Of a stretch of DNA of 64,000 bases, positions 1 to 64,000 are shown piece by piece. Origin of the DNA: an uncultured Alphaproteobacteria bacterium. GTDB taxonomy: Bacteria; Pseudomonadota; Alphaproteobacteria; HIMB59; GCA-002718135. A model generated the notes under the pieces. That model searched no databases. It worked only from the letters and a program-made list of their open reading frames with translations, and was not told where the DNA came from. Where the stretch lies: the NCBI GenBank assembly GCA_902573325.1, contig CACGJH010000001.1:1-64000 (forward strand), written 5' to 3'. Every line of letters starts with the position of its first letter. Within the stretch, counting starts at the first letter, position 1. The position numbers were made by a program, and so were the translations under genes.

Positions 1-69
1 GGTTTCTTTACGCGAGAACAAGCAATTGAGAAAATGACAATTTTAACTAAAGCGGCAAAATCAATTTAA
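1..69 (+). CDS. 3' end of an unidentified gene (partial)
   Basis: An open frame entering from the left edge ends at a TAA at 67-69. Only 22 residues are visible, ending in TILTKAAKSI. The next gene starts 4 bases downstream on the same strand, so the two are probably co-transcribed. From the neighbour one would expect a phosphonate gene such as PEP mutase or phosphonopyruvate decarboxylase, but the tail does not match the C-termini I remember for either family. I leave it unnamed. Confidence 0.6.
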   Translation, partial: GFFTREQAIEKMTILTKAAKSI

Positions 70-73
70 TGTA

Positions 74-1186
74 ATGTGGAATTATTTTAACCCTGTTGAA
101 ATTATTTTTGGAGAAAATAGATTTAAAGAAGTACATGATGCTCTTAAAAATAAGAACTACATCATAATCACTCATCCAGAAGAAATTTTTAAAAAATATA
201 GCGATGAATTAAAATCTTCTTCAAATCCACCTTTATCCATTATGACGGATGTTCAGCCTAATCCAGATTATAAGGATATTTTAGAGCTACAAAATAAATT
301 TTCTTCAATCAATGAATCGGTAGATTATATTTTAGCTATAGGTGGTGGCTCTGTTACAGACACAGCTAAAGCAATTGCTGCATTTAAAGATAAACAAGAA
401 TATCTAACAGATTTCGTTCGCAATAAGAAAAGTCCAAGAGTCGAAAATCCAATCAAGATTATTGCAATACCTACAACTTCAGGAACATCAAGTGAGCTTA
501 CCTGTTGGGCCACAATATGGGATAAAGAAAAAAATAATAAATTATCTTTGGCGCATAAATCTCTTTATGCAGAAAAAGCAATTATCGATCCATCAATTAT
601 GGTTGATAAACCTTTAGGCTTGACCATTTCAACTGGTTTAGATGCTCTCTCCCATTCAATGGAAAGTATTTGGAATATTAATGCGAACCCAATTTCTGCT
701 TCTCATGCAATACAAGCATCAAAATTAGTATTAGAAAATTTACCACTTCTCGCTAAAGATTTAAGAAACATTGAATTACGTTCAAACATTGCACTGGCAT
801 GCGTTCATGCTGGCTTAGCGTTTTCCAATACGAAAACTGCTATTGCGCACAATCTATCATACCCTGTGACACTCAATTATGGTATTCAGCATGGTATTGC
901 TTGTTCATTTACTTTACCCATGATTACTAAAAGTATGGTTGGAATTAATAGTGTAGCTGAAGAAAGACTAAAGTTAATTTTTAATAATAATCTTGAGAAT
1001 GCTGCAGACCATCTGAGTGAATTTATGCGTTCTTTAGAGGTTCCTCTGAACTTAAATGAAATAAAAGTTCCTGTTCAAGAATGGAATAATATAGTAGATG
1101 ATGCGTTTTTAGGGGAACGAGGTAAAAACTTTATTGGCAATAAAGAAGCCTTCATCTCTTCTGCTAAATCAATGGGACTTTATTAG
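74..1186 (+). CDS. Iron-containing alcohol dehydrogenase, probable phosphonoacetaldehyde reductase
   Basis: This is a 370-residue group III metal-dependent alcohol dehydrogenase. The nucleotide-binding GGGS motif is at 90-93, and the metal ligands are readable as D190, H194, H259 and H273. The N-terminus (WNYFNPVEIIFG) and the TTSGTSSE segment at 134-141 resemble the PhpC/FomC-type enzymes that reduce phosphonoacetaldehyde to 2-hydroxyethylphosphonate. It starts 4 bases after the partial upstream gene and ends 2 bases before the methyltransferase, so it is operonic. A nearby PhnW transaminase supports phosphonoacetaldehyde as the substrate. The fold is certain from motifs; the substrate is inferred. 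A general butanol or lactaldehyde dehydrogenase is the alternative. Confidence 0.8.
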   Translation: MWNYFNPVEIIFGENRFKEVHDALKNKNYIIITHPEEIFKKYSDELKSSSNPPLSIMTDVQPNPDYKDILELQNKFSSINESVDYILAIGGGSVTDTAKAIAAFKDKQEYLTDFVRNKKSPRVENPIKIIAIPTTSGTSSELTCWATIWDKEKNNKLSLAHKSLYAEKAIIDPSIMVDKPLGLTISTGLDALSHSMESIWNINANPISASHAIQASKLVLENLPLLAKDLRNIELRSNIALACVHAGLAFSNTKTAIAHNLSYPVTLNYGIQHGIACSFTLPMITKSMVGINSVAEERLKLIFNNNLENAADHLSEFMRSLEVPLNLNEIKVPVQEWNNIVDDAFLGERGKNFIGNKEAFISSAKSMGLY

Positions 1187-1188
1187 TA

Positions 1189-2295
1189 ATGAAAAAAAAT
1201 TTCAGGTTTTATGATAACAGACAAAAATACTTATTATTTGTCACAACAACAAATGAAAAAAATCAAATTGCTGATGCGATACGTCCTCACGTAAATAAAA
1301 TTAAACCTCAAAAACCTGGCATAAAAATATTTGATGCTGGTATGGGTGATGGTTCCTTACTTATGAATGTTATGCGTCAGTGCCACGAGGCTAAGCCTAA
1401 CGTACCTCTATTAGTTTGCACAAAAGAAATAAGCATAGAAGATGTAAGATTAGGTTTAGAAAAATTACCCGACAGGTTTGTTGAACATAAGAATACTGTT
1501 TTTGTCATTTCAAATCTACACTACGCGGAAGCTGCAAACCTAAAATCAAAAAATGAAGTTAAACAGAAAAAAATTAATTGGAATATTATTAAATTAAAAG
1601 GAGATACCTCTCTTGAATTTGCCCAACAATTAAGAAAACAAAATGAATTTTTAGAAAAAAAATGGAATATAGAAATTAGTAAAAAATCAGGTAACCATAC
1701 TTATAAAGAGCCTTCAGTCATGATTATCTACCGTGAAGATCAAGAATTTAATGTTAATGAATTAATCCCTACCAAAAAAAAATCAGATAATAAATTTGAT
1801 CTTATTATTGCTTCACAGCCTTATCGTTCAAGAATCACAGCAGAAAAGAAATCAAAATATGTCATCGAACCAATGATTAGAGCGTTAAAATCAAAAGGGA
1901 AATTATTAACTATTCATGCTTCAGGAAACGATCCTGCTAATGAAATAATTCGAAAAATTTGGCCAAAAGAGGACCCATTTCCTTCTCTTGGAAATAGTAT
2001 CATTTCTTATCTTAAGAAAAATTTAGATAAAGATTTATTAAGCAGTTTATCTTTTGGAGAAAAAAGAATTATTAAATGTAAACTGAGAGCTCTACCAACA
2101 GAAATCAGTGGAGGTATAGCGACATCATTAGTTTTTTCTGCTTGGAATGCTTCCATATATGTTAACCAAATGGATGATGATAAAGTAATGAAGGTAGAAA
2201 AAACTAAAAACTATGAAAAAATTGTTCAAAACATTGTTGCTAAAAATAAAGGCCTTTATTTTAACAATGAAATATTTGTAATCGAAAAAAAATAA
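1189..2295 (+). CDS. SAM-dependent methyltransferase-like protein coupled to the phosphonate dehydrogenase
   Basis: This 368-residue protein has a glycine-rich SAM-binding loop, DAGMGDG, at 49-55. A later IIASQPY segment (about residue 205) looks like the motif IV position of Rossmann methyltransferases. About 100 residues between them form an insertion I do not recognise. It starts 2 bases after the dehydrogenase stop, so translation is probably coupled. It converges with the metallophosphoesterase gene with a 4-base gap and no terminator hairpin. Context suggests methylation of a phosphonate or of a molecule carrying one, but nothing in the sequence fixes the substrate. Confidence 0.65.
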   Translation: MKKNFRFYDNRQKYLLFVTTTNEKNQIADAIRPHVNKIKPQKPGIKIFDAGMGDGSLLMNVMRQCHEAKPNVPLLVCTKEISIEDVRLGLEKLPDRFVEHKNTVFVISNLHYAEAANLKSKNEVKQKKINWNIIKLKGDTSLEFAQQLRKQNEFLEKKWNIEISKKSGNHTYKEPSVMIIYREDQEFNVNELIPTKKKSDNKFDLIIASQPYRSRITAEKKSKYVIEPMIRALKSKGKLLTIHASGNDPANEIIRKIWPKEDPFPSLGNSIISYLKKNLDKDLLSSLSFGEKRIIKCKLRALPTEISGGIATSLVFSAWNASIYVNQMDDDKVMKVEKTKNYEKIVQNIVAKNKGLYFNNEIFVIEKK

Positions 2296-2299
2296 TTTT

Positions 2300-3088
2300 T
2301 TATTTAAACCAATTAACTTCTGTTTTTAAAAAATCCTCTGTATGAATAATTAAGGCGTCAGATCGAATTATTGCAACATTATAATTTGTATCTGTATTAG
2401 CCGTTCCTAAGCGATATTCATTTGAAAAGTTAGGAATTAGAGGAGACCAAGTACTTCTTGGAGAGGAAAAAGTAATACCACAATAAGAGCCAGAACTTGT
2501 AATGTGTTGATGACCAAAAAAAATATGTTTTATTATCTTATTATTTTTAGTTAAAATTTGTTGAAATTCTTTTTTTTGTTGTAATCCTATTCCATCACTT
2601 TCCTCTTTTACTAATGCCAGTGGATTATGATGCATAAAGATATACGTATCTGTATTAGTTTTACCTAAAATATTATTTAACCATTCTTGCCTCTCTTCAC
2701 AGTAATGTCCTTGGTGAGTATTAATCAGATTAGTATCTATAAAAATTAAACGTTTATTATCTATATCCTTAAAGTATTGAATAAATCCATTTGGATCGGT
2801 TTCAATATTAGGAAAGTTTATTTTAAACTCATCTCTGTTATCATGATTACCTATAATTAGTTGTGGATTTAAATTCTTTGGCAGACCTGCTTCATCAATG
2901 ATTTTTATAAATAACTGATAAGAATCTTTATCACCTAAGTCTGTAATATCACCAGTGATGGCAAATAAATCTGCATCACCATGATTATTTTTTATATGAC
3001 TTAATGCTTTTTTAAATTTACTGACAGGATCTATGCCATGAATCTTATCTATATAAATATGAGGGTCGGAAAGGTGAATAATTTTCAT
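2300..3088 (-). CDS. Calcineurin-like metallophosphoesterase (CpdA/GpdQ type)
   Basis: The 262-residue protein carries the full class III dimetal phosphodiesterase motif set in order: DPH at 8-10, GDITD, GNHDN, MHHNP and GHQH. Length and motif spacing match cyclic-nucleotide phosphodiesterase CpdA and glycerophosphodiesterase GpdQ. It is last in a three-gene minus-strand run behind the PhnW transaminase and the AllA-like gene, 20 bases after the latter. GpdQ-type enzymes are known to hydrolyse phosphate diesters and some phosphonate monoesters. Release of a phosphonate or phosphate head group is therefore a reasonable inference. cAMP hydrolysis remains possible. Confidence 0.8.
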   Translation of the reverse strand: MKIIHLSDPHIYIDKIHGIDPVSKFKKALSHIKNNHGDADLFAITGDITDLGDKDSYQLFIKIIDEAGLPKNLNPQLIIGNHDNRDEFKINFPNIETDPNGFIQYFKDIDNKRLIFIDTNLINTHQGHYCEERQEWLNNILGKTNTDTYIFMHHNPLALVKEESDGIGLQQKKEFQQILTKNNKIIKHIFFGHQHITSSGSYCGITFSSPRSTWSPLIPNFSNEYRLGTANTDTNYNVAIIRSDALIIHTEDFLKTEVNWFK

Positions 3089-3108
3089 TATTAAATATAA
3101 ATATATAA

Positions 3109-3741
3109 TTAGATGGCAGTTTTAAAATAAATATATTTATTAAATTCCTCTTTTAAATCAATGCTAACTCTTGCATGTACTTTACCTTGTTTTCCTTGAA
3201 ACGATTGTTTTTCTGTAACGGGAAATACACCCTCATGCCAAATATTTGGATGAATATACAAACCTTTTGATCCGTCACAGTAAAATGCTTTGAAATGTTC
3301 TGGTTCAATGTCGTCTGTAGGTAAGGCTAAAGGACAAATAAATGGTTTATTTTCTCTAGGAAAGAAAAGCTGACCTCCATCAGGATGATAATTTGCATGC
3401 CATAAAAAAATTTTTGTTGGATCTGAATATTTATCTTTTTGTAATTCTTGATCAGGATTATTGGCATAACCCAGTATATATTTTCCATCTACTTCATAAT
3501 CACTCTTATGTTGGACAGCATTATTTTGTCCATAAAGCACGTCACCTTGCCACCAAGTATCAAAAGAACCTTCGGTAGTTCCACCTTCATTACCAGTTCC
3601 CTCTTCTATTTCGCGCCATCCTTGTTTTGGCCAAGTAACAATTTCAATATCACTATTTTCAAAACTATCGATTAAATATCCGTATCCTTTAAGATTTTCA
3701 TTTGTTGCTTTAACTAATGGTATCGCAATTTCTTTTGTCAT
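3109..3741 (-). CDS. AllA-like (ureidoglycolate lyase family) cupin protein in a phosphonate operon
   Basis: A 210-residue protein whose C-terminal half resembles ureidoglycolate lyase. Residues 119-141 (HPDGGQLFFP and following) and 157-175 (GSKGLYIHPNIWHEGVFPV) match the two core AllA blocks. The region at 37-70 is rich in tryptophan and glycine and is longer than in AllA. No other purine or allantoin gene is in the window. It starts 7 bases after the phnW stop, so it is very likely co-translated with the transaminase. I infer a role on a phosphonate intermediate rather than ureidoglycolate, with no direct evidence for the reaction. Confidence 0.7.
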   Translation of the reverse strand: MTKEIAIPLVKATNENLKGYGYLIDSFENSDIEIVTWPKQGWREIEEGTGNEGGTTEGSFDTWWQGDVLYGQNNAVQHKSDYEVDGKYILGYANNPDQELQKDKYSDPTKIFLWHANYHPDGGQLFFPRENKPFICPLALPTDDIEPEHFKAFYCDGSKGLYIHPNIWHEGVFPVTEKQSFQGKQGKVHARVSIDLKEEFNKYIYFKTAI

Positions 3742-3748
3742 TATTTTG

Positions 3749-4846
3749 TTAGTTTAATGTTAATCCCAATTCAGTAACAACTTCTTTTACAGCTTTTATT
3801 GTATCCATCATGTCTTGTTCATCTAAATTACCAATACACCCAATTCTAAAAGTTTCTGCCACTGTTAGTTTTCCTGGATAAATTAAAAAATCTTTTTCAC
3901 TAAGAGCATTATAAAATTTCTCAAAGTTAAATTTAGGATCATTAGGTTGTTTAAAAGTAATAATAATCGGTGCTTGCAAATTATCAGGAAGTAGTTGTTC
4001 AAATCCCAACTCTTTCATTCCATTACAAATAATTTCACAATTTTTTTTATATCTTTTACCTCTTCCCTCTACACCGCCCTGTTCTTTATGTTCTTCAATC
4101 GCTTGATTGAATGCAGCCAATACGTGTGTTGGAGGTGTAAATCGCCATTGTTTATTTTTTTCCATTGCTTGCCATTGATCATATAAGTCTAGACTTAGTG
4201 AGTGACTATTGCCTTTTGCATTTTGAATAACTTCATTTTTAACAAGAATGAAACCAACACCTGGCACACCTTCTAAGCATTTATTTGATGAAGCAGCTAC
4301 AGCATCAAAAGTAATTGTTTTAGAACTTAAGGGTAATGCACCAAAGGCACTCATAGCATCGATGAATAACGATAAATTTTTCTCTTCAACCAATTTAGCA
4401 ATGTCTTCAATAGGATTTAAAATACCCGATGTTGTTTCACAATATACAGCAAAGACGTGTGTTAATTTGTTGCTATCAATTAACTCTTCAATTTTATTGA
4501 TGTCATGTACTTCATGTTCAGCAACTTCATATTCAATAAAATCTCTCCCTAAATATGTGCACATTTTTTTCATTCTTTGTCCGTAAGCACCATTGATCAG
4601 AATCAGAATTTTAGAATCTTTTTGAGTAAGAGAGCTTACCATCGACTCTACAGCAAAAGTTCCACTTCCCTGCATTGGAACACATTGATATTTATCTTCA
4701 CCGTCTATTAATTTAACAAGGGAATCTCTAATTGATGCATTGAGATCAATAAATTTTGTATCTCTTGAACCCCAATCATGAAGCATAGCCTCTTTTGTTG
4801 ACATCGATGTCGTGAGAGGACCAGGGGTTAATAATTTTTTATCCAT
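3749..4846 (-). CDS. phnW: 2-aminoethylphosphonate-pyruvate transaminase (PhnW)
   Basis: This 365-residue class V PLP aminotransferase matches PhnW over its whole length. The N-terminus reads LLTPGPLTTS and is followed by HDWGSRD. The substrate loop PMQGSGTFAVE is at 57-67, the PLP-ring aspartate is D163, and the Schiff-base lysine is K189 in SSNKCLEGVPG. The enzyme interconverts 2-aminoethylphosphonate plus pyruvate with phosphonoacetaldehyde plus alanine. It is first in a minus-strand run with the AllA-like and phosphoesterase genes, and diverges from the PhnZ-like gene across 88 bases. No phosphonoacetaldehyde hydrolase (PhnX) is visible, so direction of flux is open: catabolic, or biosynthetic together with the reductase at 74. 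Confidence 0.93.
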   Translation of the reverse strand: MDKKLLTPGPLTTSMSTKEAMLHDWGSRDTKFIDLNASIRDSLVKLIDGEDKYQCVPMQGSGTFAVESMVSSLTQKDSKILILINGAYGQRMKKMCTYLGRDFIEYEVAEHEVHDINKIEELIDSNKLTHVFAVYCETTSGILNPIEDIAKLVEEKNLSLFIDAMSAFGALPLSSKTITFDAVAASSNKCLEGVPGVGFILVKNEVIQNAKGNSHSLSLDLYDQWQAMEKNKQWRFTPPTHVLAAFNQAIEEHKEQGGVEGRGKRYKKNCEIICNGMKELGFEQLLPDNLQAPIIITFKQPNDPKFNFEKFYNALSEKDFLIYPGKLTVAETFRIGCIGNLDEQDMMDTIKAVKEVVTELGLTLN

Positions 4847-4934
4847 TAAATATTTACTTAATAAATATTATTATAAATTTGATCAATCTTATTAAAGTTG
4901 GAATTGAATTTATTTTCTAATAAGTTAATTATAA

Positions 4935-5510
4935 ATGAGAATGGAAGAAAATATTGTAGATTATCTCTTAGATCTTTTGAAAACAAAAGGTGCTGATATT
5001 CAATATGGTAATGAGGATGTGACCCAGCTTGAGCACGCACTCCAATGTGCTGAACTTGCTGAAAAACATAAATTACCAGGCCCAACAATTGCTGCAGCAT
5101 TACTGCATGATGTTGGCCACCTTATCTATGAGGACGGCGATCCCATTCATGAAGGGAAAGATGGTCATCATGAAAATTTAGGTGCTGATTTTTTAAAAAA
5201 ATATTTTGGTGAGGATGTTATTCTACCAATTAGAGCACATGTTGACTCAAAAAGATATTTATCAAGTGTTGAAGAAGGTTATTATGATAGTCTATCAGAA
5301 GCATCGAAACTTTCGTTAAAAGTTCAAGGTGGTCCTTTCACAAAAGAAGAAGCAGATGCGTTTATAAGCAAACCTTTTATGGATGAAGCAGTAGAGCTTA
5401 GAAGATTTGATGATTTAGCAAAAATTCTAGATAAAAAAACTCCCGATGTTGAACATTTTCGTCCCTATTTAGAAGAAGCAAGACAGTCTTTTTTAGCTAA
5501 ACAAGCGTAA
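4935..5510 (+). CDS. PhnZ-like HD-domain mixed-valent di-iron oxygenase
   Basis: A 191-residue single HD-domain protein. Read against PhnZ, the iron ligands are H34, H58, D59, H78, H102 and D159. The PhnZ gating pair Y24 and E27, the phosphonate-site H62 and the lysine K106 are also in place. PhnZ uses oxygen to split 1-hydroxy-2-aminoethylphosphonate into glycine and phosphate. Its partner hydroxylase PhnY (2-oxoglutarate dependent) is not in the window. The gene diverges from phnW and is followed directly by a phosphatase gene. It belongs to the HD family associated with phosphonate operons; the exact hydroxyphosphonate substrate is unknown. A second ATG six bases downstream is an alternative start. 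Confidence 0.85.
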   Translation: MRMEENIVDYLLDLLKTKGADIQYGNEDVTQLEHALQCAELAEKHKLPGPTIAAALLHDVGHLIYEDGDPIHEGKDGHHENLGADFLKKYFGEDVILPIRAHVDSKRYLSSVEEGYYDSLSEASKLSLKVQGGPFTKEEADAFISKPFMDEAVELRRFDDLAKILDKKTPDVEHFRPYLEEARQSFLAKQA

Positions 5511-6035
5511 ATGCAATTTAGTAATTATGATTTTATTGACTCTAAGTCATTTGCAGGCAAAATTATATTAACTTCTTTCCCAGGTCTTAACTCTAATGGT
5601 TTATTTGAAGAAACAATTTTAGCAAACGAATTAGAAATATTTAAAAATAATAATTGTAGTTCTATTACTTCTTTTGTTGAAGATAGCGAATTTGAAAAGT
5701 TGTGTGATAAAACTTTGTTTGTCAAAAGTATTTATAAACATAAATTACATTGGTACCATTTACCCATTTATGACATGGGAGCACCAGATAAAGATTTTAA
5801 ATATAAATGGGAAACAACAAAAGTTTTATTAAAGAACGAATTGATAGATGGAAAAAATATAGTTTTACATTGCCGTGGAGGTAAAGGAAGGGCTGGCACT
5901 ATAGCTGCTATTTTACTTGTTGAATTCAATTATGAAAAACAAGAAGCTATTGATCTAGTGCGAGCAAGAAGAAAAGGGGCTATTGAATCTAAAATTCAGG
6001 AAGATTTTATTTTTTCTTATCGAGCAGTTAATTAA
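5511..6035 (+). CDS. Dual-specificity/tyrosine phosphatase-like CX5R enzyme
   Basis: The 174-residue protein has the cysteine-phosphatase P-loop HCRGGKGRAG, with nucleophile C121 and phosphate-binding R127. A plausible acid loop (PIYDMGAPD, 85-93) lies upstream. The layout resembles the CDKN3-like dual-specificity phosphatases. Its ATG directly follows the stop of the PhnZ-like gene with no gap, so the two are coupled, and it converges with the PiT gene with a 4-base overlap. A role in signalling or in small-molecule dephosphorylation within the phosphonate pathway are both possible; the context only shows that it travels with the HD oxygenase. Confidence 0.8.
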   Translation: MQFSNYDFIDSKSFAGKIILTSFPGLNSNGLFEETILANELEIFKNNNCSSITSFVEDSEFEKLCDKTLFVKSIYKHKLHWYHLPIYDMGAPDKDFKYKWETTKVLLKNELIDGKNIVLHCRGGKGRAGTIAAILLVEFNYEKQEAIDLVRARRKGAIESKIQEDFIFSYRAVN

Positions 6036-7084
6036 AAAGAGACCGTTAAATTAAAAATATTTTCTAGAATAAATAAAACAATTAAAGAAATTAAAGCTGC
6101 AATTATAGGTAGCGTCATCCAACCCAAAGAAATTCTACCCGCAATTGACCATTGAACCTCTTTTCCTCCTTTTAAAAGACCAATTCCAATTACGCCGCCA
6201 ACAACAGCTTGGGAACTTGATACTGGTACCAAAGGTATAGAGGGAAGATTTATAGATTGTAAAAAAGCACTTATACCCTGAGATGCAAATAAAAATAAAA
6301 CAATAGAATGCGATATAACAACAATAAATGCTGCCACTGGTGTCATTTTTAAGAGATCATTACCAACGGTAAACATAACTCTTTTTGAGTAAGTAAAAAC
6401 ACCAACAGCTATTGCTAAACCACCTAGAAGAAATAATTGTTCTTTTGAGGAAAAGACAAATAAATTTCCAATAGTAACATCAGTAAATGGTGATATAGGT
6501 ACGAAGACACCCATTACATTAGCAATATTGTTTGCACCTAAACTATAAGCACCAAAAGCACCTGCTAAAAGTAAAGCTGTTCTTGTATAGGCATCAAGTC
6601 TGAGAATATGTAACTTTCTATTGAGTATAACTCTTTTTGTAAAAGTAAATAAACCCATTGCAATAACTCCTGCAATGATAGGACAGAGTATCCATGTTCC
6701 TAAAATAGTAATTAAAACTTGAAGATTAGTTGAAGATCCCGTGTATAAATTCCAACCAACAATTGCTCCAACAATCGCTTGCGTTGTTGAAACAGGCAAG
6801 CCAACTTTGGTCATTAAATATACAGATATTCCCGCAGCCACACATGCTGCAAAAGCACCAGGCAATGCATTAATAGCACCTAACTTACCTAAAGTTTCTG
6901 TTGTGCCTGCTCCGCTTATAATTGCACCTAGAATAACAAAGACACTACAAATTATTGCTGCACTTGTGAAACTAACCATACGTGTTCCAACTGCAGTTCC
7001 AAAAACATTTGCTGCATCATTGGCGCCAAGTGACCAACCTAAAAAAAGACCACCAAATAAAAAAATTAGAATTGTAATTTCCAT
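6032..7084 (-). CDS. pit: PiT-family inorganic phosphate transporter
   Basis: A 350-residue polytopic membrane protein with the duplicated PiT signature. GANDAAN is at 20-26, and the second-half copy GANNIAN begins near residue 182. Each half also carries a conserved P(V/L)S(T/S)(T/S)QA segment. PiT proteins import phosphate as a metal-phosphate complex driven by protons or sodium. The gene starts 6 bases after the DUF47/PhoU-like gene, the usual partner of this family, so the two form an operon. A PHO-box-like site precedes that operon at 7789-7810, suggesting induction under phosphate limitation, which is less usual for a low-affinity system. Confidence 0.95.
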   Translation of the reverse strand: MEITILIFLFGGLFLGWSLGANDAANVFGTAVGTRMVSFTSAAIICSVFVILGAIISGAGTTETLGKLGAINALPGAFAACVAAGISVYLMTKVGLPVSTTQAIVGAIVGWNLYTGSSTNLQVLITILGTWILCPIIAGVIAMGLFTFTKRVILNRKLHILRLDAYTRTALLLAGAFGAYSLGANNIANVMGVFVPISPFTDVTIGNLFVFSSKEQLFLLGGLAIAVGVFTYSKRVMFTVGNDLLKMTPVAAFIVVISHSIVLFLFASQGISAFLQSINLPSIPLVPVSSSQAVVGGVIGIGLLKGGKEVQWSIAGRISLGWMTLPIIAALISLIVLFILENIFNLTVSF

Positions 7085-7090
7085 TGAAAA

Positions 7091-7753
7091 TTAAACGGAA
7101 CGTTTAATAGCGTAAATTTGAACCTCGTCAGCTATGTCTTCTGCTTGATCACAAATACGATCAATCTTCTCTACAAAATATCGAAGATGCATTTTTTGAT
7201 CTAGAGGTAATTCAGAATCAAAAATTCTTCTTGCAAGAGAACTAAATTTTATATCAGATTCTTTTTCATAAAATGTAACTTTATGTGCATTATCTCTAAC
7301 AGATTTAATATCTCTAAAAAATGATCTTACAGTTAAACATAATGATTCAACACAATTTACAACAGTCTCTGTTAACTCAATTAAATCTTGGTGAAACTCT
7401 TTTGGAAAATTAGGTTTTTGAATAGAGAAGTGATAACAATTCCCTTGGTACATTCCAATTAATTCGTCGATGTGTTCTAGAAGTCGTAACACGTCACTTC
7501 TTGCATCTGGGATTAGTGTTTCTTCATAAAGAGTATGCTCAACATCTTTCGTAATTTTGTCGGCCTTACTTTCCATATCTTTTACTTTTTCAACCATTTC
7601 CTCAAATTTACCATTGGCAGAATGATTAAGATAAGTTGGAACTATCGATTTAAATACTAAACCTACTTCAGAGACAATATCCACAAATTCATCAATTTCT
7701 CTTTCAAGTTTCTTTGTATCACCAAATAAAGATGCACTTTTTAGCCCAAACAT
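7091..7753 (-). CDS. DUF47/TIGR00153 PhoU-like partner of PiT
   Basis: A 220-residue, mostly helical, soluble protein rich in charged residues. The repeated helices (DIVSEVGLVFKS, MESKADKITKDVEHTLYEETL, EHIDELIGMYQG) are typical of the PhoU-like DUF47 family found next to PiT transporters. It is thought to regulate the transporter it is paired with. It is first in the operon and is translated 6 bases ahead of pit. The start has no clear Shine-Dalgarno sequence. The site at 7789-7810 lies 36 bases upstream of the ATG. It is distinct from the true PhoU of the pst operon at 16023. Confidence 0.9.
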   Translation of the reverse strand: MFGLKSASLFGDTKKLEREIDEFVDIVSEVGLVFKSIVPTYLNHSANGKFEEMVEKVKDMESKADKITKDVEHTLYEETLIPDARSDVLRLLEHIDELIGMYQGNCYHFSIQKPNFPKEFHQDLIELTETVVNCVESLCLTVRSFFRDIKSVRDNAHKVTFYEKESDIKFSSLARRIFDSELPLDQKMHLRYFVEKIDRICDQAEDIADEVQIYAIKRSV

Positions 7754-7788
7754 GGCGTGCTTATAGAACTTTTCAAAAAAAAATAAAG

Positions 7789-7810
7789 AAATGTTAAAAT
7801 TTCGTTACAA
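7789..7810 (-). promoter_or_regulatory. PHO-box-like PhoB site upstream of DUF47-pit
   Basis: On the minus strand the site reads TTGTAACGAAA followed directly by TTTTAACATTT, two 11-base half-sites in tandem. The first half matches those before pstS and phoB; the second is weaker. It ends 36 bases before the DUF47 start codon. It also lies in the only gap shared with the divergent small membrane protein gene, so it could act on both. Confidence 0.65.
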
Positions 7811-7875
7811 TTTGATTAATATCTTTATCTTTAAGATACATATATTAATGAAAATTTTCAGAATTTAGGAGTTTT

Positions 7876-8103
7876 ATGACAGATATATCAATTAATAGAA
7901 TTAAGTGGTTTAGTACCTTTTTAATCTTGTCAGGAATATTATTAACTAACTTAAATGCATATCCATATAATATTATTATACATGGAACAGGTGCAGTTGG
8001 TTGGTCAGTGGTTGGTTATATGACAAGAGATAAAGCGTTATTAACAAACTTTGGATTACAACTACCTCTTTTTCTTTTTGGGTACGTCTATTTATTTGTT
8101 TAG
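7876..8103 (+). CDS. Small two- to three-helix membrane protein of unknown function
   Basis: A 75-residue hydrophobic protein with membrane stretches around 11-30 (STFLILSGILL), 34-48 (IIIHGTGAVGWSVVG) and 56-75. A good ribosome site (AGGAG) lies 8 bases before the ATG, and the gene ends at a phenylalanine-valine tail just before the converging agt gene. It diverges from DUF47-pit across 122 bases that contain a PHO-box-like site. I do not recognise a named family with confidence; it resembles small marine alphaproteobacterial membrane proteins of unknown function (DUF6552-like). A link to phosphate stress is inferred from position only. Confidence 0.75.
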   Translation: MTDISINRIKWFSTFLILSGILLTNLNAYPYNIIIHGTGAVGWSVVGYMTRDKALLTNFGLQLPLFLFGYVYLFV

Positions 8104-8111
8104 AAAAGTAA

Positions 8112-9119
8112 TTAATTTTTAGAATCAATTTGTGAATCTAAAAATTCATTAGCACAATCTTTCCACGTAAATTTCATAGCAAATTCACGACAATCATTTC
8201 TATTCATTTTAAGAGCTTTTTCTACTGAATTACCTAGTCTGTCATCAAGTGTATTTATTTTAGAATCTTTAAGAATATCTTTTGGTCCAGTAACAGGAAA
8301 TGCAGCAATTGGTGTTCCGCAAGCAAGAGCCTCAAGTATTACATTCCCTAAAGTATCCGTTTTAGATGGGAAAACAAACACATCAGCATTCGCATAATAT
8401 TCTGCAAGTTCTTGACCTCGTTTCAATCCAACAAAATTTACGTCAGGATACTTTTTTATATATTTTTGTAATTCAGGACCATCTCCTACAACTGTTTTAT
8501 TATAATTTCCTTTTAGTTTTAAAAATTCTTCAATATTTTTTTCAATAGCAACTCTTCCAACATAAGTCAGTTGAATGTCATTATCATTTCTATTTCTTCT
8601 ATTTGGGTTGAATAATTCAGTATCAACTCCTCTATTCCATACTTTTAAATTTCTGAAATTATAACGCTCTAATTCTTCGACCATGGAAAGCGATGGAACA
8701 AGTACATTTACAGAATTATCATGCAGCCTTCTTAATATTGAATATGTTAAACTTTTAGGAATATAAGCTCTCTGTTTAATATAATCAGGAAAACGGGTGT
8801 GAAAGGAAGAAGTGTATTGTAGTTTATTTTTAAGACAGTACTTACGACCAGCAAAACCTACTGGACCTTCAGTCATTATATGAACAATATCTGGATTAAA
8901 TTCTTTAAAAAATTTTTCAGTAACTTTTTTAGTATTGTAAGAAATTTTTATTTCTTTGTACCAAGGATAACTAAAATTATTAAACATCTCAGGATGTAAT
9001 ATTTTAATTTCAAAACCTTTTTTTTCTAGAATAGGTATAACGCTTTGAAATGTCGTAACTACGCCATTTACCTGAGGAACCCACGCATCACTAATTAACG
9101 CGATTTTTTTAGGCTGCAT
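8112..9119 (-). CDS. agt: Family 4 glycosyltransferase, probable glycolipid synthase Agt
   Basis: A 335-residue GT4 glycosyltransferase with the N-terminal motif SDAWVPQVNGVVTT (10-23), the acceptor-side HTRFPDY, and the C-terminal nucleotide-sugar motif KTDTLGNVILEALACGTP. These are hallmarks of the MgtA/SqdX branch that glycosylates diacylglycerol. It overlaps the upstream phosphoesterase gene by 11 bases. In SAR11 and other marine alphaproteobacteria this exact pair, plcP-agt, replaces phospholipids with mono- or glucuronosyl-diacylglycerol when phosphate is scarce. The sugar donor cannot be read from the sequence. Location inside a PHO island supports the role. Confidence 0.88.
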   Translation of the reverse strand: MQPKKIALISDAWVPQVNGVVTTFQSVIPILEKKGFEIKILHPEMFNNFSYPWYKEIKISYNTKKVTEKFFKEFNPDIVHIMTEGPVGFAGRKYCLKNKLQYTSSFHTRFPDYIKQRAYIPKSLTYSILRRLHDNSVNVLVPSLSMVEELERYNFRNLKVWNRGVDTELFNPNRRNRNDNDIQLTYVGRVAIEKNIEEFLKLKGNYNKTVVGDGPELQKYIKKYPDVNFVGLKRGQELAEYYANADVFVFPSKTDTLGNVILEALACGTPIAAFPVTGPKDILKDSKINTLDDRLGNSVEKALKMNRNDCREFAMKFTWKDCANEFLDSQIDSKN

Positions 9120-9921
9120 CCTCTTTTATATTTCGTCTTTCTTCAAAAGAAATTAATTTTAATTTTTCTCTTTCTTCGGGCCAATTAAGAATAGATAAAT
9201 TGCCAATTTCATCTTCAACGAGTGCTGTGCAACTTTCAATCCAGTCACCATCATTACAATAGAGAACACCATTTAATTCCTTTATTTCAGGTCTATGTAT
9301 ATGCCCGCACACAACAACATCGGCATTTTCTCTTCTTGCCCTATCAGATACAGCAAACTCAAAATTACTAATAAAGTTCGTTGCATGCTTTGTTTTCTTT
9401 TTTAAATATTGAGACAGTGACCAGTAAGATAAGCCCATCTTTCTTCGAATAAAATTAAATACATTATTTAACTTTAGTAAATATTCATAAAGTGCTGATC
9501 CCACTTTGGCTAACCATCTTGCATTAATGATCACAGCATCAAACTCATCTCCGTGTGTAATCAGTACTTTCCTTCCATCAGCTAATTGATGTGTATCTTC
9601 ATTTTTGATTGAAATTTCTCCAAAGGAAAAATTTGTAAAATCTTTTAATACTTCATCATGATTTCCTGGGATAAGCACTACCTTAGTTCCATTTTTCGCT
9701 TTCTTTAAAACTTTTTGAACCACGTCGTTATGTTCTTGAGGCCAATACATTTTCTTACGCATGCGCCATCCATCAACAATGTCGCCTACTAAAAATAAAT
9801 ATTCTGAATCTGTTTCTTCTAAGAATTCTAAAAGCATTTTGCTTTTACAACCACTGGTTCCTAGATGGGTATCTGAAATCCAAATTGTGCGGTAAAATTT
9901 TTTATTATTTTCAAATTTCAT
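9109..9921 (-). CDS. plcP: Phospholipase C-like metallophosphoesterase PlcP
   Basis: This 270-residue class III metallophosphoesterase has SDTHLGTSGC near residue 16, GDIVDGWRM, GNHDE, THGDEFD and GHIHRPEI. It is related to UDP-2,3-diacylglucosamine hydrolase (LpxH), but the GTSGC N-terminus and the pairing with an Agt-type glycosyltransferase mark it as PlcP. PlcP removes phospholipid head groups, freeing phosphate and leaving diacylglycerol for Agt. The overlap with agt implies translational coupling. Upstream, a weak PHO-box-like sequence is present at 9948-9969. LpxH itself is the alternative, but the island context argues against it. Confidence 0.88.
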   Translation of the reverse strand: MKFENNKKFYRTIWISDTHLGTSGCKSKMLLEFLEETDSEYLFLVGDIVDGWRMRKKMYWPQEHNDVVQKVLKKAKNGTKVVLIPGNHDEVLKDFTNFSFGEISIKNEDTHQLADGRKVLITHGDEFDAVIINARWLAKVGSALYEYLLKLNNVFNFIRRKMGLSYWSLSQYLKKKTKHATNFISNFEFAVSDRARRENADVVVCGHIHRPEIKELNGVLYCNDGDWIESCTALVEDEIGNLSILNWPEEREKLKLISFEERRNIKEDAA

Positions 9922-9947
9922 TAATTAAAGAATTGCTCTTATACATA

Positions 9948-9969
9948 AAAGTATCATTTTATAATACAA
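9948..9969 (-). promoter_or_regulatory. Weak PHO-box-like candidate upstream of plcP-agt
   Basis: On the minus strand TTGTATTATAA is followed by AATGATACTTT, 27 bases before the plcP start. Only the first 11-mer resembles the strong sites; the second departs at most positions. The same gap holds an inverted ATACAAT (9964-9970) and ATTGTAT (9989-9995) pair, so outward-facing half-sites are possible. It is offered because plcP-agt is phosphate-controlled in related organisms. Confidence 0.3.
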
Positions 9970-10007
9970 TTTATTATTATATGTGTGTATTGTATAAAAA
10001 TAACAGT

Positions 10008-10508
10008 ATGACGCAGAAAATTTGGTTTAAAAAAAAATCACCCCTTCACGGTTCTGGATTATTTGCAAAAACTAATATTAAAAAAGGCCAGAAAGTAATC
10101 CAATATATTGGTGATAAAGTTACTAAAAGAGAGGGTGACAAAAGGGCAGATAAACAAATCCGCAAAGCAAAAAAAGATAAAAATAACGGCATGGTTTATG
10201 TTTTTGAACTAAACAAGCGATACGACATTGACGGTGATGTTGATTATAATTTTGCAAAATTCATTAATCACTCATGTAATCCTAATTGTGAAGTAGACAT
10301 CATAGATAATGAAATTTGGATTTCTTCTATTAAACGAATAAAAAAAGGAGCTGAGCTTTTTTATAACTACGGTTATCCTTTTGATACTGATTTTGTAGAT
10401 CACATTTGTAAGTGTGGCTCTCGAAATTGTGTAGGTTATATTTTAAGTGATAATGATTGGCCTAAACTAAAAAAATATGAAAAAAAACTTAAGTCAAAGT
10501 CTAAATAA
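10008..10508 (+). CDS. SET-domain protein-lysine methyltransferase
   Basis: A 166-residue compact SET protein. It has GSGLFA near residue 16, the pseudoknot motif INHSCNPNCE, the ELFYNYGY block, and a post-SET cysteine cluster CKCGSRNC near the C-terminus that would bind one zinc. SET enzymes transfer methyl from SAM to protein lysines. I chose the ATG at 10008, where family similarity begins, although an upstream frame stays open. The 3' end overlaps phoR by 32 bases, so both come from one transcript. The target is unknown; a chromatin-like or ribosomal protein, or a Pho component, are all open. Confidence 0.88.
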   Translation: MTQKIWFKKKSPLHGSGLFAKTNIKKGQKVIQYIGDKVTKREGDKRADKQIRKAKKDKNNGMVYVFELNKRYDIDGDVDYNFAKFINHSCNPNCEVDIIDNEIWISSIKRIKKGAELFYNYGYPFDTDFVDHICKCGSRNCVGYILSDNDWPKLKKYEKKLKSKSK

Positions 10509-11517
10509 ACTCCCAATTATAATTATAGCAATTGATATTAACAAACAAATTACTTTCTATAACAATGTAGCCAAACAGAAATTTCTATTTATTGAAGAAA
10601 AAATAGATATTAACAATGTTATTCGCTCATCTGAGTTGAATAAATTTATTGAAGAATCTTTTTCGAATAAAAAAGACTCTAAACTTGAGTTTTCTCCAAG
10701 CAATTTTACAGACTTGTATTTTATAGGAGATTTAACTTTTTTTGATAATGATTACAGTGAAATTATCATATCTTTAACTGATCAGAGTACTTTAAAAAAT
10801 TATGAACAAATGAGAACTGACTTTGTAGCTAACGTTAGTCATGAATTAAGAACGCCTTTGTCATCTATAGTAGGATATATCGAAACTATAAAGAATTCCG
10901 TAAATTCATCTTCTGAAAATAAGCTAGATAATTTTGTTGGTAAATTTTTAGATACTATGGAAGATCAGGCTTGGCGTATGACTAGATTAGTAGAAGATCT
11001 ATTACTTTTAAGTAAATATGAATCAGATGAAATACAAATGAATTTTGATCAAATTAACATCATTAATCTCATTGAAGGTGTATTAGACAATTTACAAAAT
11101 AAAATTAATGATAAAAATATAGAAGTTAAAATTAACAACTATTTATCAAAAGATGATGTGTTAGGTAATAAAGATGCCCTTATTCAGGTTTTTATAAATT
11201 TAACAGATAACGCAATAAAATATAGTAAAGAAAATTCAAAAATTGAAATTGAATTAAAAGAAAGATTGGAGCAAAATATTAATTATTGTGAAATTCATTT
11301 TCGAGATTTTGGAGAAGGTATTTCAGAGGAACACTTATCAAGATTGACTGAGCGTTTTTACAGGGTAGATAAAAATCGGTCTAGAAATCAAGGTGGAACC
11401 GGCTTAGGCCTTTCAATAGTGAAACATATTACCAATAAGCACAATGGTAAAATGAAAATAGAGAGTCAGATTGATAAAGGCTCAACCTTTTCTGTAGCGT
11501 TACCAATTATTAATTAA
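10477..11517 (+). CDS. phoR: PhoR-type sensor histidine kinase without membrane segments
   Basis: A 346-residue kinase: an N-terminal PAS-like domain (about 1-105), then the dimerisation H-box DFVANVSHELRTPLSS with H122, the N-box NLTDNAIKYS and G-boxes DFGEGIS and GGTGLGLSIV. The sequence around the H-box is typical of PhoR. Unlike E. coli PhoR, no transmembrane helix precedes the PAS domain, so it should be cytosolic. Its start lies inside the SET gene (32-base overlap), and it is followed by pstS-pstCAB-phoU. It should phosphorylate PhoB (16775) and receive phosphate status through PstB-PhoU. Confidence 0.93.
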   Translation: MKKNLSQSLNKLPIIIIAIDINKQITFYNNVAKQKFLFIEEKIDINNVIRSSELNKFIEESFSNKKDSKLEFSPSNFTDLYFIGDLTFFDNDYSEIIISLTDQSTLKNYEQMRTDFVANVSHELRTPLSSIVGYIETIKNSVNSSSENKLDNFVGKFLDTMEDQAWRMTRLVEDLLLLSKYESDEIQMNFDQINIINLIEGVLDNLQNKINDKNIEVKINNYLSKDDVLGNKDALIQVFINLTDNAIKYSKENSKIEIELKERLEQNINYCEIHFRDFGEGISEEHLSRLTERFYRVDKNRSRNQGGTGLGLSIVKHITNKHNGKMKIESQIDKGSTFSVALPIIN

Positions 11518-11518
11518 A

Positions 11519-11540
11519 ATGTAATAAAATTGTAATAAAG
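11519..11540 (+). promoter_or_regulatory. PHO box upstream of pstS
   Basis: Two tandem 11-base repeats, ATGTAATAAAA and TTGTAATAAAG, lie directly after the phoR stop and 42 bases before the pstS ATG. Tandem 11-mers are the known architecture of PhoB sites. A TATTTT hexamer at 11551-11556 is in the right place for a -10 element when the box stands in for the -35. This is the clearest of the sites in the window. Confidence 0.8.
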
Positions 11541-11582
11541 TATTTGTATCTATTTTTTTAATTAAAAAATTAGAGGATAATT

Positions 11583-12551
11583 ATGAAAAAAATAATCTGT
11601 TTCTTATCAACTTGTCTTTTTTTAAGCTCAACGAGTTTAATTGCAAGAGACTATATTTCTATAGTTGGTTCATCAACTGTATATCCATTTGCTACATTAG
11701 TAGCTGAGAAGTTAGCTTCTGAGGGAATGAAGGCACCAGTAATTGAATCAACTGGTTCTGGTGGAGGTCATAAATTATTTTGTGCAGGAATAGGAGTAGA
11801 ACATCCTGACATAACTAATTCATCAAGAGCACAAAAAGATAAAGAATTTCAGTTGTGTAAAGAAAATGGTGTTACAGATATAATTGAAGTAAGAGTAGGA
11901 AATGATGGTATAGCGTTTGCATATTCAGCAGATTATGATTACGGAGATATTAATCTTACCAAAGAACAGATTTGGCAAGCAATGGCAAAAGACAATAAGA
12001 ATGCACCAAAAACTTGGTCGGACATAGATGCTAGTTTACCCAATGTAGAAATTTCAATAATGGCACCACCACCAACTTCAGGAACAAGAGATGCTTTCGA
12101 TTCACTAGTAATGAAAAAGGGTTGTGTTAAAGAAATGTTAGTCGCAGATGGGGATTGTAAAAAATATCGTGAAGATGGACATGTAATTGAAGGTGGTGAA
12201 AAAGACGAACTTTATGTTGAGCATATTTCAAAGGAGAAAGGTGCTTTTGGAATATTTGGTTATAGTTTTTTATCCAATAATACTGACAAAGTTAAAGCTT
12301 CTAAAATAGACGGTGTAGAAATTTCGATGGAAGGTATTCAAGACTATTCATATCCAATAGCAAGACCATTATTTTTTTATATTAAAAAAGCACATATAGG
12401 CGTAATTCCAGGAATTATGGAATATGTTAATGAGTTTGTTAGTGAAGAAGCAACCGAAGATTATCTTCTGGAAGCTGGTCTAGTAGAGCTTAGTCCTTCT
12501 GATAGAGAAACTGTTCTAGATGCAGTTAACAATCAGAAAAATTATAAATAA
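11583..12551 (+). CDS. pstS: Periplasmic phosphate-binding protein PstS
   Basis: A 322-residue secreted solute-binding protein. Residues 1-22 form a signal peptide (KK, a hydrophobic core, then SLIARD). The phosphate-binding loops are SSTVYPF near 30, STGSGGG near 60, and TSGTRDAF near 165, as in PstS. A strong ribosome site (AGAGG) lies 7 bases before the ATG. It has its own PHO box (11519-11540) and is followed by a terminator at 12568-12598. That arrangement lets the binding protein be made in excess over the membrane subunits. Confidence 0.97.
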   Translation: MKKIICFLSTCLFLSSTSLIARDYISIVGSSTVYPFATLVAEKLASEGMKAPVIESTGSGGGHKLFCAGIGVEHPDITNSSRAQKDKEFQLCKENGVTDIIEVRVGNDGIAFAYSADYDYGDINLTKEQIWQAMAKDNKNAPKTWSDIDASLPNVEISIMAPPPTSGTRDAFDSLVMKKGCVKEMLVADGDCKKYREDGHVIEGGEKDELYVEHISKEKGAFGIFGYSFLSNNTDKVKASKIDGVEISMEGIQDYSYPIARPLFFYIKKAHIGVIPGIMEYVNEFVSEEATEDYLLEAGLVELSPSDRETVLDAVNNQKNYK

Positions 12552-12567
12552 TAATATTTAATTTATG

Positions 12568-12598
12568 AAAAAGGGGGATACGAATCTCCCTTTTTTTT
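12568..12598 (+). terminator. Rho-independent terminator/attenuator between pstS and pstC
   Basis: The 8-base-pair stem AGGGGGAT / ATCTCCCT, with one G-U pair and an ACGA loop, is followed by eight T residues and preceded by A residues. It lies between pstS and pstC, genes that otherwise form one operon. It probably terminates most pstS transcripts and lets a fraction through. Confidence 0.85.
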
Positions 12599-12612
12599 AA
12601 TTACAAATAACC

Positions 12613-13986
12613 GTGTTTTTTTGGTCAATCGTCCTAATACTAATAGGAATTTATTCTTCTTATATTCTTGGAAAATCACGTATTAAAAAACTTGTATATT
12701 CGACAAACCTTAAACCTAAATCACAATATAATTATCATGCACAATATGTCTTAAGTTGGTGCTTATTACCTGCATTAATAGTTTATTTCTCTTGGGCAAT
12801 TTTTGAAGAACAAATAATTCAAAATCTAATTTTAGATAGTTTTGAATACGTAGAGGGTGCTGCATATAATGATGGACTTCTCTTAGCGGAAATTAGAAAT
12901 GTAGCTAATAATACTGATTTCAGTGAAGGTAAATCACAAGAAATTATTAATGCCGCATCACAATACAAATCATTAAAATTAACTAGTGAGATTTCATTCT
13001 ACATATCAATTATAATAATTATGGTCCTTGGCTCTTTGTATGCTGTTAGAAAAATAAATATTCAGTTTAATGCACAGGATACAATTGAAAAATATATAAA
13101 ATATATTCTAATTTTTTGTTCTTCGATCGCTGTCTTAACAACTATTGGGATAATATTTTCATTAATTTTTGAAAGTTTTCGTTTTTTTTCTCAAGTATCT
13201 ATTTTTGAATTTTTATTTAGTACAGAATGGTATCCCTTCATTCCAATTAGAGAAGGTCAGGCTGGGGCCGAGGGATCTTTTGGAGCAGTTCCTATATTTG
13301 CAGGAACTTTTTTAGTAATGATTGTTGCTATGTGTGTTGCAGCACCTATTGGTTTGTTAACCGCAATTTATTTATCAGAATATGCTTCTCAAAAAGTAAG
13401 AAAAACAGTCAAACCATTACTTGAAATTTTAGCAGGAATACCAACAATCGTTTATGGTTTTTTTGCTTTTGTGACAGTAGCACCTTTTGTAAAATCTTTT
13501 GGTCAATCGATAGGTATAGATGCTTCTCCAACTAGTGCTTTAGCAGCTGGTTTAGTTATGGGTGTAATGATAATTCCTTTTATTTCCTCTTTATCTGACG
13601 ATGTAATAAATTCGGTTCCACAAAGTTTAAGAGAAGGATCTCTTGGTATTGGTGCTAACAAAGCGGAAACAATTAAAAAAGTAATTTTACCGGCAGCACT
13701 CCCTGGAATTGTAGGAGCTTTCTTACTTGCAATTTCAAGAGCTATTGGAGAAACAATGATTGTTGTAGTTGCCGCTGGAACAGCTGCTAATTTAACTGCT
13801 AACCCTTTTGAAAATGTAACAACTGTTACTGTTCAAATAGTTGTTGCTTTAATTGGTGATCAAGAATTTGATAATCCAAGGACTTTATCAGCATTTGCTT
13901 TAGGATTAGTATTATTTGTAATCACATTAAGTCTCAATGTATTAGCATTACGTATCGTAAAAAAATACAGGGAACGCTATGAATAG
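12613..13986 (+). CDS. pstC: Phosphate ABC transporter permease PstC
   Basis: A 457-residue permease. The C-terminal ~260 residues hold the ABC-transporter inner-membrane domain with the coupling EAA-like loop (REGSLGIGANKAETIKKVILPAALPGI). A long N-terminal extension with further membrane helices is normal for alphaproteobacterial PstC. The start is a GTG at 12613 with no visible Shine-Dalgarno sequence, 14 bases after the pstS terminator. The start region already encodes a membrane helix (FFWSIVLILIGIY). It overlaps pstA by 8 bases. Confidence 0.95.
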   Translation: MFFWSIVLILIGIYSSYILGKSRIKKLVYSTNLKPKSQYNYHAQYVLSWCLLPALIVYFSWAIFEEQIIQNLILDSFEYVEGAAYNDGLLLAEIRNVANNTDFSEGKSQEIINAASQYKSLKLTSEISFYISIIIIMVLGSLYAVRKINIQFNAQDTIEKYIKYILIFCSSIAVLTTIGIIFSLIFESFRFFSQVSIFEFLFSTEWYPFIPIREGQAGAEGSFGAVPIFAGTFLVMIVAMCVAAPIGLLTAIYLSEYASQKVRKTVKPLLEILAGIPTIVYGFFAFVTVAPFVKSFGQSIGIDASPTSALAAGLVMGVMIIPFISSLSDDVINSVPQSLREGSLGIGANKAETIKKVILPAALPGIVGAFLLAISRAIGETMIVVVAAGTAANLTANPFENVTTVTVQIVVALIGDQEFDNPRTLSAFALGLVLFVITLSLNVLALRIVKKYRERYE

Positions 13987-15259
13987 TATTGTTGCACAAG
14001 AACGAATAATTGCACTTCGTAAAAAAAGAAGTGCGCAAGATTTACGTTTTAAATATTATGGTTTTATAGCAATGTGCTTAGCATTAGCAGTGCTTGTTTT
14101 TTTATTATACTCGATATTTTCAAGAGGTTTTAGTGCCTTTCAAAAAACAACCATACTTTTGGAAATAAATTATGATCAAGAAGTTCTAAAATTAACTCCC
14201 GATTCAACAGATCAGGAAATTGAAAAAGGTAAATTTTTTAAAGTTAAAAAGAACGCTCTAAATAATGTTTTTGAAAATTTGAGTAAGTCTGATGCTAAAT
14301 TAATTAAAAAATTATTCTCAACTAATATCGATAAAGAAATAAAAAATTATTACATAGATAACCCTTCTGTTCTAAACACGACTCAAAAATTATGGGTAAC
14401 AGCACACAGTAATGTTGATCAAATGTTAAAAGGTAATTCAAGAAGAGATGTGCCTGAAGATAGAAGAAAGTTAAATGACATCCAATTATCTTTCATAGAT
14501 CAATTAGTTGAAGAAGATAGAATTCAAAAAGAATTTAATAATTTCTTTTTTACTAGAGCAGACTCAAGACACCCTGAAATTGCAGGAATCGCTGGATCTT
14601 TTATGGGATCTTTACTCACACTATTTGTTGTATTTATTTTATCATTTCCCATAGCAATTGGTGCCTCAGTTTATTTAGAAGAGTTTGCTCCAAAAAATAA
14701 ATTAACAGAATTAATTGAAGTTAATATTTCAAATTTGGCCGCTGTTCCGTCCATCGTATTTGGTCTCCTGGGTTTAGGAGTATTATTAAATGTGTTTGGT
14801 TTTCCAAGAAGCACACCTCTTGTTGGAGGGACAGTCCTAGCATTGATGACACTACCTACCATAATAATCGCCTGCAGAGCTTCATTAAAAGCTGTGCCAC
14901 CTTCAATTAAAGAAGGTGCTTTAGCAATAGGTGCAACAAAGTCTCAAGCAGTTTTTCATCATGTTGTTCCACTTGCTTTACCTGGAACATTAACAGGAAC
15001 GATTATAGGTTTAGCGCAGGCATTAGGAGAAACAGCTCCGTTAATTATGATTGGTATGGTAGCCTTCATTCCCAATATACCAACTGGAATAACAGAACCG
15101 TCAGCCTCTTTACCTGTTCAAATTTTCTTATGGGTAGAAAGTGCTGAACGAGGCTTTCAAGAAAAGTCAGCAGCAGCGATTATGATTATATTATTATTTT
15201 TATTTATGATGAATGCTCTTGCTGTATATTTACGAAATAGATTTGAAAAGAAATGGTAG
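13979..15259 (+). CDS. pstA: Phosphate ABC transporter permease PstA
   Basis: A 426-residue permease. One membrane helix near 32-50 is followed by a charged region of about 150 residues. The permease domain then has the coupling loop [26 protein letters not shown] near 305-330. With PstC it forms the channel of the high-affinity phosphate importer. It overlaps pstC by 8 bases and pstB by 7 bases, so translation of the three is coupled. The long N-terminal extension is a family trait in alphaproteobacteria. Confidence 0.95.
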
Positions 15260-16023
15260 AAAATAACAATACTAAGATTTCAGCGAAAGACGTTGATGTT
15301 TTTTATTCTGAAAAGCAGGCATTAAATAAGATCTCAATGGACATTAAAGAAAAAGAAGTAACAGCTTTAATAGGTCCATCTGGTTGTGGTAAATCAACAT
15401 TTCTTAGATGTATCAATCGAATGAATGATCTCATTGAAATTTGTAAAGTAACTGGATCAATTAAAGTTGATAATGAAGAGATTATAAGTTCCTCTACTGA
15501 TGTGGTAAGCCTCAGATCTAAAATTGGAATGGTTTTTCAGAAACCAAATCCTTTTCCTAAATCAATATTTGATAATGTAGCTTATGGACCTAGTATTCAC
15601 GGATTAGCAGATACAAAATCTGACCTAGAAAATATAGTTATAACATCATTAAAAAAAGCTGGTTTATATAATGAAGTTAAAGATAGATTAAACGAACCAG
15701 GAACAAGTTTATCAGGGGGTCAACAACAAAGATTATGTATTGCAAGAGCAATTGCTGTTAATCCTGAAATAATCCTAATGGATGAACCTTGCTCTGCTTT
15801 AGATCCAATAGCAACTGCTATTATAGAAGAATTAATTGATGAATTAAGATTAAACTATACAATTATTATTGTGACTCATTCTATGCAACAAGCAGCAAGA
15901 GTTTCTCAGAAAACATGTTTCTTTCATTTAGGAGAATTAATAGAATCTGGGGAAACAAATAAAATTTTTACAAATCCCGATAATACAAAAACACAGGATT
16001 ACATTACAGGGAGATTTGGATAA
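15253..16023 (+). CDS. pstB: Phosphate ABC transporter ATPase PstB
   Basis: A 256-residue ABC ATPase with Walker [10 protein letters not shown] near 36-44, the Q-loop [18 protein letters not shown] (a PstB hallmark), the signature [14 protein letters not shown], Walker [14 protein letters not shown] and the switch histidine THSM. It powers PstCA. The start overlaps pstA by 7 bases, and its stop overlaps the phoU start by one base (TAATG). It is also the presumed relay of phosphate status to PhoR through PhoU. Confidence 0.98.
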
Positions 16024-16733
16024 TGAAACAAGAAGGACATATTGTAAAATCATATGATGAGGAAATAAAAGACATTAAAAACAGTATTGTTGATATGGGT
16101 AGCTTAGTTGAAAAACAACTTAAAGATTCACTACAGTGCTTAAAGGATAAAGATACAGAGTTTGCAGAAAAAATTATAGAAAACGATAATGTGATTGATA
16201 AAGCGTATAATGCTCTGGATCAAAGTTTAATTGAAATCTTAGGAAAGAGACAACCTATGGCTTCAGATTTACGAACAATCTTTTCGGCAATTAAAATTAA
16301 TAAAGATTTAGAAAGAATAGGAGATCATGCAACAAATATTGCAAAAAGAGTTGCAGTAGCAGAAATAGTTTTACCAGAAAAACCTTCGAGAGATATTATT
16401 AATATGGGCGAGAAAGTTAATATTATGATTAGTGAAGTTATAAAAGCTTTTTTAGAATTTTCAGATGAAGACGCAAAAAAAGTATGGTTAATGGATAGAG
16501 AAATTGATGAAGAATATCTTGGAATATTAAGACAACTATTAACCTATATGATGGAAGAACCAAAAAGAATTACAGCATGTACAAGTCTTTTATATATGGT
16601 CAAGAATTTAGAGCGTATGGGTGATTATGTTCAAAATATTGCCGAAGATATTTATTATGCAGTTTCAGGTGAACCACTATTTGATGGTAGTTCGGATCCA
16701 ACATGGGAAGCAATTCTTCCAAAGAAAAAATAA
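16023..16733 (+). CDS. phoU: Phosphate signalling protein PhoU
   Basis: A 236-residue helical protein with the duplicated PhoU domain. Metal-binding motifs appear as DLERIGDHATNIAKR (near 99-113) and NLERMGDYVQNIAEDI (near 197-212). PhoU links PstSCAB transport to PhoR and represses the regulon when phosphate is sufficient. It is coupled to pstB through a one-base overlap. The PHO box of phoB begins 2 bases after its stop. Confidence 0.97.
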   Translation: MKQEGHIVKSYDEEIKDIKNSIVDMGSLVEKQLKDSLQCLKDKDTEFAEKIIENDNVIDKAYNALDQSLIEILGKRQPMASDLRTIFSAIKINKDLERIGDHATNIAKRVAVAEIVLPEKPSRDIINMGEKVNIMISEVIKAFLEFSDEDAKKVWLMDREIDEEYLGILRQLLTYMMEEPKRITACTSLLYMVKNLERMGDYVQNIAEDIYYAVSGEPLFDGSSDPTWEAILPKKK

Positions 16734-16734
16734 A

Positions 16735-16756
16735 TTGTAATAGAATTGTAACAAAA
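16735..16756 (+). promoter_or_regulatory. PHO box upstream of phoB
   Basis: Two 11-base repeats, TTGTAATAGAA and TTGTAACAAAA, lie immediately after the phoU stop and 19 bases before the phoB ATG. They match the pstS site closely, which implies autoregulation of phoB. An AT-rich -10 candidate at about 16758-16763 would leave a leader of only a few bases. Confidence 0.78.
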
Positions 16757-16774
16757 ATTTAATAGTAGAGATTC

Positions 16775-17458
16775 ATGAAACTAAAAATGCTTATCGTCGA
16801 AGATGAAGAAGCATTACTAGATCTTCTTAAATTTAATTTTAATAAAGAAGGATATAAAATAGATACTGCAACGGACGGTGAAACTGCTTTAGAAAAAATA
16901 TTATATAAACCACCTGACATAATTATTCTTGATTGGATGTTACCTAAACTATCAGGAATTGAACTTTGTAGAAGAATTAGAAAAAATAAAGAACATAAGA
17001 ATATTCCTATCATAATGTTAACAGCAAAAGGTGAAGAAGAAGATAAACTTCGCGGCTTAGAAACTGGAGCAGATGATTACATAACAAAACCCTTTTCGGT
17101 TAACGAATTAGTGGCAAGAGTAAAAGCTGTTCTTCGACGAATAAGACCAATATTTGTAGATGAAGTTTTAACTTATAAAGGAATAGTAATTGATCTTGTA
17201 TCTCACTCGGCATCACGAGATGGAGAAACTCTTCATCTTGGTCCAACAGAATTTAATTTATTAGCTTTCTTCATGGAAAATATTGGTCGTGTCTTTAGCC
17301 GTGAACAATTACTAAATCATGTTTGGAAAAATGATGCCTATGTAGAACCTCGAACAGTTGATGTTCATATAAGAAGACTGCGAAAGGCCATTAATAATGA
17401 CGTAAAAGAAGATTTTATAAGAACCGTGAGATCAGCAGGATATTGTTTTGGCTCGTAA
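16775..17458 (+). CDS. phoB: Phosphate regulon response regulator PhoB
   Basis: A 227-residue OmpR-type regulator. The receiver domain has acidic residues E9-D10, phospho-acceptor D53 in LDWMLP and the K of ITKPFS. A winged-helix DNA-binding domain follows (HLGPTEFNLLAFFMEN, then EPRTVDVHIRRLRKAI). It closely resembles PhoB and is the likely reader of the tandem 11-mers in this island. Its own box lies 19 bases upstream. Separation from phoR by the whole pst operon is usual in alphaproteobacteria. Confidence 0.97.
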   Translation: MKLKMLIVEDEEALLDLLKFNFNKEGYKIDTATDGETALEKILYKPPDIIILDWMLPKLSGIELCRRIRKNKEHKNIPIIMLTAKGEEEDKLRGLETGADDYITKPFSVNELVARVKAVLRRIRPIFVDEVLTYKGIVIDLVSHSASRDGETLHLGPTEFNLLAFFMENIGRVFSREQLLNHVWKNDAYVEPRTVDVHIRRLRKAINNDVKEDFIRTVRSAGYCFGS

Positions 17459-17512
17459 TTAAGCCATAAATTTCACTTATACAAATCACTTACCAAACTA
17501 TAAAACCACCAT

Positions 17513-19060
17513 ATGAAGAGTCTTTTTAGATCATTCTTTACCGTCAGCTTCTATACATTTTTAAGTCGAGTATTAGGTTTTATCCGAGATATATTAATAG
17601 CAAGATATCTTGGATCGACAGTCATTGCTGACGCATTCTTCGTAGCATTTCGTATTCCTAATTTCTTTCGCCGCGTCCTAGCAGAAGGAGCATACAGTGC
17701 TGCATTAATCCCTGTTTTCTCTGGTGTTGTTCTTAATCCAAAAGATGAACGTGAGGCTTCTGATTTTGTTGAAAACACAACCTCCATGTTACTATTTGCT
17801 ACGGTCGTTTTAACGATTATTTTCTTCTTTGGGATGCCTTATATCATTCAAGTTTTAGCACCAGGTTTTACCGATAATAAAGAAGCCTATGAACTTGCCG
17901 TGCACTTTGGAAAAATAATTTTCCCTTATATTATTTTTATATCCTTAGCTGCTCACTTTGCTTCAATTAATAATGTTCATGAACGTTTCGCCGCTGGTGC
18001 ATTTGCTCCTGCGATTTTGAATATAAGTTTTATCCTGTCATTATTCTTTTTAACACCTTTTGTAACTACTGCAGGTCACGCATTATCGTATGGCGTATTA
18101 ATAGGAGGAGTTTTACAATTTTTATATTTATACAGAGCGGTTTTAAATTTTTATCGACCACGTATTATCCTTCCAGTTTTAAATGAAAAATTAAAAAAGT
18201 TTTTCAAATTATTTTTACCGGGTGTTGTTGGCTCAGGTGTTATTCAATTAAATATTGTTATTGGAACTATTATCGCTTCTTTTTTACCCGTTGGTGCAAT
18301 CAGTCATATTTATTATGCGGATCGTCTAAACCAATTACCACTTGCCATCTTTGGAATAGCACTTGGCATAGTTCTTTTACCAAGTTTATCAAAAGCAATT
18401 AAACAATCAGATCTAGAAACAACAAATAATATTCAAAATAGATCTATTGAATTTTCGTTATTAATTTCTTTACCATCGGCCATAGGATTATTTATTTTAG
18501 CTGAACCTATTATCCATATTTTATTTGAACGTGGTGCATTTGTACCAGGAGATACTTTTTATACTGCTAAAGTATTAAGTTACTTTGCTTTAGGTCTACC
18601 TGCTTACATTATAATTAAAGTTTTAGTTTCTTGTTTCTTTGCAAGAGAAGATACTAAAACACCACTATACATATCCATTGTCAGTGTGATTACTAACGTT
18701 ATCTTATCGCTACTTTTAATTGGATCAATGAGAGAAATGGGCATTGCTGTTGCAACAGCAATTAGTGCATGGGTAAATGCATTATTATTGTACGTCTTTT
18801 TAGCTATTAGGAGTCATATTAAGTTTGATGATCTTTTAGTAAGGAATTCCATCAAAATTTTACTAAGTTCATTTCTATTATTTGTAGGAATCTCTGTATT
18901 AAATGGAGTATTCTTTACAAATATTAGTAGTAATTCAGTGTTATTAAACTCGGCACTTTTACTTCTGATGATCTTTTTAGCTATAATTATTTATTTTGGA
19001 TTAGTAATTATGTTAAAAGTCCTATCGGTAAATCAATTAAGAGAATATTTAAAAAAATAA
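17513..19060 (+). CDS. murJ: Lipid II flippase MurJ
   Basis: A 515-residue MviN/MurJ membrane protein with about 14 hydrophobic helices. The N-terminus ([17 protein letters not shown], then [10 protein letters not shown] and [14 protein letters not shown]) carries the conserved arginines of the MurJ central cavity. It flips lipid-linked peptidoglycan precursor to the periplasm. It is transcribed after phoB across a 54-base gap with no hairpin, and ends 1 base before trpS. In many proteobacteria murJ and trpS are neighbours. Confidence 0.96.
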
Positions 19061-19061
19061 T

Positions 19062-20069
19062 ATGGAAAAACCAACAAAAAGAATACTATCTGGTGTGCAA
19101 CCATCAGGTGATCTTCATTTAGGAAATTATCTTGGTGCCATCAAAAATTTTGTAAGTCTTCAAAAAGAATACGAATGTTTTTTTTGTGTTGTTGATTTAC
19201 ATGCTATTACCGTTTGGCAAGATCCAAAAGTTTTAGCAAATAAAACACGAGAAGTAACTGCAGCTTTTATCGCCTCTGGCATTGATCCAAAAAAAAATAA
19301 TATTTTTGTTCAATCACAAGTTCCTCAACATGCACAGCTCGGATGGCTGTTCAATTGTGTTGCGAGGATGGGATGGTTAAATCGTATGACGCAATTTAAA
19401 GATAAGGCAGGAAAAAATAGTGAAAATGTTTCAGTTGGTTTATTTTCTTATCCAACATTAATGGCAGCAGATATTTTGATTTATTTAGCAACGCACGTTC
19501 CTGTAGGCGATGATCAAAAACAACATTTGGAGTTAACAAGAGATATCGCACAAAAATTTAATAATGATTTTAAGACAGATTTTTTTCCTATTCCTGAACC
19601 ATTAATTTTAGGTGAGGCTACAAGAGTGATGAGTCTTCGTGATGGGTCAAAAAAAATGAGTAAATCAGATCCTTCTGATTATTCGAGAATCATGTTAACC
19701 GATACGGCAGAAAATATTACACAAAAAATTAAAAAGGCAAAAACAGACCCTGAACCATTACCACAAGATAAAACTGGTTTAGAAAAGAGACCGGAGGCAG
19801 AAAACCTAATCTCAATATTTGCTTCTTTGCAAGACACATCTATTGAAAGTGTTATTAAAGATTATGCAGGTAAAGAATTCTCCATCTTTAAAAAAGATTT
19901 GGCAGATTTATCCGTATCAAAATTAGAGCCAATTACGAGTGAGATGAATAAACTTATGAGTGATGTTTCTTATATCGATTCTATTTTAAATCAGGGTAAA
20001 GAGAACGCTATAGCAGTAGCAGAACCTGTTTTGCAAAAAACTAAAGAAATTATTGGTTTTTTATCCTAA
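19062..20069 (+). CDS. trpS: Tryptophanyl-tRNA synthetase
   Basis: A 335-residue class I synthetase. The HIGH-type motif appears as [13 protein letters not shown] (14-26) and the KMSKS loop as [10 protein letters not shown] near residue 197. The [11 protein letters not shown] segment is the TrpRS specificity region. It charges tRNA-Trp with tryptophan. It directly follows murJ. The 67-base gap downstream has a T-run but no clear hairpin. Confidence 0.97.
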
Positions 20070-20142
20070 AAATTCCCCAAATTTTAAATTTTTTTTTAGA
20101 AAATTCATACTAAAGACATATTAATAACTATATATAGTGCAT

Positions 20143-20706
20143 ATGTTTATACAAACTGAACAAACTCCCAATCCACAAACATTAAAATTTCTACCTGGTA
20201 AGGTTGTAATGGATGATGGAACAGCCTTTTTCCAAAATGTTGGTGAAGCTGCTGACTCACCATTTGCAAAACGCTTATTTGATGTCGATGGAGTTGAAGG
20301 AGTGTTTTTTGGAAGTGATTTTATTACTATTACTAAAAATCAATCTTTAGATTGGCAAGTTATGAAACCATTGATCTTAGGCTCAATAATGGACCATTAT
20401 AATTCTGGAGATACAACAATTAATATTAGTAAAAAAGGCGAGGATAAATCATTAGAGATTGATGAAAACGATACCGATATTGTAAAACAAATTAAAGAAT
20501 TATTGGATACACGAGTAAGACCTGCTGTTGCGATGGATGGTGGTGATATTATTTACGATAGTTTTAAGGATGGTGTTGTATATCTCCACATGCAAGGTGC
20601 ATGTTCAGGATGTCCAAGTTCAACTGCTACTTTAAAAATGGGTATTGAAAATATGTTAAAGCACTATGTTCCAGAAGTTCAAGAAGTAAGGCCTATTGAT
20701 GGATAG
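20143..20706 (+). CDS. NfuA/NifU-like Fe-S cluster scaffold protein
   Basis: The N-terminal Nfu_N domain (MFIQTEQTPNPQTLKFLPG) is followed by a C-terminal NifU-like domain with the cluster-binding CxxC in GACSGCPSS near residue 155. I start at the ATG at 20143 because the family begins MFIQTE; an in-frame GTG two codons upstream (20137) is less likely. The protein of about 187 residues delivers Fe-S clusters to targets. MiaB, an Fe-S enzyme, is encoded nearby at 23789. Confidence 0.95.
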   Translation: MFIQTEQTPNPQTLKFLPGKVVMDDGTAFFQNVGEAADSPFAKRLFDVDGVEGVFFGSDFITITKNQSLDWQVMKPLILGSIMDHYNSGDTTINISKKGEDKSLEIDENDTDIVKQIKELLDTRVRPAVAMDGGDIIYDSFKDGVVYLHMQGACSGCPSSTATLKMGIENMLKHYVPEVQEVRPIDG

Positions 20707-21679
20707 ACTGTACAATTTTTTTTGCTTTCCTTTATTACTACTTGGATTAATTTTTATAAGTAATGGCTTTGTTGGGTTTGTAGAAAATAACAATGTTGAT
20801 ACTCAGAACAACATTCAATCTGCAAATCAAATTAACAAATTATATTCTGAAAAAGAAATTATACTATCTGAAAAAGAAATTACTCTTAAAGGCCCTCCTA
20901 TTGCAGAAATAGTGAACGAAAAATTAATTGTAAAAATAAGAATAAAACCTATCAATCCTATAATTACTTCAAAGATTGAAGAGCAGAACAAACCTAGTAT
21001 ACAGTTAACACTATCAGATAAAGATTTTGATTACCTTGATTCAAATAAAAAAGAATTCGTAAAAACTGTTTTACCAATAATTATTAATGAAAATCAAAAT
21101 ATTTTAATGATTAGAAGTTTCGTTAATGAACTTAAAGGTAAGTTAGAAACATTTAGAACTCTCAATAATAATGAAATAAGAAAACTTAATGACATTGCTA
21201 AAAAGTACAATATTAAGTATCAAAACAAACACAAATTAGATTTAGTTGACGAAATACTTTCAAACGTTGATGTAATACCTAATTCAATAGTATTAGCTCA
21301 AGCAGCAATTGAAAGCGGATGGGGTAAGTCTAGATTTGCAAAAGAATATAACGCACTTTTTGGGGAATACACTTATGATGACTCGGAAGGTGTTATCCCA
21401 CTTGAAAGAGAAAATGGTGATACTCATCTAATCAAATCATTTAGCTCATATAGTAACAGTGTTGAATCATATTTTGATAATATTAACTCTCATTATGCAT
21501 ATGAAGATTTTCGTGATATCAGAAATGTTATGAGAAAAAGAAATAATTTTTCCAATGTTAACTTACTTGTTAATAAATTAAGCACTTACGCAGAAGATGA
21601 AAATTATATTAAAACAATAAGACAAGTTATTAAAACTAATAACTTTGCTATCTTTGATCAAAAAACTATTTCTTATTAA
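20699..21679 (+). CDS. Bax-like glucosaminidase-domain protein
   Basis: The protein has about 326 residues. An N-terminal hydrophobic segment (FFCFPLLLLGLIFISNG) acts as signal anchor, followed by a low-complexity linker containing a doubled SEKEI motif. A C-terminal glucosaminidase domain (PF01832 type) has ILAQAAIESGWGKSRFAKEYNALFG near 197-221; the Glu in AIES is the expected catalytic acid. It resembles E. coli Bax, a peptidoglycan hydrolase. The ATG at 20699 overlaps the end of nfuA by 8 bases; a TTG one codon earlier is possible. It converges with the deacetylase gene with no gap. Confidence 0.85.
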   Translation: MDRLYNFFCFPLLLLGLIFISNGFVGFVENNNVDTQNNIQSANQINKLYSEKEIILSEKEITLKGPPIAEIVNEKLIVKIRIKPINPIITSKIEEQNKPSIQLTLSDKDFDYLDSNKKEFVKTVLPIIINENQNILMIRSFVNELKGKLETFRTLNNNEIRKLNDIAKKYNIKYQNKHKLDLVDEILSNVDVIPNSIVLAQAAIESGWGKSRFAKEYNALFGEYTYDDSEGVIPLERENGDTHLIKSFSSYSNSVESYFDNINSHYAYEDFRDIRNVMRKRNNFSNVNLLVNKLSTYAEDENYIKTIRQVIKTNNFAIFDQKTISY

Positions 21680-22708
21680 TTAAAAATAAAATTGGTGACC
21701 AAACCATCTCCAATTTCCTTCACCATCTTTAACAGTACAATTCATTCTAGATCTTCCAGGTGATAATTCTCGTGAAAGTCTTATTTCAATTCTTTCATTA
21801 AATTTATAAATTTCTCTATCTACCTGACCTTTGCTATCAAATATAAAACAATCTAGAGATTTAACTTTTTTATCATCGAGAAGAGAGAAACCTATGAACG
21901 GTGGGTTTTGTTTAATAGTTGGATTTTGAGGTATAAAATCATAAACCCCTAATCCTTTTGATGAAGCAGCAAATTTTACTCTATCTATTTCACCATATCT
22001 TTCATTTAAAGAAAACCTAGGCAGATAATACATGTTAGAAGTTTCATTAATTATTCCGGAATGCTGACCAAAAGCAACTTTAAATTTAAATTCTTTGACT
22101 AATTCAATTATTTCATCTGTTGTCTCACCATAAGGAAAAGCAAATAAAGTAGGTATTTGACCAAGTTCTTTAAGAAAAATTTTATTAGATGTTTCTATTT
22201 CATTTCTTACTTCTTCAATACTAATATCTGGCATGTGAGCATGTGTATGCGAGTGTGCACCAATAATTACACCTTCTTCTTTAAGTTTTCTTATTTGATC
22301 CCAGTTAATATATTTTTTATTATTTGAAATAGTCCCTGTTGTTACAAATAACGTTACGGGGATATTATTTTTTTTAAATAAAGGCCATCCAACTTCTAGA
22401 AAAGACTTATCAGCATCATCAACGCTTATACCAATAGTGTTTTCTGGAAGATCTCCATCATTAAGAATTGTATCAATAATAAAATCCAATGATTTAATCG
22501 TATATTTTTCTTTGGTCAGTTCTTCAATATGACTATTAAGTTGATCAATTGTAACACTTGTTGAAGGATATTTTGAAACCCCAAATTTATGATACATAAA
22601 TACAGTAGCTGAATTTTTTACCTCATTTGCAAAAGTTCCAGTTACTAATAAAAAAGTTAAAGAAATACTTTTTAAAAATAGTAATAGAATGTAGTTATGT
22701 AATTTCAT
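21680..22708 (-). CDS. Secreted polysaccharide deacetylase family protein
   Basis: A 342-residue NodB-homology protein. A signal peptide (residues 1-27, cleavage near TFA-NE) precedes the catalytic motifs: SVDDAD with D97-D98 in place of TFDDG, the metal-binding HSHTHAH at 152-158, and FAFPYGE near 203. The ~80-residue C-terminal tail is not part of the usual domain. It should remove acetyl groups from a cell-surface glycan. Its start codon directly abuts the divergent tsaB start (CATATG at 22706-22711), so the pair has no intergenic space. Confidence 0.9.
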   Translation of the reverse strand: MKLHNYILLLFLKSISLTFLLVTGTFANEVKNSATVFMYHKFGVSKYPSTSVTIDQLNSHIEELTKEKYTIKSLDFIIDTILNDGDLPENTIGISVDDADKSFLEVGWPLFKKNNIPVTLFVTTGTISNNKKYINWDQIRKLKEEGVIIGAHSHTHAHMPDISIEEVRNEIETSNKIFLKELGQIPTLFAFPYGETTDEIIELVKEFKFKVAFGQHSGIINETSNMYYLPRFSLNERYGEIDRVKFAASSKGLGVYDFIPQNPTIKQNPPFIGFSLLDDKKVKSLDCFIFDSKGQVDREIYKFNERIEIRLSRELSPGRSRMNCTVKDGEGNWRWFGHQFYF

Positions 22709-23320
22709 ATGTTATTGTTTCTAGATATTATATCACCAATACCAGAGTTTTGTGTAATTGATGACAACAAAGTAATATTAAAGGAGAAAATTATTCAAAA
22801 TGAAACAGATAGGTTAAGTGATAATATAATACATTCCTATATAGGAATAGATAAGCGTTTAAATTTAACACAAAATCTTAAAAAAATTTCTACCACAATC
22901 GGCCCGGGATCGTATACAAGTTTAAGAGTTGGTTCAGCATTTATATCAGGCCTAATGATATCTCGTAAAATACCTTACTACCCACTATCAATTGAAGACA
23001 TTTTAAATTTTAATTCAAAAAAATCATCTAAAAACAATTTAGGAGTTTTTATAAAATCATCAAATAATCAGGAATTCTTATGTTATAAAAATGAAGATAA
23101 TGAAATGGAATATAATAAAATTGAAAATAATAAATACTCAATTCCAAAACATATCGAGCTAATTCTTTTTAATAAGACTGAAATTAATGAGAATAATAAA
23201 TTAGAACAAATTCAGTTTTCTTTTTTTGAAGAATTTTATAAAAATTATACTAATTTAACCTTTAAAAAAAATATTATTATTAAACCAATTTATATATCAA
23301 ATAATCAATTGCTAAATTGA
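22709..23320 (+). CDS. tsaB: tRNA t6A37 biosynthesis protein TsaB
   Basis: A 203-residue ASKHA-fold protein shorter than E. coli TsaB. The N-terminus MLLFLDIISP aligns with the family's LALDTS start, and the conserved IGPGSYTSLRVGSAF stands near 65-79. The second half is weakly conserved and lysine/asparagine-rich. TsaB dimerises with TsaD for N6-threonylcarbamoyl modification of ANN-decoding tRNAs. Its ATG touches the divergent deacetylase start, so there is no room for a leader of its own. rimI follows with a 4-base overlap, the common tsaB-rimI order. Confidence 0.85.
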   Translation: MLLFLDIISPIPEFCVIDDNKVILKEKIIQNETDRLSDNIIHSYIGIDKRLNLTQNLKKISTTIGPGSYTSLRVGSAFISGLMISRKIPYYPLSIEDILNFNSKKSSKNNLGVFIKSSNNQEFLCYKNEDNEMEYNKIENNKYSIPKHIELILFNKTEINENNKLEQIQFSFFEEFYKNYTNLTFKKNIIIKPIYISNNQLLN

Positions 23321-23796
23321 ACAATATTAATCTAATAAATAAAGATAAGTTATCTTCAATAATTAAGTTTATGGATGATAATAGTGATGAATACAGTTAT
23401 TTTAAAAATATAGGATGGAATTTAAAAAATATTGAAAGTCAATTTAATAAAGTTAATAATTATTCTCTTGGATATTTTAAAGCTAATCATCTAGTAGGGC
23501 TTTTAATTGGTGATGCAATTAAAAACGATAAAGATTATGACTTAGAATTACATATTTTATATGTATCAAAAGAACAAAGAAGAAAACAAATTGCGACAAA
23601 ATTATTAAATTATGCTGAAACAAATACAATCAAATTTTCACACATTTTCATTGAAGTTGCTGAAGATAATTTAGATGCAATAAGTTTTTATCAAAAAAAC
23701 AACTTTGTTTTTTTAAACTTTAGACATAACTATTATAGGTATAATGATAAAAATATTCATGCTAAATGCTTTATAAAAAAAATTAATCATGAGTGA
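23317..23796 (+). CDS. rimI: RimI-like GNAT N-acetyltransferase
   Basis: A 159-residue GNAT with the acetyl-CoA loop VSKEQRRKQIATKLL (near 88-102) and the NLDAISFYQKNNF motif typical of RimI. RimI acetylates the N-terminus of ribosomal protein S18. The start is TTG, overlapping the tsaB stop by 4 bases (TTGA). It overlaps miaB by 8 bases. Assignment rests on the motif plus position after tsaB. Confidence 0.85.
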   Translation: MNNINLINKDKLSSIIKFMDDNSDEYSYFKNIGWNLKNIESQFNKVNNYSLGYFKANHLVGLLIGDAIKNDKDYDLELHILYVSKEQRRKQIATKLLNYAETNTIKFSHIFIEVAEDNLDAISFYQKNNFVFLNFRHNYYRYNDKNIHAKCFIKKINHE

Positions 23797-25090
23797 TAAA
23801 TATATTTATATAAAATCGTATGGTTGTCAGATGAATGTATACGATAGTAATCGTATTAAAGATTTGTTTTCAAATAAAGGATATAAATTAACAGATGATA
23901 TTTCAAAGGCAGATTTAACTGTTTTGAATACTTGTCATATTAGAGAAAAGGCAGTTGAGAAAGTTTACTCTGATATTGGTAGAGTTAAAAAAATTAAAGA
24001 TAAAAAACAGAACATGAAATTAGTTATTGCTGGTTGTGTTGCGCAGGCCGAAGGTCTAGAAATAAAAAAAAGATCACCATCAGTTGATTATGTTGTAGGA
24101 CCTCAGTCTTATCATAAATTACCTGATATGATTGATAAAGTAGATGAAATTGAAAATAGTGAGTTTTTACAAAATGAAAAATTTAAAAACTTAATTTTCA
24201 ATTCTTCTAATTTATCATCTGAATTTTTATCTATTCAAGAAGGATGTGATAAATTCTGTTCTTTTTGTGTAGTTCCGTACACTAGAGGGCCTGAATTTTC
24301 CAGACCAGTTGATGAGATTTTGGAAGAGACAAAAAAATATGTTTCAAACGGAATCAAAGAAATAATTTTGCTAGGTCAAAATGTTAATGCCTATCATGGT
24401 ATAGCCTCTGACGGAAAATCAAAAGATTTAGCTTATTTGATTAACAAGATAGGTGAAATTGAAGAAATTAAAAGAATTAGATATATGACATCTCATCCAA
24501 TAGATATGAAAGATTCTCTAATAAACGCCCATGCCGATAATTCAAAACTTATGCCATTTCTTCATTTACCTATTCAATCTGGTTCAGATAAAATTTTAAA
24601 AAAAATGAACAGAAAACATACAGTTGATGATTATTTAAAAATTGTAGAAAAAATAAGAAGTGTTCGTCCAGATATTGCCCTTTCATCAGATTTTATTGTT
24701 GGCTTTCCAGATGAAACAGATAAAGATTTTGAAGATACAATGAAATTTATTGAAAAGGTTAATTTTGTTATTGCTTATTCATTCATTTATAGCCCAAGGC
24801 CAGGAACACCTGCTCAAAATAAAGATAATATTAGTATTTTAGATAAAAAAGCACGTTTAAGTGCATTGCAATCTTTGCTTACGCAACAACAAATAAATTT
24901 TAATAAGTCATTCGTTAATAAAGGCATGGAAGTATTATTTGAAAAAATTGGAAGACACAAAGATCAATTTATAGGACGTACAATTTATAACCAAAGTACA
25001 TTTGTTAATTCTAAAAAAGATTTATTAAATAAAATTATGAATGTTAAAATTATAAACTCAACTAATTTTGCTCTTGAATGTCAGATATAG
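23789..25090 (+). CDS. miaB: tRNA-2-methylthio-N6-dimethylallyladenosine synthase MiaB
   Basis: A 433-residue methylthiotransferase with three domains. The N-terminal UPF0004 domain has cysteines in SYGCQMN, NTCHIRE and AGCVAQ. The radical-SAM domain has EGCDKFCSFCVVPYTRG. A C-terminal TRAM domain follows. All six cysteines needed for the two 4Fe-4S clusters are present. It methylthiolates i6A37 of tRNAs. It is coupled to rimI (8-base overlap) and to the phoH-like gene (13-base overlap). Confidence 0.97.
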   Translation: MSDKYIYIKSYGCQMNVYDSNRIKDLFSNKGYKLTDDISKADLTVLNTCHIREKAVEKVYSDIGRVKKIKDKKQNMKLVIAGCVAQAEGLEIKKRSPSVDYVVGPQSYHKLPDMIDKVDEIENSEFLQNEKFKNLIFNSSNLSSEFLSIQEGCDKFCSFCVVPYTRGPEFSRPVDEILEETKKYVSNGIKEIILLGQNVNAYHGIASDGKSKDLAYLINKIGEIEEIKRIRYMTSHPIDMKDSLINAHADNSKLMPFLHLPIQSGSDKILKKMNRKHTVDDYLKIVEKIRSVRPDIALSSDFIVGFPDETDKDFEDTMKFIEKVNFVIAYSFIYSPRPGTPAQNKDNISILDKKARLSALQSLLTQQQINFNKSFVNKGMEVLFEKIGRHKDQFIGRTIYNQSTFVNSKKDLLNKIMNVKIINSTNFALECQI

Positions 25091-26037
25091 TAAACAAGAA
25101 CGAAAATCTTGAATTTGAATTAGATGATAATACAATCTTAAGTAATTTATTTGGTATTAATGATAGAAACCTATCTCTCATAGAAAAAATTAATCAAGTT
25201 AAAATTCAATATCGTGGAAACAAAATTAAAATATCAGGTAATAAAAAATCAATTTTTGAAACCAAGAAAACTATTCTTAATTTATTTAAAGAAGCACAAA
25301 ATGGTGCGGAAATAGATGAGGATAGAATTAGAGATAATAAAAGTTTAATATCTATGAATATTAAGACAGACAAACAGATGGATTTATTTATTCAAACCAA
25401 AAAAAGAAAAATTATACCAAGAACTGAAATACAAAATAAATATCTTCAATTACTAAATAATAAAAATATAACATTTGCTATTGGCCCTGCTGGAACAGGA
25501 AAGACTTACCTGGCTGTTGCTAAAGCAGTTTCAGCTCTTCAAGATGGCAGAGTAAATAAAATTATTTTATCCAGACCAGCTGTTGAAGCTGGTGAAAAAT
25601 TGGGTTTTCTTCCTGGAGATTTAAAAGAGAAAGTAGACCCTTTCTTAAGACCAATTTACGATGCTTTATATTCAATGTTACCTTATGAACAGGTAGAAAA
25701 AAAATTGCTTAACAACACAATAGAAATAGCACCTATTGCTTTTATGAGAGGAAGAACACTTGAGGATTGTTTTATAATTTTAGATGAAGCTCAAAATACA
25801 ACAAAAACACAAATGAAAATGTTTTTAACAAGATTAGGGAAAAATAGTCAAATGGTAGTTGTAGGAGATATTACCCAAATTGATCTTGTAAGTGAAAAAG
25901 ATTCAGGACTTAAAGATGCATTAAAAAAGTTAAACAAAGTAAATGATATAGGTTTTATTGAATTATCAGAAAAAGATGTTGTACGACATGAGTTAGTCAA
26001 AAAAATTATTAATGCATATGAAAAACATAAAAGTTGA
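25078..26037 (+). CDS. ybeZ: PhoH-family ATPase YbeZ
   Basis: A 319-residue PhoH-like P-loop ATPase with Walker A GPAGTGKTYLAV near 136 and Walker B FIILDEAQNTT near 230. The N-terminal ~110 residues are a KH-like region. Despite the historical name it sits in the miaB-ybeZ-ybeY-corC-lnt cluster and is expected to act in RNA or ribosome metabolism with YbeY. There is no PHO box near it, so I do not link it to the phosphate island. Its start is inside miaB and its end overlaps ybeY by 26 bases. Confidence 0.95.
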   Translation: MSDIVNKNENLEFELDDNTILSNLFGINDRNLSLIEKINQVKIQYRGNKIKISGNKKSIFETKKTILNLFKEAQNGAEIDEDRIRDNKSLISMNIKTDKQMDLFIQTKKRKIIPRTEIQNKYLQLLNNKNITFAIGPAGTGKTYLAVAKAVSALQDGRVNKIILSRPAVEAGEKLGFLPGDLKEKVDPFLRPIYDALYSMLPYEQVEKKLLNNTIEIAPIAFMRGRTLEDCFIILDEAQNTTKTQMKMFLTRLGKNSQMVVVGDITQIDLVSEKDSGLKDALKKLNKVNDIGFIELSEKDVVRHELVKKIINAYEKHKS

Positions 26038-26494
26038 TTTTTTTTCTGAATCGAAAAAATGGCCGAGGCGAATACCTAAAATTAAGATTATTACAAAAAA
26101 AACTATAAATAAGATGAGCTCTTATTTTAAAAAAGATTATAGATTTGAACTAAATATAATTTTAACAGATAAATCAAAAATGATAAAACTTAACAAAATC
26201 TATAAAAATAAACAATCAGACACAGATGTCCTTACTTTTATGTCTAAGATTTCAAATAAAAATGTTGGAAAAATTTTATATTGTGATATTTTTTTCTCAA
26301 TTGATACTATTGAAAAATTTATACGCAGAAATAAAATTAGCATATATGATCATTTTAACCATCTACTAATACATAGTTTATTACATATTAACGGATATGA
26401 TCATAAAAAAAATTTAGAATTTAAAAAAATGAAAAGAGAGGAGATTAAAATTTTAGGATTATTTGGAATTAATAATCCTTACATAATTCAATGA
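26012..26494 (+). CDS. ybeY: Endoribonuclease YbeY
   Basis: A 160-residue metalloprotein with the zinc motif HSLLHINGYDH (H-x3-H-x5-H) near 125 and the upstream TDVLTF segment typical of YbeY. It matures 16S rRNA 3' ends and takes part in ribosome quality control. I keep the ATG at 26012; another ATG two codons on is equally possible. It overlaps ybeZ by 26 bases and corC by 4. Confidence 0.95.
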   Translation: MHMKNIKVDFFSESKKWPRRIPKIKIITKKTINKMSSYFKKDYRFELNIILTDKSKMIKLNKIYKNKQSDTDVLTFMSKISNKNVGKILYCDIFFSIDTIEKFIRRNKISIYDHFNHLLIHSLLHINGYDHKKNLEFKKMKREEIKILGLFGINNPYIIQ

Positions 26495-27339
26495 ACACAA
26501 ATAACGCTGATAAAACATCGAGCTGGAAAAATTGGATAATTAAAAAATTGTTATCTAATGATTCAACAAAAGAAGATATCTTAAATTTTATTGCTAACGA
26601 TGAAGATGATAAAGATCTTGAAGATCTTAATGATAATAATGAAAAAAATCTAATCAAGAATATCGTAAATTTGAATGAAAAAAGTGTTGAAGATTTGATG
26701 ATACCAAGAAGTGAAATAATAGCTCTAGATCATGACAAATCTTATAAAGAAATTTTAGAAATCATTAAAGATGAGGGGCATTCTAGATTTCCAGTATATA
26801 AGAAAAATATTGATAATGTAATCGGCTTCTTTCATATAAAAGATTTTATTAAATCAACACAAGATACTTTTCAAATGAACGAAATTATAAGAGATGTTTT
26901 GTATGTTGCCCCAAAATCACCAATTTTAGATTTACTAAAAACAATGAGATCATCTAGGATTCATATAGGACTCGTTGTTGATGGAGTTGGAGGTGTAGAT
27001 GGATTGGTTACGATAGAAGATTTAGTTGAAGAAATTGTTGGAGAGATTGAAGATGAACATGACGCCGAGGATGAGGAAGAATTAGTTTTTAAAAAATCAG
27101 ATAATTCAATAACTGTAAATGCTAGCTATAGAGTGGAAGATTTAGAGGCATATTTCGATATTAATATTCCTAGAAATGAGGATGATGAAACTTCTTCTGT
27201 AGGCGGTCTAGTATATGAAAAAATAAATAGGATACCTAAAAATAATGAAATAATAGATTTTAATGATGAACTTAGGATTAAAATTATTAAATCAAACAAT
27301 AGAAAAATTGAAATAGTTGAAGTAAATAAAAATAATTGA
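26491..27339 (+). CDS. corC: CorC/HlyC-type CBS-domain protein
   Basis: A 282-residue soluble protein with two CBS domains (VEDLMIPRSEIIALD near 67 and the following repeat) and a C-terminal CorC/HlyC domain (VEDLEAYFDINIP). There is no membrane domain, so it is the CorC rather than the full-length CNNM type. The family is linked to magnesium and cobalt efflux. Its place between ybeY and lnt is the conserved proteobacterial order, and both junctions overlap by 4 bases. Confidence 0.93.
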   Translation: MNTNNADKTSSWKNWIIKKLLSNDSTKEDILNFIANDEDDKDLEDLNDNNEKNLIKNIVNLNEKSVEDLMIPRSEIIALDHDKSYKEILEIIKDEGHSRFPVYKKNIDNVIGFFHIKDFIKSTQDTFQMNEIIRDVLYVAPKSPILDLLKTMRSSRIHIGLVVDGVGGVDGLVTIEDLVEEIVGEIEDEHDAEDEEELVFKKSDNSITVNASYRVEDLEAYFDINIPRNEDDETSSVGGLVYEKINRIPKNNEIIDFNDELRIKIIKSNNRKIEIVEVNKNN

Positions 27340-28787
27340 TTACTTTAATTTATTTATCATTAGGACTTCTAACATCACTTTTATTTCCTCCGTATTTTTT
27401 TTTACCATTAGGTTTTATTATTTTCCCCTTTCTTTGTCTGTTATTAGATTTAAATAGAAAAAATAATATTAATTTAAATATTTTTAAAAATTTTTCACTT
27501 TTTGGTTTTGGATTTTTTATAAGTTATTTATTTTGGGTTAAAAATCCATTTTTTGTTTTTGAAGAAACAAAAAATTTTTATCTAGTTTTTCTATTATTAA
27601 TAATCTTATTATCTTTAATTTTAAGTTTAATATTTACAATAATTTCAAAGTTAGGAAAAAATATTCCAATATTTTTTTTGATTCCATTTATGTTCACTAT
27701 TACTGAATATATAATTTCAGTTATTTTTTATGGTTTTCCCTGGTTCACATTTTCTTTGGTAATTTCTAGTAATGAATATCTACTCTTTTCATTAAAATCT
27801 TTTGGAACATTAATATCAAGTTATTTAATTATTCAAATATTCTGTTTACCTTTTATTTTTATTACCAAAGTTAATCTAAATAAGGAAATGAGATACCTTT
27901 CATTTTTTATTGTTTTTCCTATAATTTTTTTATTGATCTTAAATTTCAATCCTAAAAATAATAATTTAAAAAATAAAACTATAGATTTAGAAATTTTCCA
28001 ATTAAATTTTAAAAATAATGATAAATCTTTAACACCAGAAAAAAAACTGAATACAATAATTAATAATATTCAAAAAAGTAGCGCAGATTTGTTAATATTT
28101 GGCGAAAATAATTTCCCTTATCTTCTAGATGATCTTGATCTAAAAATTTTAAAAGATTCTTTAAAAGAAAATCAAGTATTGATTATTGGCGCTACAAGAT
28201 TTGAGAATAATAAATATTATAATAGTTTAATCAGTATTACTTCGTCAAAGGTAAATTACTTTGATAAAAAAATACTTGTTCCTTTTGGTGAATTCTTACC
28301 TCTTAGAAACTCGTTCAATTTTTTAGAGAAAATTGTTGGTCCAAATAATTTCTCAAATGGTAACAAACAACGATTAATTAATTTACCAAATAATATAAGT
28401 TTTATTCCTGTAATTTGTTATGAGATAGTTTTTTATTGGAAGCTCTTAAATAAATTAAATTATAATAGTAATTTTATTATAAATATAACAAATGATTTCT
28501 GGTTTGGTAAGTATATAGGCCCATATCAGCATTTCTATTTAACTAAAATTAGAGCTGCAGAGTTTAATAAACCAATAATACGTGTATCTAATAATGGTAT
28601 ATCTGCTGTGATAGATAATAAAGGTAGTATAATAAAAAACACTAAACTAAATAATTCTGAAAAATTTAAGTATAAATTATATCTTCAAGAAAATATTAAT
28701 TTTGTTAATTTGCATTTAATACTTAAAATTTATTTTTTAATTATTTTTCTTTTAATCACTTTCTATTATTTAAGAAAAAATGTTTAG
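27336..28787 (+). CDS. lnt: Apolipoprotein N-acyltransferase
   Basis: A 483-residue membrane enzyme. N-terminal helices fill about 1-205, and a periplasmic nitrilase-like domain follows. The catalytic triad is readable as Glu in FGENNFPY, Lys in YFDKKILVPFGE and Cys in PVICYEIV. It adds the third acyl chain to lipoproteins. The start is TTG, overlapping the corC stop by 4 bases. Base composition is extremely AT-rich, with many Phe, Ile and Asn codons. Confidence 0.95.
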   Translation: MITLIYLSLGLLTSLLFPPYFFLPLGFIIFPFLCLLLDLNRKNNINLNIFKNFSLFGFGFFISYLFWVKNPFFVFEETKNFYLVFLLLIILLSLILSLIFTIISKLGKNIPIFFLIPFMFTITEYIISVIFYGFPWFTFSLVISSNEYLLFSLKSFGTLISSYLIIQIFCLPFIFITKVNLNKEMRYLSFFIVFPIIFLLILNFNPKNNNLKNKTIDLEIFQLNFKNNDKSLTPEKKLNTIINNIQKSSADLLIFGENNFPYLLDDLDLKILKDSLKENQVLIIGATRFENNKYYNSLISITSSKVNYFDKKILVPFGEFLPLRNSFNFLEKIVGPNNFSNGNKQRLINLPNNISFIPVICYEIVFYWKLLNKLNYNSNFIINITNDFWFGKYIGPYQHFYLTKIRAAEFNKPIIRVSNNGISAVIDNKGSIIKNTKLNNSEKFKYKLYLQENINFVNLHLILKIYFLIIFLLITFYYLRKNV

Positions 28788-29436
28788 CAGAAATTATACA
28801 AATAGATTATTTGGGAGGACAAAGGGAAGAAGCAAGAAAAAAATTAATTTAAAAAATTATTATGAAATAGCTGATAAATACAAGTTTCAAAATTTTAATG
28901 AAAATACAGAATATATTCTTGATGTAGGTTCCGGTTATGGTGAAACTAGTATATTCCTTGCAAATCGATTTCCAGATAAAGTTATTATATCTTGTGAAAA
29001 ATACATTGATGGAAATATAATCTTACTTAAAAATATTCAAAACAATAAGATAAAAAACATTCAATTACATAATGGAAATGTTTATGATATTTTAGAAAGG
29101 ATAAATAAGAAATATTTTAAGCTTGTATGGATTTTTTTTCCTGATCCTTGGCCAAAAAATAGACACGCTAAACGTAGATTGGTAACAAGTGATTTTTTAG
29201 TAAAACTTCATAAAAATTTGAAAGAAAATAGTGAGATATATATAGCTACAGATTCCGTAATTTATGTTAGATTTATTTTAAACTCAATATACAAATGTAA
29301 GGATTATTTTCTCTGGGTTAACCAATCTGAAATTAATTTATGCATAAAAGATTATTTTGATATTGAGACAAAATATTATAAAAAAGCAATTAATTCTCAA
29401 AGAAAACCATCTTTATTCATCTTGAGAAAATTATAA
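28780..29436 (+). CDS. trmB: tRNA (guanine-N7-)-methyltransferase TrmB
   Basis: A 218-residue methyltransferase with the SAM motif LDVGSGYGETSIFLA near 46-60, the TrmB hallmark FFPDPWPKNRHAKRR near 124-138, and a C-terminal TKYYKKAI tail (family T-x-[YF]-E-x2-G). It makes m7G46 in tRNA. It overlaps lnt by 8 bases and is the last gene before the hairpin at 29477-29502. Confidence 0.95.
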   Translation: MFSRNYTNRLFGRTKGRSKKKINLKNYYEIADKYKFQNFNENTEYILDVGSGYGETSIFLANRFPDKVIISCEKYIDGNIILLKNIQNNKIKNIQLHNGNVYDILERINKKYFKLVWIFFPDPWPKNRHAKRRLVTSDFLVKLHKNLKENSEIYIATDSVIYVRFILNSIYKCKDYFLWVNQSEINLCIKDYFDIETKYYKKAINSQRKPSLFILRKL

Positions 29437-29476
29437 GCTTGAAATTCTGTAAAATATTAATATACGCATTATTATT

Positions 29477-29502
29477 AAGGTGGGTTATCCCACCTTTTTT
29501 TT
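29477..29502 (+). terminator. Perfect terminator hairpin in the nusA leader
   Basis: The perfect 8-base-pair stem AAGGTGGG / CCCACCTT has a TTAT loop and is followed by T residues through 29502. The nusA ATG is at 29509, only 6 bases further. It ends the trmB operon, but any nusA transcript must either start upstream and read through it or start almost at the ATG. It is therefore a candidate attenuator. Confidence 0.88.
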
Positions 29503-29508
29503 ATAAAT

Positions 29509-31047
29509 ATGGCTAAAAAAAAATATAATGTAATTAGAGAAGAAATGCTTCAGGTTGCGTCTAATGTAGCGCAAGAAAAAAATATTGATCAAGATTCAGT
29601 TTTTTCAGCGATGGAACAAGCATTAGAAAAAGCTGCAAGAGTCAAATATGGTCAAGAAATTGATATAAGAATTTCTATAGATAGAACAACTGGTGATATT
29701 AAGTTAAATTCATACCTTGAAGTGGTTGAAAGCATTGATGAAGAGTTACAGTCTAGGCAGATTCTTTTTGAGGATGCTAAAAAAACTAATCCAGATATTA
29801 ATTTAGGAGAATTTGTTATTAAGGCATTACCACCTATTGAATTAGGTAGAGTTGCTGCACAAAATGCAAAAGGAGTAATAATCCAAAAGGTAAGAGAGGC
29901 TGACAAATCTAATCAATATGAAGAATATAAAGATAAAGTTGGTGAAATAGCAGTCGGAATAGTTAAAAGAACTGAATTTGGAAATTTAATTATAGATTTA
30001 GGTAAAAGCGAAGCAATAATTAAAAGAGAAGAACTTATTCCAAGAGAAACATTTAAAAATGGGGACAGAGTAAGAGCTTACATATATGAGGTAAAAAATG
30101 ATGTCAAAGGCTATCAAGTTTTTTTATCAAGAACCCATCCTCAGTTTTTATCAAAACTATTTTTTCAAGAAGTGCCTGAAATATACGAAGGCGTTATTGT
30201 TGTAAAAAGTGTTGCTAGGGATCCTGGTTCAAGAGCAAAAATTAGTGTTTTTACAGAAGACTCCACCATCGATCCAGTAGGTGCTTGTGTTGGAATGAGA
30301 GGTTCAAGAGTACAAGCTGTTGTTAATGAATTACAAGGTGAAAAAATAGATATTGTAACTTGGTCTGATAATCAAGCTACTTTTTTAGCAAATGCACTTG
30401 CTCCAGCAGAAGTAAGTAAGATTTTTTTGTATGAAGAAAAAAATAAAGTTGAAGTTGTAATACCTGATGATCAGTTAAGTTTAGCAATAGGAAGAAAAGG
30501 ACAAAATGTAAAACTAGCTTCAAATTTAACTAGTCTAGAAATAGACATTTTAACTGAAGATGAAGAAGCAGAAAGAAGACAACAAGAGTTTAAAGAAAAA
30601 AGTATTTTATTAGCTGAGACCCTCGATGTTGAGGATGTTATTGCTCAATTGCTAGTTACTGATGGTTATACAACTGTTGAATCTATTGCTTCAGAAACTT
30701 TAGAAAATTTGGAAAGAATAGAAGGATTTGATTCTAGCTTAGCGCAAGAAATAATTGATAGATCTAAAAGTTTCATACAAGATAAGGAAGAATCCGACAA
30801 AAAACTAATAGATGAAAAAATTAGTGATGAAAAATTAAAAAACTTAAAAGGGATGAATAATAGTATTTTAGCAGAACTTGCAAAATCTAATATTCTCAAT
30901 GTTAATGATTTTGCTGATTTAGCTACATTTGAACTAATAGATAAAGAAGAAGGTATTTTAAAACAATTAGATATTGATGAAGAAATAGCCAACAATATGA
31001 TAATGGAAGCAAGAAGTTTCTGGTCTGAAGAAGAAAATAAGGATTAA
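29509..31047 (+). CDS. nusA: Transcription termination/antitermination factor NusA
   Basis: A 512-residue NusA. The N-terminal RNA-polymerase-binding domain (about 1-130) is followed by S1 (about 140-205), two KH domains (VGACVGMRGSRVQ near 263 and LAIGRKGQNVKLA near 325) and two C-terminal acidic repeats (about 370-505). It modulates pausing and termination. There is no rimP in front, which is unusual, and a terminator hairpin stands 6 bases before the ATG. infB follows after 2 bases. Confidence 0.96.
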   Translation: MAKKKYNVIREEMLQVASNVAQEKNIDQDSVFSAMEQALEKAARVKYGQEIDIRISIDRTTGDIKLNSYLEVVESIDEELQSRQILFEDAKKTNPDINLGEFVIKALPPIELGRVAAQNAKGVIIQKVREADKSNQYEEYKDKVGEIAVGIVKRTEFGNLIIDLGKSEAIIKREELIPRETFKNGDRVRAYIYEVKNDVKGYQVFLSRTHPQFLSKLFFQEVPEIYEGVIVVKSVARDPGSRAKISVFTEDSTIDPVGACVGMRGSRVQAVVNELQGEKIDIVTWSDNQATFLANALAPAEVSKIFLYEEKNKVEVVIPDDQLSLAIGRKGQNVKLASNLTSLEIDILTEDEEAERRQQEFKEKSILLAETLDVEDVIAQLLVTDGYTTVESIASETLENLERIEGFDSSLAQEIIDRSKSFIQDKEESDKKLIDEKISDEKLKNLKGMNNSILAELAKSNILNVNDFADLATFELIDKEEGILKQLDIDEEIANNMIMEARSFWSEEENKD

Positions 31048-31049
31048 AA

Positions 31050-33290
31050 TTGGATAAAGATAAAGGTAACAAGAAGAAACCATTAAAACTATCCTCATCA
31101 GGAAGACTTCAAATAAGAAAAAATCTTGGTCCAGCAGGTGATAAAGCTAGAAGCAGTGGTAGTAAAAAAACAATACAGATTGTTTTCAAAAATAAAAACA
31201 ATCAACAGAAGAGCTCATCTACAACACAATCTAATTTTAGAGGATCATCTAGTTTAAGGACTCCTAGACCAGGTGTAAATTCCTCACTACAACCAAACTT
31301 TTCCTCTCCTAATAAAAATAGGAATTTTGAAAATAAAAATAAAAAAAATGTAGATAAAAAAACTCAGCAAAAAAAATCAACCCTTCGTCCACTTGAAGAT
31401 GATTTTAGTAAATCAGATGCAAAAAAAATATTAGAACAAGAAGAACAAGAATTTGATAAATTTCCAAGTCTAGCTAAAATAAAAAGAGCTAGAGAAAAAG
31501 AAAAACTAAAATCATCAAATGATGAGGAAGAAAGCAAAATTTCTAGAGAGATTTCAATTCCTGATTTTATTACTGTTCAAGATTTAGCGAACAGAATGGC
31601 AGAAAAAACTGCGGACGTAGTTAAGGTTCTTATGAAAATGGGTGTTATGGCAAATGCTACTCAATCTTTGGAGTCTGATACTGCTCAATTAGTTGCTGAA
31701 GAATTAGGCCATAAAGTAACAGTAGTTAAAGATGATGATGTATTAAATGAAATTAAAGATTTTGAGGATCCAGAAGATAGTCTTATTCAAAGAGCTCCCG
31801 TAGTAACTATCATGGGTCATGTTGATCATGGTAAAACCTCTTTACTTGATGCGTTCAGACAAAGTAATGTAGTGTCAGGTGAGGCAGGAGGTATTACACA
31901 GCATATTGGAGCTTATCAAACAAACAATAATAACAAAAAAATTACATTTATTGATACTCCCGGTCACGCTGCCTTTTCAAATATGAGAGCTAGAGGATCA
32001 AAAACAACCGATATAATTATACTTGTTGTGGCTGCAGACGACGGAATTAAACCTCAGACAATTGAATCAATTGCTCATGCAAAAACTGCAGAAGTTCCAA
32101 TAATAGTTGCAATTAACAAAATTGATCTTACAGGAGCTGATCCTGATAAAGTTAGAAATGAACTACTTAGTCATGAAGTGATTGTTGAAAAACTAAGTGG
32201 TGAAGTTTTAGATATAGAAGTATCTGCAACTAAAGGAACAAATTTAGATAAACTAGAAGAAGCCATTCATCTACAAGCAGACCTTCTTAATCTTAAAGCT
32301 AACCCCGATAGAAAAGCTAGAGGATCAGTAATTGAATCTAAACTTGAAAAGGGTAGGGGTTCTGTGGCAACTGTCTTAGTACAAAAAGGAACTTTAAAAG
32401 TGAGTGATATTTTTGTATCAGGATCCGAATGGGGGAAGGTTAAAGCTTTAATTGATGATAAAGGTAAAAATATAAAACAAGCCGAACCTTCGGTACCAGT
32501 CGAAGTTCTGGGATTTGACTCTAATCCATTAGCTGGTGATGATTTTATTGTAGTTGAAAACGAGGGTATTGCTCGTAAAATTGCAGAATTTAGATCAAGC
32601 AAACTACAAATTCAAAAAAATACTGTGGCTAAATCTAATGTAGAAGAGATGTTTGCCCAAATTAATAAAGGCGAAGCAACAACCCTTCCAGTAGTAATTA
32701 AAACAGATGTTCAAGGTTCAGCAGAAGCAATTGAAAATTCAATAACTAAACTCTCAACTGATGAAGTTAAGGTAAATGTTATCTACAAAGGAGTAGGTGC
32801 AATTACTGAGAGTGACGTTACTCTTGCTGGTTCTGGAAAAGGTTTTATCGTTGGTTTTAATGTTAGAGCACTTCCACATGCAAGAGATATAGCAAAAAGA
32901 GATGGTGTAGATATTAAATATTATTCAATTATTTATGAACTAATAGATGATGTAAAAAATCTTCTAACAGGTTTATTAAAACCTGACATTTCTGAAAATA
33001 TTACAGGAAATGTAGAGATAAGAGAAGTATTCAATATATCAAAAGTTGGAAATATTGCGGGATGTATGGTAAAAGACGGTTTTATTTCTAGAAAATCACA
33101 GATTAGAATTCTAAGAGACAATATCGTAATTCATAAAGGACAAATTAGTAGTCTAAAAAGATTTAAGGAAGAAGTGTCTGAGGTGAAGTCTGGTTTTGAA
33201 TGTGGTGTGATGCTAGACAATTATAGTGATATAAAAGTAGGTGATATTATTGAAACATTTGAAGAAGTTTCTACAAGTAGAAAGTTATAA
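31050..33290 (+). CDS. infB: Translation initiation factor IF-2
   Basis: A 746-residue IF2. A basic low-complexity N-terminus (1-120, many K/S/N) precedes the IF2_N domain (about 170-220). The G domain has G1 GHVDHGKTS near 255, G3 DTPGHAAF, G4 NKID and G5 SATKG, and domains II-IV follow. It loads initiator tRNA on the 30S subunit. The start is TTG, 2 bases after nusA. The small ylxR gene often found between nusA and infB is missing. Confidence 0.97.
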   Translation: MDKDKGNKKKPLKLSSSGRLQIRKNLGPAGDKARSSGSKKTIQIVFKNKNNQQKSSSTTQSNFRGSSSLRTPRPGVNSSLQPNFSSPNKNRNFENKNKKNVDKKTQQKKSTLRPLEDDFSKSDAKKILEQEEQEFDKFPSLAKIKRAREKEKLKSSNDEEESKISREISIPDFITVQDLANRMAEKTADVVKVLMKMGVMANATQSLESDTAQLVAEELGHKVTVVKDDDVLNEIKDFEDPEDSLIQRAPVVTIMGHVDHGKTSLLDAFRQSNVVSGEAGGITQHIGAYQTNNNNKKITFIDTPGHAAFSNMRARGSKTTDIIILVVAADDGIKPQTIESIAHAKTAEVPIIVAINKIDLTGADPDKVRNELLSHEVIVEKLSGEVLDIEVSATKGTNLDKLEEAIHLQADLLNLKANPDRKARGSVIESKLEKGRGSVATVLVQKGTLKVSDIFVSGSEWGKVKALIDDKGKNIKQAEPSVPVEVLGFDSNPLAGDDFIVVENEGIARKIAEFRSSKLQIQKNTVAKSNVEEMFAQINKGEATTLPVVIKTDVQGSAEAIENSITKLSTDEVKVNVIYKGVGAITESDVTLAGSGKGFIVGFNVRALPHARDIAKRDGVDIKYYSIIYELIDDVKNLLTGLLKPDISENITGNVEIREVFNISKVGNIAGCMVKDGFISRKSQIRILRDNIVIHKGQISSLKRFKEEVSEVKSGFECGVMLDNYSDIKVGDIIETFEEVSTSRKL

Positions 33291-33302
33291 TGTTTTTTTA
33301 CA

Positions 33303-33668
33303 ATGGATACCCAGAGGCAAATTAGATTCGGTGAGCTCATTAGATCATTATTGAGTGATTGTTTACTAAAAGAAGATTTTTTTGATGAAAATATCAATGC
33401 CTCATCAATTACAATATCATATGTAAGAATGTCTAAAGATTTAAAGATTGCCAATGTATATTTTATGCCTCTTGGTGGTAAGGATAAAATACAAATTTTA
33501 GAAATCTTGAAAGACAGAAAATATATTTTTCAAAAATTTTTATCAAAGGCAAAAATTAATTCTAAATTCACACCAAAGCTTTCTTTTTATTTAGATGATA
33601 CATTTGATGAAGCAGAAAGAATTGAAAATTTATTATTAAACAAAAATGTCCTTAGAGATATTAAGTAA
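33303..33668 (+). CDS. rbfA: Ribosome-binding factor A
   Basis: A 121-residue KH-like protein with the family patterns RQIRFGELIRSLLSDCL near the N-terminus and VRMSKDLKIANVYFMPLG near 41-58. RbfA matures the 16S rRNA 5' end. It lies 12 bases after infB, and its stop overlaps the truB start by one base (TAATG), the conserved infB-rbfA-truB order. Confidence 0.95.
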   Translation: MDTQRQIRFGELIRSLLSDCLLKEDFFDENINASSITISYVRMSKDLKIANVYFMPLGGKDKIQILEILKDRKYIFQKFLSKAKINSKFTPKLSFYLDDTFDEAERIENLLLNKNVLRDIK

Positions 33669-34573
33669 TGATTCCAAAACAAGGTTGGATAAATTTATAT
33701 AAACCTAGAAAAATTACATCTTTTAAAGCCATTAATTCTATAAAAAAAAAATTTTCAATTAATAAAATTGGTCATGCTGGAACTTTAGATCCTATGGCTG
33801 AGGGTGTGTTACCTATTGCTATAGGAAAAGCAACAAAACTAATTCCATATATTAGTAATATGAATAAAGAATATGAGTTTACAGTAAATTGGGGAACTCA
33901 AACAACAACAGATGATGCAGAGGGTGAGATTTTATTTGAATCAAGTTACCTCCCTAAAAGAAAAGAAATAGAAAAAAAAATTATTAATTATATTGGTTTT
34001 ATAAGTCAGGTACCTCCAAAAGTTTCAGCAGTTAAAATTAATGGTAAAAGAGCTTATAAATTATTTAGAGAAAATAAAAAATTTACGATTCAACCAAAAA
34101 AGGTTTTTATCGAAGATCTGTGTATTATAGATCACAGTATTAACAAAACGTCATTTAAAATTTTATGTGGGCAGGGCTTTTATGTTAGAAGTCTAGCTCG
34201 TGATTTAGCTATAGATCTTAAAACATATGGACACATTTCTTCATTGAAAAGGTCAAAAGTAGGTAAATTTAGTGAAAAAAATTCGATTTTACTGGACGAT
34301 CTCCTAAAAATAGGACAAGTGCACCAAGAAATTAATTGTATCTCCACTACAATTTCTATGCTGGACGACATCTTGGCTTATGAAATTGAAGAAAAATTAG
34401 ATATTGAAAATTTATCTTTTGGAAGATCTATTAAAATTGATGAAAGAAAAATTATAAATCCTTCGTCAATAAACTTAGATAAAAAAAATATTTTTTTATT
34501 TAAGAAAGGAGACATTGTCTCAATAGGCAAATTAGATGGTAATTTGTTTAAACCAAATAAAATATTATTATAG
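33668..34573 (+). CDS. truB: tRNA pseudouridine(55) synthase TruB
   Basis: A 301-residue TruB. The catalytic aspartate lies in [23 protein letters not shown] near 36-58, and the active-site tyrosine segment [18 protein letters not shown] near 75-92. It makes pseudouridine 55 in the tRNA T-arm. A C-terminal PUA-like region is present but divergent. It is coupled to rbfA and followed by rpsO after 8 bases. Confidence 0.96.
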
Positions 34574-34581
34574 GAGAACCG

Positions 34582-34851
34582 ATGTCGATAACAAAAGAAA
34601 ATAAAAAGAATCTTATTAATGAATTTTCTAAAAATGAAAAAGATACTGGATCAGCAGGTGTTCAGATAGCAGTTTTAACAGAAAGAATAAAAAATTTAAC
34701 TGAACATTTTAAGACTCACAATAAAGATAATCATTCAAAAAGAGGATTAGTATCATTAGTTAATAAAAGAAAAAAATTATTAAACTACTTATCTAAAAAA
34801 AATAAGTCTGAATATTCAGATTTAATAAAAAAATTAAATATTAGAGGTTAA
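34582..34851 (+). CDS. rpsO: 30S ribosomal protein S15
   Basis: An 89-residue S15 with the typical [18 protein letters not shown] near 20-37, [22 protein letters not shown] near 49-70 and an IRG tail. A clear ribosome site (AGGAGA) precedes the ATG. It binds 16S rRNA helix 22 and is the usual neighbour of pnp, which follows after 22 bases. Confidence 0.98.
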
Positions 34852-34873
34852 ATAAAGAGGATAAATAAAAATT

Positions 34874-36967
34874 ATGTTTGATGTTAAAAATATAGAAATT
34901 GAATGGGCTGGAAGAAAACTTAAATTAGAAACCGGAAAAGTAGCAAGACAAGCTGACTCAACAGTTATAGCGACTTATGGTGGTACGACAGTTATGTGTA
35001 ATGTAGTTGCTGCAAAAGAAGCAAATCCTGATATGGATTTTTTCCCCTTAACAGTAAATTATCAAGAAAAATATTATTCTGTAGGAAAAATACCTGGTGG
35101 TTTTTTCAAAAGAGAGGCTAGACCAACTGAAAAAGAAACATTAGTTTCTCGATTAATTGATAGGCCAGTTAGACCTTTATTTCATAAAGATTTTAAAAAT
35201 GAGACCCAAGTTACTTGTACTGTATTATCACATGATCAAGAAAATGATTCAGATGTTATAGCAATGGTAGCAGCAAGTGCTGCATTAACTTTATCTGGTT
35301 TGCCATTTTTAGGCCCACTCGGAGCAATTAAGATTGGTTTTATAGACGATGAGTTTGTTGTTAACCCGAGTAAGAGCCAATTATCAAATTCTAAACTAGA
35401 ATTAGTATTGGCAGGGACTAAGGAAGGTGTACTAATGATCGAGTCTGAAGCTCACGAGCTTTCAGAAAAACAAATGCTAGATGCAGTAGTTCTTGGTCAA
35501 GAAAATTATAAAACAGTGATTGAAGCAATAATTTCCTTAGCTAAAAAAGCGGCAAGAGAACCTTGGGAACTTAAAGAAAAAGACGAAGAAATTAAAAATC
35601 TACCATCTAAGATCAACGAAGACTTTGGTAAAGATTTTATAGATGCGTATAAAATAACTGAAAAACAAAAAAGATCAGAAAAATTATCTTCGTTACGAAA
35701 TGAAATTTCTGAAAAATTTGTAAGTGAAACACTCTCACCAGTATTGATTTCAGATTCAATAAAAAATGTAGAAAAAGATATAGTTAGAGGAGAATTAATT
35801 AATACTGGTAATAGAATCGATGGAAGAGATACAAAAACAGTCCGTCCAATTGTGTGTGAAACTGGAGTTTTAGAAAGAACTCACGGGTCTGCATTATTTA
35901 CAAGAGGAGAAACACAAGCTCTTGTAGTTTCTACTTTGGGAACTGGACAAGACGAGCAAAGAATAGATGCAATTGATGGTGAATATACAGAAAATTTTAT
36001 GTTGCATTACAATTTTCCACCTTACTCTGTTGGAGAAGTTGGAAGAATAGGTTCTACCAGTAGAAGAGAAATAGGACATGGAAAATTAGCTTGGAGAGCT
36101 ATTCATCCAATGTTACCTTCAAAAGAAAAGTTTCCTTACACTTATAGAGTTGTATCCGAAATTACAGAATCTAATGGATCCAGCTCTATGGCAACTGTTT
36201 GTGGTACCTCAATGTCTTTAATGGATGCAGGAGTGCCTTTAGAAAGACCAGTAGCAGGTATTGCGATGGGCTTAATTAAAGAGAATGATAAATATGTGAT
36301 ATTATCAGACATACTAGGAGATGAAGATCATCTTGGTGATATGGATTTTAAAGTTGCAGGAACTTCTGAAGGAATAACTTCATTACAAATGGATATTAAA
36401 ATAACTAGTATCACAGCTGAAATTATGGAAGAAGCATTAGCGCAAGCTAAAGATGGACGCTTCCATATACTTGGTGAAATGGCTAAAGCAATTGATAAAC
36501 CTAATCAATCAATTTCCCAATACGCACCAACAATAACCAATCTTCAAATAAACAAAGATAAAATTAGAGAAGTTATTGGTAAAGGAGGAGCAGTTATTAG
36601 AGAAATATCTGAAACAACTGGAGCTAAAATTGAAATTAATGATGAAGGTTTAGTGAGTATTGCAGCTGTAGATCAAAAATCTGGAAATGATGCATTAGAA
36701 TGGATCAAAGGTATTGTCGAAGAGCCAGAGATTGGTAAAATTTATGATGGTAAAGTTATAAAGATAATGGACTTTGGTGCTTTTGTTAATTTCATGGGAT
36801 CTACAGATGGTCTTGTTCATATTAGTCAATTAAAAAATGAAAGAGTAGAGAAAGTTGAAGATGTTATTAGTGAAGGAGATATCGTTAAAGTAAAAGTATT
36901 GGATATCGACTCAAGAGGAAAAATAAAACTTTCTATGAAAGCAGTTGACGCAGAAGAAAACACTTAA
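34874..36967 (+). CDS. pnp: Polyribonucleotide nucleotidyltransferase (PNPase)
   Basis: A 697-residue PNPase with two RNase PH domains, KH ([17 protein letters not shown] near 560-575) and S1 ([20 protein letters not shown] near 620). The catalytic segment [18 protein letters not shown] near 492 is intact. It degrades RNA 3' to 5' using phosphate. The start [16 protein letters not shown] fits the family. Its last 23 bases overlap the glycerophosphodiesterase gene. Confidence 0.97.
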
Positions 36968-37700
36968 ATTACCTAAATTAATTGGGCACAGAGGTGTAAA
37001 AGATCTGTGCCCAGAAAACACATTAGAATCTATCTTAAAGGCATTCGATTTAGGTTTAAGTTTTGTAGAAATAGATGTTAAGATTTCTAAAGACAGGGTT
37101 CCAATTTTATTACATGATGACACACTTGATAGAACTACCAATGGAAGTGGGCTTGCAATTGATTATGATTATGAGAACATAAAAAAACTTGATGCGGGAA
37201 AATTTTTTTATAAAGAAAATACAAATATTTTTGTTCCAAAGTTAGAAGATATTCTTAGTTTGTGTTCTAATTATAATGGTAATTTAAATATCGAATTAAA
37301 ACCCAATAAAAAGTTTGAAAAAGAAAATGTTTATCAAATATATAAAATTATAAAAAATATTAATCAAATAGATATTTTTTTCTCCTCATTTGATATGATT
37401 TCTATTTTAGAAATTTCAAAACTTTACCCTCAATCTATACGTAGTTTTTTATTAGATGATTTTAAAGAATATAATATTGATGATTTGATTAGTATATCAA
37501 TTAATCATGATTTAAAAATTTGTGGATTAAATATAGATCTTGTTACTGCTGATATTATAAAAAAAATTAAGGAATCCAATATTGCAATAACTGTTTATTC
37601 AGATAAAAATATAAATTTATCTAGCGCTAATGATATTTTCTCCTTAGGAGTTGATAGTATTTTTGTTGATAATCCTTTAGATTTATTAGGAAAATTTTAG
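36945..37700 (+). CDS. Glycerophosphodiester phosphodiesterase family protein
   Basis: A 251-residue GDPD TIM-barrel enzyme. The catalytic motif is [13 protein letters not shown] at 14-26, and ELDVK-type metal ligands appear as [19 protein letters not shown] near 41-59. It hydrolyses glycerophosphodiesters from phospholipid turnover to glycerol-3-phosphate and an alcohol. There is no signal peptide, so it is cytoplasmic. The start is TTG, overlapping pnp by 23 bases. It converges with fabI with a 4-base overlap and no hairpin. Confidence 0.9.
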
Positions 37701-38470
37701 AACTTATTGGGCATTCCAATAATATTGTAACCACAGTCAACATAATGTACTTCACCAGTAACTGCAGAAGATAAATCACTAACAAAGTATAAAGCAGATT
37801 TACCAATTTCATCTAGTTTTGCATTTCGTTTCAATGCTGAATGTTCTTCTGTAAATTTAAAGACCTCCCTAGCATTATTTATTGCTGCACCGGCAATTGT
37901 TCTCATAGGTCCTGCTGAGATTGCATTAACACGAATATTTTTTGTGCCTAAATCCACACTTAAGTATTTTACACTTGTTTCTAAAGCGGCTTTTGCAATT
38001 CCCATTAAATTGTAATTTGGTATTACTTTATTTGACCCATAAAAAGTAAGGGTGAGAATACTTCCTCCGTCATTTATTATAGGTTCAAAATTTCTTGCAA
38101 GACTAGTTAAAGAAAAACATGATATTTCCAAACAATTAATAAAATTATTCTTCGTAGTATCAACATATCTACCATTTAACTCTGACTTATCTGCAAATGC
38201 AACAGCATGAATTATAAAATCAATTGTGCCCCATTCTTTTTTTATAATTTCTACAGATTTGTTTATTGAGTCATCATTATTAAAATCACATTCTATTAAT
38301 ATTTTTGAATTAATTTCTTCAGAAAGTGGTTTCACTCTCTTTAATAAAATTTCATTTTGATAACCAATGGCTACTTTAGCACCATTTTCAGCTAATTGTT
38401 TTGCTATTCCCCATGCAATTGAATGATTATTTGCAATACCAAATACTAAACCTTTTTTATTTTTAAGCAT
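37697..38470 (-). CDS. fabI: Enoyl-[acyl-carrier-protein] reductase FabI
   Basis: A 257-residue SDR-type enoyl reductase with the FabI NADH-binding pattern [21 protein letters not shown] (11-31). The catalytic region [12 protein letters not shown] near 152-163 carries the lysine, and [10 protein letters not shown] near 189 is the substrate loop. It performs the last reduction of fatty acid elongation. It ends the run fabA-fabB-fabI, overlapping fabB by 8 bases. Confidence 0.96.
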
Positions 38471-39680
38471 GATATTTTGAAAATACTAATGTTGCATTTG
38501 TACCGCCAAAACCAAAACTATTCGACATAACTTGCTCAATTTCAACGTCATTTTCCGTTTTTAAAAGAATATTACAATCTTTGGCACTATCATCGAGATT
38601 TTCAATATTAGCAGAACCACCAATAAAATTATTTTTCATCATCAACAAACTATAAATTGCTTCATGCACACCAGTTGCCCCTAAAGAATGACCAGTCAAA
38701 GATTTTGTTGAGCTCATTTTAGGAATATTCGAACCAAAAACATTTTTGATTGCTTCCAATTCTTTTACGTCTCCTATTGGAGTGCTCGTTCCATGTGTAT
38801 TTATATAATCAATTTTACCATCAATATTTTTTAATGCTTGCTTCATGCATCTTTCTGCTCCTTCTCCAGAAGGCTGTACCATATCGTATCCATCTGAGGT
38901 TGCTCCATATCCTGTTATTTCACCATATATTTTAGCACCTCTAGCTTTTGCATGTTCTAATTCTTCAAGTACTAAAGTTCCACCTCCACCAGCAATAACA
39001 AAACCATCTCTATCTGCATCATATGCTCTTGAAGATTTTTTTGGAGTAGAATTATATTTTGATGACAAAGCACCCATTGCATCAAATAAAATTGACAAAG
39101 TCCAATGAAGTTCTTCACCTCCTCCAGCAAAAACAATATTTTGTTTTCCCATCTGAATTAGTTCGTACGCATTACCAATACAATGTGAACTTGTAGAACA
39201 TGCTGAAGTAATTGAATAGTTAACTCCTTTAATTTTAAAAGGAGTTGCAAGAGTTGCAGAATTTGTACTAGACATTGCCCTAGGCACCATAAATGGTCCA
39301 ATTTTTTTTGAACCCGAACTCTTCCCAATTTCAGAAGACTTAAATAAATTTTGTGTAGATGGACCACCTGAACCAACAATTATACCTGTCATTTCATTTG
39401 AAATATCACTATCCTCCAGCCCTGAGTCGTCTATAGCGTTTTTCATCGCAATATAGTTGTAGGCAGCTCCATCACCCATAAACCTTAGTAATCTTCTATC
39501 AATTTCGTTACTAATATCTATATTTGGTTTACCGTGTACGAGACTTCTAAAAGAAAACTCCTCATACTCTTCTGCACTTGTTATTCCAGATTTCAAATTT
39601 TTAAGACTGTCTATAACATCCGATTGATTATTACCAATACATGATACTATACCTAAACCTGTTACTACTACTCTATTCAT
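38463..39680 (-). CDS. fabB: 3-oxoacyl-ACP synthase I FabB
   Basis: A 405-residue condensing enzyme with the Cys-His-His triad readable: SACSTSSHC near 161, [11 protein letters not shown] near 295 and [14 protein letters not shown] near 330. Proximity to fabA (3 bases) identifies it as FabB, which extends cis-unsaturated intermediates, rather than FabF. The fabA-fabB-fabI order is the alphaproteobacterial anaerobic unsaturated fatty acid module. Confidence 0.95.
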
Positions 39681-39683
39681 TAC

Positions 39684-40190
39684 TTATTTCTCAGGTGAAA
39701 ATAAACCGACTTTCATATCTTTAGCTTCATAAATTGTTTCACCATCAGCTTTTAAAACACCATCTCCAACTCCTAAAATCAATTTTCTTAGTATAAGTCT
39801 TTTAAGAGATATGTGATAAGTTACTTTTTTGACTTTTTGTAATACCTGACCGGTAAACTTAACTTCACCAACTCCTAAAGCTCTACCCTTTCCTGGTTGA
39901 CCAAGCCATCCTAAATAAAAACCGAGTAATTGCCACATAGCATCCAAACCTAAACAACCCGGCATTACTGGATCATCTTTAAAATGACATTCAAAAAACC
40001 ATAAGTCTTCTTTAATATCTAATTCCGCAATAACCTCACCTTTAGCGAATACTCCTCCATTCTCATTTATTGAAGTAATTCTGTCAAACATTAACATAGG
40101 AGGCATTGGAAGTTGTGCATTCCCTTTTCCAAAAAGAACACCTTTTGCACAATCAATTAATTGATCATAGGTAAATGAATTTTGTTTCAT
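39684..40190 (-). CDS. fabA: 3-hydroxydecanoyl-ACP dehydratase/isomerase FabA
   Basis: A 168-residue hot-dog fold enzyme. The active-site His is in [22 protein letters not shown], near 70, and the catalytic Asp is in LGLDAMW. It dehydrates and isomerises C10 intermediates, committing them to unsaturated fatty acids. It is separated from moeB upstream by 39 bases and sits 3 bases before fabB. Confidence 0.97.
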
Positions 40191-40229
40191 AATTTTAATT
40201 AAACTTTTTTTATGTATTTATCAATTAAC

Positions 40230-40982
40230 TTAAACTGATTTTAAATAACAATCATGTTTACTTTTAATAACAATATTATCAATGCTTAATTTTTTTCCAT
40301 CAGAAATTGTCATTATATTAGTTTCATCCTTTAAATTTAAATAGAAATTAATTATTTTTTGAGCAGCAATCAAACCTGCTAACCCTGCAGAAATGCCTGA
40401 AATACCTACTACACTACATCTGGGAAGATCAACATCATCTTTGTTTGGAAAGATACAATTTAAACATACATGATTATTTTTATTTGAATTATTGAAAAGA
40501 ATTATTTGTAAATCGTGTCTTAATGCAGAGGAATATAAAAAATTGATTGAGTTTTTAAGGCAATATTCATTTAATAATTTAGAACTTACCCAATCATCAG
40601 TTGCATCAACAATTATTGAACATTCTTTTAGGGAATTTAAATTTAAAGAATTAATATTTTCATCAATAGTATCAATTTTACATTCAGTATTGATTAATTG
40701 TAATTTATTTTTAGCTACATCAACCTTTTTTCTTCCAATATCATTTAAATTAAACAAAATTTGTCTATTAAGATTACTTTTTTCAACAATGTCTCCATCT
40801 ACTATTAAAAATTCTTTTATTCCAGAGTTGACTAAATATTGACTTAAAGGACATCCTATACCTCCCATACCCACAATACCAATTTTTATATTTGATAATT
40901 TTTTTAGGTTTTCTTCAGAAAATTCTTTTAAAATAAATAATCTACTGAAAATTTTATATTCTTCTTCAGAGTAATTATTCAT
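40230..40982 (-). CDS. MoeB/ThiF-type adenylyltransferase (E1-like)
   Basis: A 250-residue E1-like protein. The ATP loop is VGMGGIGCPLSQYL near 36-49, followed by DGDIVEKSNLNRQILF near 61-76 and DATDDW near 125. The PRCSVVGI segment contains the family cysteine. The structural zinc site is incomplete: CLNC is present, but the C-terminal pair reads CYLK with one cysteine missing. MoeB activates MoaD; ThiF activates ThiS. Neither partner is in the window, so the pathway is unassigned. It lies 4 bases after coaBC. Confidence 0.88.
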   Translation of the reverse strand: MNNYSEEEYKIFSRLFILKEFSEENLKKLSNIKIGIVGMGGIGCPLSQYLVNSGIKEFLIVDGDIVEKSNLNRQILFNLNDIGRKKVDVAKNKLQLINTECKIDTIDENINSLNLNSLKECSIIVDATDDWVSSKLLNEYCLKNSINFLYSSALRHDLQIILFNNSNKNNHVCLNCIFPNKDDVDLPRCSVVGISGISAGLAGLIAAQKIINFYLNLKDETNIMTISDGKKLSIDNIVIKSKHDCYLKSV

Positions 40983-40986
40983 AATT

Positions 40987-42156
40987 TTATATAGAATTAT
41001 AAATTTGTTTTATAATTTGCTTTGCACAATTTACCTTTGTCATTTTCTTAAATTTTTTTATCTGGTTTTTTGTAATTATTGATATCTGATTATAATCTGA
41101 ACCAAAAACTTTATTTTTACTATCGATTTTATTGTAAACCATCATATCACATTTTTTATTAACTAATTTTTTTTTGGCATTATCAATGCTCCCTGTTTCT
41201 GCAGCAAAACCAACTAAAAATTTAGGCCTTTGAGTTTTGCTTTTTCCAATTTTTTCTAAAATATCAATATTTTTATAAAGACTAATATTTAATTTTTCAT
41301 TTTTTTTAATTTTGGATTTATTTATATTTTTATTTTTGAAATCAGATACTGCAGCAGTAAAAATTCCTATATCAATTTTAGAAATTTTTCTAATTTTTTG
41401 ATACATTTCGTTTGCTGATTTTATTTGAATAAATTTTAAATTTGGTGGAGGATCTAAATTTGTTGGTCCAGATATCAAGGTTACGTTCGCTCCATATAAA
41501 ACTAATTGTGAAGCAATTTCATAGCCTTGTTTCCCAGAAGATTGATTTGAAATAAACCTAACTGGATCAATCATTTCAATTGTTGGTCCTGCAGTTACTA
41601 GGCATTTTTTATTTTTTAACAAATTAACATTTTCTAGTCTGTTTAAAACTCTATTTACAATATTTTTTGAGTTATCAATTCTGCCTAAACCAAATTCTCC
41701 ACACTTTAGATTTCCAACTTTAGGGCCAATAAACTCATGACCACTATCCTTTAATAATCTCACATTTTTTTGATTGATTTTGTTATACCACATAAAACTA
41801 TTCATTGCGGGGACAAACAAAATTTTCTTATTTGAAGCAAGTAACGTATTAGAGGCTAAATTATCTCCATATCCATTAGCAAACTTTGCAATAGAATTAG
41901 CTGTAGCTGGACATACAACTATTATATCATTATCTCTTGATAAATTAATATGAAGCATCTTATTTTTCTTCTCATCTTCATCAGTAAATATTTTATTTTT
42001 AAGTAATTTTTTTATATCTGATATTTTTATATATTTCTTTGCTTCTTTAGTTAGAATGCAACTAATTTTGATTTGATTAATATTCAGTAAAGTAATAATT
42101 TCTTTACATCGAGATGCAGCTATAGAGCCAGTTATTATTAATAAAATCTTATTCAT
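40987..42156 (-). CDS. coaBC: Bifunctional CoaBC (phosphopantothenoylcysteine synthetase/decarboxylase)
   Basis: The protein has 389 residues. The N-terminal flavin decarboxylase domain CoaC (ITGSIAASR; HINLSRDNDIIVVCPATAN near 70-88; PAMNSFMW; GNLKCGEFGLGRI) is fused to the CTP-dependent synthetase CoaB (VTAGPTIEMIDPVRFISNQSSGKQG near 187-211; TAAVSDFKN). It performs two steps of coenzyme A synthesis. The start overlaps the ubiE stop by one base (TAATG). Confidence 0.95.
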   Translation of the reverse strand: MNKILLIITGSIAASRCKEIITLLNINQIKISCILTKEAKKYIKISDIKKLLKNKIFTDEDEKKNKMLHINLSRDNDIIVVCPATANSIAKFANGYGDNLASNTLLASNKKILFVPAMNSFMWYNKINQKNVRLLKDSGHEFIGPKVGNLKCGEFGLGRIDNSKNIVNRVLNRLENVNLLKNKKCLVTAGPTIEMIDPVRFISNQSSGKQGYEIASQLVLYGANVTLISGPTNLDPPPNLKFIQIKSANEMYQKIRKISKIDIGIFTAAVSDFKNKNINKSKIKKNEKLNISLYKNIDILEKIGKSKTQRPKFLVGFAAETGSIDNAKKKLVNKKCDMMVYNKIDSKNKVFGSDYNQISIITKNQIKKFKKMTKVNCAKQIIKQIYNSI

Positions 42157-42887
42157 TAAAGTTTATAGCCAGTATGTATAGCTACAATTCCATTAAATAG
42201 ATTAATAGTCTTGACTTTAGTAAATCCACAATCACGTAGATTTTTGCTAAGCTCTTCTTGTGATGGAAATAAATCAATACTTTCACTCAAATAGTTATAA
42301 GAATTCTTATCTTTAGCAACTATTTCCCCTAACAGAGGTAAAATCCTTGATTTGTAAATATTATATGAACTTGATATCAAAGATGATTTGGGTGTGCTAA
42401 ATTCTAAGCAACAATATTTACCACCAGGTTTAAGAACTCTGTAAGCCTCTTTTATAGACAACAAATACTCCGTAACATTTCTTAAGCAGAAAGAAATAGT
42501 ATATATATCAAAAAAATTATTTTCAAAATTTAACCTTTCAGCATTACCAATAAAATATTTTATATTTTTTTCATTTTTTAATTTTTTTCTCCCTTCTATT
42601 AACATTTCTTCATTCAGGTCTAAAAGATAAAGACTGGTAATTAAATCTTCTTTTAAAATTTCACTAGCGATATCACCAGAACCAGAACCAACATCCAAGA
42701 TTATGTCATTTTCCTTTATATCCATAATTTCTACAAATCTTTTTTTCCATAATCGATGCATACCAAAACTCATTAAATCATTCATTATATCGTAGCTTGG
42801 AGCTACGCTTGAAAATACTTTTTGAACAAGTTTAGTCTTTTGTTTTGAATTTACTTTTGTATAACCAAAATTATAATCTTTTTTCAT
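42156..42887 (-). CDS. ubiE: Demethylmenaquinone/2-polyprenyl-6-methoxybenzoquinol methyltransferase UbiE
   Basis: A 243-residue methyltransferase with motif I LDVGSGSGDIASE near 66-78, the UbiE signature SVAPSYDIMNDLMSFGMHRLWK near 28-49, and SFCLRNVTEYLLSI. It methylates ubiquinone precursors. I start at the ATG at 42887. The frame stays open to 42965, but that extra 26-residue stretch lies inside the mutM coding region and is not family-like. The start is one base from the divergent mutM ATG. Confidence 0.95.
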   Translation of the reverse strand: MKKDYNFGYTKVNSKQKTKLVQKVFSSVAPSYDIMNDLMSFGMHRLWKKRFVEIMDIKENDIILDVGSGSGDIASEILKEDLITSLYLLDLNEEMLIEGRKKLKNEKNIKYFIGNAERLNFENNFFDIYTISFCLRNVTEYLLSIKEAYRVLKPGGKYCCLEFSTPKSSLISSSYNIYKSRILPLLGEIVAKDKNSYNYLSESIDLFPSQEELSKNLRDCGFTKVKTINLFNGIVAIHTGYKL

Positions 42888-42888
42888 T

Positions 42889-43707
42889 ATGCCAGAATTA
42901 CCTGAAGTTGAAACTACAATTAGAGGACTTAGTGTAATATTGAAGCAAAAAATATCTAATGTCAAAATTCATACATCAAAACTGCGTTTTAAAATTCCTA
43001 ATAATATAACTAATATACTACGTAACTCCAAGATATCCAACTTAAGACGCATAGCAAAGTTCATTATCATAGATTTAGATAAAGATTATTCTGTAGTTAT
43101 ACATTTAGGGATGTCAGGAAGATTAAAAACTGTGTCTTCAAACTATAAAAGAGCAAAACATGATCATTTTGTTATATGTTTTTTAAGTAAAAAGTTACTC
43201 ATTTACCATGATCCTAGGAAATTTGGATTTATTGATATAGTAAAAACAAGAGATCTACAAAAACAAAAGTATATTATGAGCCTGGGTTTAGATGCGTTGA
43301 GTCCAGATCTTACAGCGCAAATGATATTTGAAAAAATTTCAAAATCTGAGGTGCCAATAAAGCAAATTTTACTAAATCAAAAAATAATTGCTGGCATAGG
43401 TAATATTTATGCATCGGAAATTCTATTTGATTCTAAAATTTCTCCACTTACTTTAGGCAAGAATTTAGAAATTAGTCTCATTATGAAACTAATTAAGTCT
43501 ATTAGAAAAATTTTAAAGAAAGCAATTAAATATGGAGGATCGACCATAAGAGATTATAGGTCTGCTGACGGTACATTAGGAAACTTTCAGTCAAATTTTA
43601 GGGTATACAATAAAGAAGGAAAAAAAATTGGTAATGACAAGGTCAAAAAGATTGTTCAGTATGGTCGATCTACTTTTTATTGTCCAAAAATTCAAAATAA
43701 TTGGTAA
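42889..43707 (+). CDS. mutM: Formamidopyrimidine-DNA glycosylase MutM with degenerate zinc finger
   Basis: A 272-residue Fpg. The catalytic N-terminus PELPEVETT (P2, E3) is intact, as are the LGMSGRL segment near 68 and the helix-two-turn-helix QILLNQKIIAGIGNIYASEILF. The C-terminal finger normally has C-x2-C ... C-x2-C. Here the first pair is gone (KKIGNDKVKKIV) and the second reads CPKI, so one cysteine of four remains. The finger arginine in QYGRSTFYC is kept. This looks like a zincless finger as in NEIL1. It removes 8-oxoguanine. Confidence 0.95.
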   Translation: MPELPEVETTIRGLSVILKQKISNVKIHTSKLRFKIPNNITNILRNSKISNLRRIAKFIIIDLDKDYSVVIHLGMSGRLKTVSSNYKRAKHDHFVICFLSKKLLIYHDPRKFGFIDIVKTRDLQKQKYIMSLGLDALSPDLTAQMIFEKISKSEVPIKQILLNQKIIAGIGNIYASEILFDSKISPLTLGKNLEISLIMKLIKSIRKILKKAIKYGGSTIRDYRSADGTLGNFQSNFRVYNKEGKKIGNDKVKKIVQYGRSTFYCPKIQNNW

Positions 43708-43759
43708 TTCATCAATAAATATTAATTGACTTAATTTATTTTGAATTTATAGCTCGATC

Positions 43760-44020
43760 ATGGCTAATCATGTTTCAGCAAAAAAAAGATCAAGACAGAA
43801 CAAAACTAGAAATACTGTTAATTCTCAATACTTGTCTAAGTTTAGAAACGCTCTAAATAAATTTAAATCATCCGTTGAAGCAAAAAATGAGGAGGAAATT
43901 CAAAAATCCTTTAGTAATGTCAACTCAATAATGGCCAGAGCATCAAAAAAAGGGATTTTCAAAAAAGAATACATATCCAGAAAGTTATCCTCCTTATCAA
44001 AACAAATTTCAAAAAAATAA
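43760..44020 (+). CDS. rpsT: 30S ribosomal protein S20
   Basis: An 86-residue, lysine-rich S20 (ANHVSAKKRSRQNKTRNTVNSQ at the start; SIMARASKKGIFKKEYISRKLSSL at the end). It binds 16S rRNA. It sits between mutM and dnaA, a conserved alphaproteobacterial order. A T-rich tract follows its stop, but no hairpin is visible. Confidence 0.97.
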   Translation: MANHVSAKKRSRQNKTRNTVNSQYLSKFRNALNKFKSSVEAKNEEEIQKSFSNVNSIMARASKKGIFKKEYISRKLSSLSKQISKK

Positions 44021-44165
44021 TTTTTTTTTAATTTTTTTCACTTTTCTTCTTGCTAAAAATACTTAAAGGGTGTTGATTAAGTAAATTAATTTGGTGATTT
44101 AATTTTACGACTTTAGATTTTTTGCGTAGAATTTCATTTAGTAAAAATCGTCTTGTTGGGGGAAA

Positions 44166-45560
44166 ATGGATAATTCATCTACTATATTTGACGAAAGTAA
44201 ATGGTTATCTTTTAAAAAAAATCTTAAAAAAAACGTTGGTGACTCTGCTTTTAATAATTGGTTAAAACATTTAAAATTCGTTTCAGTAGAAGATTGCATA
44301 ATTACTTTCTCTGTCCCAACAAAGTTCTTAAGAGATTGGATTGTAAATAATTATTCTGATAAGATTAAAGATGAAGCTAAAAATCTTTCTAACAAACTAG
44401 ATACAATAAAATTTGTTGTTAAACCAACTGGTGGCAGAATTGTCCCGGGTACTGCTCGTACAATTAAAAGTAGTGATAATCATTGGAAATCCACTTTAGA
44501 TCTAAGATCTAATCAATCATCAAATTATCCCAATGAATTTGGAGCTCCTTTAGATCCTCGCTTCACTTTTGAAAATTTTGTTGTAGGTAAACCTAATGAA
44601 CTAGCATTTGCAGCTTCTCAAAGAGTTTCTGAAGCTGATAAAATTACATTCAATCCACTTTTTTTATGTGGCGGTGTTGGATTAGGAAAAACACATCTAA
44701 TGCATGCAATTGGATGGAAGATTAAACAACAGCAACCAGAAAGGAAAGTAATATACCTTTCAGCAGAAAAGTTCATGTATCAATTTGTTAGAGCATTAAG
44801 ATACAAGGATACTTCTGCTTTTAAAGAGCAATTTAGATCAATAGATGTGCTTATGATTGATGATGTCCAGTTTATAAGCGGTAAAGATAATACTCAAGAA
44901 GAATTTTTTCATACATTCAATGCATTGATTGAACAGAATAAACAAATAGTTATATCTGCTGACAAAACACCAACTGATCTTGATGGTGTACAAGAAAGAT
45001 TGAAGTCAAGATTAGGTTGTGGTTTGGTTGCAGATATTCATCCAACAACCTATGAATTAAGACTTGGTATTTTAATCGAAAAAGCTCATAAACGAGGTGT
45101 AGAAATACCACCAAAAGTTCTTGAATTTCTCTCTCATAGGATTATTTCTAACGTTAGAGAGATGGAAGGAGCACTAAATAGATTGGTAGCTCATGCAACT
45201 TTAGTCGGAACAGCAATTACTGTAGAAACTGCACAATTAGTTCTTCAAGATTTATTAAAATCATCAAATAAAAAAATTACAATTGAAGAAATTCAAAAAA
45301 AAGTAGCTGAGCATTTCAACATAAGGATTACGGACATGCATTCTCCAAGAAGATCTCGCTCTGTTGCAAGACCTAGACAAATAGCAATGTATCTTGCAAA
45401 ATCTATAACATCAAGATCATTACCTGAAATTGGAAGAAAATTTGGTGGAAGAGATCACACTACAGTCATGCATGCTGTTAAGAAAATTGAAGAACTTAAG
45501 CTATCTGATGTAAATTTTAATGAAGACCTAGAGTTATTAAAAAGACTTATAGATTCTTAA
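44166..45560 (+). CDS. dnaA: Chromosomal replication initiator DnaA
   Basis: A 464-residue DnaA. An N-terminal domain I (about 1-75) is followed by a linker and an AAA+ domain with Walker A GGVGLGKTH near 169 and Walker B VLMIDDVQF near 230. The C-terminal DNA-binding domain has GRDHTTVMHAVKKIE near 437. The ribosome site is GGGGG just before the ATG. The 145 bases upstream contain no recognisable DnaA boxes, so I see promoter space here rather than an origin. Confidence 0.98.
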   Translation: MDNSSTIFDESKWLSFKKNLKKNVGDSAFNNWLKHLKFVSVEDCIITFSVPTKFLRDWIVNNYSDKIKDEAKNLSNKLDTIKFVVKPTGGRIVPGTARTIKSSDNHWKSTLDLRSNQSSNYPNEFGAPLDPRFTFENFVVGKPNELAFAASQRVSEADKITFNPLFLCGGVGLGKTHLMHAIGWKIKQQQPERKVIYLSAEKFMYQFVRALRYKDTSAFKEQFRSIDVLMIDDVQFISGKDNTQEEFFHTFNALIEQNKQIVISADKTPTDLDGVQERLKSRLGCGLVADIHPTTYELRLGILIEKAHKRGVEIPPKVLEFLSHRIISNVREMEGALNRLVAHATLVGTAITVETAQLVLQDLLKSSNKKITIEEIQKKVAEHFNIRITDMHSPRRSRSVARPRQIAMYLAKSITSRSLPEIGRKFGGRDHTTVMHAVKKIEELKLSDVNFNEDLELLKRLIDS

Positions 45561-45583
45561 TTCTTTTTATCATATGTTTAGGT

Positions 45584-46699
45584 ATGAAATTTAAAATATT
45601 ACGTTCTAATTTTTTTAAAACTCTTTCACATTTGCAAGGTATTGTTGACAAGAAGAATGCACTTCCCATTTTAGCTAATATTTTAATTGAAGCAAAAAAT
45701 GATCAAATAGTTTTATCATCAACGGATATGGATATTTCTATAATAGAAAAGATATCTTGTAATGTAATGGAAGAAGGAGCTACAACTCTAAACTCACAAA
45801 TATTATATGATATTGTTAGAAAAATTGATGAGAACAGTGAAATAGAAATAATTTCAAATAATGGTAAATTACTAACTTTGAGATCTGATGGATCAAGATT
45901 TTCTTTAGCTTGTTTACCTAAAGAAGATTATCCTATAATTGAAAAAGACAAATCTGGTATTCAAGTTCAAATAAATTCAAAAATTCTTTTTAAATTAATT
46001 GATAAAACAAAATTTGCAATCTCAAATGAAGAGACTAGATATTTTTTAAATGGTTTATATTTTAATATAACTAATGAAAATAATAATAATATATTAACAT
46101 TAGTAGGTACTGATGGTCATAGACTTGCAAAGTTTAGTAACAAAATTGATGGTAAAATTGAAAAAGTCTCAGGAGTAATTATCCCAAAAAAAACAATTTA
46201 TGAATTATCTAAATTGTTATCTGAAATAGATACGGAAATTACTATATCGATTAGCTCTAACAAAATTGTATTTATTATTGGTGATATAATATTTATTTCA
46301 AAATTAATTGATGGGAATTTTCCAGATTATAAAAGAGTTATTCCAGTAGATAATATTAATCTATTAAAAATTAGCAGAGAAAGATTATTATCTGCTGTTG
46401 ATAGAGTTAGTACAATTGCAAACGAAAAGTCACCAGTAATTAAGTTTAAAATATTACAAAATATACTTAATTTAAATACTATTAATAATGAAAGCAGTAC
46501 AGCTTCGGAAGACTTAAATATAAATTATGAGGGAGATGATATTGAAATAGGTTTTAACTCCAAATACATAATGGACATGATGAATAATTTAGAAGACGAT
46601 GAAATAGTTATTAACTTAAAAGATAATTCATCGCCAATAATTGTTCAAGAAAATTCAAATACCAGCCTTGTTTATGTTTTAATGCCAATGAGAGTTTAA
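45584..46699 (+). CDS. dnaN: DNA polymerase III sliding clamp (beta subunit)
   Basis: A 371-residue three-domain clamp. Family features include KKNALPILANILIEA near 23-37, FRSDGSRFSLACLP-like text near 105, LVGTDGHRLAKF near 174 and the C-terminal YVLMPMRV, part of the client peptide pocket. It lies 23 bases after dnaA and 3 before recF. Confidence 0.97.
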   Translation: MKFKILRSNFFKTLSHLQGIVDKKNALPILANILIEAKNDQIVLSSTDMDISIIEKISCNVMEEGATTLNSQILYDIVRKIDENSEIEIISNNGKLLTLRSDGSRFSLACLPKEDYPIIEKDKSGIQVQINSKILFKLIDKTKFAISNEETRYFLNGLYFNITNENNNNILTLVGTDGHRLAKFSNKIDGKIEKVSGVIIPKKTIYELSKLLSEIDTEITISISSNKIVFIIGDIIFISKLIDGNFPDYKRVIPVDNINLLKISRERLLSAVDRVSTIANEKSPVIKFKILQNILNLNTINNESSTASEDLNINYEGDDIEIGFNSKYIMDMMNNLEDDEIVINLKDNSSPIIVQENSNTSLVYVLMPMRV

Positions 46700-46702
46700 A
46701 AT

Positions 46703-50247
<3,545 letters not shown>

Positions 50248-50253
50248 TTATTA

Positions 50254-51483
50254 ATGAATACAATTTTACTTGGCAATCTTATAAAAATAAGATGGATTGC
50301 AATTTTTGGGCAATTTTTAGCAGTTTTTTTTGTATCTTATGTAGTCAACATACCAATACCTTTATTTGAAACTCTTACAATTATTCTTTTTTCAGTTGCA
50401 GTTAATTTCTATTCATATTTCGAAGAAAGAAAAAATAAATCTATAAGTAACATTAAAGCCTTCTCATTTTTACTTTTTGATACACTACAATTAGGTTTTT
50501 TACTTTTTTTAACTGGTGGAATAGTCAATCCATTTTCAATTTTAATATTAGCTCCTGTAATAACTTCAGCTTCTTACTTACCTGCATTAATGACTGTAGT
50601 TTTATCATCTATTTCAATAGTTATTATTATATTGCTAAATTTTTATTTTATACCACTTAATTTAGGATCTGAATTTTTCTTACCTATTATTTATAATTTT
50701 GGCTTAGTCGCTTCACTAATTATCACCGTTATATTTATTGCAATTTATGCATATCTTTTTGCTAGTTCATCTAGAAAAATTTCTAATGCTTTATCTATAT
50801 CAAAACTTCAGATTCTAAATCAAAAAAAAATAACCGAAGTTGGTTCTTTGAGTGCAGCGGCAGCACATGAATTAGGAACTCCACTAAATACAATTTTTTT
50901 AATACTAAATGATTTATTAAAAGAAAAAAAATTAATAGAGGATAAACATATTGTTAAAGATATAATTTTACTAAAATCTCAAGCAGAAAGATGCAAAGAA
51001 ATATTACAAAGATTTTCAAAAAATCCATTAAACTTAAGAGATAAGTTTTTAGATAAAGTTAAAATTACTGATTTAATAAAAATAAATTTTGATAAATTTA
51101 ATAAAAATAAAAATTTAATAATAACCAAAACCCCAATGAATGAAGAGCCTGAAATTGATTTCAAAGATGAAATAATGTATGCATTAGGAAATATAATTCA
51201 AAATGCCATATTCTATTCTAATAAAACTGTAACTGCTGACTTAAAATACTTAAATACCAACGTCAATATTATTATTTCTGATGACGGTAATGGTTTCTCA
51301 AAAGATATTTTGGATAAATTGGGTGAGCCATATGTTTCTAAGAATAAACAAGGTATGGGACTTGGAATATTTATATCAAAAAATTTAATTGAAAATATGG
51401 GAGGAAATATAAAACTCTATAATTCAAATGACAATAAAGCTGTTGTTGAAATTATATTTGATAACTCTATCTTAAGTATATGA
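50254..51483 (+). CDS. regB: Redox sensor histidine kinase RegB/PrrB
   Basis: A 409-residue kinase with about six membrane helices (13-170). The quinone-sensing GGIVNPF motif is at 88-94, the H-box AAHELGTPLNT has H205, and the redox cysteine position is C247 in AERCKEIL. ATP-binding N and G boxes follow. These are the defining RegB residues. It signals to RegA, whose gene overlaps by 4 bases. The pair controls respiration and related functions by redox state. Confidence 0.95.
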   Translation: MNTILLGNLIKIRWIAIFGQFLAVFFVSYVVNIPIPLFETLTIILFSVAVNFYSYFEERKNKSISNIKAFSFLLFDTLQLGFLLFLTGGIVNPFSILILAPVITSASYLPALMTVVLSSISIVIIILLNFYFIPLNLGSEFFLPIIYNFGLVASLIITVIFIAIYAYLFASSSRKISNALSISKLQILNQKKITEVGSLSAAAAHELGTPLNTIFLILNDLLKEKKLIEDKHIVKDIILLKSQAERCKEILQRFSKNPLNLRDKFLDKVKITDLIKINFDKFNKNKNLIITKTPMNEEPEIDFKDEIMYALGNIIQNAIFYSNKTVTADLKYLNTNVNIIISDDGNGFSKDILDKLGEPYVSKNKQGMGLGIFISKNLIENMGGNIKLYNSNDNKAVVEIIFDNSILSI

Positions 51484-52007
51484 GAATGAAATTACTTATT
51501 GTTGATGATGATTTACCTTTCAGAGAAAGGTTGACAAGATCTATGGAAAAAAAAGGATTTGATGTCATTTCTTCACATGGATTTAAAGATTCAATAATGA
51601 AGGTTAATGAAAATCAATTTGACTATGCTGTAGTAGATATGCGATTAGAAGATGGTTCTGGTCTAGAATTAGTTAAAGAACTACAAAAAATTAGTCCTCA
51701 AACAAAATCTCTTTTGCTTACTGGATATGGAAACATAGCTACAGCTGTTGCAGCAATCAAATCAGGGGCGATAGACTATTTACCCAAACCAGCAGAGGTT
51801 GATCAAATTTACGATGCTTTAACAAATTCTAAAGAATTATTACCACCACCACCAGAAAATCCTATGACAGCAGACAGAATTAGATGGGAACATATACAAA
51901 GAGTGTTTATACAGTGTAATAGAAATGTATCTGAAACTGCAAGAAGATTAAGAATGCATAGAAGGACACTGCAAAGAATATTAAATAAACATGCACCAAG
52001 GGAATAA
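51480..52007 (+). CDS. regA: Response regulator RegA/PrrA/ActR
   Basis: A 175-residue regulator. The receiver domain has phospho-acceptor D53 in VVDMRLEDGSG and is followed by a proline linker (PPPPENP). The Fis-type helix-turn-helix, RNVSETARRLRMHRRTLQRIL near 147-167, is the nearly invariant RegA DNA-binding segment. Both its start and its end overlap the neighbouring genes (4 bases with regB, 1 base with the GT2 gene). Confidence 0.97.
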   Translation: MRMKLLIVDDDLPFRERLTRSMEKKGFDVISSHGFKDSIMKVNENQFDYAVVDMRLEDGSGLELVKELQKISPQTKSLLLTGYGNIATAVAAIKSGAIDYLPKPAEVDQIYDALTNSKELLPPPPENPMTADRIRWEHIQRVFIQCNRNVSETARRLRMHRRTLQRILNKHAPRE

Positions 52008-53035
52008 TGGATTCTAAAATTTCAATTATTGTTCCAATTTATAATGAATCAAAAATAATTGAAAATTTTATTAATAAGCTTTTAAACACATTCATTGATA
52101 TAAAACCAAAATACATATTTATAGATGATGGATCCAAGGATGGAACTAGAGAGTGGTTAGATAAGAATTTAAAACTAGTTTTTAAAAATGAAAATTATGA
52201 TTTAATTACATTAGATAAAAATAAAGGAAAAGGGTATGCTGTAAGACAAGGTATATTAAAAATCGAAGGATCTCATACTATCTTTATTGATTCAGATCTT
52301 GAATATGATCCCAAAGATGCTTTAGATTTATATAATCAAGTAAAAAAAAATAAAGATATTAAAGTAATTTACGGATCAAGATATATAAGTGGTAAACTAC
52401 AGCTTAGAAGACATTTCTTTAATGATATAGCAGTTAGATTTAATACATGGATCTTCAACTTATTATTTGATCAATCAATTACTGATTTACATACTGGTAC
52501 AAAAATAATTAAAAATGATTTATTAAAAAGTTTAAAACTTTCCTTAAATAGGTTTGGTTTAGAAATTGATGTTAGTACTCAAATATCAAAAAAAAATGTT
52601 AATATTTATGAAAGTGGAATTAGTTACATAGAGAGAACTGTTGAAGAGGGAAAAAAAATTACAATCATAGATGGATTTCTAAGTTATTATTTTTTATTTA
52701 GAGCCAGATTTTTACAAAATGATTTGCAAACTCAAACTTCATTAATATATTCTTTTTTTATGATGACATATATTGGATCTTATTTTGGAATGGGTATTGG
52801 AAAAACTATGATAATTATATTATTTGCAATAGTTGGTTTACTAAATGCAATGCATAGAAAATTAATTCCATTGAGTATTATTTTTTTTAGTATTTTTATT
52901 GGTAGTTTGTTTAGTTCTGGAAATGGAAGAATTTATCCAATATTAATATTTTATTTTTCTAGTTTATGGATATCAAAAAAAATTTCTAATAAATATAATA
53001 ATCATAATAATTATTTTCTTAGATTTTTCATTTAG
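52007..53035 (+). CDS. Family 2 glycosyltransferase, polyprenyl-phosphate sugar synthase-like, with membrane tail
   Basis: A 342-residue protein. Residues 1-230 form a DPM1-like GT2 domain: VPIYNES near 8, the nucleotide site IDDGSKDGT, the DXD-like DSDLEYDP near 93, then DLHTGTKI and the EEGKKITIIDG block. The last ~100 residues hold three to four membrane helices. It should transfer a sugar to a polyprenyl phosphate. Coupled to regA (1-base overlap) and convergent with the ABC ATPase (8-base overlap), it borders the glycan operon at 53028-58189 and may feed it. Confidence 0.82.
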   Translation: MDSKISIIVPIYNESKIIENFINKLLNTFIDIKPKYIFIDDGSKDGTREWLDKNLKLVFKNENYDLITLDKNKGKGYAVRQGILKIEGSHTIFIDSDLEYDPKDALDLYNQVKKNKDIKVIYGSRYISGKLQLRRHFFNDIAVRFNTWIFNLLFDQSITDLHTGTKIIKNDLLKSLKLSLNRFGLEIDVSTQISKKNVNIYESGISYIERTVEEGKKITIIDGFLSYYFLFRARFLQNDLQTQTSLIYSFFMMTYIGSYFGMGIGKTMIIILFAIVGLLNAMHRKLIPLSIIFFSIFIGSLFSSGNGRIYPILIFYFSSLWISKKISNKYNNHNNYFLRFFI

Positions 53036-53954
53036 TCATTTTAAGAAATACACTTTCTAAATCTTCATCATATGTTTTGATTTCAGAAAATATAATATTA
53101 TTTCTATCAAGTTCTTTTATTATATCGCTTAAATTTATATTTTTTTTATTATATTCTAATACTATGGAATTCATTTCCTCTTTATAAATTAGTGGTTTTA
53201 ACTTTTTTGGTATTAATATATTTTTTCCAATAATATCAAATTTTACTTTCCTATTTGAAAATAAATTTAATAAATTTTTTTTACTATCTTCAATTACCTT
53301 TTTTCCCTTATTTATAATCGTAATTAGATCACACATTTTTTCTGCTTCTTCCAAATAATGCGTTGTTAAACATATAGTTTTTCCCATTTTTTTTAATTCA
53401 TCTACATATTTCCATAAATTTTGTCTTAACTCTACATCTACACCTGCTGTAGGTTCATCCAAAACTATTACTTCTGGATTGTGCACTAAAGCTTTAGCAA
53501 TTAAAAGTCTCCTTCTCATCCCTCCAGATAAAGTTCTTGCATAAGCATTTCTTTGTTCTGATAACCCAAGATCTTTTAATATTTTTTCAGTTTTTCTATC
53601 TTTTCGTTTAATTCCATATAATCCTGCCTGTAACTCTAAAAGCTCAAAGGGCGTGAAGAAAGGATCAATATTTAATTCTTGCGGTACAATACCTATTTTT
53701 CTTCTTGTTGCTATAGCATCTTTATCCTGGTCAATACCTTCAATTATAACTTTGCCATCTGTTTTATTAACAATACCTGATAATATATTTATAAATGTTG
53801 ATTTCCCAGCACCATTTGGACCAAGAAGACCATAAATACTTCCTTTAGGTATATTTATAGAAAAATTCTGTAATGCTTTTATTTTTTTATTATCTTTTAT
53901 AAATACTTTAGATAAATTTTTTGCCTCAATTGCAAATTTATTATTCATAGTCAA
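53028..53954 (-). CDS. ABC transporter ATP-binding protein (YadG/NodI/DrrA type)
   Basis: A 308-residue ABC-2-type ATPase with Walker A LLGPNGAGKSTF near 43-54, the Q-loop VPQE, signature LSGGMRRRLLIAKA near 144, Walker B VIVLDEPTAGVD and switch THYLEEAE. A C-terminal extension (about 225-308) is typical of this exporter class. No permease gene is in the window, so the partner is elsewhere. Its start overlaps the DegT gene by 14 bases, making it the last gene of the surface-glycan operon. A second ATG two codons in is possible. Confidence 0.88.
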   Translation of the reverse strand: MTMNNKFAIEAKNLSKVFIKDNKKIKALQNFSINIPKGSIYGLLGPNGAGKSTFINILSGIVNKTDGKVIIEGIDQDKDAIATRRKIGIVPQELNIDPFFTPFELLELQAGLYGIKRKDRKTEKILKDLGLSEQRNAYARTLSGGMRRRLLIAKALVHNPEVIVLDEPTAGVDVELRQNLWKYVDELKKMGKTICLTTHYLEEAEKMCDLITIINKGKKVIEDSKKNLLNLFSNRKVKFDIIGKNILIPKKLKPLIYKEEMNSIVLEYNKKNINLSDIIKELDRNNIIFSEIKTYDEDLESVFLKMTK

Positions 53955-55185
53955 AAAATCTTTTAATTAGTTTTATATTTTCTAATATCTGCTGTTTACC
54001 ATAACTAGGGTATGTCGGAAGTAAAATAATGTCATTTACAACTTCCCTAATTATATTTAAATTTTCATTTTTATACTTTTGAAAAATTTTAAGTTCATTG
54101 CAATTTCTATAAAAGTAAATTGCAATGTCCCTATCATTTTCAAAAAGATATTTAATTAATTTATCTCTCTTGTGGTATTGAATCGGAAAGTTTATCCAAC
54201 TGTTTTCATAATTGTTTTCAAATTTAGGTATTATTAAATTCTTTATACCTTTTAAATTTTCATAGTATAGTTTAGCATTAATTATTCTTTTATCTAAATC
54301 TTTCTTATAATATTTTACTTGTTTTAAAATATTGTGTGATTGACTTGGAGAAATAATTTTTTTGTATTTCTCTGGTAGCTTTTGTTGCAAAAAAGGATTA
54401 GGATCATTTTTACTGAAATTATTTATAAATTTAATATTGAATTTATAACCAAATTTAACCAAGTAGCTTGTAAAGCATTTAAAAACAATATTATTTGTAG
54501 CAAGATTAACAAATAATGATTTTAAATAATTATGTAGAAGACCTTTGTAATCGTATGATTTAAAATTCATGTGTTCATTAACAATTTTATTATATATCTT
54601 ATCGTTTTTGGCAATAATTAAACCTCCATTTAGTGAACTAATAAATTTAAAGATTCCAAAACTAAAAAAAGAAATATCTCCTAATGTGCCTATAAATTTA
54701 TTATTTTTTTTAGTTCCGTAGCTAATCGCGCAATCTTCTATTAAAAATATATTTTTCTTTTTTGAGAAATTAATAATTTTATCTATATCCGAATTAATTA
54801 AATGGGTATGAGTAATTAGAATACCTGCAACTTTATCATCATATACTTCTTTAATTGAATCTAAATCAATAGTAATACTTTGTTTTTCAACATCACTAAA
54901 AACTGGAATACCTCCAGCACAGATTACCATATTCACAACATCAAAAATAGTAAATGGAGACATTATAATTTTATTTTTTTTTGAACTAATGCAAGCTTTT
55001 GTAGCTAAATATGCTCCAATTCTACCTTTATTAATACATAAAGTATTTTTATTATCAAAGTGACTCTTGAAATAATTATTTAAACTCTTTGTTTTATTTA
55101 AATTAAATAAATTAAAAGTAATTAAGTGTAATAAATTTTCAAATAAATAAAATTTATATATTTTTTGCCTTGGATCAGGTCTCAT
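53941..55185 (-). CDS. DegT/DnrJ/EryC1-family sugar aminotransferase
   Basis: A 414-residue PLP enzyme. The cofactor Asp is in LIEDCAISYG near 151, and the Schiff-base Lys in SFFSFGIFKFISSLNGG, where the lysine keeps its usual place although the surrounding GTK is altered. These enzymes aminate nucleotide-linked keto-sugars. A long basic N-terminus (1-50) is atypical. It overlaps the FAD-like gene by 4 bases (ATGA) and the ABC ATPase by 14 bases. With the GNAT at 56278 it suggests an N-acetylated amino sugar. Confidence 0.85.
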   Translation of the reverse strand: MRPDPRQKIYKFYLFENLLHLITFNLFNLNKTKSLNNYFKSHFDNKNTLCINKGRIGAYLATKACISSKKNKIIMSPFTIFDVVNMVICAGGIPVFSDVEKQSITIDLDSIKEVYDDKVAGILITHTHLINSDIDKIINFSKKKNIFLIEDCAISYGTKKNNKFIGTLGDISFFSFGIFKFISSLNGGLIIAKNDKIYNKIVNEHMNFKSYDYKGLLHNYLKSLFVNLATNNIVFKCFTSYLVKFGYKFNIKFINNFSKNDPNPFLQQKLPEKYKKIISPSQSHNILKQVKYYKKDLDKRIINAKLYYENLKGIKNLIIPKFENNYENSWINFPIQYHKRDKLIKYLFENDRDIAIYFYRNCNELKIFQKYKNENLNIIREVVNDIILLPTYPSYGKQQILENIKLIKRFFDYE

Positions 55186-56231
55186 AAATTTTTATTTATA
55201 AAATTTAAAATAATATCATTAGATATTGGACCGGGATATTCTTGTTTTACAAATGGTGAGCTAATTCCAAATAAGTTTTTAGAAAATTTCTCAAGATAAT
55301 TGTTTATATTTGTTCCATTAATGCTTAAATTACAATAGTGAATAGAGTCTCCAAATTTTATTTTTTGTAAATTAGTAATAACCTTTTGTTTTGAATTTAA
55401 AGATAAATCAATATTCCGAATATTATTAGAAAAGACTTGATCTACATAAAAGGGAAGTTTTATTCTTAATTTGTCTAAATTTTTATTATAGCCAAAAAAA
55501 TGCTTTAAGCTTCTTACAAAGTCATATTTTATAACACAATGTTTATTTTTAGGATATTTATCTAGTCTATCACTCATCGTTTTTATAAATTTATGATCAT
55601 ATTCAAATAAACCTAATTTTAAGTTTTTATTAATAATATTAGATCTAAACAAAAGATCAATTGTTTGTGGAAAACTTAAAGCTAAAAAAACATTTTTAAA
55701 TTTTTCTGATTTATATTTATTTATTTTTAAGTCAAAATAATTCACAAGAATATAATTATTATCAAAACTCAATTTATTTACAAATCCATTCATGATATTG
55801 TTAATAAAATTTGTAGTATTTATAATTTGTCCGTTTTTATTTCTTAATTGCCTTATATTTTCATTATTTGTTTTATATCCATTTTTTTTTAAGTCTAATT
55901 TTGTAAACGAAATGCCATTATCAATAAAAATTTTTATTACTGATGCAGGTATTTTTTCTATATTAATAAATCCACCCCAAATATTTGAATTACCACCAAA
56001 TGAAATTCTATCATGTAAATTAATTTTTGAAGAAATTTTATATTGAAAATTTCCAACAGAATTCGCAGTAGATGCAAAATATTTATTTGTATTTAAGTTG
56101 GGTCGATTTAATAAGTCTATTGATCTGATAGTATTGATATTTGCAGATATTATCCTAGGATTATATTTTTTTAAAAATATATATGCCACTAATGCTGAAA
56201 AACCACTTCCTATTATTAGATAATCATTCAT
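55182..56231 (-). CDS. Putative FAD/NAD-binding oxidoreductase (GMC-like)
   Basis: A 349-residue protein with an N-terminal dinucleotide-binding loop YLIIGSGFSALVAYIFLKKY (4-23). A GGNSNIWGGF segment near 78-87 recalls the GGSSxxN/W region of GMC oxidoreductases. The remainder is poorly conserved and very rich in Asn, Lys and Ile. It lies between the GNAT and DegT genes, so oxidation of a sugar hydroxyl to the keto group that the aminotransferase needs is an attractive inference. Beyond the N-terminal loop I cannot assign a family confidently. Confidence 0.6.
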   Translation of the reverse strand: MNDYLIIGSGFSALVAYIFLKKYNPRIISANINTIRSIDLLNRPNLNTNKYFASTANSVGNFQYKISSKINLHDRISFGGNSNIWGGFINIEKIPASVIKIFIDNGISFTKLDLKKNGYKTNNENIRQLRNKNGQIINTTNFINNIMNGFVNKLSFDNNYILVNYFDLKINKYKSEKFKNVFLALSFPQTIDLLFRSNIINKNLKLGLFEYDHKFIKTMSDRLDKYPKNKHCVIKYDFVRSLKHFFGYNKNLDKLRIKLPFYVDQVFSNNIRNIDLSLNSKQKVITNLQKIKFGDSIHYCNLSINGTNINNYLEKFSKNLFGISSPFVKQEYPGPISNDIILNFINKNL

Positions 56232-56277
56232 GATATTTTTAAAATGAAATATTTATTAATTAACACAAAAATATCAG

Positions 56278-56886
56278 TTAATTTGTTTTTATTAATAAAT
56301 ATAAATTATTTTTTGCTCTGATCCTTGAACCAACTATTTTAAAATCCATATATTTCTCATAAAAATTTAATGTATTTTTGTTATCTGTCTCAACGCTTAT
56401 AGTTAAATTTCTATAATTGTTATTAATGATGTTTTCTAAAAATTTCTTACCTATGCCCTGATTTCTATATTTTTTATCAACCGCTAAATATGTTAAATTT
56501 ACAGAGTTTTTTAGTATCACTAAATTATCCTTATCTAATAGCTTTAAATCTTTGTTAAAATAAATACGAATAATATCATATAAAAGATTAATTTTTAATT
56601 TAATTAATATCTCCAAAATAATGGTAAATCTCAATTTTTTTATTTCCATATTTATATACTTTTGTTTTTTAAAAAAAATTGCATAAGCAATTATTTTGCC
56701 ATCAAAATTTTTATAAACAAAAACATTAGATTTTTGAGAATTTATACATAATTTTAAAAATTTAATTATAAAATTTTTACCCAATCGTGCTATTAAAGTA
56801 TTTGCATTAGAAGAATAAATAATATTTTTTATAATATTTATTTCATTAAGATTAATTTTTGTAATTTCAATTAATCTGTATTTCAT
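56278..56886 (-). CDS. GNAT-family N-acetyltransferase
   Basis: A GNAT of about 202 residues with the acetyl-CoA loop KKYRNQGIGKKFLENII near 143-159 and the NTLNFYEKYMDFKIVG motif near the C-terminus. I choose the ATG at 56886; an in-frame ATG at 56901 would extend the overlap with the upstream ligase gene from 20 to 35 bases. Placed between an O-antigen ligase and sugar-modifying genes, it may acetylate an amino sugar. A protein substrate is not excluded. Confidence 0.8.
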   Translation of the reverse strand: MKYRLIEITKINLNEINIIKNIIYSSNANTLIARLGKNFIIKFLKLCINSQKSNVFVYKNFDGKIIAYAIFFKKQKYINMEIKKLRFTIILEILIKLKINLLYDIIRIYFNKDLKLLDKDNLVILKNSVNLTYLAVDKKYRNQGIGKKFLENIINNNYRNLTISVETDNKNTLNFYEKYMDFKIVGSRIRAKNNLYLLIKTN

Positions 56887-58189
56887 TTCTAAATTTATCA
56901 AGTATTAGGCATAAACATATTACAAAAAAAACAATAATACCATGGTGATTTTTTAATAAACTTCCAGTAGACATAAAAGGCCACATAACTGTGATGAATG
57001 TAATCATGCTTATTTGTGACGAATCATATTTTAAATTTAAAAAAAATTTATAAAATATTGATAAAAGAAATATTATAAATGTTACAAAAGCAATAATACC
57101 ACCTTCTATTATAAATTGTAAGTAGAAATTATGTGGATGAGAAGAGCAAGCACCATAATTTTTTGCTTCAATTTTATAATCATTACTATTTAAACAAACA
57201 TATTCAAAATTATTTAAACCTATTCCAGTAATAGGATTATCAATCCACATTTTTAATCCACTTTCATAAATCTTATAATAAATTGAGTTATTAAAATTTT
57301 TAATTACAGCAAAAAAATCAGGTTGCATTTCTATTGTCTTTTCACAAATTTTATCTTTTTCTAACAAACACGGAAATTTTTTAACTATAACTTGTCCTAA
57401 ATGTACTGGGTCATTTTTAATTATTTCGTAATCATTAAAACTTTTATGAAAATTTATTATAAAAAAAATAATTAAAATACTTGAGATTGTATTTACTAAA
57501 ACAATCTTTCTATATTTAGTTGTAAATAATAAAAGCAATATCCCTAGCATTAATGTTGCTAATGCCATTCTTTCTCCACTTAGAAATATACAAACAAAAC
57601 TTAAATTAAAAAATAATATAAATATATATTTTTTATATTTTCCAAAATCTATGAATAAAGATATCATTAGTGAAATAAAGAAAAACTTTGAAATATATGA
57701 ACCAATTATTTCATCATTGAATGGTCCAGTCATTCTCCCATAGGTAAAAGATTGAAAACCAAATATATCTTTCCCATAACCTGTTTCAGTTTTGTAATTT
57801 AAAAATTGGAATAATGAATCAGAAATTAAAATAATTATAGTGAAAAAAATAATTAATAAAAGCTTCTTAAGTTTTACAATATCATCTAAAATCCAATAAT
57901 AAATTGCAATTAAAAATATAAAAAATCTTATAAAAATTATACTCTCTACAAAAGATACAACCTTATTGAATGAAAAAAAACTAATAAATATTAAAGAAAA
58001 CCAAAATATAAAAAAATATTTAACAAATGATAAATTTAACCATTTTAAATCTCTTTCAAATATACAGTTACATATAAATAAAATACTAATCGTTACTATA
58101 ATTAAATCAGGAATTGCTGGACCAGAAATAAGTGCTATAGGTAAAATGTAGGTTAATAAAAGAGATATTTTTTTTAAATTAATCAACAT
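56867..58189 (-). CDS. O-antigen ligase/polymerase-like membrane protein (Wzy/WaaL family)
   Basis: A 440-residue polytopic protein with about 11-12 helices. A large periplasmic loop (about 250-350) contains ITGIGLNNFEYVC and the family hallmark CSSHPHNFYLQFIIEGG near 347-363. A second loop has RMTGPFNDEIIGSYI. This PF04932-type family polymerises or ligates surface polysaccharide. It is the first gene of the minus-strand operon and diverges from polA across 56 bases. Confidence 0.85.
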   Translation of the reverse strand: MLINLKKISLLLTYILPIALISGPAIPDLIIVTISILFICNCIFERDLKWLNLSFVKYFFIFWFSLIFISFFSFNKVVSFVESIIFIRFFIFLIAIYYWILDDIVKLKKLLLIIFFTIIILISDSLFQFLNYKTETGYGKDIFGFQSFTYGRMTGPFNDEIIGSYISKFFFISLMISLFIDFGKYKKYIFILFFNLSFVCIFLSGERMALATLMLGILLLLFTTKYRKIVLVNTISSILIIFFIINFHKSFNDYEIIKNDPVHLGQVIVKKFPCLLEKDKICEKTIEMQPDFFAVIKNFNNSIYYKIYESGLKMWIDNPITGIGLNNFEYVCLNSNDYKIEAKNYGACSSHPHNFYLQFIIEGGIIAFVTFIIFLLSIFYKFFLNLKYDSSQISMITFITVMWPFMSTGSLLKNHHGIIVFFVICLCLILDKFRNEIQIN

Positions 58190-58245
58190 ATAATTTTAAA
58201 ATTTCTTTTTCATATATACACTATTTGATTTAATATAAGTCTAAG

Positions 58246-60981
58246 ATGAATAATAGACTAATATTAGTTGATGGCTCAGCATATATATTTAGAGCTTATT
58301 ATGGATTACCTCCAATGAATCGTTCAGATGGCACACCTATTAATGCAGTTTTTGGATTTACTAATATGCTTGTTAAACTTATTGAGGATTATAGTGATGA
58401 TAAAATGATTGTTATATTTGATGCAGCAAGAGAAAATTTTAGAAATAAAATTTATCCTGAGTATAAAGCTAATAGAGGAGAAGCGCCTGATGATTTAATA
58501 CCACAGTTTCCTTTAATCAGAGAGTGTGTAAAAAGTTTCAATATACCTCAATTAGAAATAGAGGGATTTGAAGCTGATGATCTAATTGCTACTTATGTAA
58601 ACTTAGCAGAAAAAGATAAAATTGAGACAATCATAGTTTCCTCAGATAAAGATTTAATGCAGCTTGTAAGTAAAAATGTGACAATGCTTGATCCAATGAA
58701 AAATAAAAAAATTGAAATTAAAGATGTAGAGGAAAAATTTGGAGTGCAACCAGATAAAGTTATTTTTATTCAAGCTCTAACTGGAGACAAAGTAGATAAC
58801 ATTCCAGGAGCTCCTGGTATTGGCCCTAAAACAGCATCTCAACTAATAAATGAATTTAATGATATTGACGGGTTAATGAAAAATCTAAGCAAAATTAAAC
58901 AAGAAAAAAGAAGAAATATTTTAACTGAAGCAGAAAATGATATTAGATTAAGTTTAGAACTTGTAACATTAAAAAATGATGTGCAAATACCTAAAAGTAT
59001 TAACAAAATAAGAACATATAATGAATTAAAAAATGAAAATAACAATATCTTTGAGTTCCTTAAAGAGCAAGGTTTTAGATCAACATCTGAAAGATTAAAA
59101 TCCAATTCTTTTATATCTAGTGATAATGATAATATTATTCAAAAAAAACAAATAGAACCTAAGTACCTATTAATAAATTCAAAGAAAAATTTTGAAAAGA
59201 TTTTAAGTGAAATTGAAAAAAAAGGTTTATGCGCTATTGATACTGAAACTGACTCCCTCAATATAGAAAAAGCTAAATTAGTTGGTATATCAATATGTTA
59301 TAATGAAAACATTTCTTATTACATTCCAATAAACCATACTACTTCAGATGGGTTAAAAAGAATTGATAATCAGTTAGAGGAAAATTATGTAATTAATCAT
59401 ATTAATAAAATTTGTAACAATGAATCAATCTTAAAAATTGGTCAAAATATTAAATATGATATTAGAATATTAAATAAGTATGGAGTAACGTTTAATTCAA
59501 TTGCTGATACAATGCTAATCTCCTACTCAATTGATAATGGAATTTACAAGCATAATTTAGATGATCTTTCATTTAATCATTTAAATCATACAACAATTAA
59601 ATATAAAGAAGTTGTTGGTACAGGTAAAAATGAAATTACTTTTGATAAAGTAACTATCGATAACGCAATTAATTATGCTGCCGAAGATTCTCTATTAACA
59701 TTCAGGCTTTTTCAAAATCTTTATCCTCGTTTAATAAAAGAAAAAGCTAATTTTGTTTATCAAAAAATTGATTTGCCTCTTGTTGAGGTATTATCTTCAA
59801 TTGAAGCAAATGGTATAGAGGTAAATAAAAAGTTTTTAACAAGTTTAAGTAATGAATTTGAAAATGAAAGCAAAAAACTTGAAAAGAATATTTATGAACT
59901 TTCAAAAGAAGAGTTCAATATTGGCTCACCTAAACAATTAGGAGAGATATTATTCATTAATCTTAAAATTCCTGGTGGTAAAAAAACAAAGTCAGGCACA
60001 TATTCTACTGATTCTTCAACTTTAAATAATTTAGCTTTAGATGGATTTGAAATTGCACAACTCGTTCTTGATTGGAGGGAATTAACAAAACTTAAATCAA
60101 CTTATACAGATGCTTTATTTAGATTAACAGATGGCAAAAGTAGAGTTCATACATCATTTGGTTTAGCTAATACTTTAACAGGTCGATTAAGTTCTACTGA
60201 TCCAAATCTTCAAAATATCCCAATTAGAACTGAAAATGGAAAAAAAATAAGAACAGCTTTTGTTTGTGGAAAAGGTAAAAAATTAGTCAGTTTCGATTAT
60301 TCTCAAATAGAGCTTAGATTAGCTGCAGAAATTTCTAGTGATAAAAATTTTATTAAAGCTTTTAAAAACAATGAAGATATACACGCATCAACTGCTAAGG
60401 AAATATTTAATTTAAAAGATAGTCAAATAAACAATGATTATAGAAGAAAAGCAAAAGCAATTAATTTTGGAATTCTGTATGGAATTAGCCCATATGGTTT
60501 AGCTAAACAACTTGATATTTCCAATACAGAAGCAAAAGATTATATAAATGAGTATTTTATTAAATATCCAAAAATTAAAAAATATATGGACTATCAAATT
60601 GATTTTGCAAAAACAAATCAATACGTTGAAACAATTTTTAAAAGAAAAATTAATATTAATGGAATTGTTGATAAGAATTTTGCTGTTAGAGGTTTTGCAG
60701 AAAGACAAGCCATTAATGCGCCAATTCAAGGTAGTGCAGCAGACATTATCAAGTTAGCAATGATTGAAATTCATAAAGAAATAAAACTTAAAAATATTGA
60801 AGCTGAAATGCTTTTACAAGTACATGATGAACTAATTTTTGAAGTCGAAAGTAAAAAATATGACAATTTAGTAAATAATGTAAAAATGATTATGGAGTCA
60901 GTACATTTAAAATATAAAGATTTTTCGGTTCCACTTACTGTTGATTATGGTGTTGGTGATCATTGGGGTCAGGCTCATTAG
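58246..60981 (+). CDS. polA: DNA polymerase I
   Basis: A 911-residue PolA with all three activities readable. The 5'-3' exonuclease domain has LVDGSAYIFRAYY, FEADDLIA and a helix-hairpin-helix. The 3'-5' exonuclease has DTETDSL near 332, KYDIRIL and YAAEDS. The polymerase has SFDYSQIELRLAA near 683, RRKAKAINFGILYG, and HDELIFEV near 862. The proofreading acidic residues are intact, which is not the case in every PolA. It diverges from the glycan operon. Confidence 0.98.
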   Translation: MNNRLILVDGSAYIFRAYYGLPPMNRSDGTPINAVFGFTNMLVKLIEDYSDDKMIVIFDAARENFRNKIYPEYKANRGEAPDDLIPQFPLIRECVKSFNIPQLEIEGFEADDLIATYVNLAEKDKIETIIVSSDKDLMQLVSKNVTMLDPMKNKKIEIKDVEEKFGVQPDKVIFIQALTGDKVDNIPGAPGIGPKTASQLINEFNDIDGLMKNLSKIKQEKRRNILTEAENDIRLSLELVTLKNDVQIPKSINKIRTYNELKNENNNIFEFLKEQGFRSTSERLKSNSFISSDNDNIIQKKQIEPKYLLINSKKNFEKILSEIEKKGLCAIDTETDSLNIEKAKLVGISICYNENISYYIPINHTTSDGLKRIDNQLEENYVINHINKICNNESILKIGQNIKYDIRILNKYGVTFNSIADTMLISYSIDNGIYKHNLDDLSFNHLNHTTIKYKEVVGTGKNEITFDKVTIDNAINYAAEDSLLTFRLFQNLYPRLIKEKANFVYQKIDLPLVEVLSSIEANGIEVNKKFLTSLSNEFENESKKLEKNIYELSKEEFNIGSPKQLGEILFINLKIPGGKKTKSGTYSTDSSTLNNLALDGFEIAQLVLDWRELTKLKSTYTDALFRLTDGKSRVHTSFGLANTLTGRLSSTDPNLQNIPIRTENGKKIRTAFVCGKGKKLVSFDYSQIELRLAAEISSDKNFIKAFKNNEDIHASTAKEIFNLKDSQINNDYRRKAKAINFGILYGISPYGLAKQLDISNTEAKDYINEYFIKYPKIKKYMDYQIDFAKTNQYVETIFKRKININGIVDKNFAVRGFAERQAINAPIQGSAADIIKLAMIEIHKEIKLKNIEAEMLLQVHDELIFEVESKKYDNLVNNVKMIMESVHLKYKDFSVPLTVDYGVGDHWGQAH

Positions 60982-60991
60982 AATATAGTTT

Positions 60992-61120
60992 ATGGAAACT
61001 AAAAAAAAAATTAAGAAACGAAATCCCTATGCTCAAGATTTAAAACTACCTAAGTATCAACAAAGAATTGTTAGAAGTAAAAAAACTTATACAAGAAAAG
61101 GAAAAAAAAAGGTTATTTAG
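60992..61120 (+). CDS. Small basic protein resembling the core of ribosome-rescue factor ArfA
   Basis: A 42-codon frame starts with ATG 10 bases after polA and stops at 61118-61120, overlapping the stop of the converging glutaredoxin gene by 4 bases. It is very basic. Residues 11-40 (NPYAQDLKLP, then QQRIVRSKKTYTRKGKKK) follow the order of the E. coli ArfA core: N..A..L..P..., QRV, KKGKGSYxRKGK. ArfA recruits RF2 to stalled ribosomes. The likeness is from memory and short, so the family name is tentative, but the packing between two genes argues for a real gene. Confidence 0.55.
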   Translation: METKKKIKKRNPYAQDLKLPKYQQRIVRSKKTYTRKGKKKVI

Positions 61121-61356
61121 AATTCTTCATCGAAGGTATTCATTTCAAACCATTTTTCAAGCTCATGATAACCTCCAATTTTTTCACCATTTAAAATTAT
61201 TTGAGGAAAAGTTTTAGCGGTTGGAAACTTTTCAAAAAAATCTTCTCTCGTATAATCTGTATCAAGCATATAAATCTTTGGATTATACTTAGCTAACCGC
61301 AGTTTAGCTCTATCACAGTAACCACAATTAGTTTTAGAATATATCTCTGCTTCCAT
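61117..61356 (-). CDS. Glutaredoxin-like protein linked to ribonucleotide reductase
   Basis: A 79-residue glutaredoxin with the dithiol active site NCGYC near 10-14, the TFPQIILNGEKIGGY cis-proline and glutathione-binding segment near 49-63, and a TDYTRED region between. I start at the ATG at 61356, which overlaps the nrdB stop by one base; a TTG one codon upstream is less likely. Directly behind nrdAB, it is the obvious electron donor for ribonucleotide reductase. Confidence 0.92.
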   Translation of the reverse strand: MEAEIYSKTNCGYCDRAKLRLAKYNPKIYMLDTDYTREDFFEKFPTAKTFPQIILNGEKIGGYHELEKWFEMNTFDEEF

Positions 61357-62345
61357 CAAAATGCTTCATCAAAACTTAAAGCTCTATCTGTAGGTCTTTG
61401 ATACTCAGATACTCTTTTTTCAAAAAAGTTAGTAACGTTTTGAACATCTAAAGCTCTCATAAAATCAAAAGGATTCTCTGTCTTAAAGACTCTGTCAAAT
61501 TCAAATAAATCTGCAATTCTATCAGCTACCGCTTCAATATACTGACACATTAAGTCTTGATTCATACCAATTAAATCAACTGGTAAAGCATCTCTAACAA
61601 ATTCCTTTTCGAATGCTACTGCTTCTCTGACAATTTCTTCAAATTGTGATTGAGGTACGTCTGAGGGGATTAAAGATAAATCGCTAATATCTGCATCGGT
61701 TAATGTTTTATTGTTAAACTTGTCTCTTAAAGTCCTAAACATTAATGATGAGAAGCTAAAGTGCATTCCTTCGTCTCTTGCAATCCAATCGTTAGATAAT
61801 GCTAAACCAGGTAATAAACCTCTTTTTCTAAAATAATATATGGCGCAGAAAGAGCCTGCAAAAAACAAACCTTCAACTAATCCAAAACCAATTAATCTAG
61901 TTAGGAGATTTTGACTGCCATTAAGCCATTTTGATACCCATTGTGCTTTATGGTTAATACATGGTACATTTTGAATTGCATCAAAAAGCATATCTTTTTC
62001 TTTTGCATCTTTTACATAAGCCTCTATTTGAAGACCGTACATTTCTGCATGAATTGATTCATTTAACATCTGCATTGATATAAAGCATCTTGCTTCAGGT
62101 ATTAGTATTTCTTTGTAAAACCTACTTGCTAAGTTTTCATTAATCATTGCCTCAGAATTAGCAAAATAAGCCAGCACATGTTTTATAAAGTGCTTTTCAC
62201 CATCATTTAAGGTTTCAAGATCTCTTAAGTCATCTTGTAATGATACTTCCTCTGTTGTCCAAAAGGCTTGAATGTGTTGTTTATATCTATCCCAAATTTC
62301 TTGGTTTTTTATTGGAAATATTGATTTAACACCTTTTGATATCAT
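61356..62345 (-). CDS. nrdB: Class I ribonucleotide reductase small subunit NrdB
   Basis: A 329-residue R2 protein whose layout is close to the eukaryotic/chlamydial branch. Metal ligands align as E65, E96, H99, E158, E192 and H195, with the radical tyrosine at Y103. The first ligand is Glu where class Ia R2 proteins have Asp. The C-terminal tail that docks on NrdA (RALSFDEAF) is present. It generates the radical used for deoxyribonucleotide synthesis. A ribosome site (AAGGAG) precedes the ATG, 15 bases after nrdA. Confidence 0.96.
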   Translation of the reverse strand: MISKGVKSIFPIKNQEIWDRYKQHIQAFWTTEEVSLQDDLRDLETLNDGEKHFIKHVLAYFANSEAMINENLASRFYKEILIPEARCFISMQMLNESIHAEMYGLQIEAYVKDAKEKDMLFDAIQNVPCINHKAQWVSKWLNGSQNLLTRLIGFGLVEGLFFAGSFCAIYYFRKRGLLPGLALSNDWIARDEGMHFSFSSLMFRTLRDKFNNKTLTDADISDLSLIPSDVPQSQFEEIVREAVAFEKEFVRDALPVDLIGMNQDLMCQYIEAVADRIADLFEFDRVFKTENPFDFMRALDVQNVTNFFEKRVSEYQRPTDRALSFDEAF

Positions 62346-62360
62346 TTTATTACTCCTTCT

Positions 62361-64000
62361 TTATGCACTGCAAGTTTCGCAATCTTCTGGTTCATTGTTT
62401 TGACTGATAGTAGTATTTATATAAGCGTCTTTAGCTGCTTTTTCTGATGAAACTGTAACTTTTACAGCATCAACAGCTGATCTACTTCTTAGATAATACA
62501 TTCCTGTTTTAAGACCTTTTTTCCATGCATACATGTGCATTGAATTAACTTTTCCAAAAGTAGGTGTTGAAAGCCAAAGATTCATTGATTGAGTTTGATC
62601 AATAAATGGCGCTCTATCCGCTGACATATCAATTACCGTTTTTTGTGAAACTTCCCAAACTGTTTTATAAACTTCTTTTAGTTCACTTGGAATTTCATTA
62701 ATGTTTTCAACTGATCCATTTTCTAAGATTATTTTGTCTCTCATTTCTTTATTCCACAATCCTCTTTGAGAAAGCTCATTCACTAAATATCTATTTACTA
62801 GTAGGAACTCACCTGAGAGTGTTTGTCTTTTATATATATTAGAAGTTTGTATTTGGAATGTTTCAGTATTACCTAGTATAATACCTGTTGACGCAGTTGG
62901 CATACAAGCTGTCGTTAAAGAATTTCTTACACCGTGTTTTTTAATTTTAGTTCTAAGTGAATCCCAATCCCACTTTGAAGAAGGATTAACATCCCATAGA
63001 TCAAATTGAAACTTACCTTCCGAAATTGGTGAATTTTTAAATGTTTCGTAAGCTCCTTTTTCTTTTGCTAACTCGCACGAAGCTTCTAAAGCTCCAAAGT
63101 AAATTGTTTCAAAAATTAATTTATTTATTTCTTTGGCCTCCTCAGATTCATAAGCTATTCCTAACTTAAAGTAGACATCTGCAAGTCCTTGTATCCCTAA
63201 ACCTATAGGCCTATGTTTATTATTTGACCTTTCTGTTTTATCAGTTGGATAAAAATTAATATCAATTACTTCATCTAAGTTTTTTGTAGCTAATTTTGCA
63301 GTTTCATAAAGAGCATCATAGTCATATATTAATTTTTTATCTGATTTTTTCACAAATTTTGGCAGAGCTATAGAAGCCAAGTTACATACAGATGTTTCAT
63401 TCTTATCAGAGTATTCAACTATTTCTGCACAAAGGTTTGAAGATTTAATGACACCAATATTTTTTTGGTTAGATTTATTATTGATAGAGTCTTTATAAAG
63501 CATATAGGGTTGTCCAGTTTCTATCTGTGCTTCTATAATTTTAGACATTAGATCTCTTGCTTTAATTTTTTCTAAATGCGTCATTTCATTTTCATATTTA
63601 GTGTAAAGTTTTTCAAACTCATCACCATACACATCTGAAAGGCCTGGGCATTCGTGTTCACTCATAAGTGTCCATTCTTCATCGTTTTCTACTCTTTTCA
63701 TGAATAAATCTGGTATCCATAACGCGTAGAACAAATCTCTAGCTCTAAATTCTTCAGCACCTGTATTTTTCCTTAGTTCTAGAAACTTCTCAATGTCGGC
63801 ATGCCAAGGTTCTAAGTAAACGGCAAAAGAACCTTTTCTTTTACCTCCACCTTGATCGACTGATTTAGCAGTCTCATTAAAAATTTTCAAAAATGGGATA
63901 AGTCCATTAGATTTGCCATTTGTAGATTTTATTCTACTTCCACTACCTCTGATATTGTGAGCATGCATTCCAATACCACCAGCTGTTTTAGATATTAGGG
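62361..64000 (-). CDS. nrdA: Class I ribonucleotide reductase large subunit NrdA (N-terminus beyond window)
   Basis: About 546 C-terminal residues are visible. The frame stays open to the right edge (upstream residues read [17 protein letters not shown]), so the start lies outside. Family features include [19 protein letters not shown], the catalytic segment SNLCAEI ... CNLASIAL, the glycyl-rich [13 protein letters not shown] and the redox tail CETC at the C-terminus. It reduces nucleoside diphosphates. Allosteric N-terminal domains cannot be judged here. Confidence 0.97.

Follow-up and report, generated by a model that had tools for sequence, protein, structure and literature searches.

A MutM (Fpg) protein without the four-cysteine zinc site of the finger in the alphaproteobacterial order HIMB59

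The window analyzed here, a stretch of 64,000 nucleotides (contig CACGJH010000001.1 of assembly GCA_902573325.1) from an uncultured alphaproteobacterium of the order HIMB59, encodes a MutM (Fpg) DNA glycosylase whose finger lacks the four-cysteine zinc site. We regard this protein as an ordinary, vertically inherited alphaproteobacterial MutM (8-oxoguanine/Fapy DNA glycosylase-AP lyase) that lost the zinc site of its finger, with the common ancestor of the order as the simplest place for the loss, and we give this reading a probability of about 0.8. The best reading of the finger itself, judged from sequence comparison and a predicted structure, is that of a working zincless finger, which would have converged with those of NEIL1 and plant Fpg on an enzyme keeping the bacterial 8-oxoguanine (8-oxoG) loop. 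The enzyme itself is well known, and this form of it is uncommon but can be understood; zinc saving is not likely to be the reason for it.

Identification of the gene

The region from 43600 to 43707, noted earlier for its finger, is the finger end of a 272-codon ORF:

42889..43707, plus strand: mutM (fpg), 272 amino acids, zincless-finger variant (TIGR00577, NF002211, PF01149, and PF06831 all above cut-off)

That the product is MutM, as had been proposed from the letters alone (here called the sequence-only reading), was borne out by family scores above the curated cut-offs. The NCBIfam fpg equivalog TIGR00577 matched over its full length with 254.9 bits (cut-off, 203.3) and NF002211 with 286.5 bits (cut-off, 212), and the Pfam models of the N-terminal domain (PF01149; 102.4 bits) and the H2TH domain (PF06831; 89.2 bits) were also above their cut-offs. 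The C-terminal domain model PF21025 scored 14.5 bits, below its cut-off of 27. No match to PF06827 (zf-FPG_IleRS) was reported in the Pfam protein search at E values of up to 10, and the NEIL1 zincless finger family, pfam09292, was absent from the four Pfam matches obtained at that threshold; the protein is thus not a member of the NEIL1 family, and its finger would work like that of NEIL1. In a genome search, the window finger reached 12.6 bits with PF06827 (E value, 0.31; cut-off, 21.3). Since cysteine-bearing SAR11-like MutMs also fall below this cut-off (18.2 to 20.5 bits), the score alone is not decisive, and it is the cysteine count that decides.

The window genome, a 37-contig draft that is 89.7% complete, has a single match to the Fpg model. 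Within the order, fpg was found in 132 of 162 genomes, including all 20 with a completeness of at least 90%. Score, synteny, and fold identify the window gene as the orthologous alphaproteobacterial mutM.

The finger of the window protein and its counterparts in the order

Finger residues 240 to 269 read YNKEGKKIGNDKVKKIVQYGRSTFYCPKIQ. Finger cysteines were counted by alignment column (Cys1 to Cys4). The features of the protein are as follows:

42892..42897, plus strand: P2-E3, catalytic N-terminal proline and glutamate (82/82 distinct order rows and 260/260 others with a letter)
43402..43404, plus strand: N172 of the H2TH motif (87/87 order rows and 261/261 others; PF06831, 89.2 bits)
43537..43587, plus strand: G217-F233, aligned with the bacterial 8-oxoG recognition (betaF-alpha10) loop and of canonical length (gapless alignment with Escherichia coli Fpg, 1k82)
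43606..43695, plus strand: zincless beta-ribbon finger, residues 240 to 269 (sequence, pooled dN/dS of 0.091, predicted strands)
43627..43629, plus strand: I247, Cys1 column (alignment columns, order versus others)
43666..43668, plus strand: R260, phosphate-clamp arginine at the finger tip (86/86 order rows and 261/261 others)
43681..43683, plus strand: C265, which is Cys3, the sole remaining finger cysteine (alignment column)
43690..43692, plus strand: I268, Cys4 column (alignment column)

The sequence-only reading had held that three of the four zinc cysteines are gone and that the catalytic residues, the H2TH motif, and the finger arginine are kept. Both statements stood: C265 alone remains in the finger, and P2, E3, N172, and R260 are intact, as are K57, M75, R110, and F112. 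No residue can be matched to Cys2 with certainty: compared with a CxxC knuckle (such as that of locus L107), the first knuckle is short by two residues, and the alignment sets D250 in the Cys2 column. Besides C265, the protein contains just one cysteine, C97, which lies far away, and a four-cysteine site therefore cannot be built. Finger arginines of the R260 type serve as a phosphate clamp (PMC9266487, PMC4176347; these two, PMC3188539, PMC10308909, and PMC4771312 are cited here and below for parts of their text).

Aligning relatives, a test set beforehand, showed that the cysteines are not retained within the order: the four-cysteine site is absent from all 158 finger-complete loci, which belong to two families (f1 and f2) of HIMB59, so that a local defect is not the explanation. 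The order set consisted of 121 loci (87 distinct sequences) and 38 further loci, 159 in all, of which 158 are complete and one, L018, is interrupted; L018 was included in the 121, with a count of no cysteines, despite its interrupted finger. Rows L165, L177, L186, L513, and L516 were dropped for want of a finger or gene. Counts of distinct sequences are given because the sets of order loci overlap in genome.

Finger cysteines in the order loci numbered 0 to 2. The Cys1 column holds Ile in 74, Tyr in 5, Val in 3, Leu in 2, Phe in 1, and Met in 1 of the 86 distinct rows and no Cys, versus Cys in 260 of 261 sequences from outside the order. In the Cys4 column the order has Leu (54), Ile (31), and Phe (1) among 86 distinct rows, with Leu in 36 further f2 loci and Lys in L514, a later f1 locus; outside the order, this column has Cys (194), Arg (36), His (10), Lys (7), and Val (3) among the 261. 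The Cys3 column is occupied by Cys in 77, Ser in 7, Val in 1, and Ala in 1 of 86 distinct order rows. Cys3 is mostly present in f1 (Val in L088 and Ser in L514), and in f2 the column has Ser in 43 of 45 loci, including all 36 further ones, with Ala in L173 and Cys in L175. Because Cys3 has been lost in several branches, it appears, by its distribution, to be left over rather than to serve as a ligand. Two f2 loci carry a stray cysteine in the loop. The alignment of the f2 loop is uncertain across the stretch from Cys1 to Cys2.

Residue 258 (43660 to 43662), next to the finger Gly-Arg, is Tyr in 75 of 86 distinct order rows and mostly Ser, Gly, or Ala in other MutMs; the Tyr of the order may be part of a compensation.

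MutM fingers outside the order

The zincless finger had been called uncommon in bacterial MutM, and the wider sample agreed, with one other clear case among 261 sequences from outside the order. These comprised a class sample (159), 30 loci from the SAR11-like order (that of G252), a phylum sample (69), and 3 named loci, one of them from Parcubacteria (L076). At least four finger cysteines were found in 240, three in 20, and one in a single sequence (L285). All three-cysteine fingers came from the 159 other alphaproteobacteria, and 13 of the 20 have a His in the finger. At least four finger cysteines were present in 69 of 69 sequences of the phylum sample and in 30 of 30 SAR11-like loci read (53 genomes had a match). 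The same was true of all 7 viral MutMs read of 8, and no viral source was seen, the 7 being cysteine bearing throughout.

Ligand arrangements vary in the class sample. First knuckles of the CxxxxC type are common in its alphaproteobacterial MutMs, and the Cys4 column holds Arg in 36 of the 159 sequences, often together with a CxxCxC first knuckle. Fingers with shuffled ligands include L137, L142, L147, L153, L155, L258, L301, and L339, and those with three cysteines have His or Asp nearby.

L285/L386 (G190) is an unrelated alphaproteobacterial MutM in which Cys1, Cys2, and Cys4 are absent and the arginine and Cys3 are kept. It has polar Ser in the Cys1 and Cys4 columns, which in the order are almost always hydrophobic or aromatic, and in the tree it lies closest to other alphaproteobacteria, in no starred grouping. 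We provisionally consider it a second, independent loss of the site; the assignment is provisional because it comes from one draft genome, the sole representative of its order among the genomes compared.

Predicted structure and comparison with known fingers

An AlphaFold2 model built from 24 sequences had a mean pLDDT of 91.5, with 93 to 95 per block of ten residues in the finger, and showed strands at residues 253 to 257 and 260 to 264 around R260; the 24-sequence alignment included zinc-bearing homologues, from which the finger shape may be borrowed. With 12 sequences, residues 219 to 247 and 253 to 272 fell below a pLDDT of 50. The model matched the zinc-bearing MutM 1r2y with a Z score of 35.0 (root mean square deviation of 1.7 Å over 267 aligned residues, covering residues 2 to 270), Arabidopsis FPG (3twm) with a Z score of 27.6, and Mimivirus MvNei1 (3a45) with a Z score of 26.5. 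NEIL1 was absent among the 50 structural matches listed, an absence that does not point to a different fold. The finger is thus predicted to keep the MutM fold.

Bacterial Fpg/MutM enzymes with a four-cysteine finger (1r2y, 1k82, and LlFpg; clade BaFpg1) have the same catalytic, H2TH, intercalation, recognition loop, and finger arginine residues as the window MutM. The latter differs in having no four-cysteine site, whereas the four cysteines are perfectly conserved in the BaFpg1 set (PMC3188539) and were found in 0 of the 158 finger-complete order loci. We therefore do not file the protein as a zinc-finger Fpg. With a predicted beta-hairpin (residues 253 to 264) that carries an arginine and with no zinc ligands in its sequence, it would instead fall among the Fpg/Nei proteins with a zincless finger.

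Such fingers have been described in NEIL1, in plant and fungal Fpg, and in a giant virus (PMC3188539, PMC9266487); we saw none described for a bacterial MutM in the open-access literature searched, as far as its available text goes. The NEIL1 finger (pfam09292; PMC9266487) is likewise a hairpin with an arginine, without zinc ligands, and with the same presumed role. Plant and fungal Fpg (3twk, 3twl, and 3twm) and MvNei1 (3a45 and 3a42) also combine a zincless finger with an Fpg-type enzyme. Separate origins of the NEIL1 and the plant/fungal fingers are supported (PMC3188539). A different state of the recognition loop has been reported for the plant/fungal clade, in contrast to the bacterial-type loop of the window MutM, and the betaF-alpha10 loop has a role in 8-oxoG recognition (PMC3188539).

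In E. coli Fpg, mutants of the zinc-finger cysteines lose DNA binding (PMC4176347), and this lineage must therefore have compensated for the loss. In the mechanism that we propose, the beta-hairpin would be held by hydrophobic packing, with Ile/Val at Cys1 and Leu/Ile at Cys4 replacing the zinc. Arg260 would still be presented and would clamp the phosphates next to the extruded lesion, as in zincless NEIL1, plant Fpg, and MvNei1. Known fingers of this kind, in NEIL1, plant/fungal Fpg, and Mimivirus, do the same job without metal (PMC3188539, PMC9266487, PMC4176347).

A broader proposal is that this marine order as a whole has a natural metal-free bacterial 8-oxoG glycosylase in which a hydrophobic minicore is joined to the bacterial loop, that L285 represents an independent loss, that the fingers of the class record the dismantling of the site, and that the product would resist oxidants and zinc-ejecting drugs by which ordinary MutM is inactivated. 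We put this forward tentatively, with the odds against it.

As to the pathway, a MutY-like match in the window genome scored 260.1 bits, below the curated cut-off of 286.5. Matches of at least 174 bits were found in 16 of 18 order genomes searched, none above the cut-off, and G133 and G128 had weak Nth-like matches only. The iron-sulfur motif of MutY was seen in one order copy that was readable (L476). As Fpg and a MutY-like gene are both present, an 8-oxoG repair pathway in the window genome is plausible from gene content.

Possible causes of the loss

The data agree best with gradual replacement as the cause. The number and place of the ligands shift in alphaproteobacterial fingers, and in one lineage the loss would have become complete when the hairpin no longer depended on the metal for its stability; a benefit from saving zinc would not be needed. 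The order, together with class relatives that have intermediate ligand sets, is a test bed for the loss of a structural metal site with retention of function.

A selective advantage can also be imagined, in that an enzyme repairing oxidative damage would benefit if it lacked a zinc-thiolate cluster open to destruction by peroxide or electrophiles. 2-Thioxanthine oxidizes the zinc-finger cysteines of Fpg, expels the zinc, and blocks DNA binding, and zincless NEIL1 resists it (PMC4176347); in several branches of the order, the leftover Cys3 has been lost as well. However, most f1 members keep Cys3 (the 77 of 86 distinct order rows that have it are nearly all f1), the SAR11-like relatives retain the MutM zinc site, and the 4Fe-4S motif of MutY is kept in L476. 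Oxidation proofing is therefore an unlikely cause. Whatever the cause, the predicted zinc-free MutM is a natural comparison for inhibition of the 2-thioxanthine type.

The sequence-only reading had suggested that the finger could save zinc in the open ocean. The loss of the site as an economy in zinc-poor water was weakly supported, and we consider it less likely still than oxidation proofing. It was examined in three zinc-protein families (PF06827, PF01197, and PF00444). In its favor, ribosomal protein L31 is cysteine free in all 18 genomes of the order, and a zinc ribbon is missing from L36 in the 12 copies read from the order (L31 was read in 20 of 22 loci above the cut-off, 18 from the order and 2 SAR11-like, and L36 in 15 of 22, 12 from the order and 3 SAR11-like, including L453). 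However, IleRS keeps both CxxC knuckles in 14 of 14 order genomes read (18 searched; 16 IleRS loci were read, 14 of them from the order, with G040, G043, G045, and G137 above the cut-off and outside those read). The SAR11-like genomes, moreover, share the cysteine-free L31 (2 read of 4) and the ribbonless L36 (3 read of 4), yet at least four finger cysteines are kept by their MutMs in all 30 loci read. As a low-copy protein, MutM would save little zinc. The clade called AEGEAN-169, to which the order probably corresponds, has been reported to have an iron/zinc chelator gene (PMC10308909); the word mutM is absent from the main text of that study, and MutM is unmentioned in the available text of a study of trace-metal uptake (PMC4771312). 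Missing cysteines in a streamlined genome need not signal zinc economy.

Across the order and the SAR11-like genomes (L417 to L438 and L441 to L462), L31 was cysteine free in 20 of 20 and L36 ribbonless in 15 of 15 copies read, and six f1 copies of L36 keep two scattered cysteines. The C terminus of the SAR11-like IleRS L408 (G405) has one CxxC knuckle, with the second not seen and an unusual cysteine spacing.

Conservation and selection

Residues P2, E3, K57, D108, R110, F112, G169, G171 to Y174, Y240, and R260 are invariant among the distinct order rows with a letter, and G217, G228, G231, and F233 of the loop are each conserved in 87 of 87 order rows. Pooled dN/dS was 0.091 for the finger, 0.099 for the H2TH region, 0.222 for the N-terminal domain, and 0.028 for residues 258 to 269 around Arg260; these are crude Nei-Gojobori estimates from 42 sequences and 861 nonindependent pairs. 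Sequences L068 and L071 (different length) and L073, L075, and L076 (outside the order) were dropped from this set. By these ratios, the finger is under strong purifying selection, which argues strongly against decay.

Streamlined genomes lose repair genes, and in G002 the finger of L018 (G002:C6:19830-20641) is broken by an in-frame TAG together with a change of frame, which may reflect an assembly or sequencing error. A MutM losing its function is nevertheless very improbable here, with a dN/dS of 0.09 in the finger and ~0.03 around Arg260, invariant catalytic residues, and the gene present in every one of the 20 genomes with at least 90% completeness. A pseudogene or a sequencing error was rejected on the basis of conservation, dN/dS, and synteny.

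There is just as little to be said for a metal still bound through other ligands or between subunits. One cysteine is left in most f1 fingers, and other alphaproteobacteria use shifted ligands (CxxCxC, His, and Asp), but the Cys1 and Cys4 columns of the order are almost exclusively Ile, Leu, Val, Tyr, or Phe, Cys3 is missing from 44 of 45 f2 loci, and the two cysteines of the window protein are far apart.

Genomic place and origin of the gene

Three neighbors of mutM were identified in the window:

42156..42887, minus strand: ubiE, divergent neighbor (PF01209, 253.9 bits; start codon 1 bp from that of mutM)
43760..44020, plus strand: rpsT (S20), downstream (PF01649, 65.4 bits)
44166..45560, plus strand: dnaA, downstream (PF00308, 229.7 bits)

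Among order loci with more than 2.5 kb, ubiE, S20, and dnaA were found in 60, 59, and 58 of 60 unnamed loci and in 43, 42, and 42 of 43 named loci, respectively. The corresponding counts were 30, 7, and 25 of 30 for SAR11-like loci and 41, 16, and 5 of 58 for class loci; in all of these comparisons, the queries were the window's own proteins, flanks were short, and orientation was seen for some rows. The window gene thus lies in the conserved alphaproteobacterial place of mutM (ubiE/mutM/rpsT/dnaA), and because this place is conserved, the zincless form most likely did not come from another source, and the gene is most likely the ancestral one at its original site. Although the window genome is a 37-contig draft, a sequencing or assembly artifact, or the horizontal gain of a plant- or NEIL-type gene, has a negligible probability, as the same zincless finger occurs in a one-contig genome (G037, locus L172) and in 158 loci and as the synteny is conserved, the equivalog score is high enough to pass its cut-off, and the 8-oxoG loop is of the bacterial type. 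Horizontal gain of a zincless homologue was ruled out by synteny together with the family score.

In a tree of 102 MutMs from which the finger columns had been removed, f1 (98/93) and f2 (100/100) were recovered as groups. The best tree does not join f1 and f2; a single clade for the order was not rejected (AU test, P = 0.375). A single change suffices for the order, relative to the other named groups, in 80% of 200 bootstrap trees, a count that leaves out 61 ungrouped rows. One loss of the zinc site, in the ancestor of the order, is the simplest account, and two losses are possible. L075 (Pelagibacteraceae) groups with f93 in the tree.

In the window, the start codons of ubiE and mutM are 1 bp apart (42885 to 42891). 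As the two starts nearly abut, promoter or ribosome-binding signals would have to lie inside the coding sequence of the neighbor or be absent. The distance from the start of mutM to the closest reverse ATG is 1 to 12 bp in ten further f1 loci and 38 bp in the SAR11-like loci L075 and L151.
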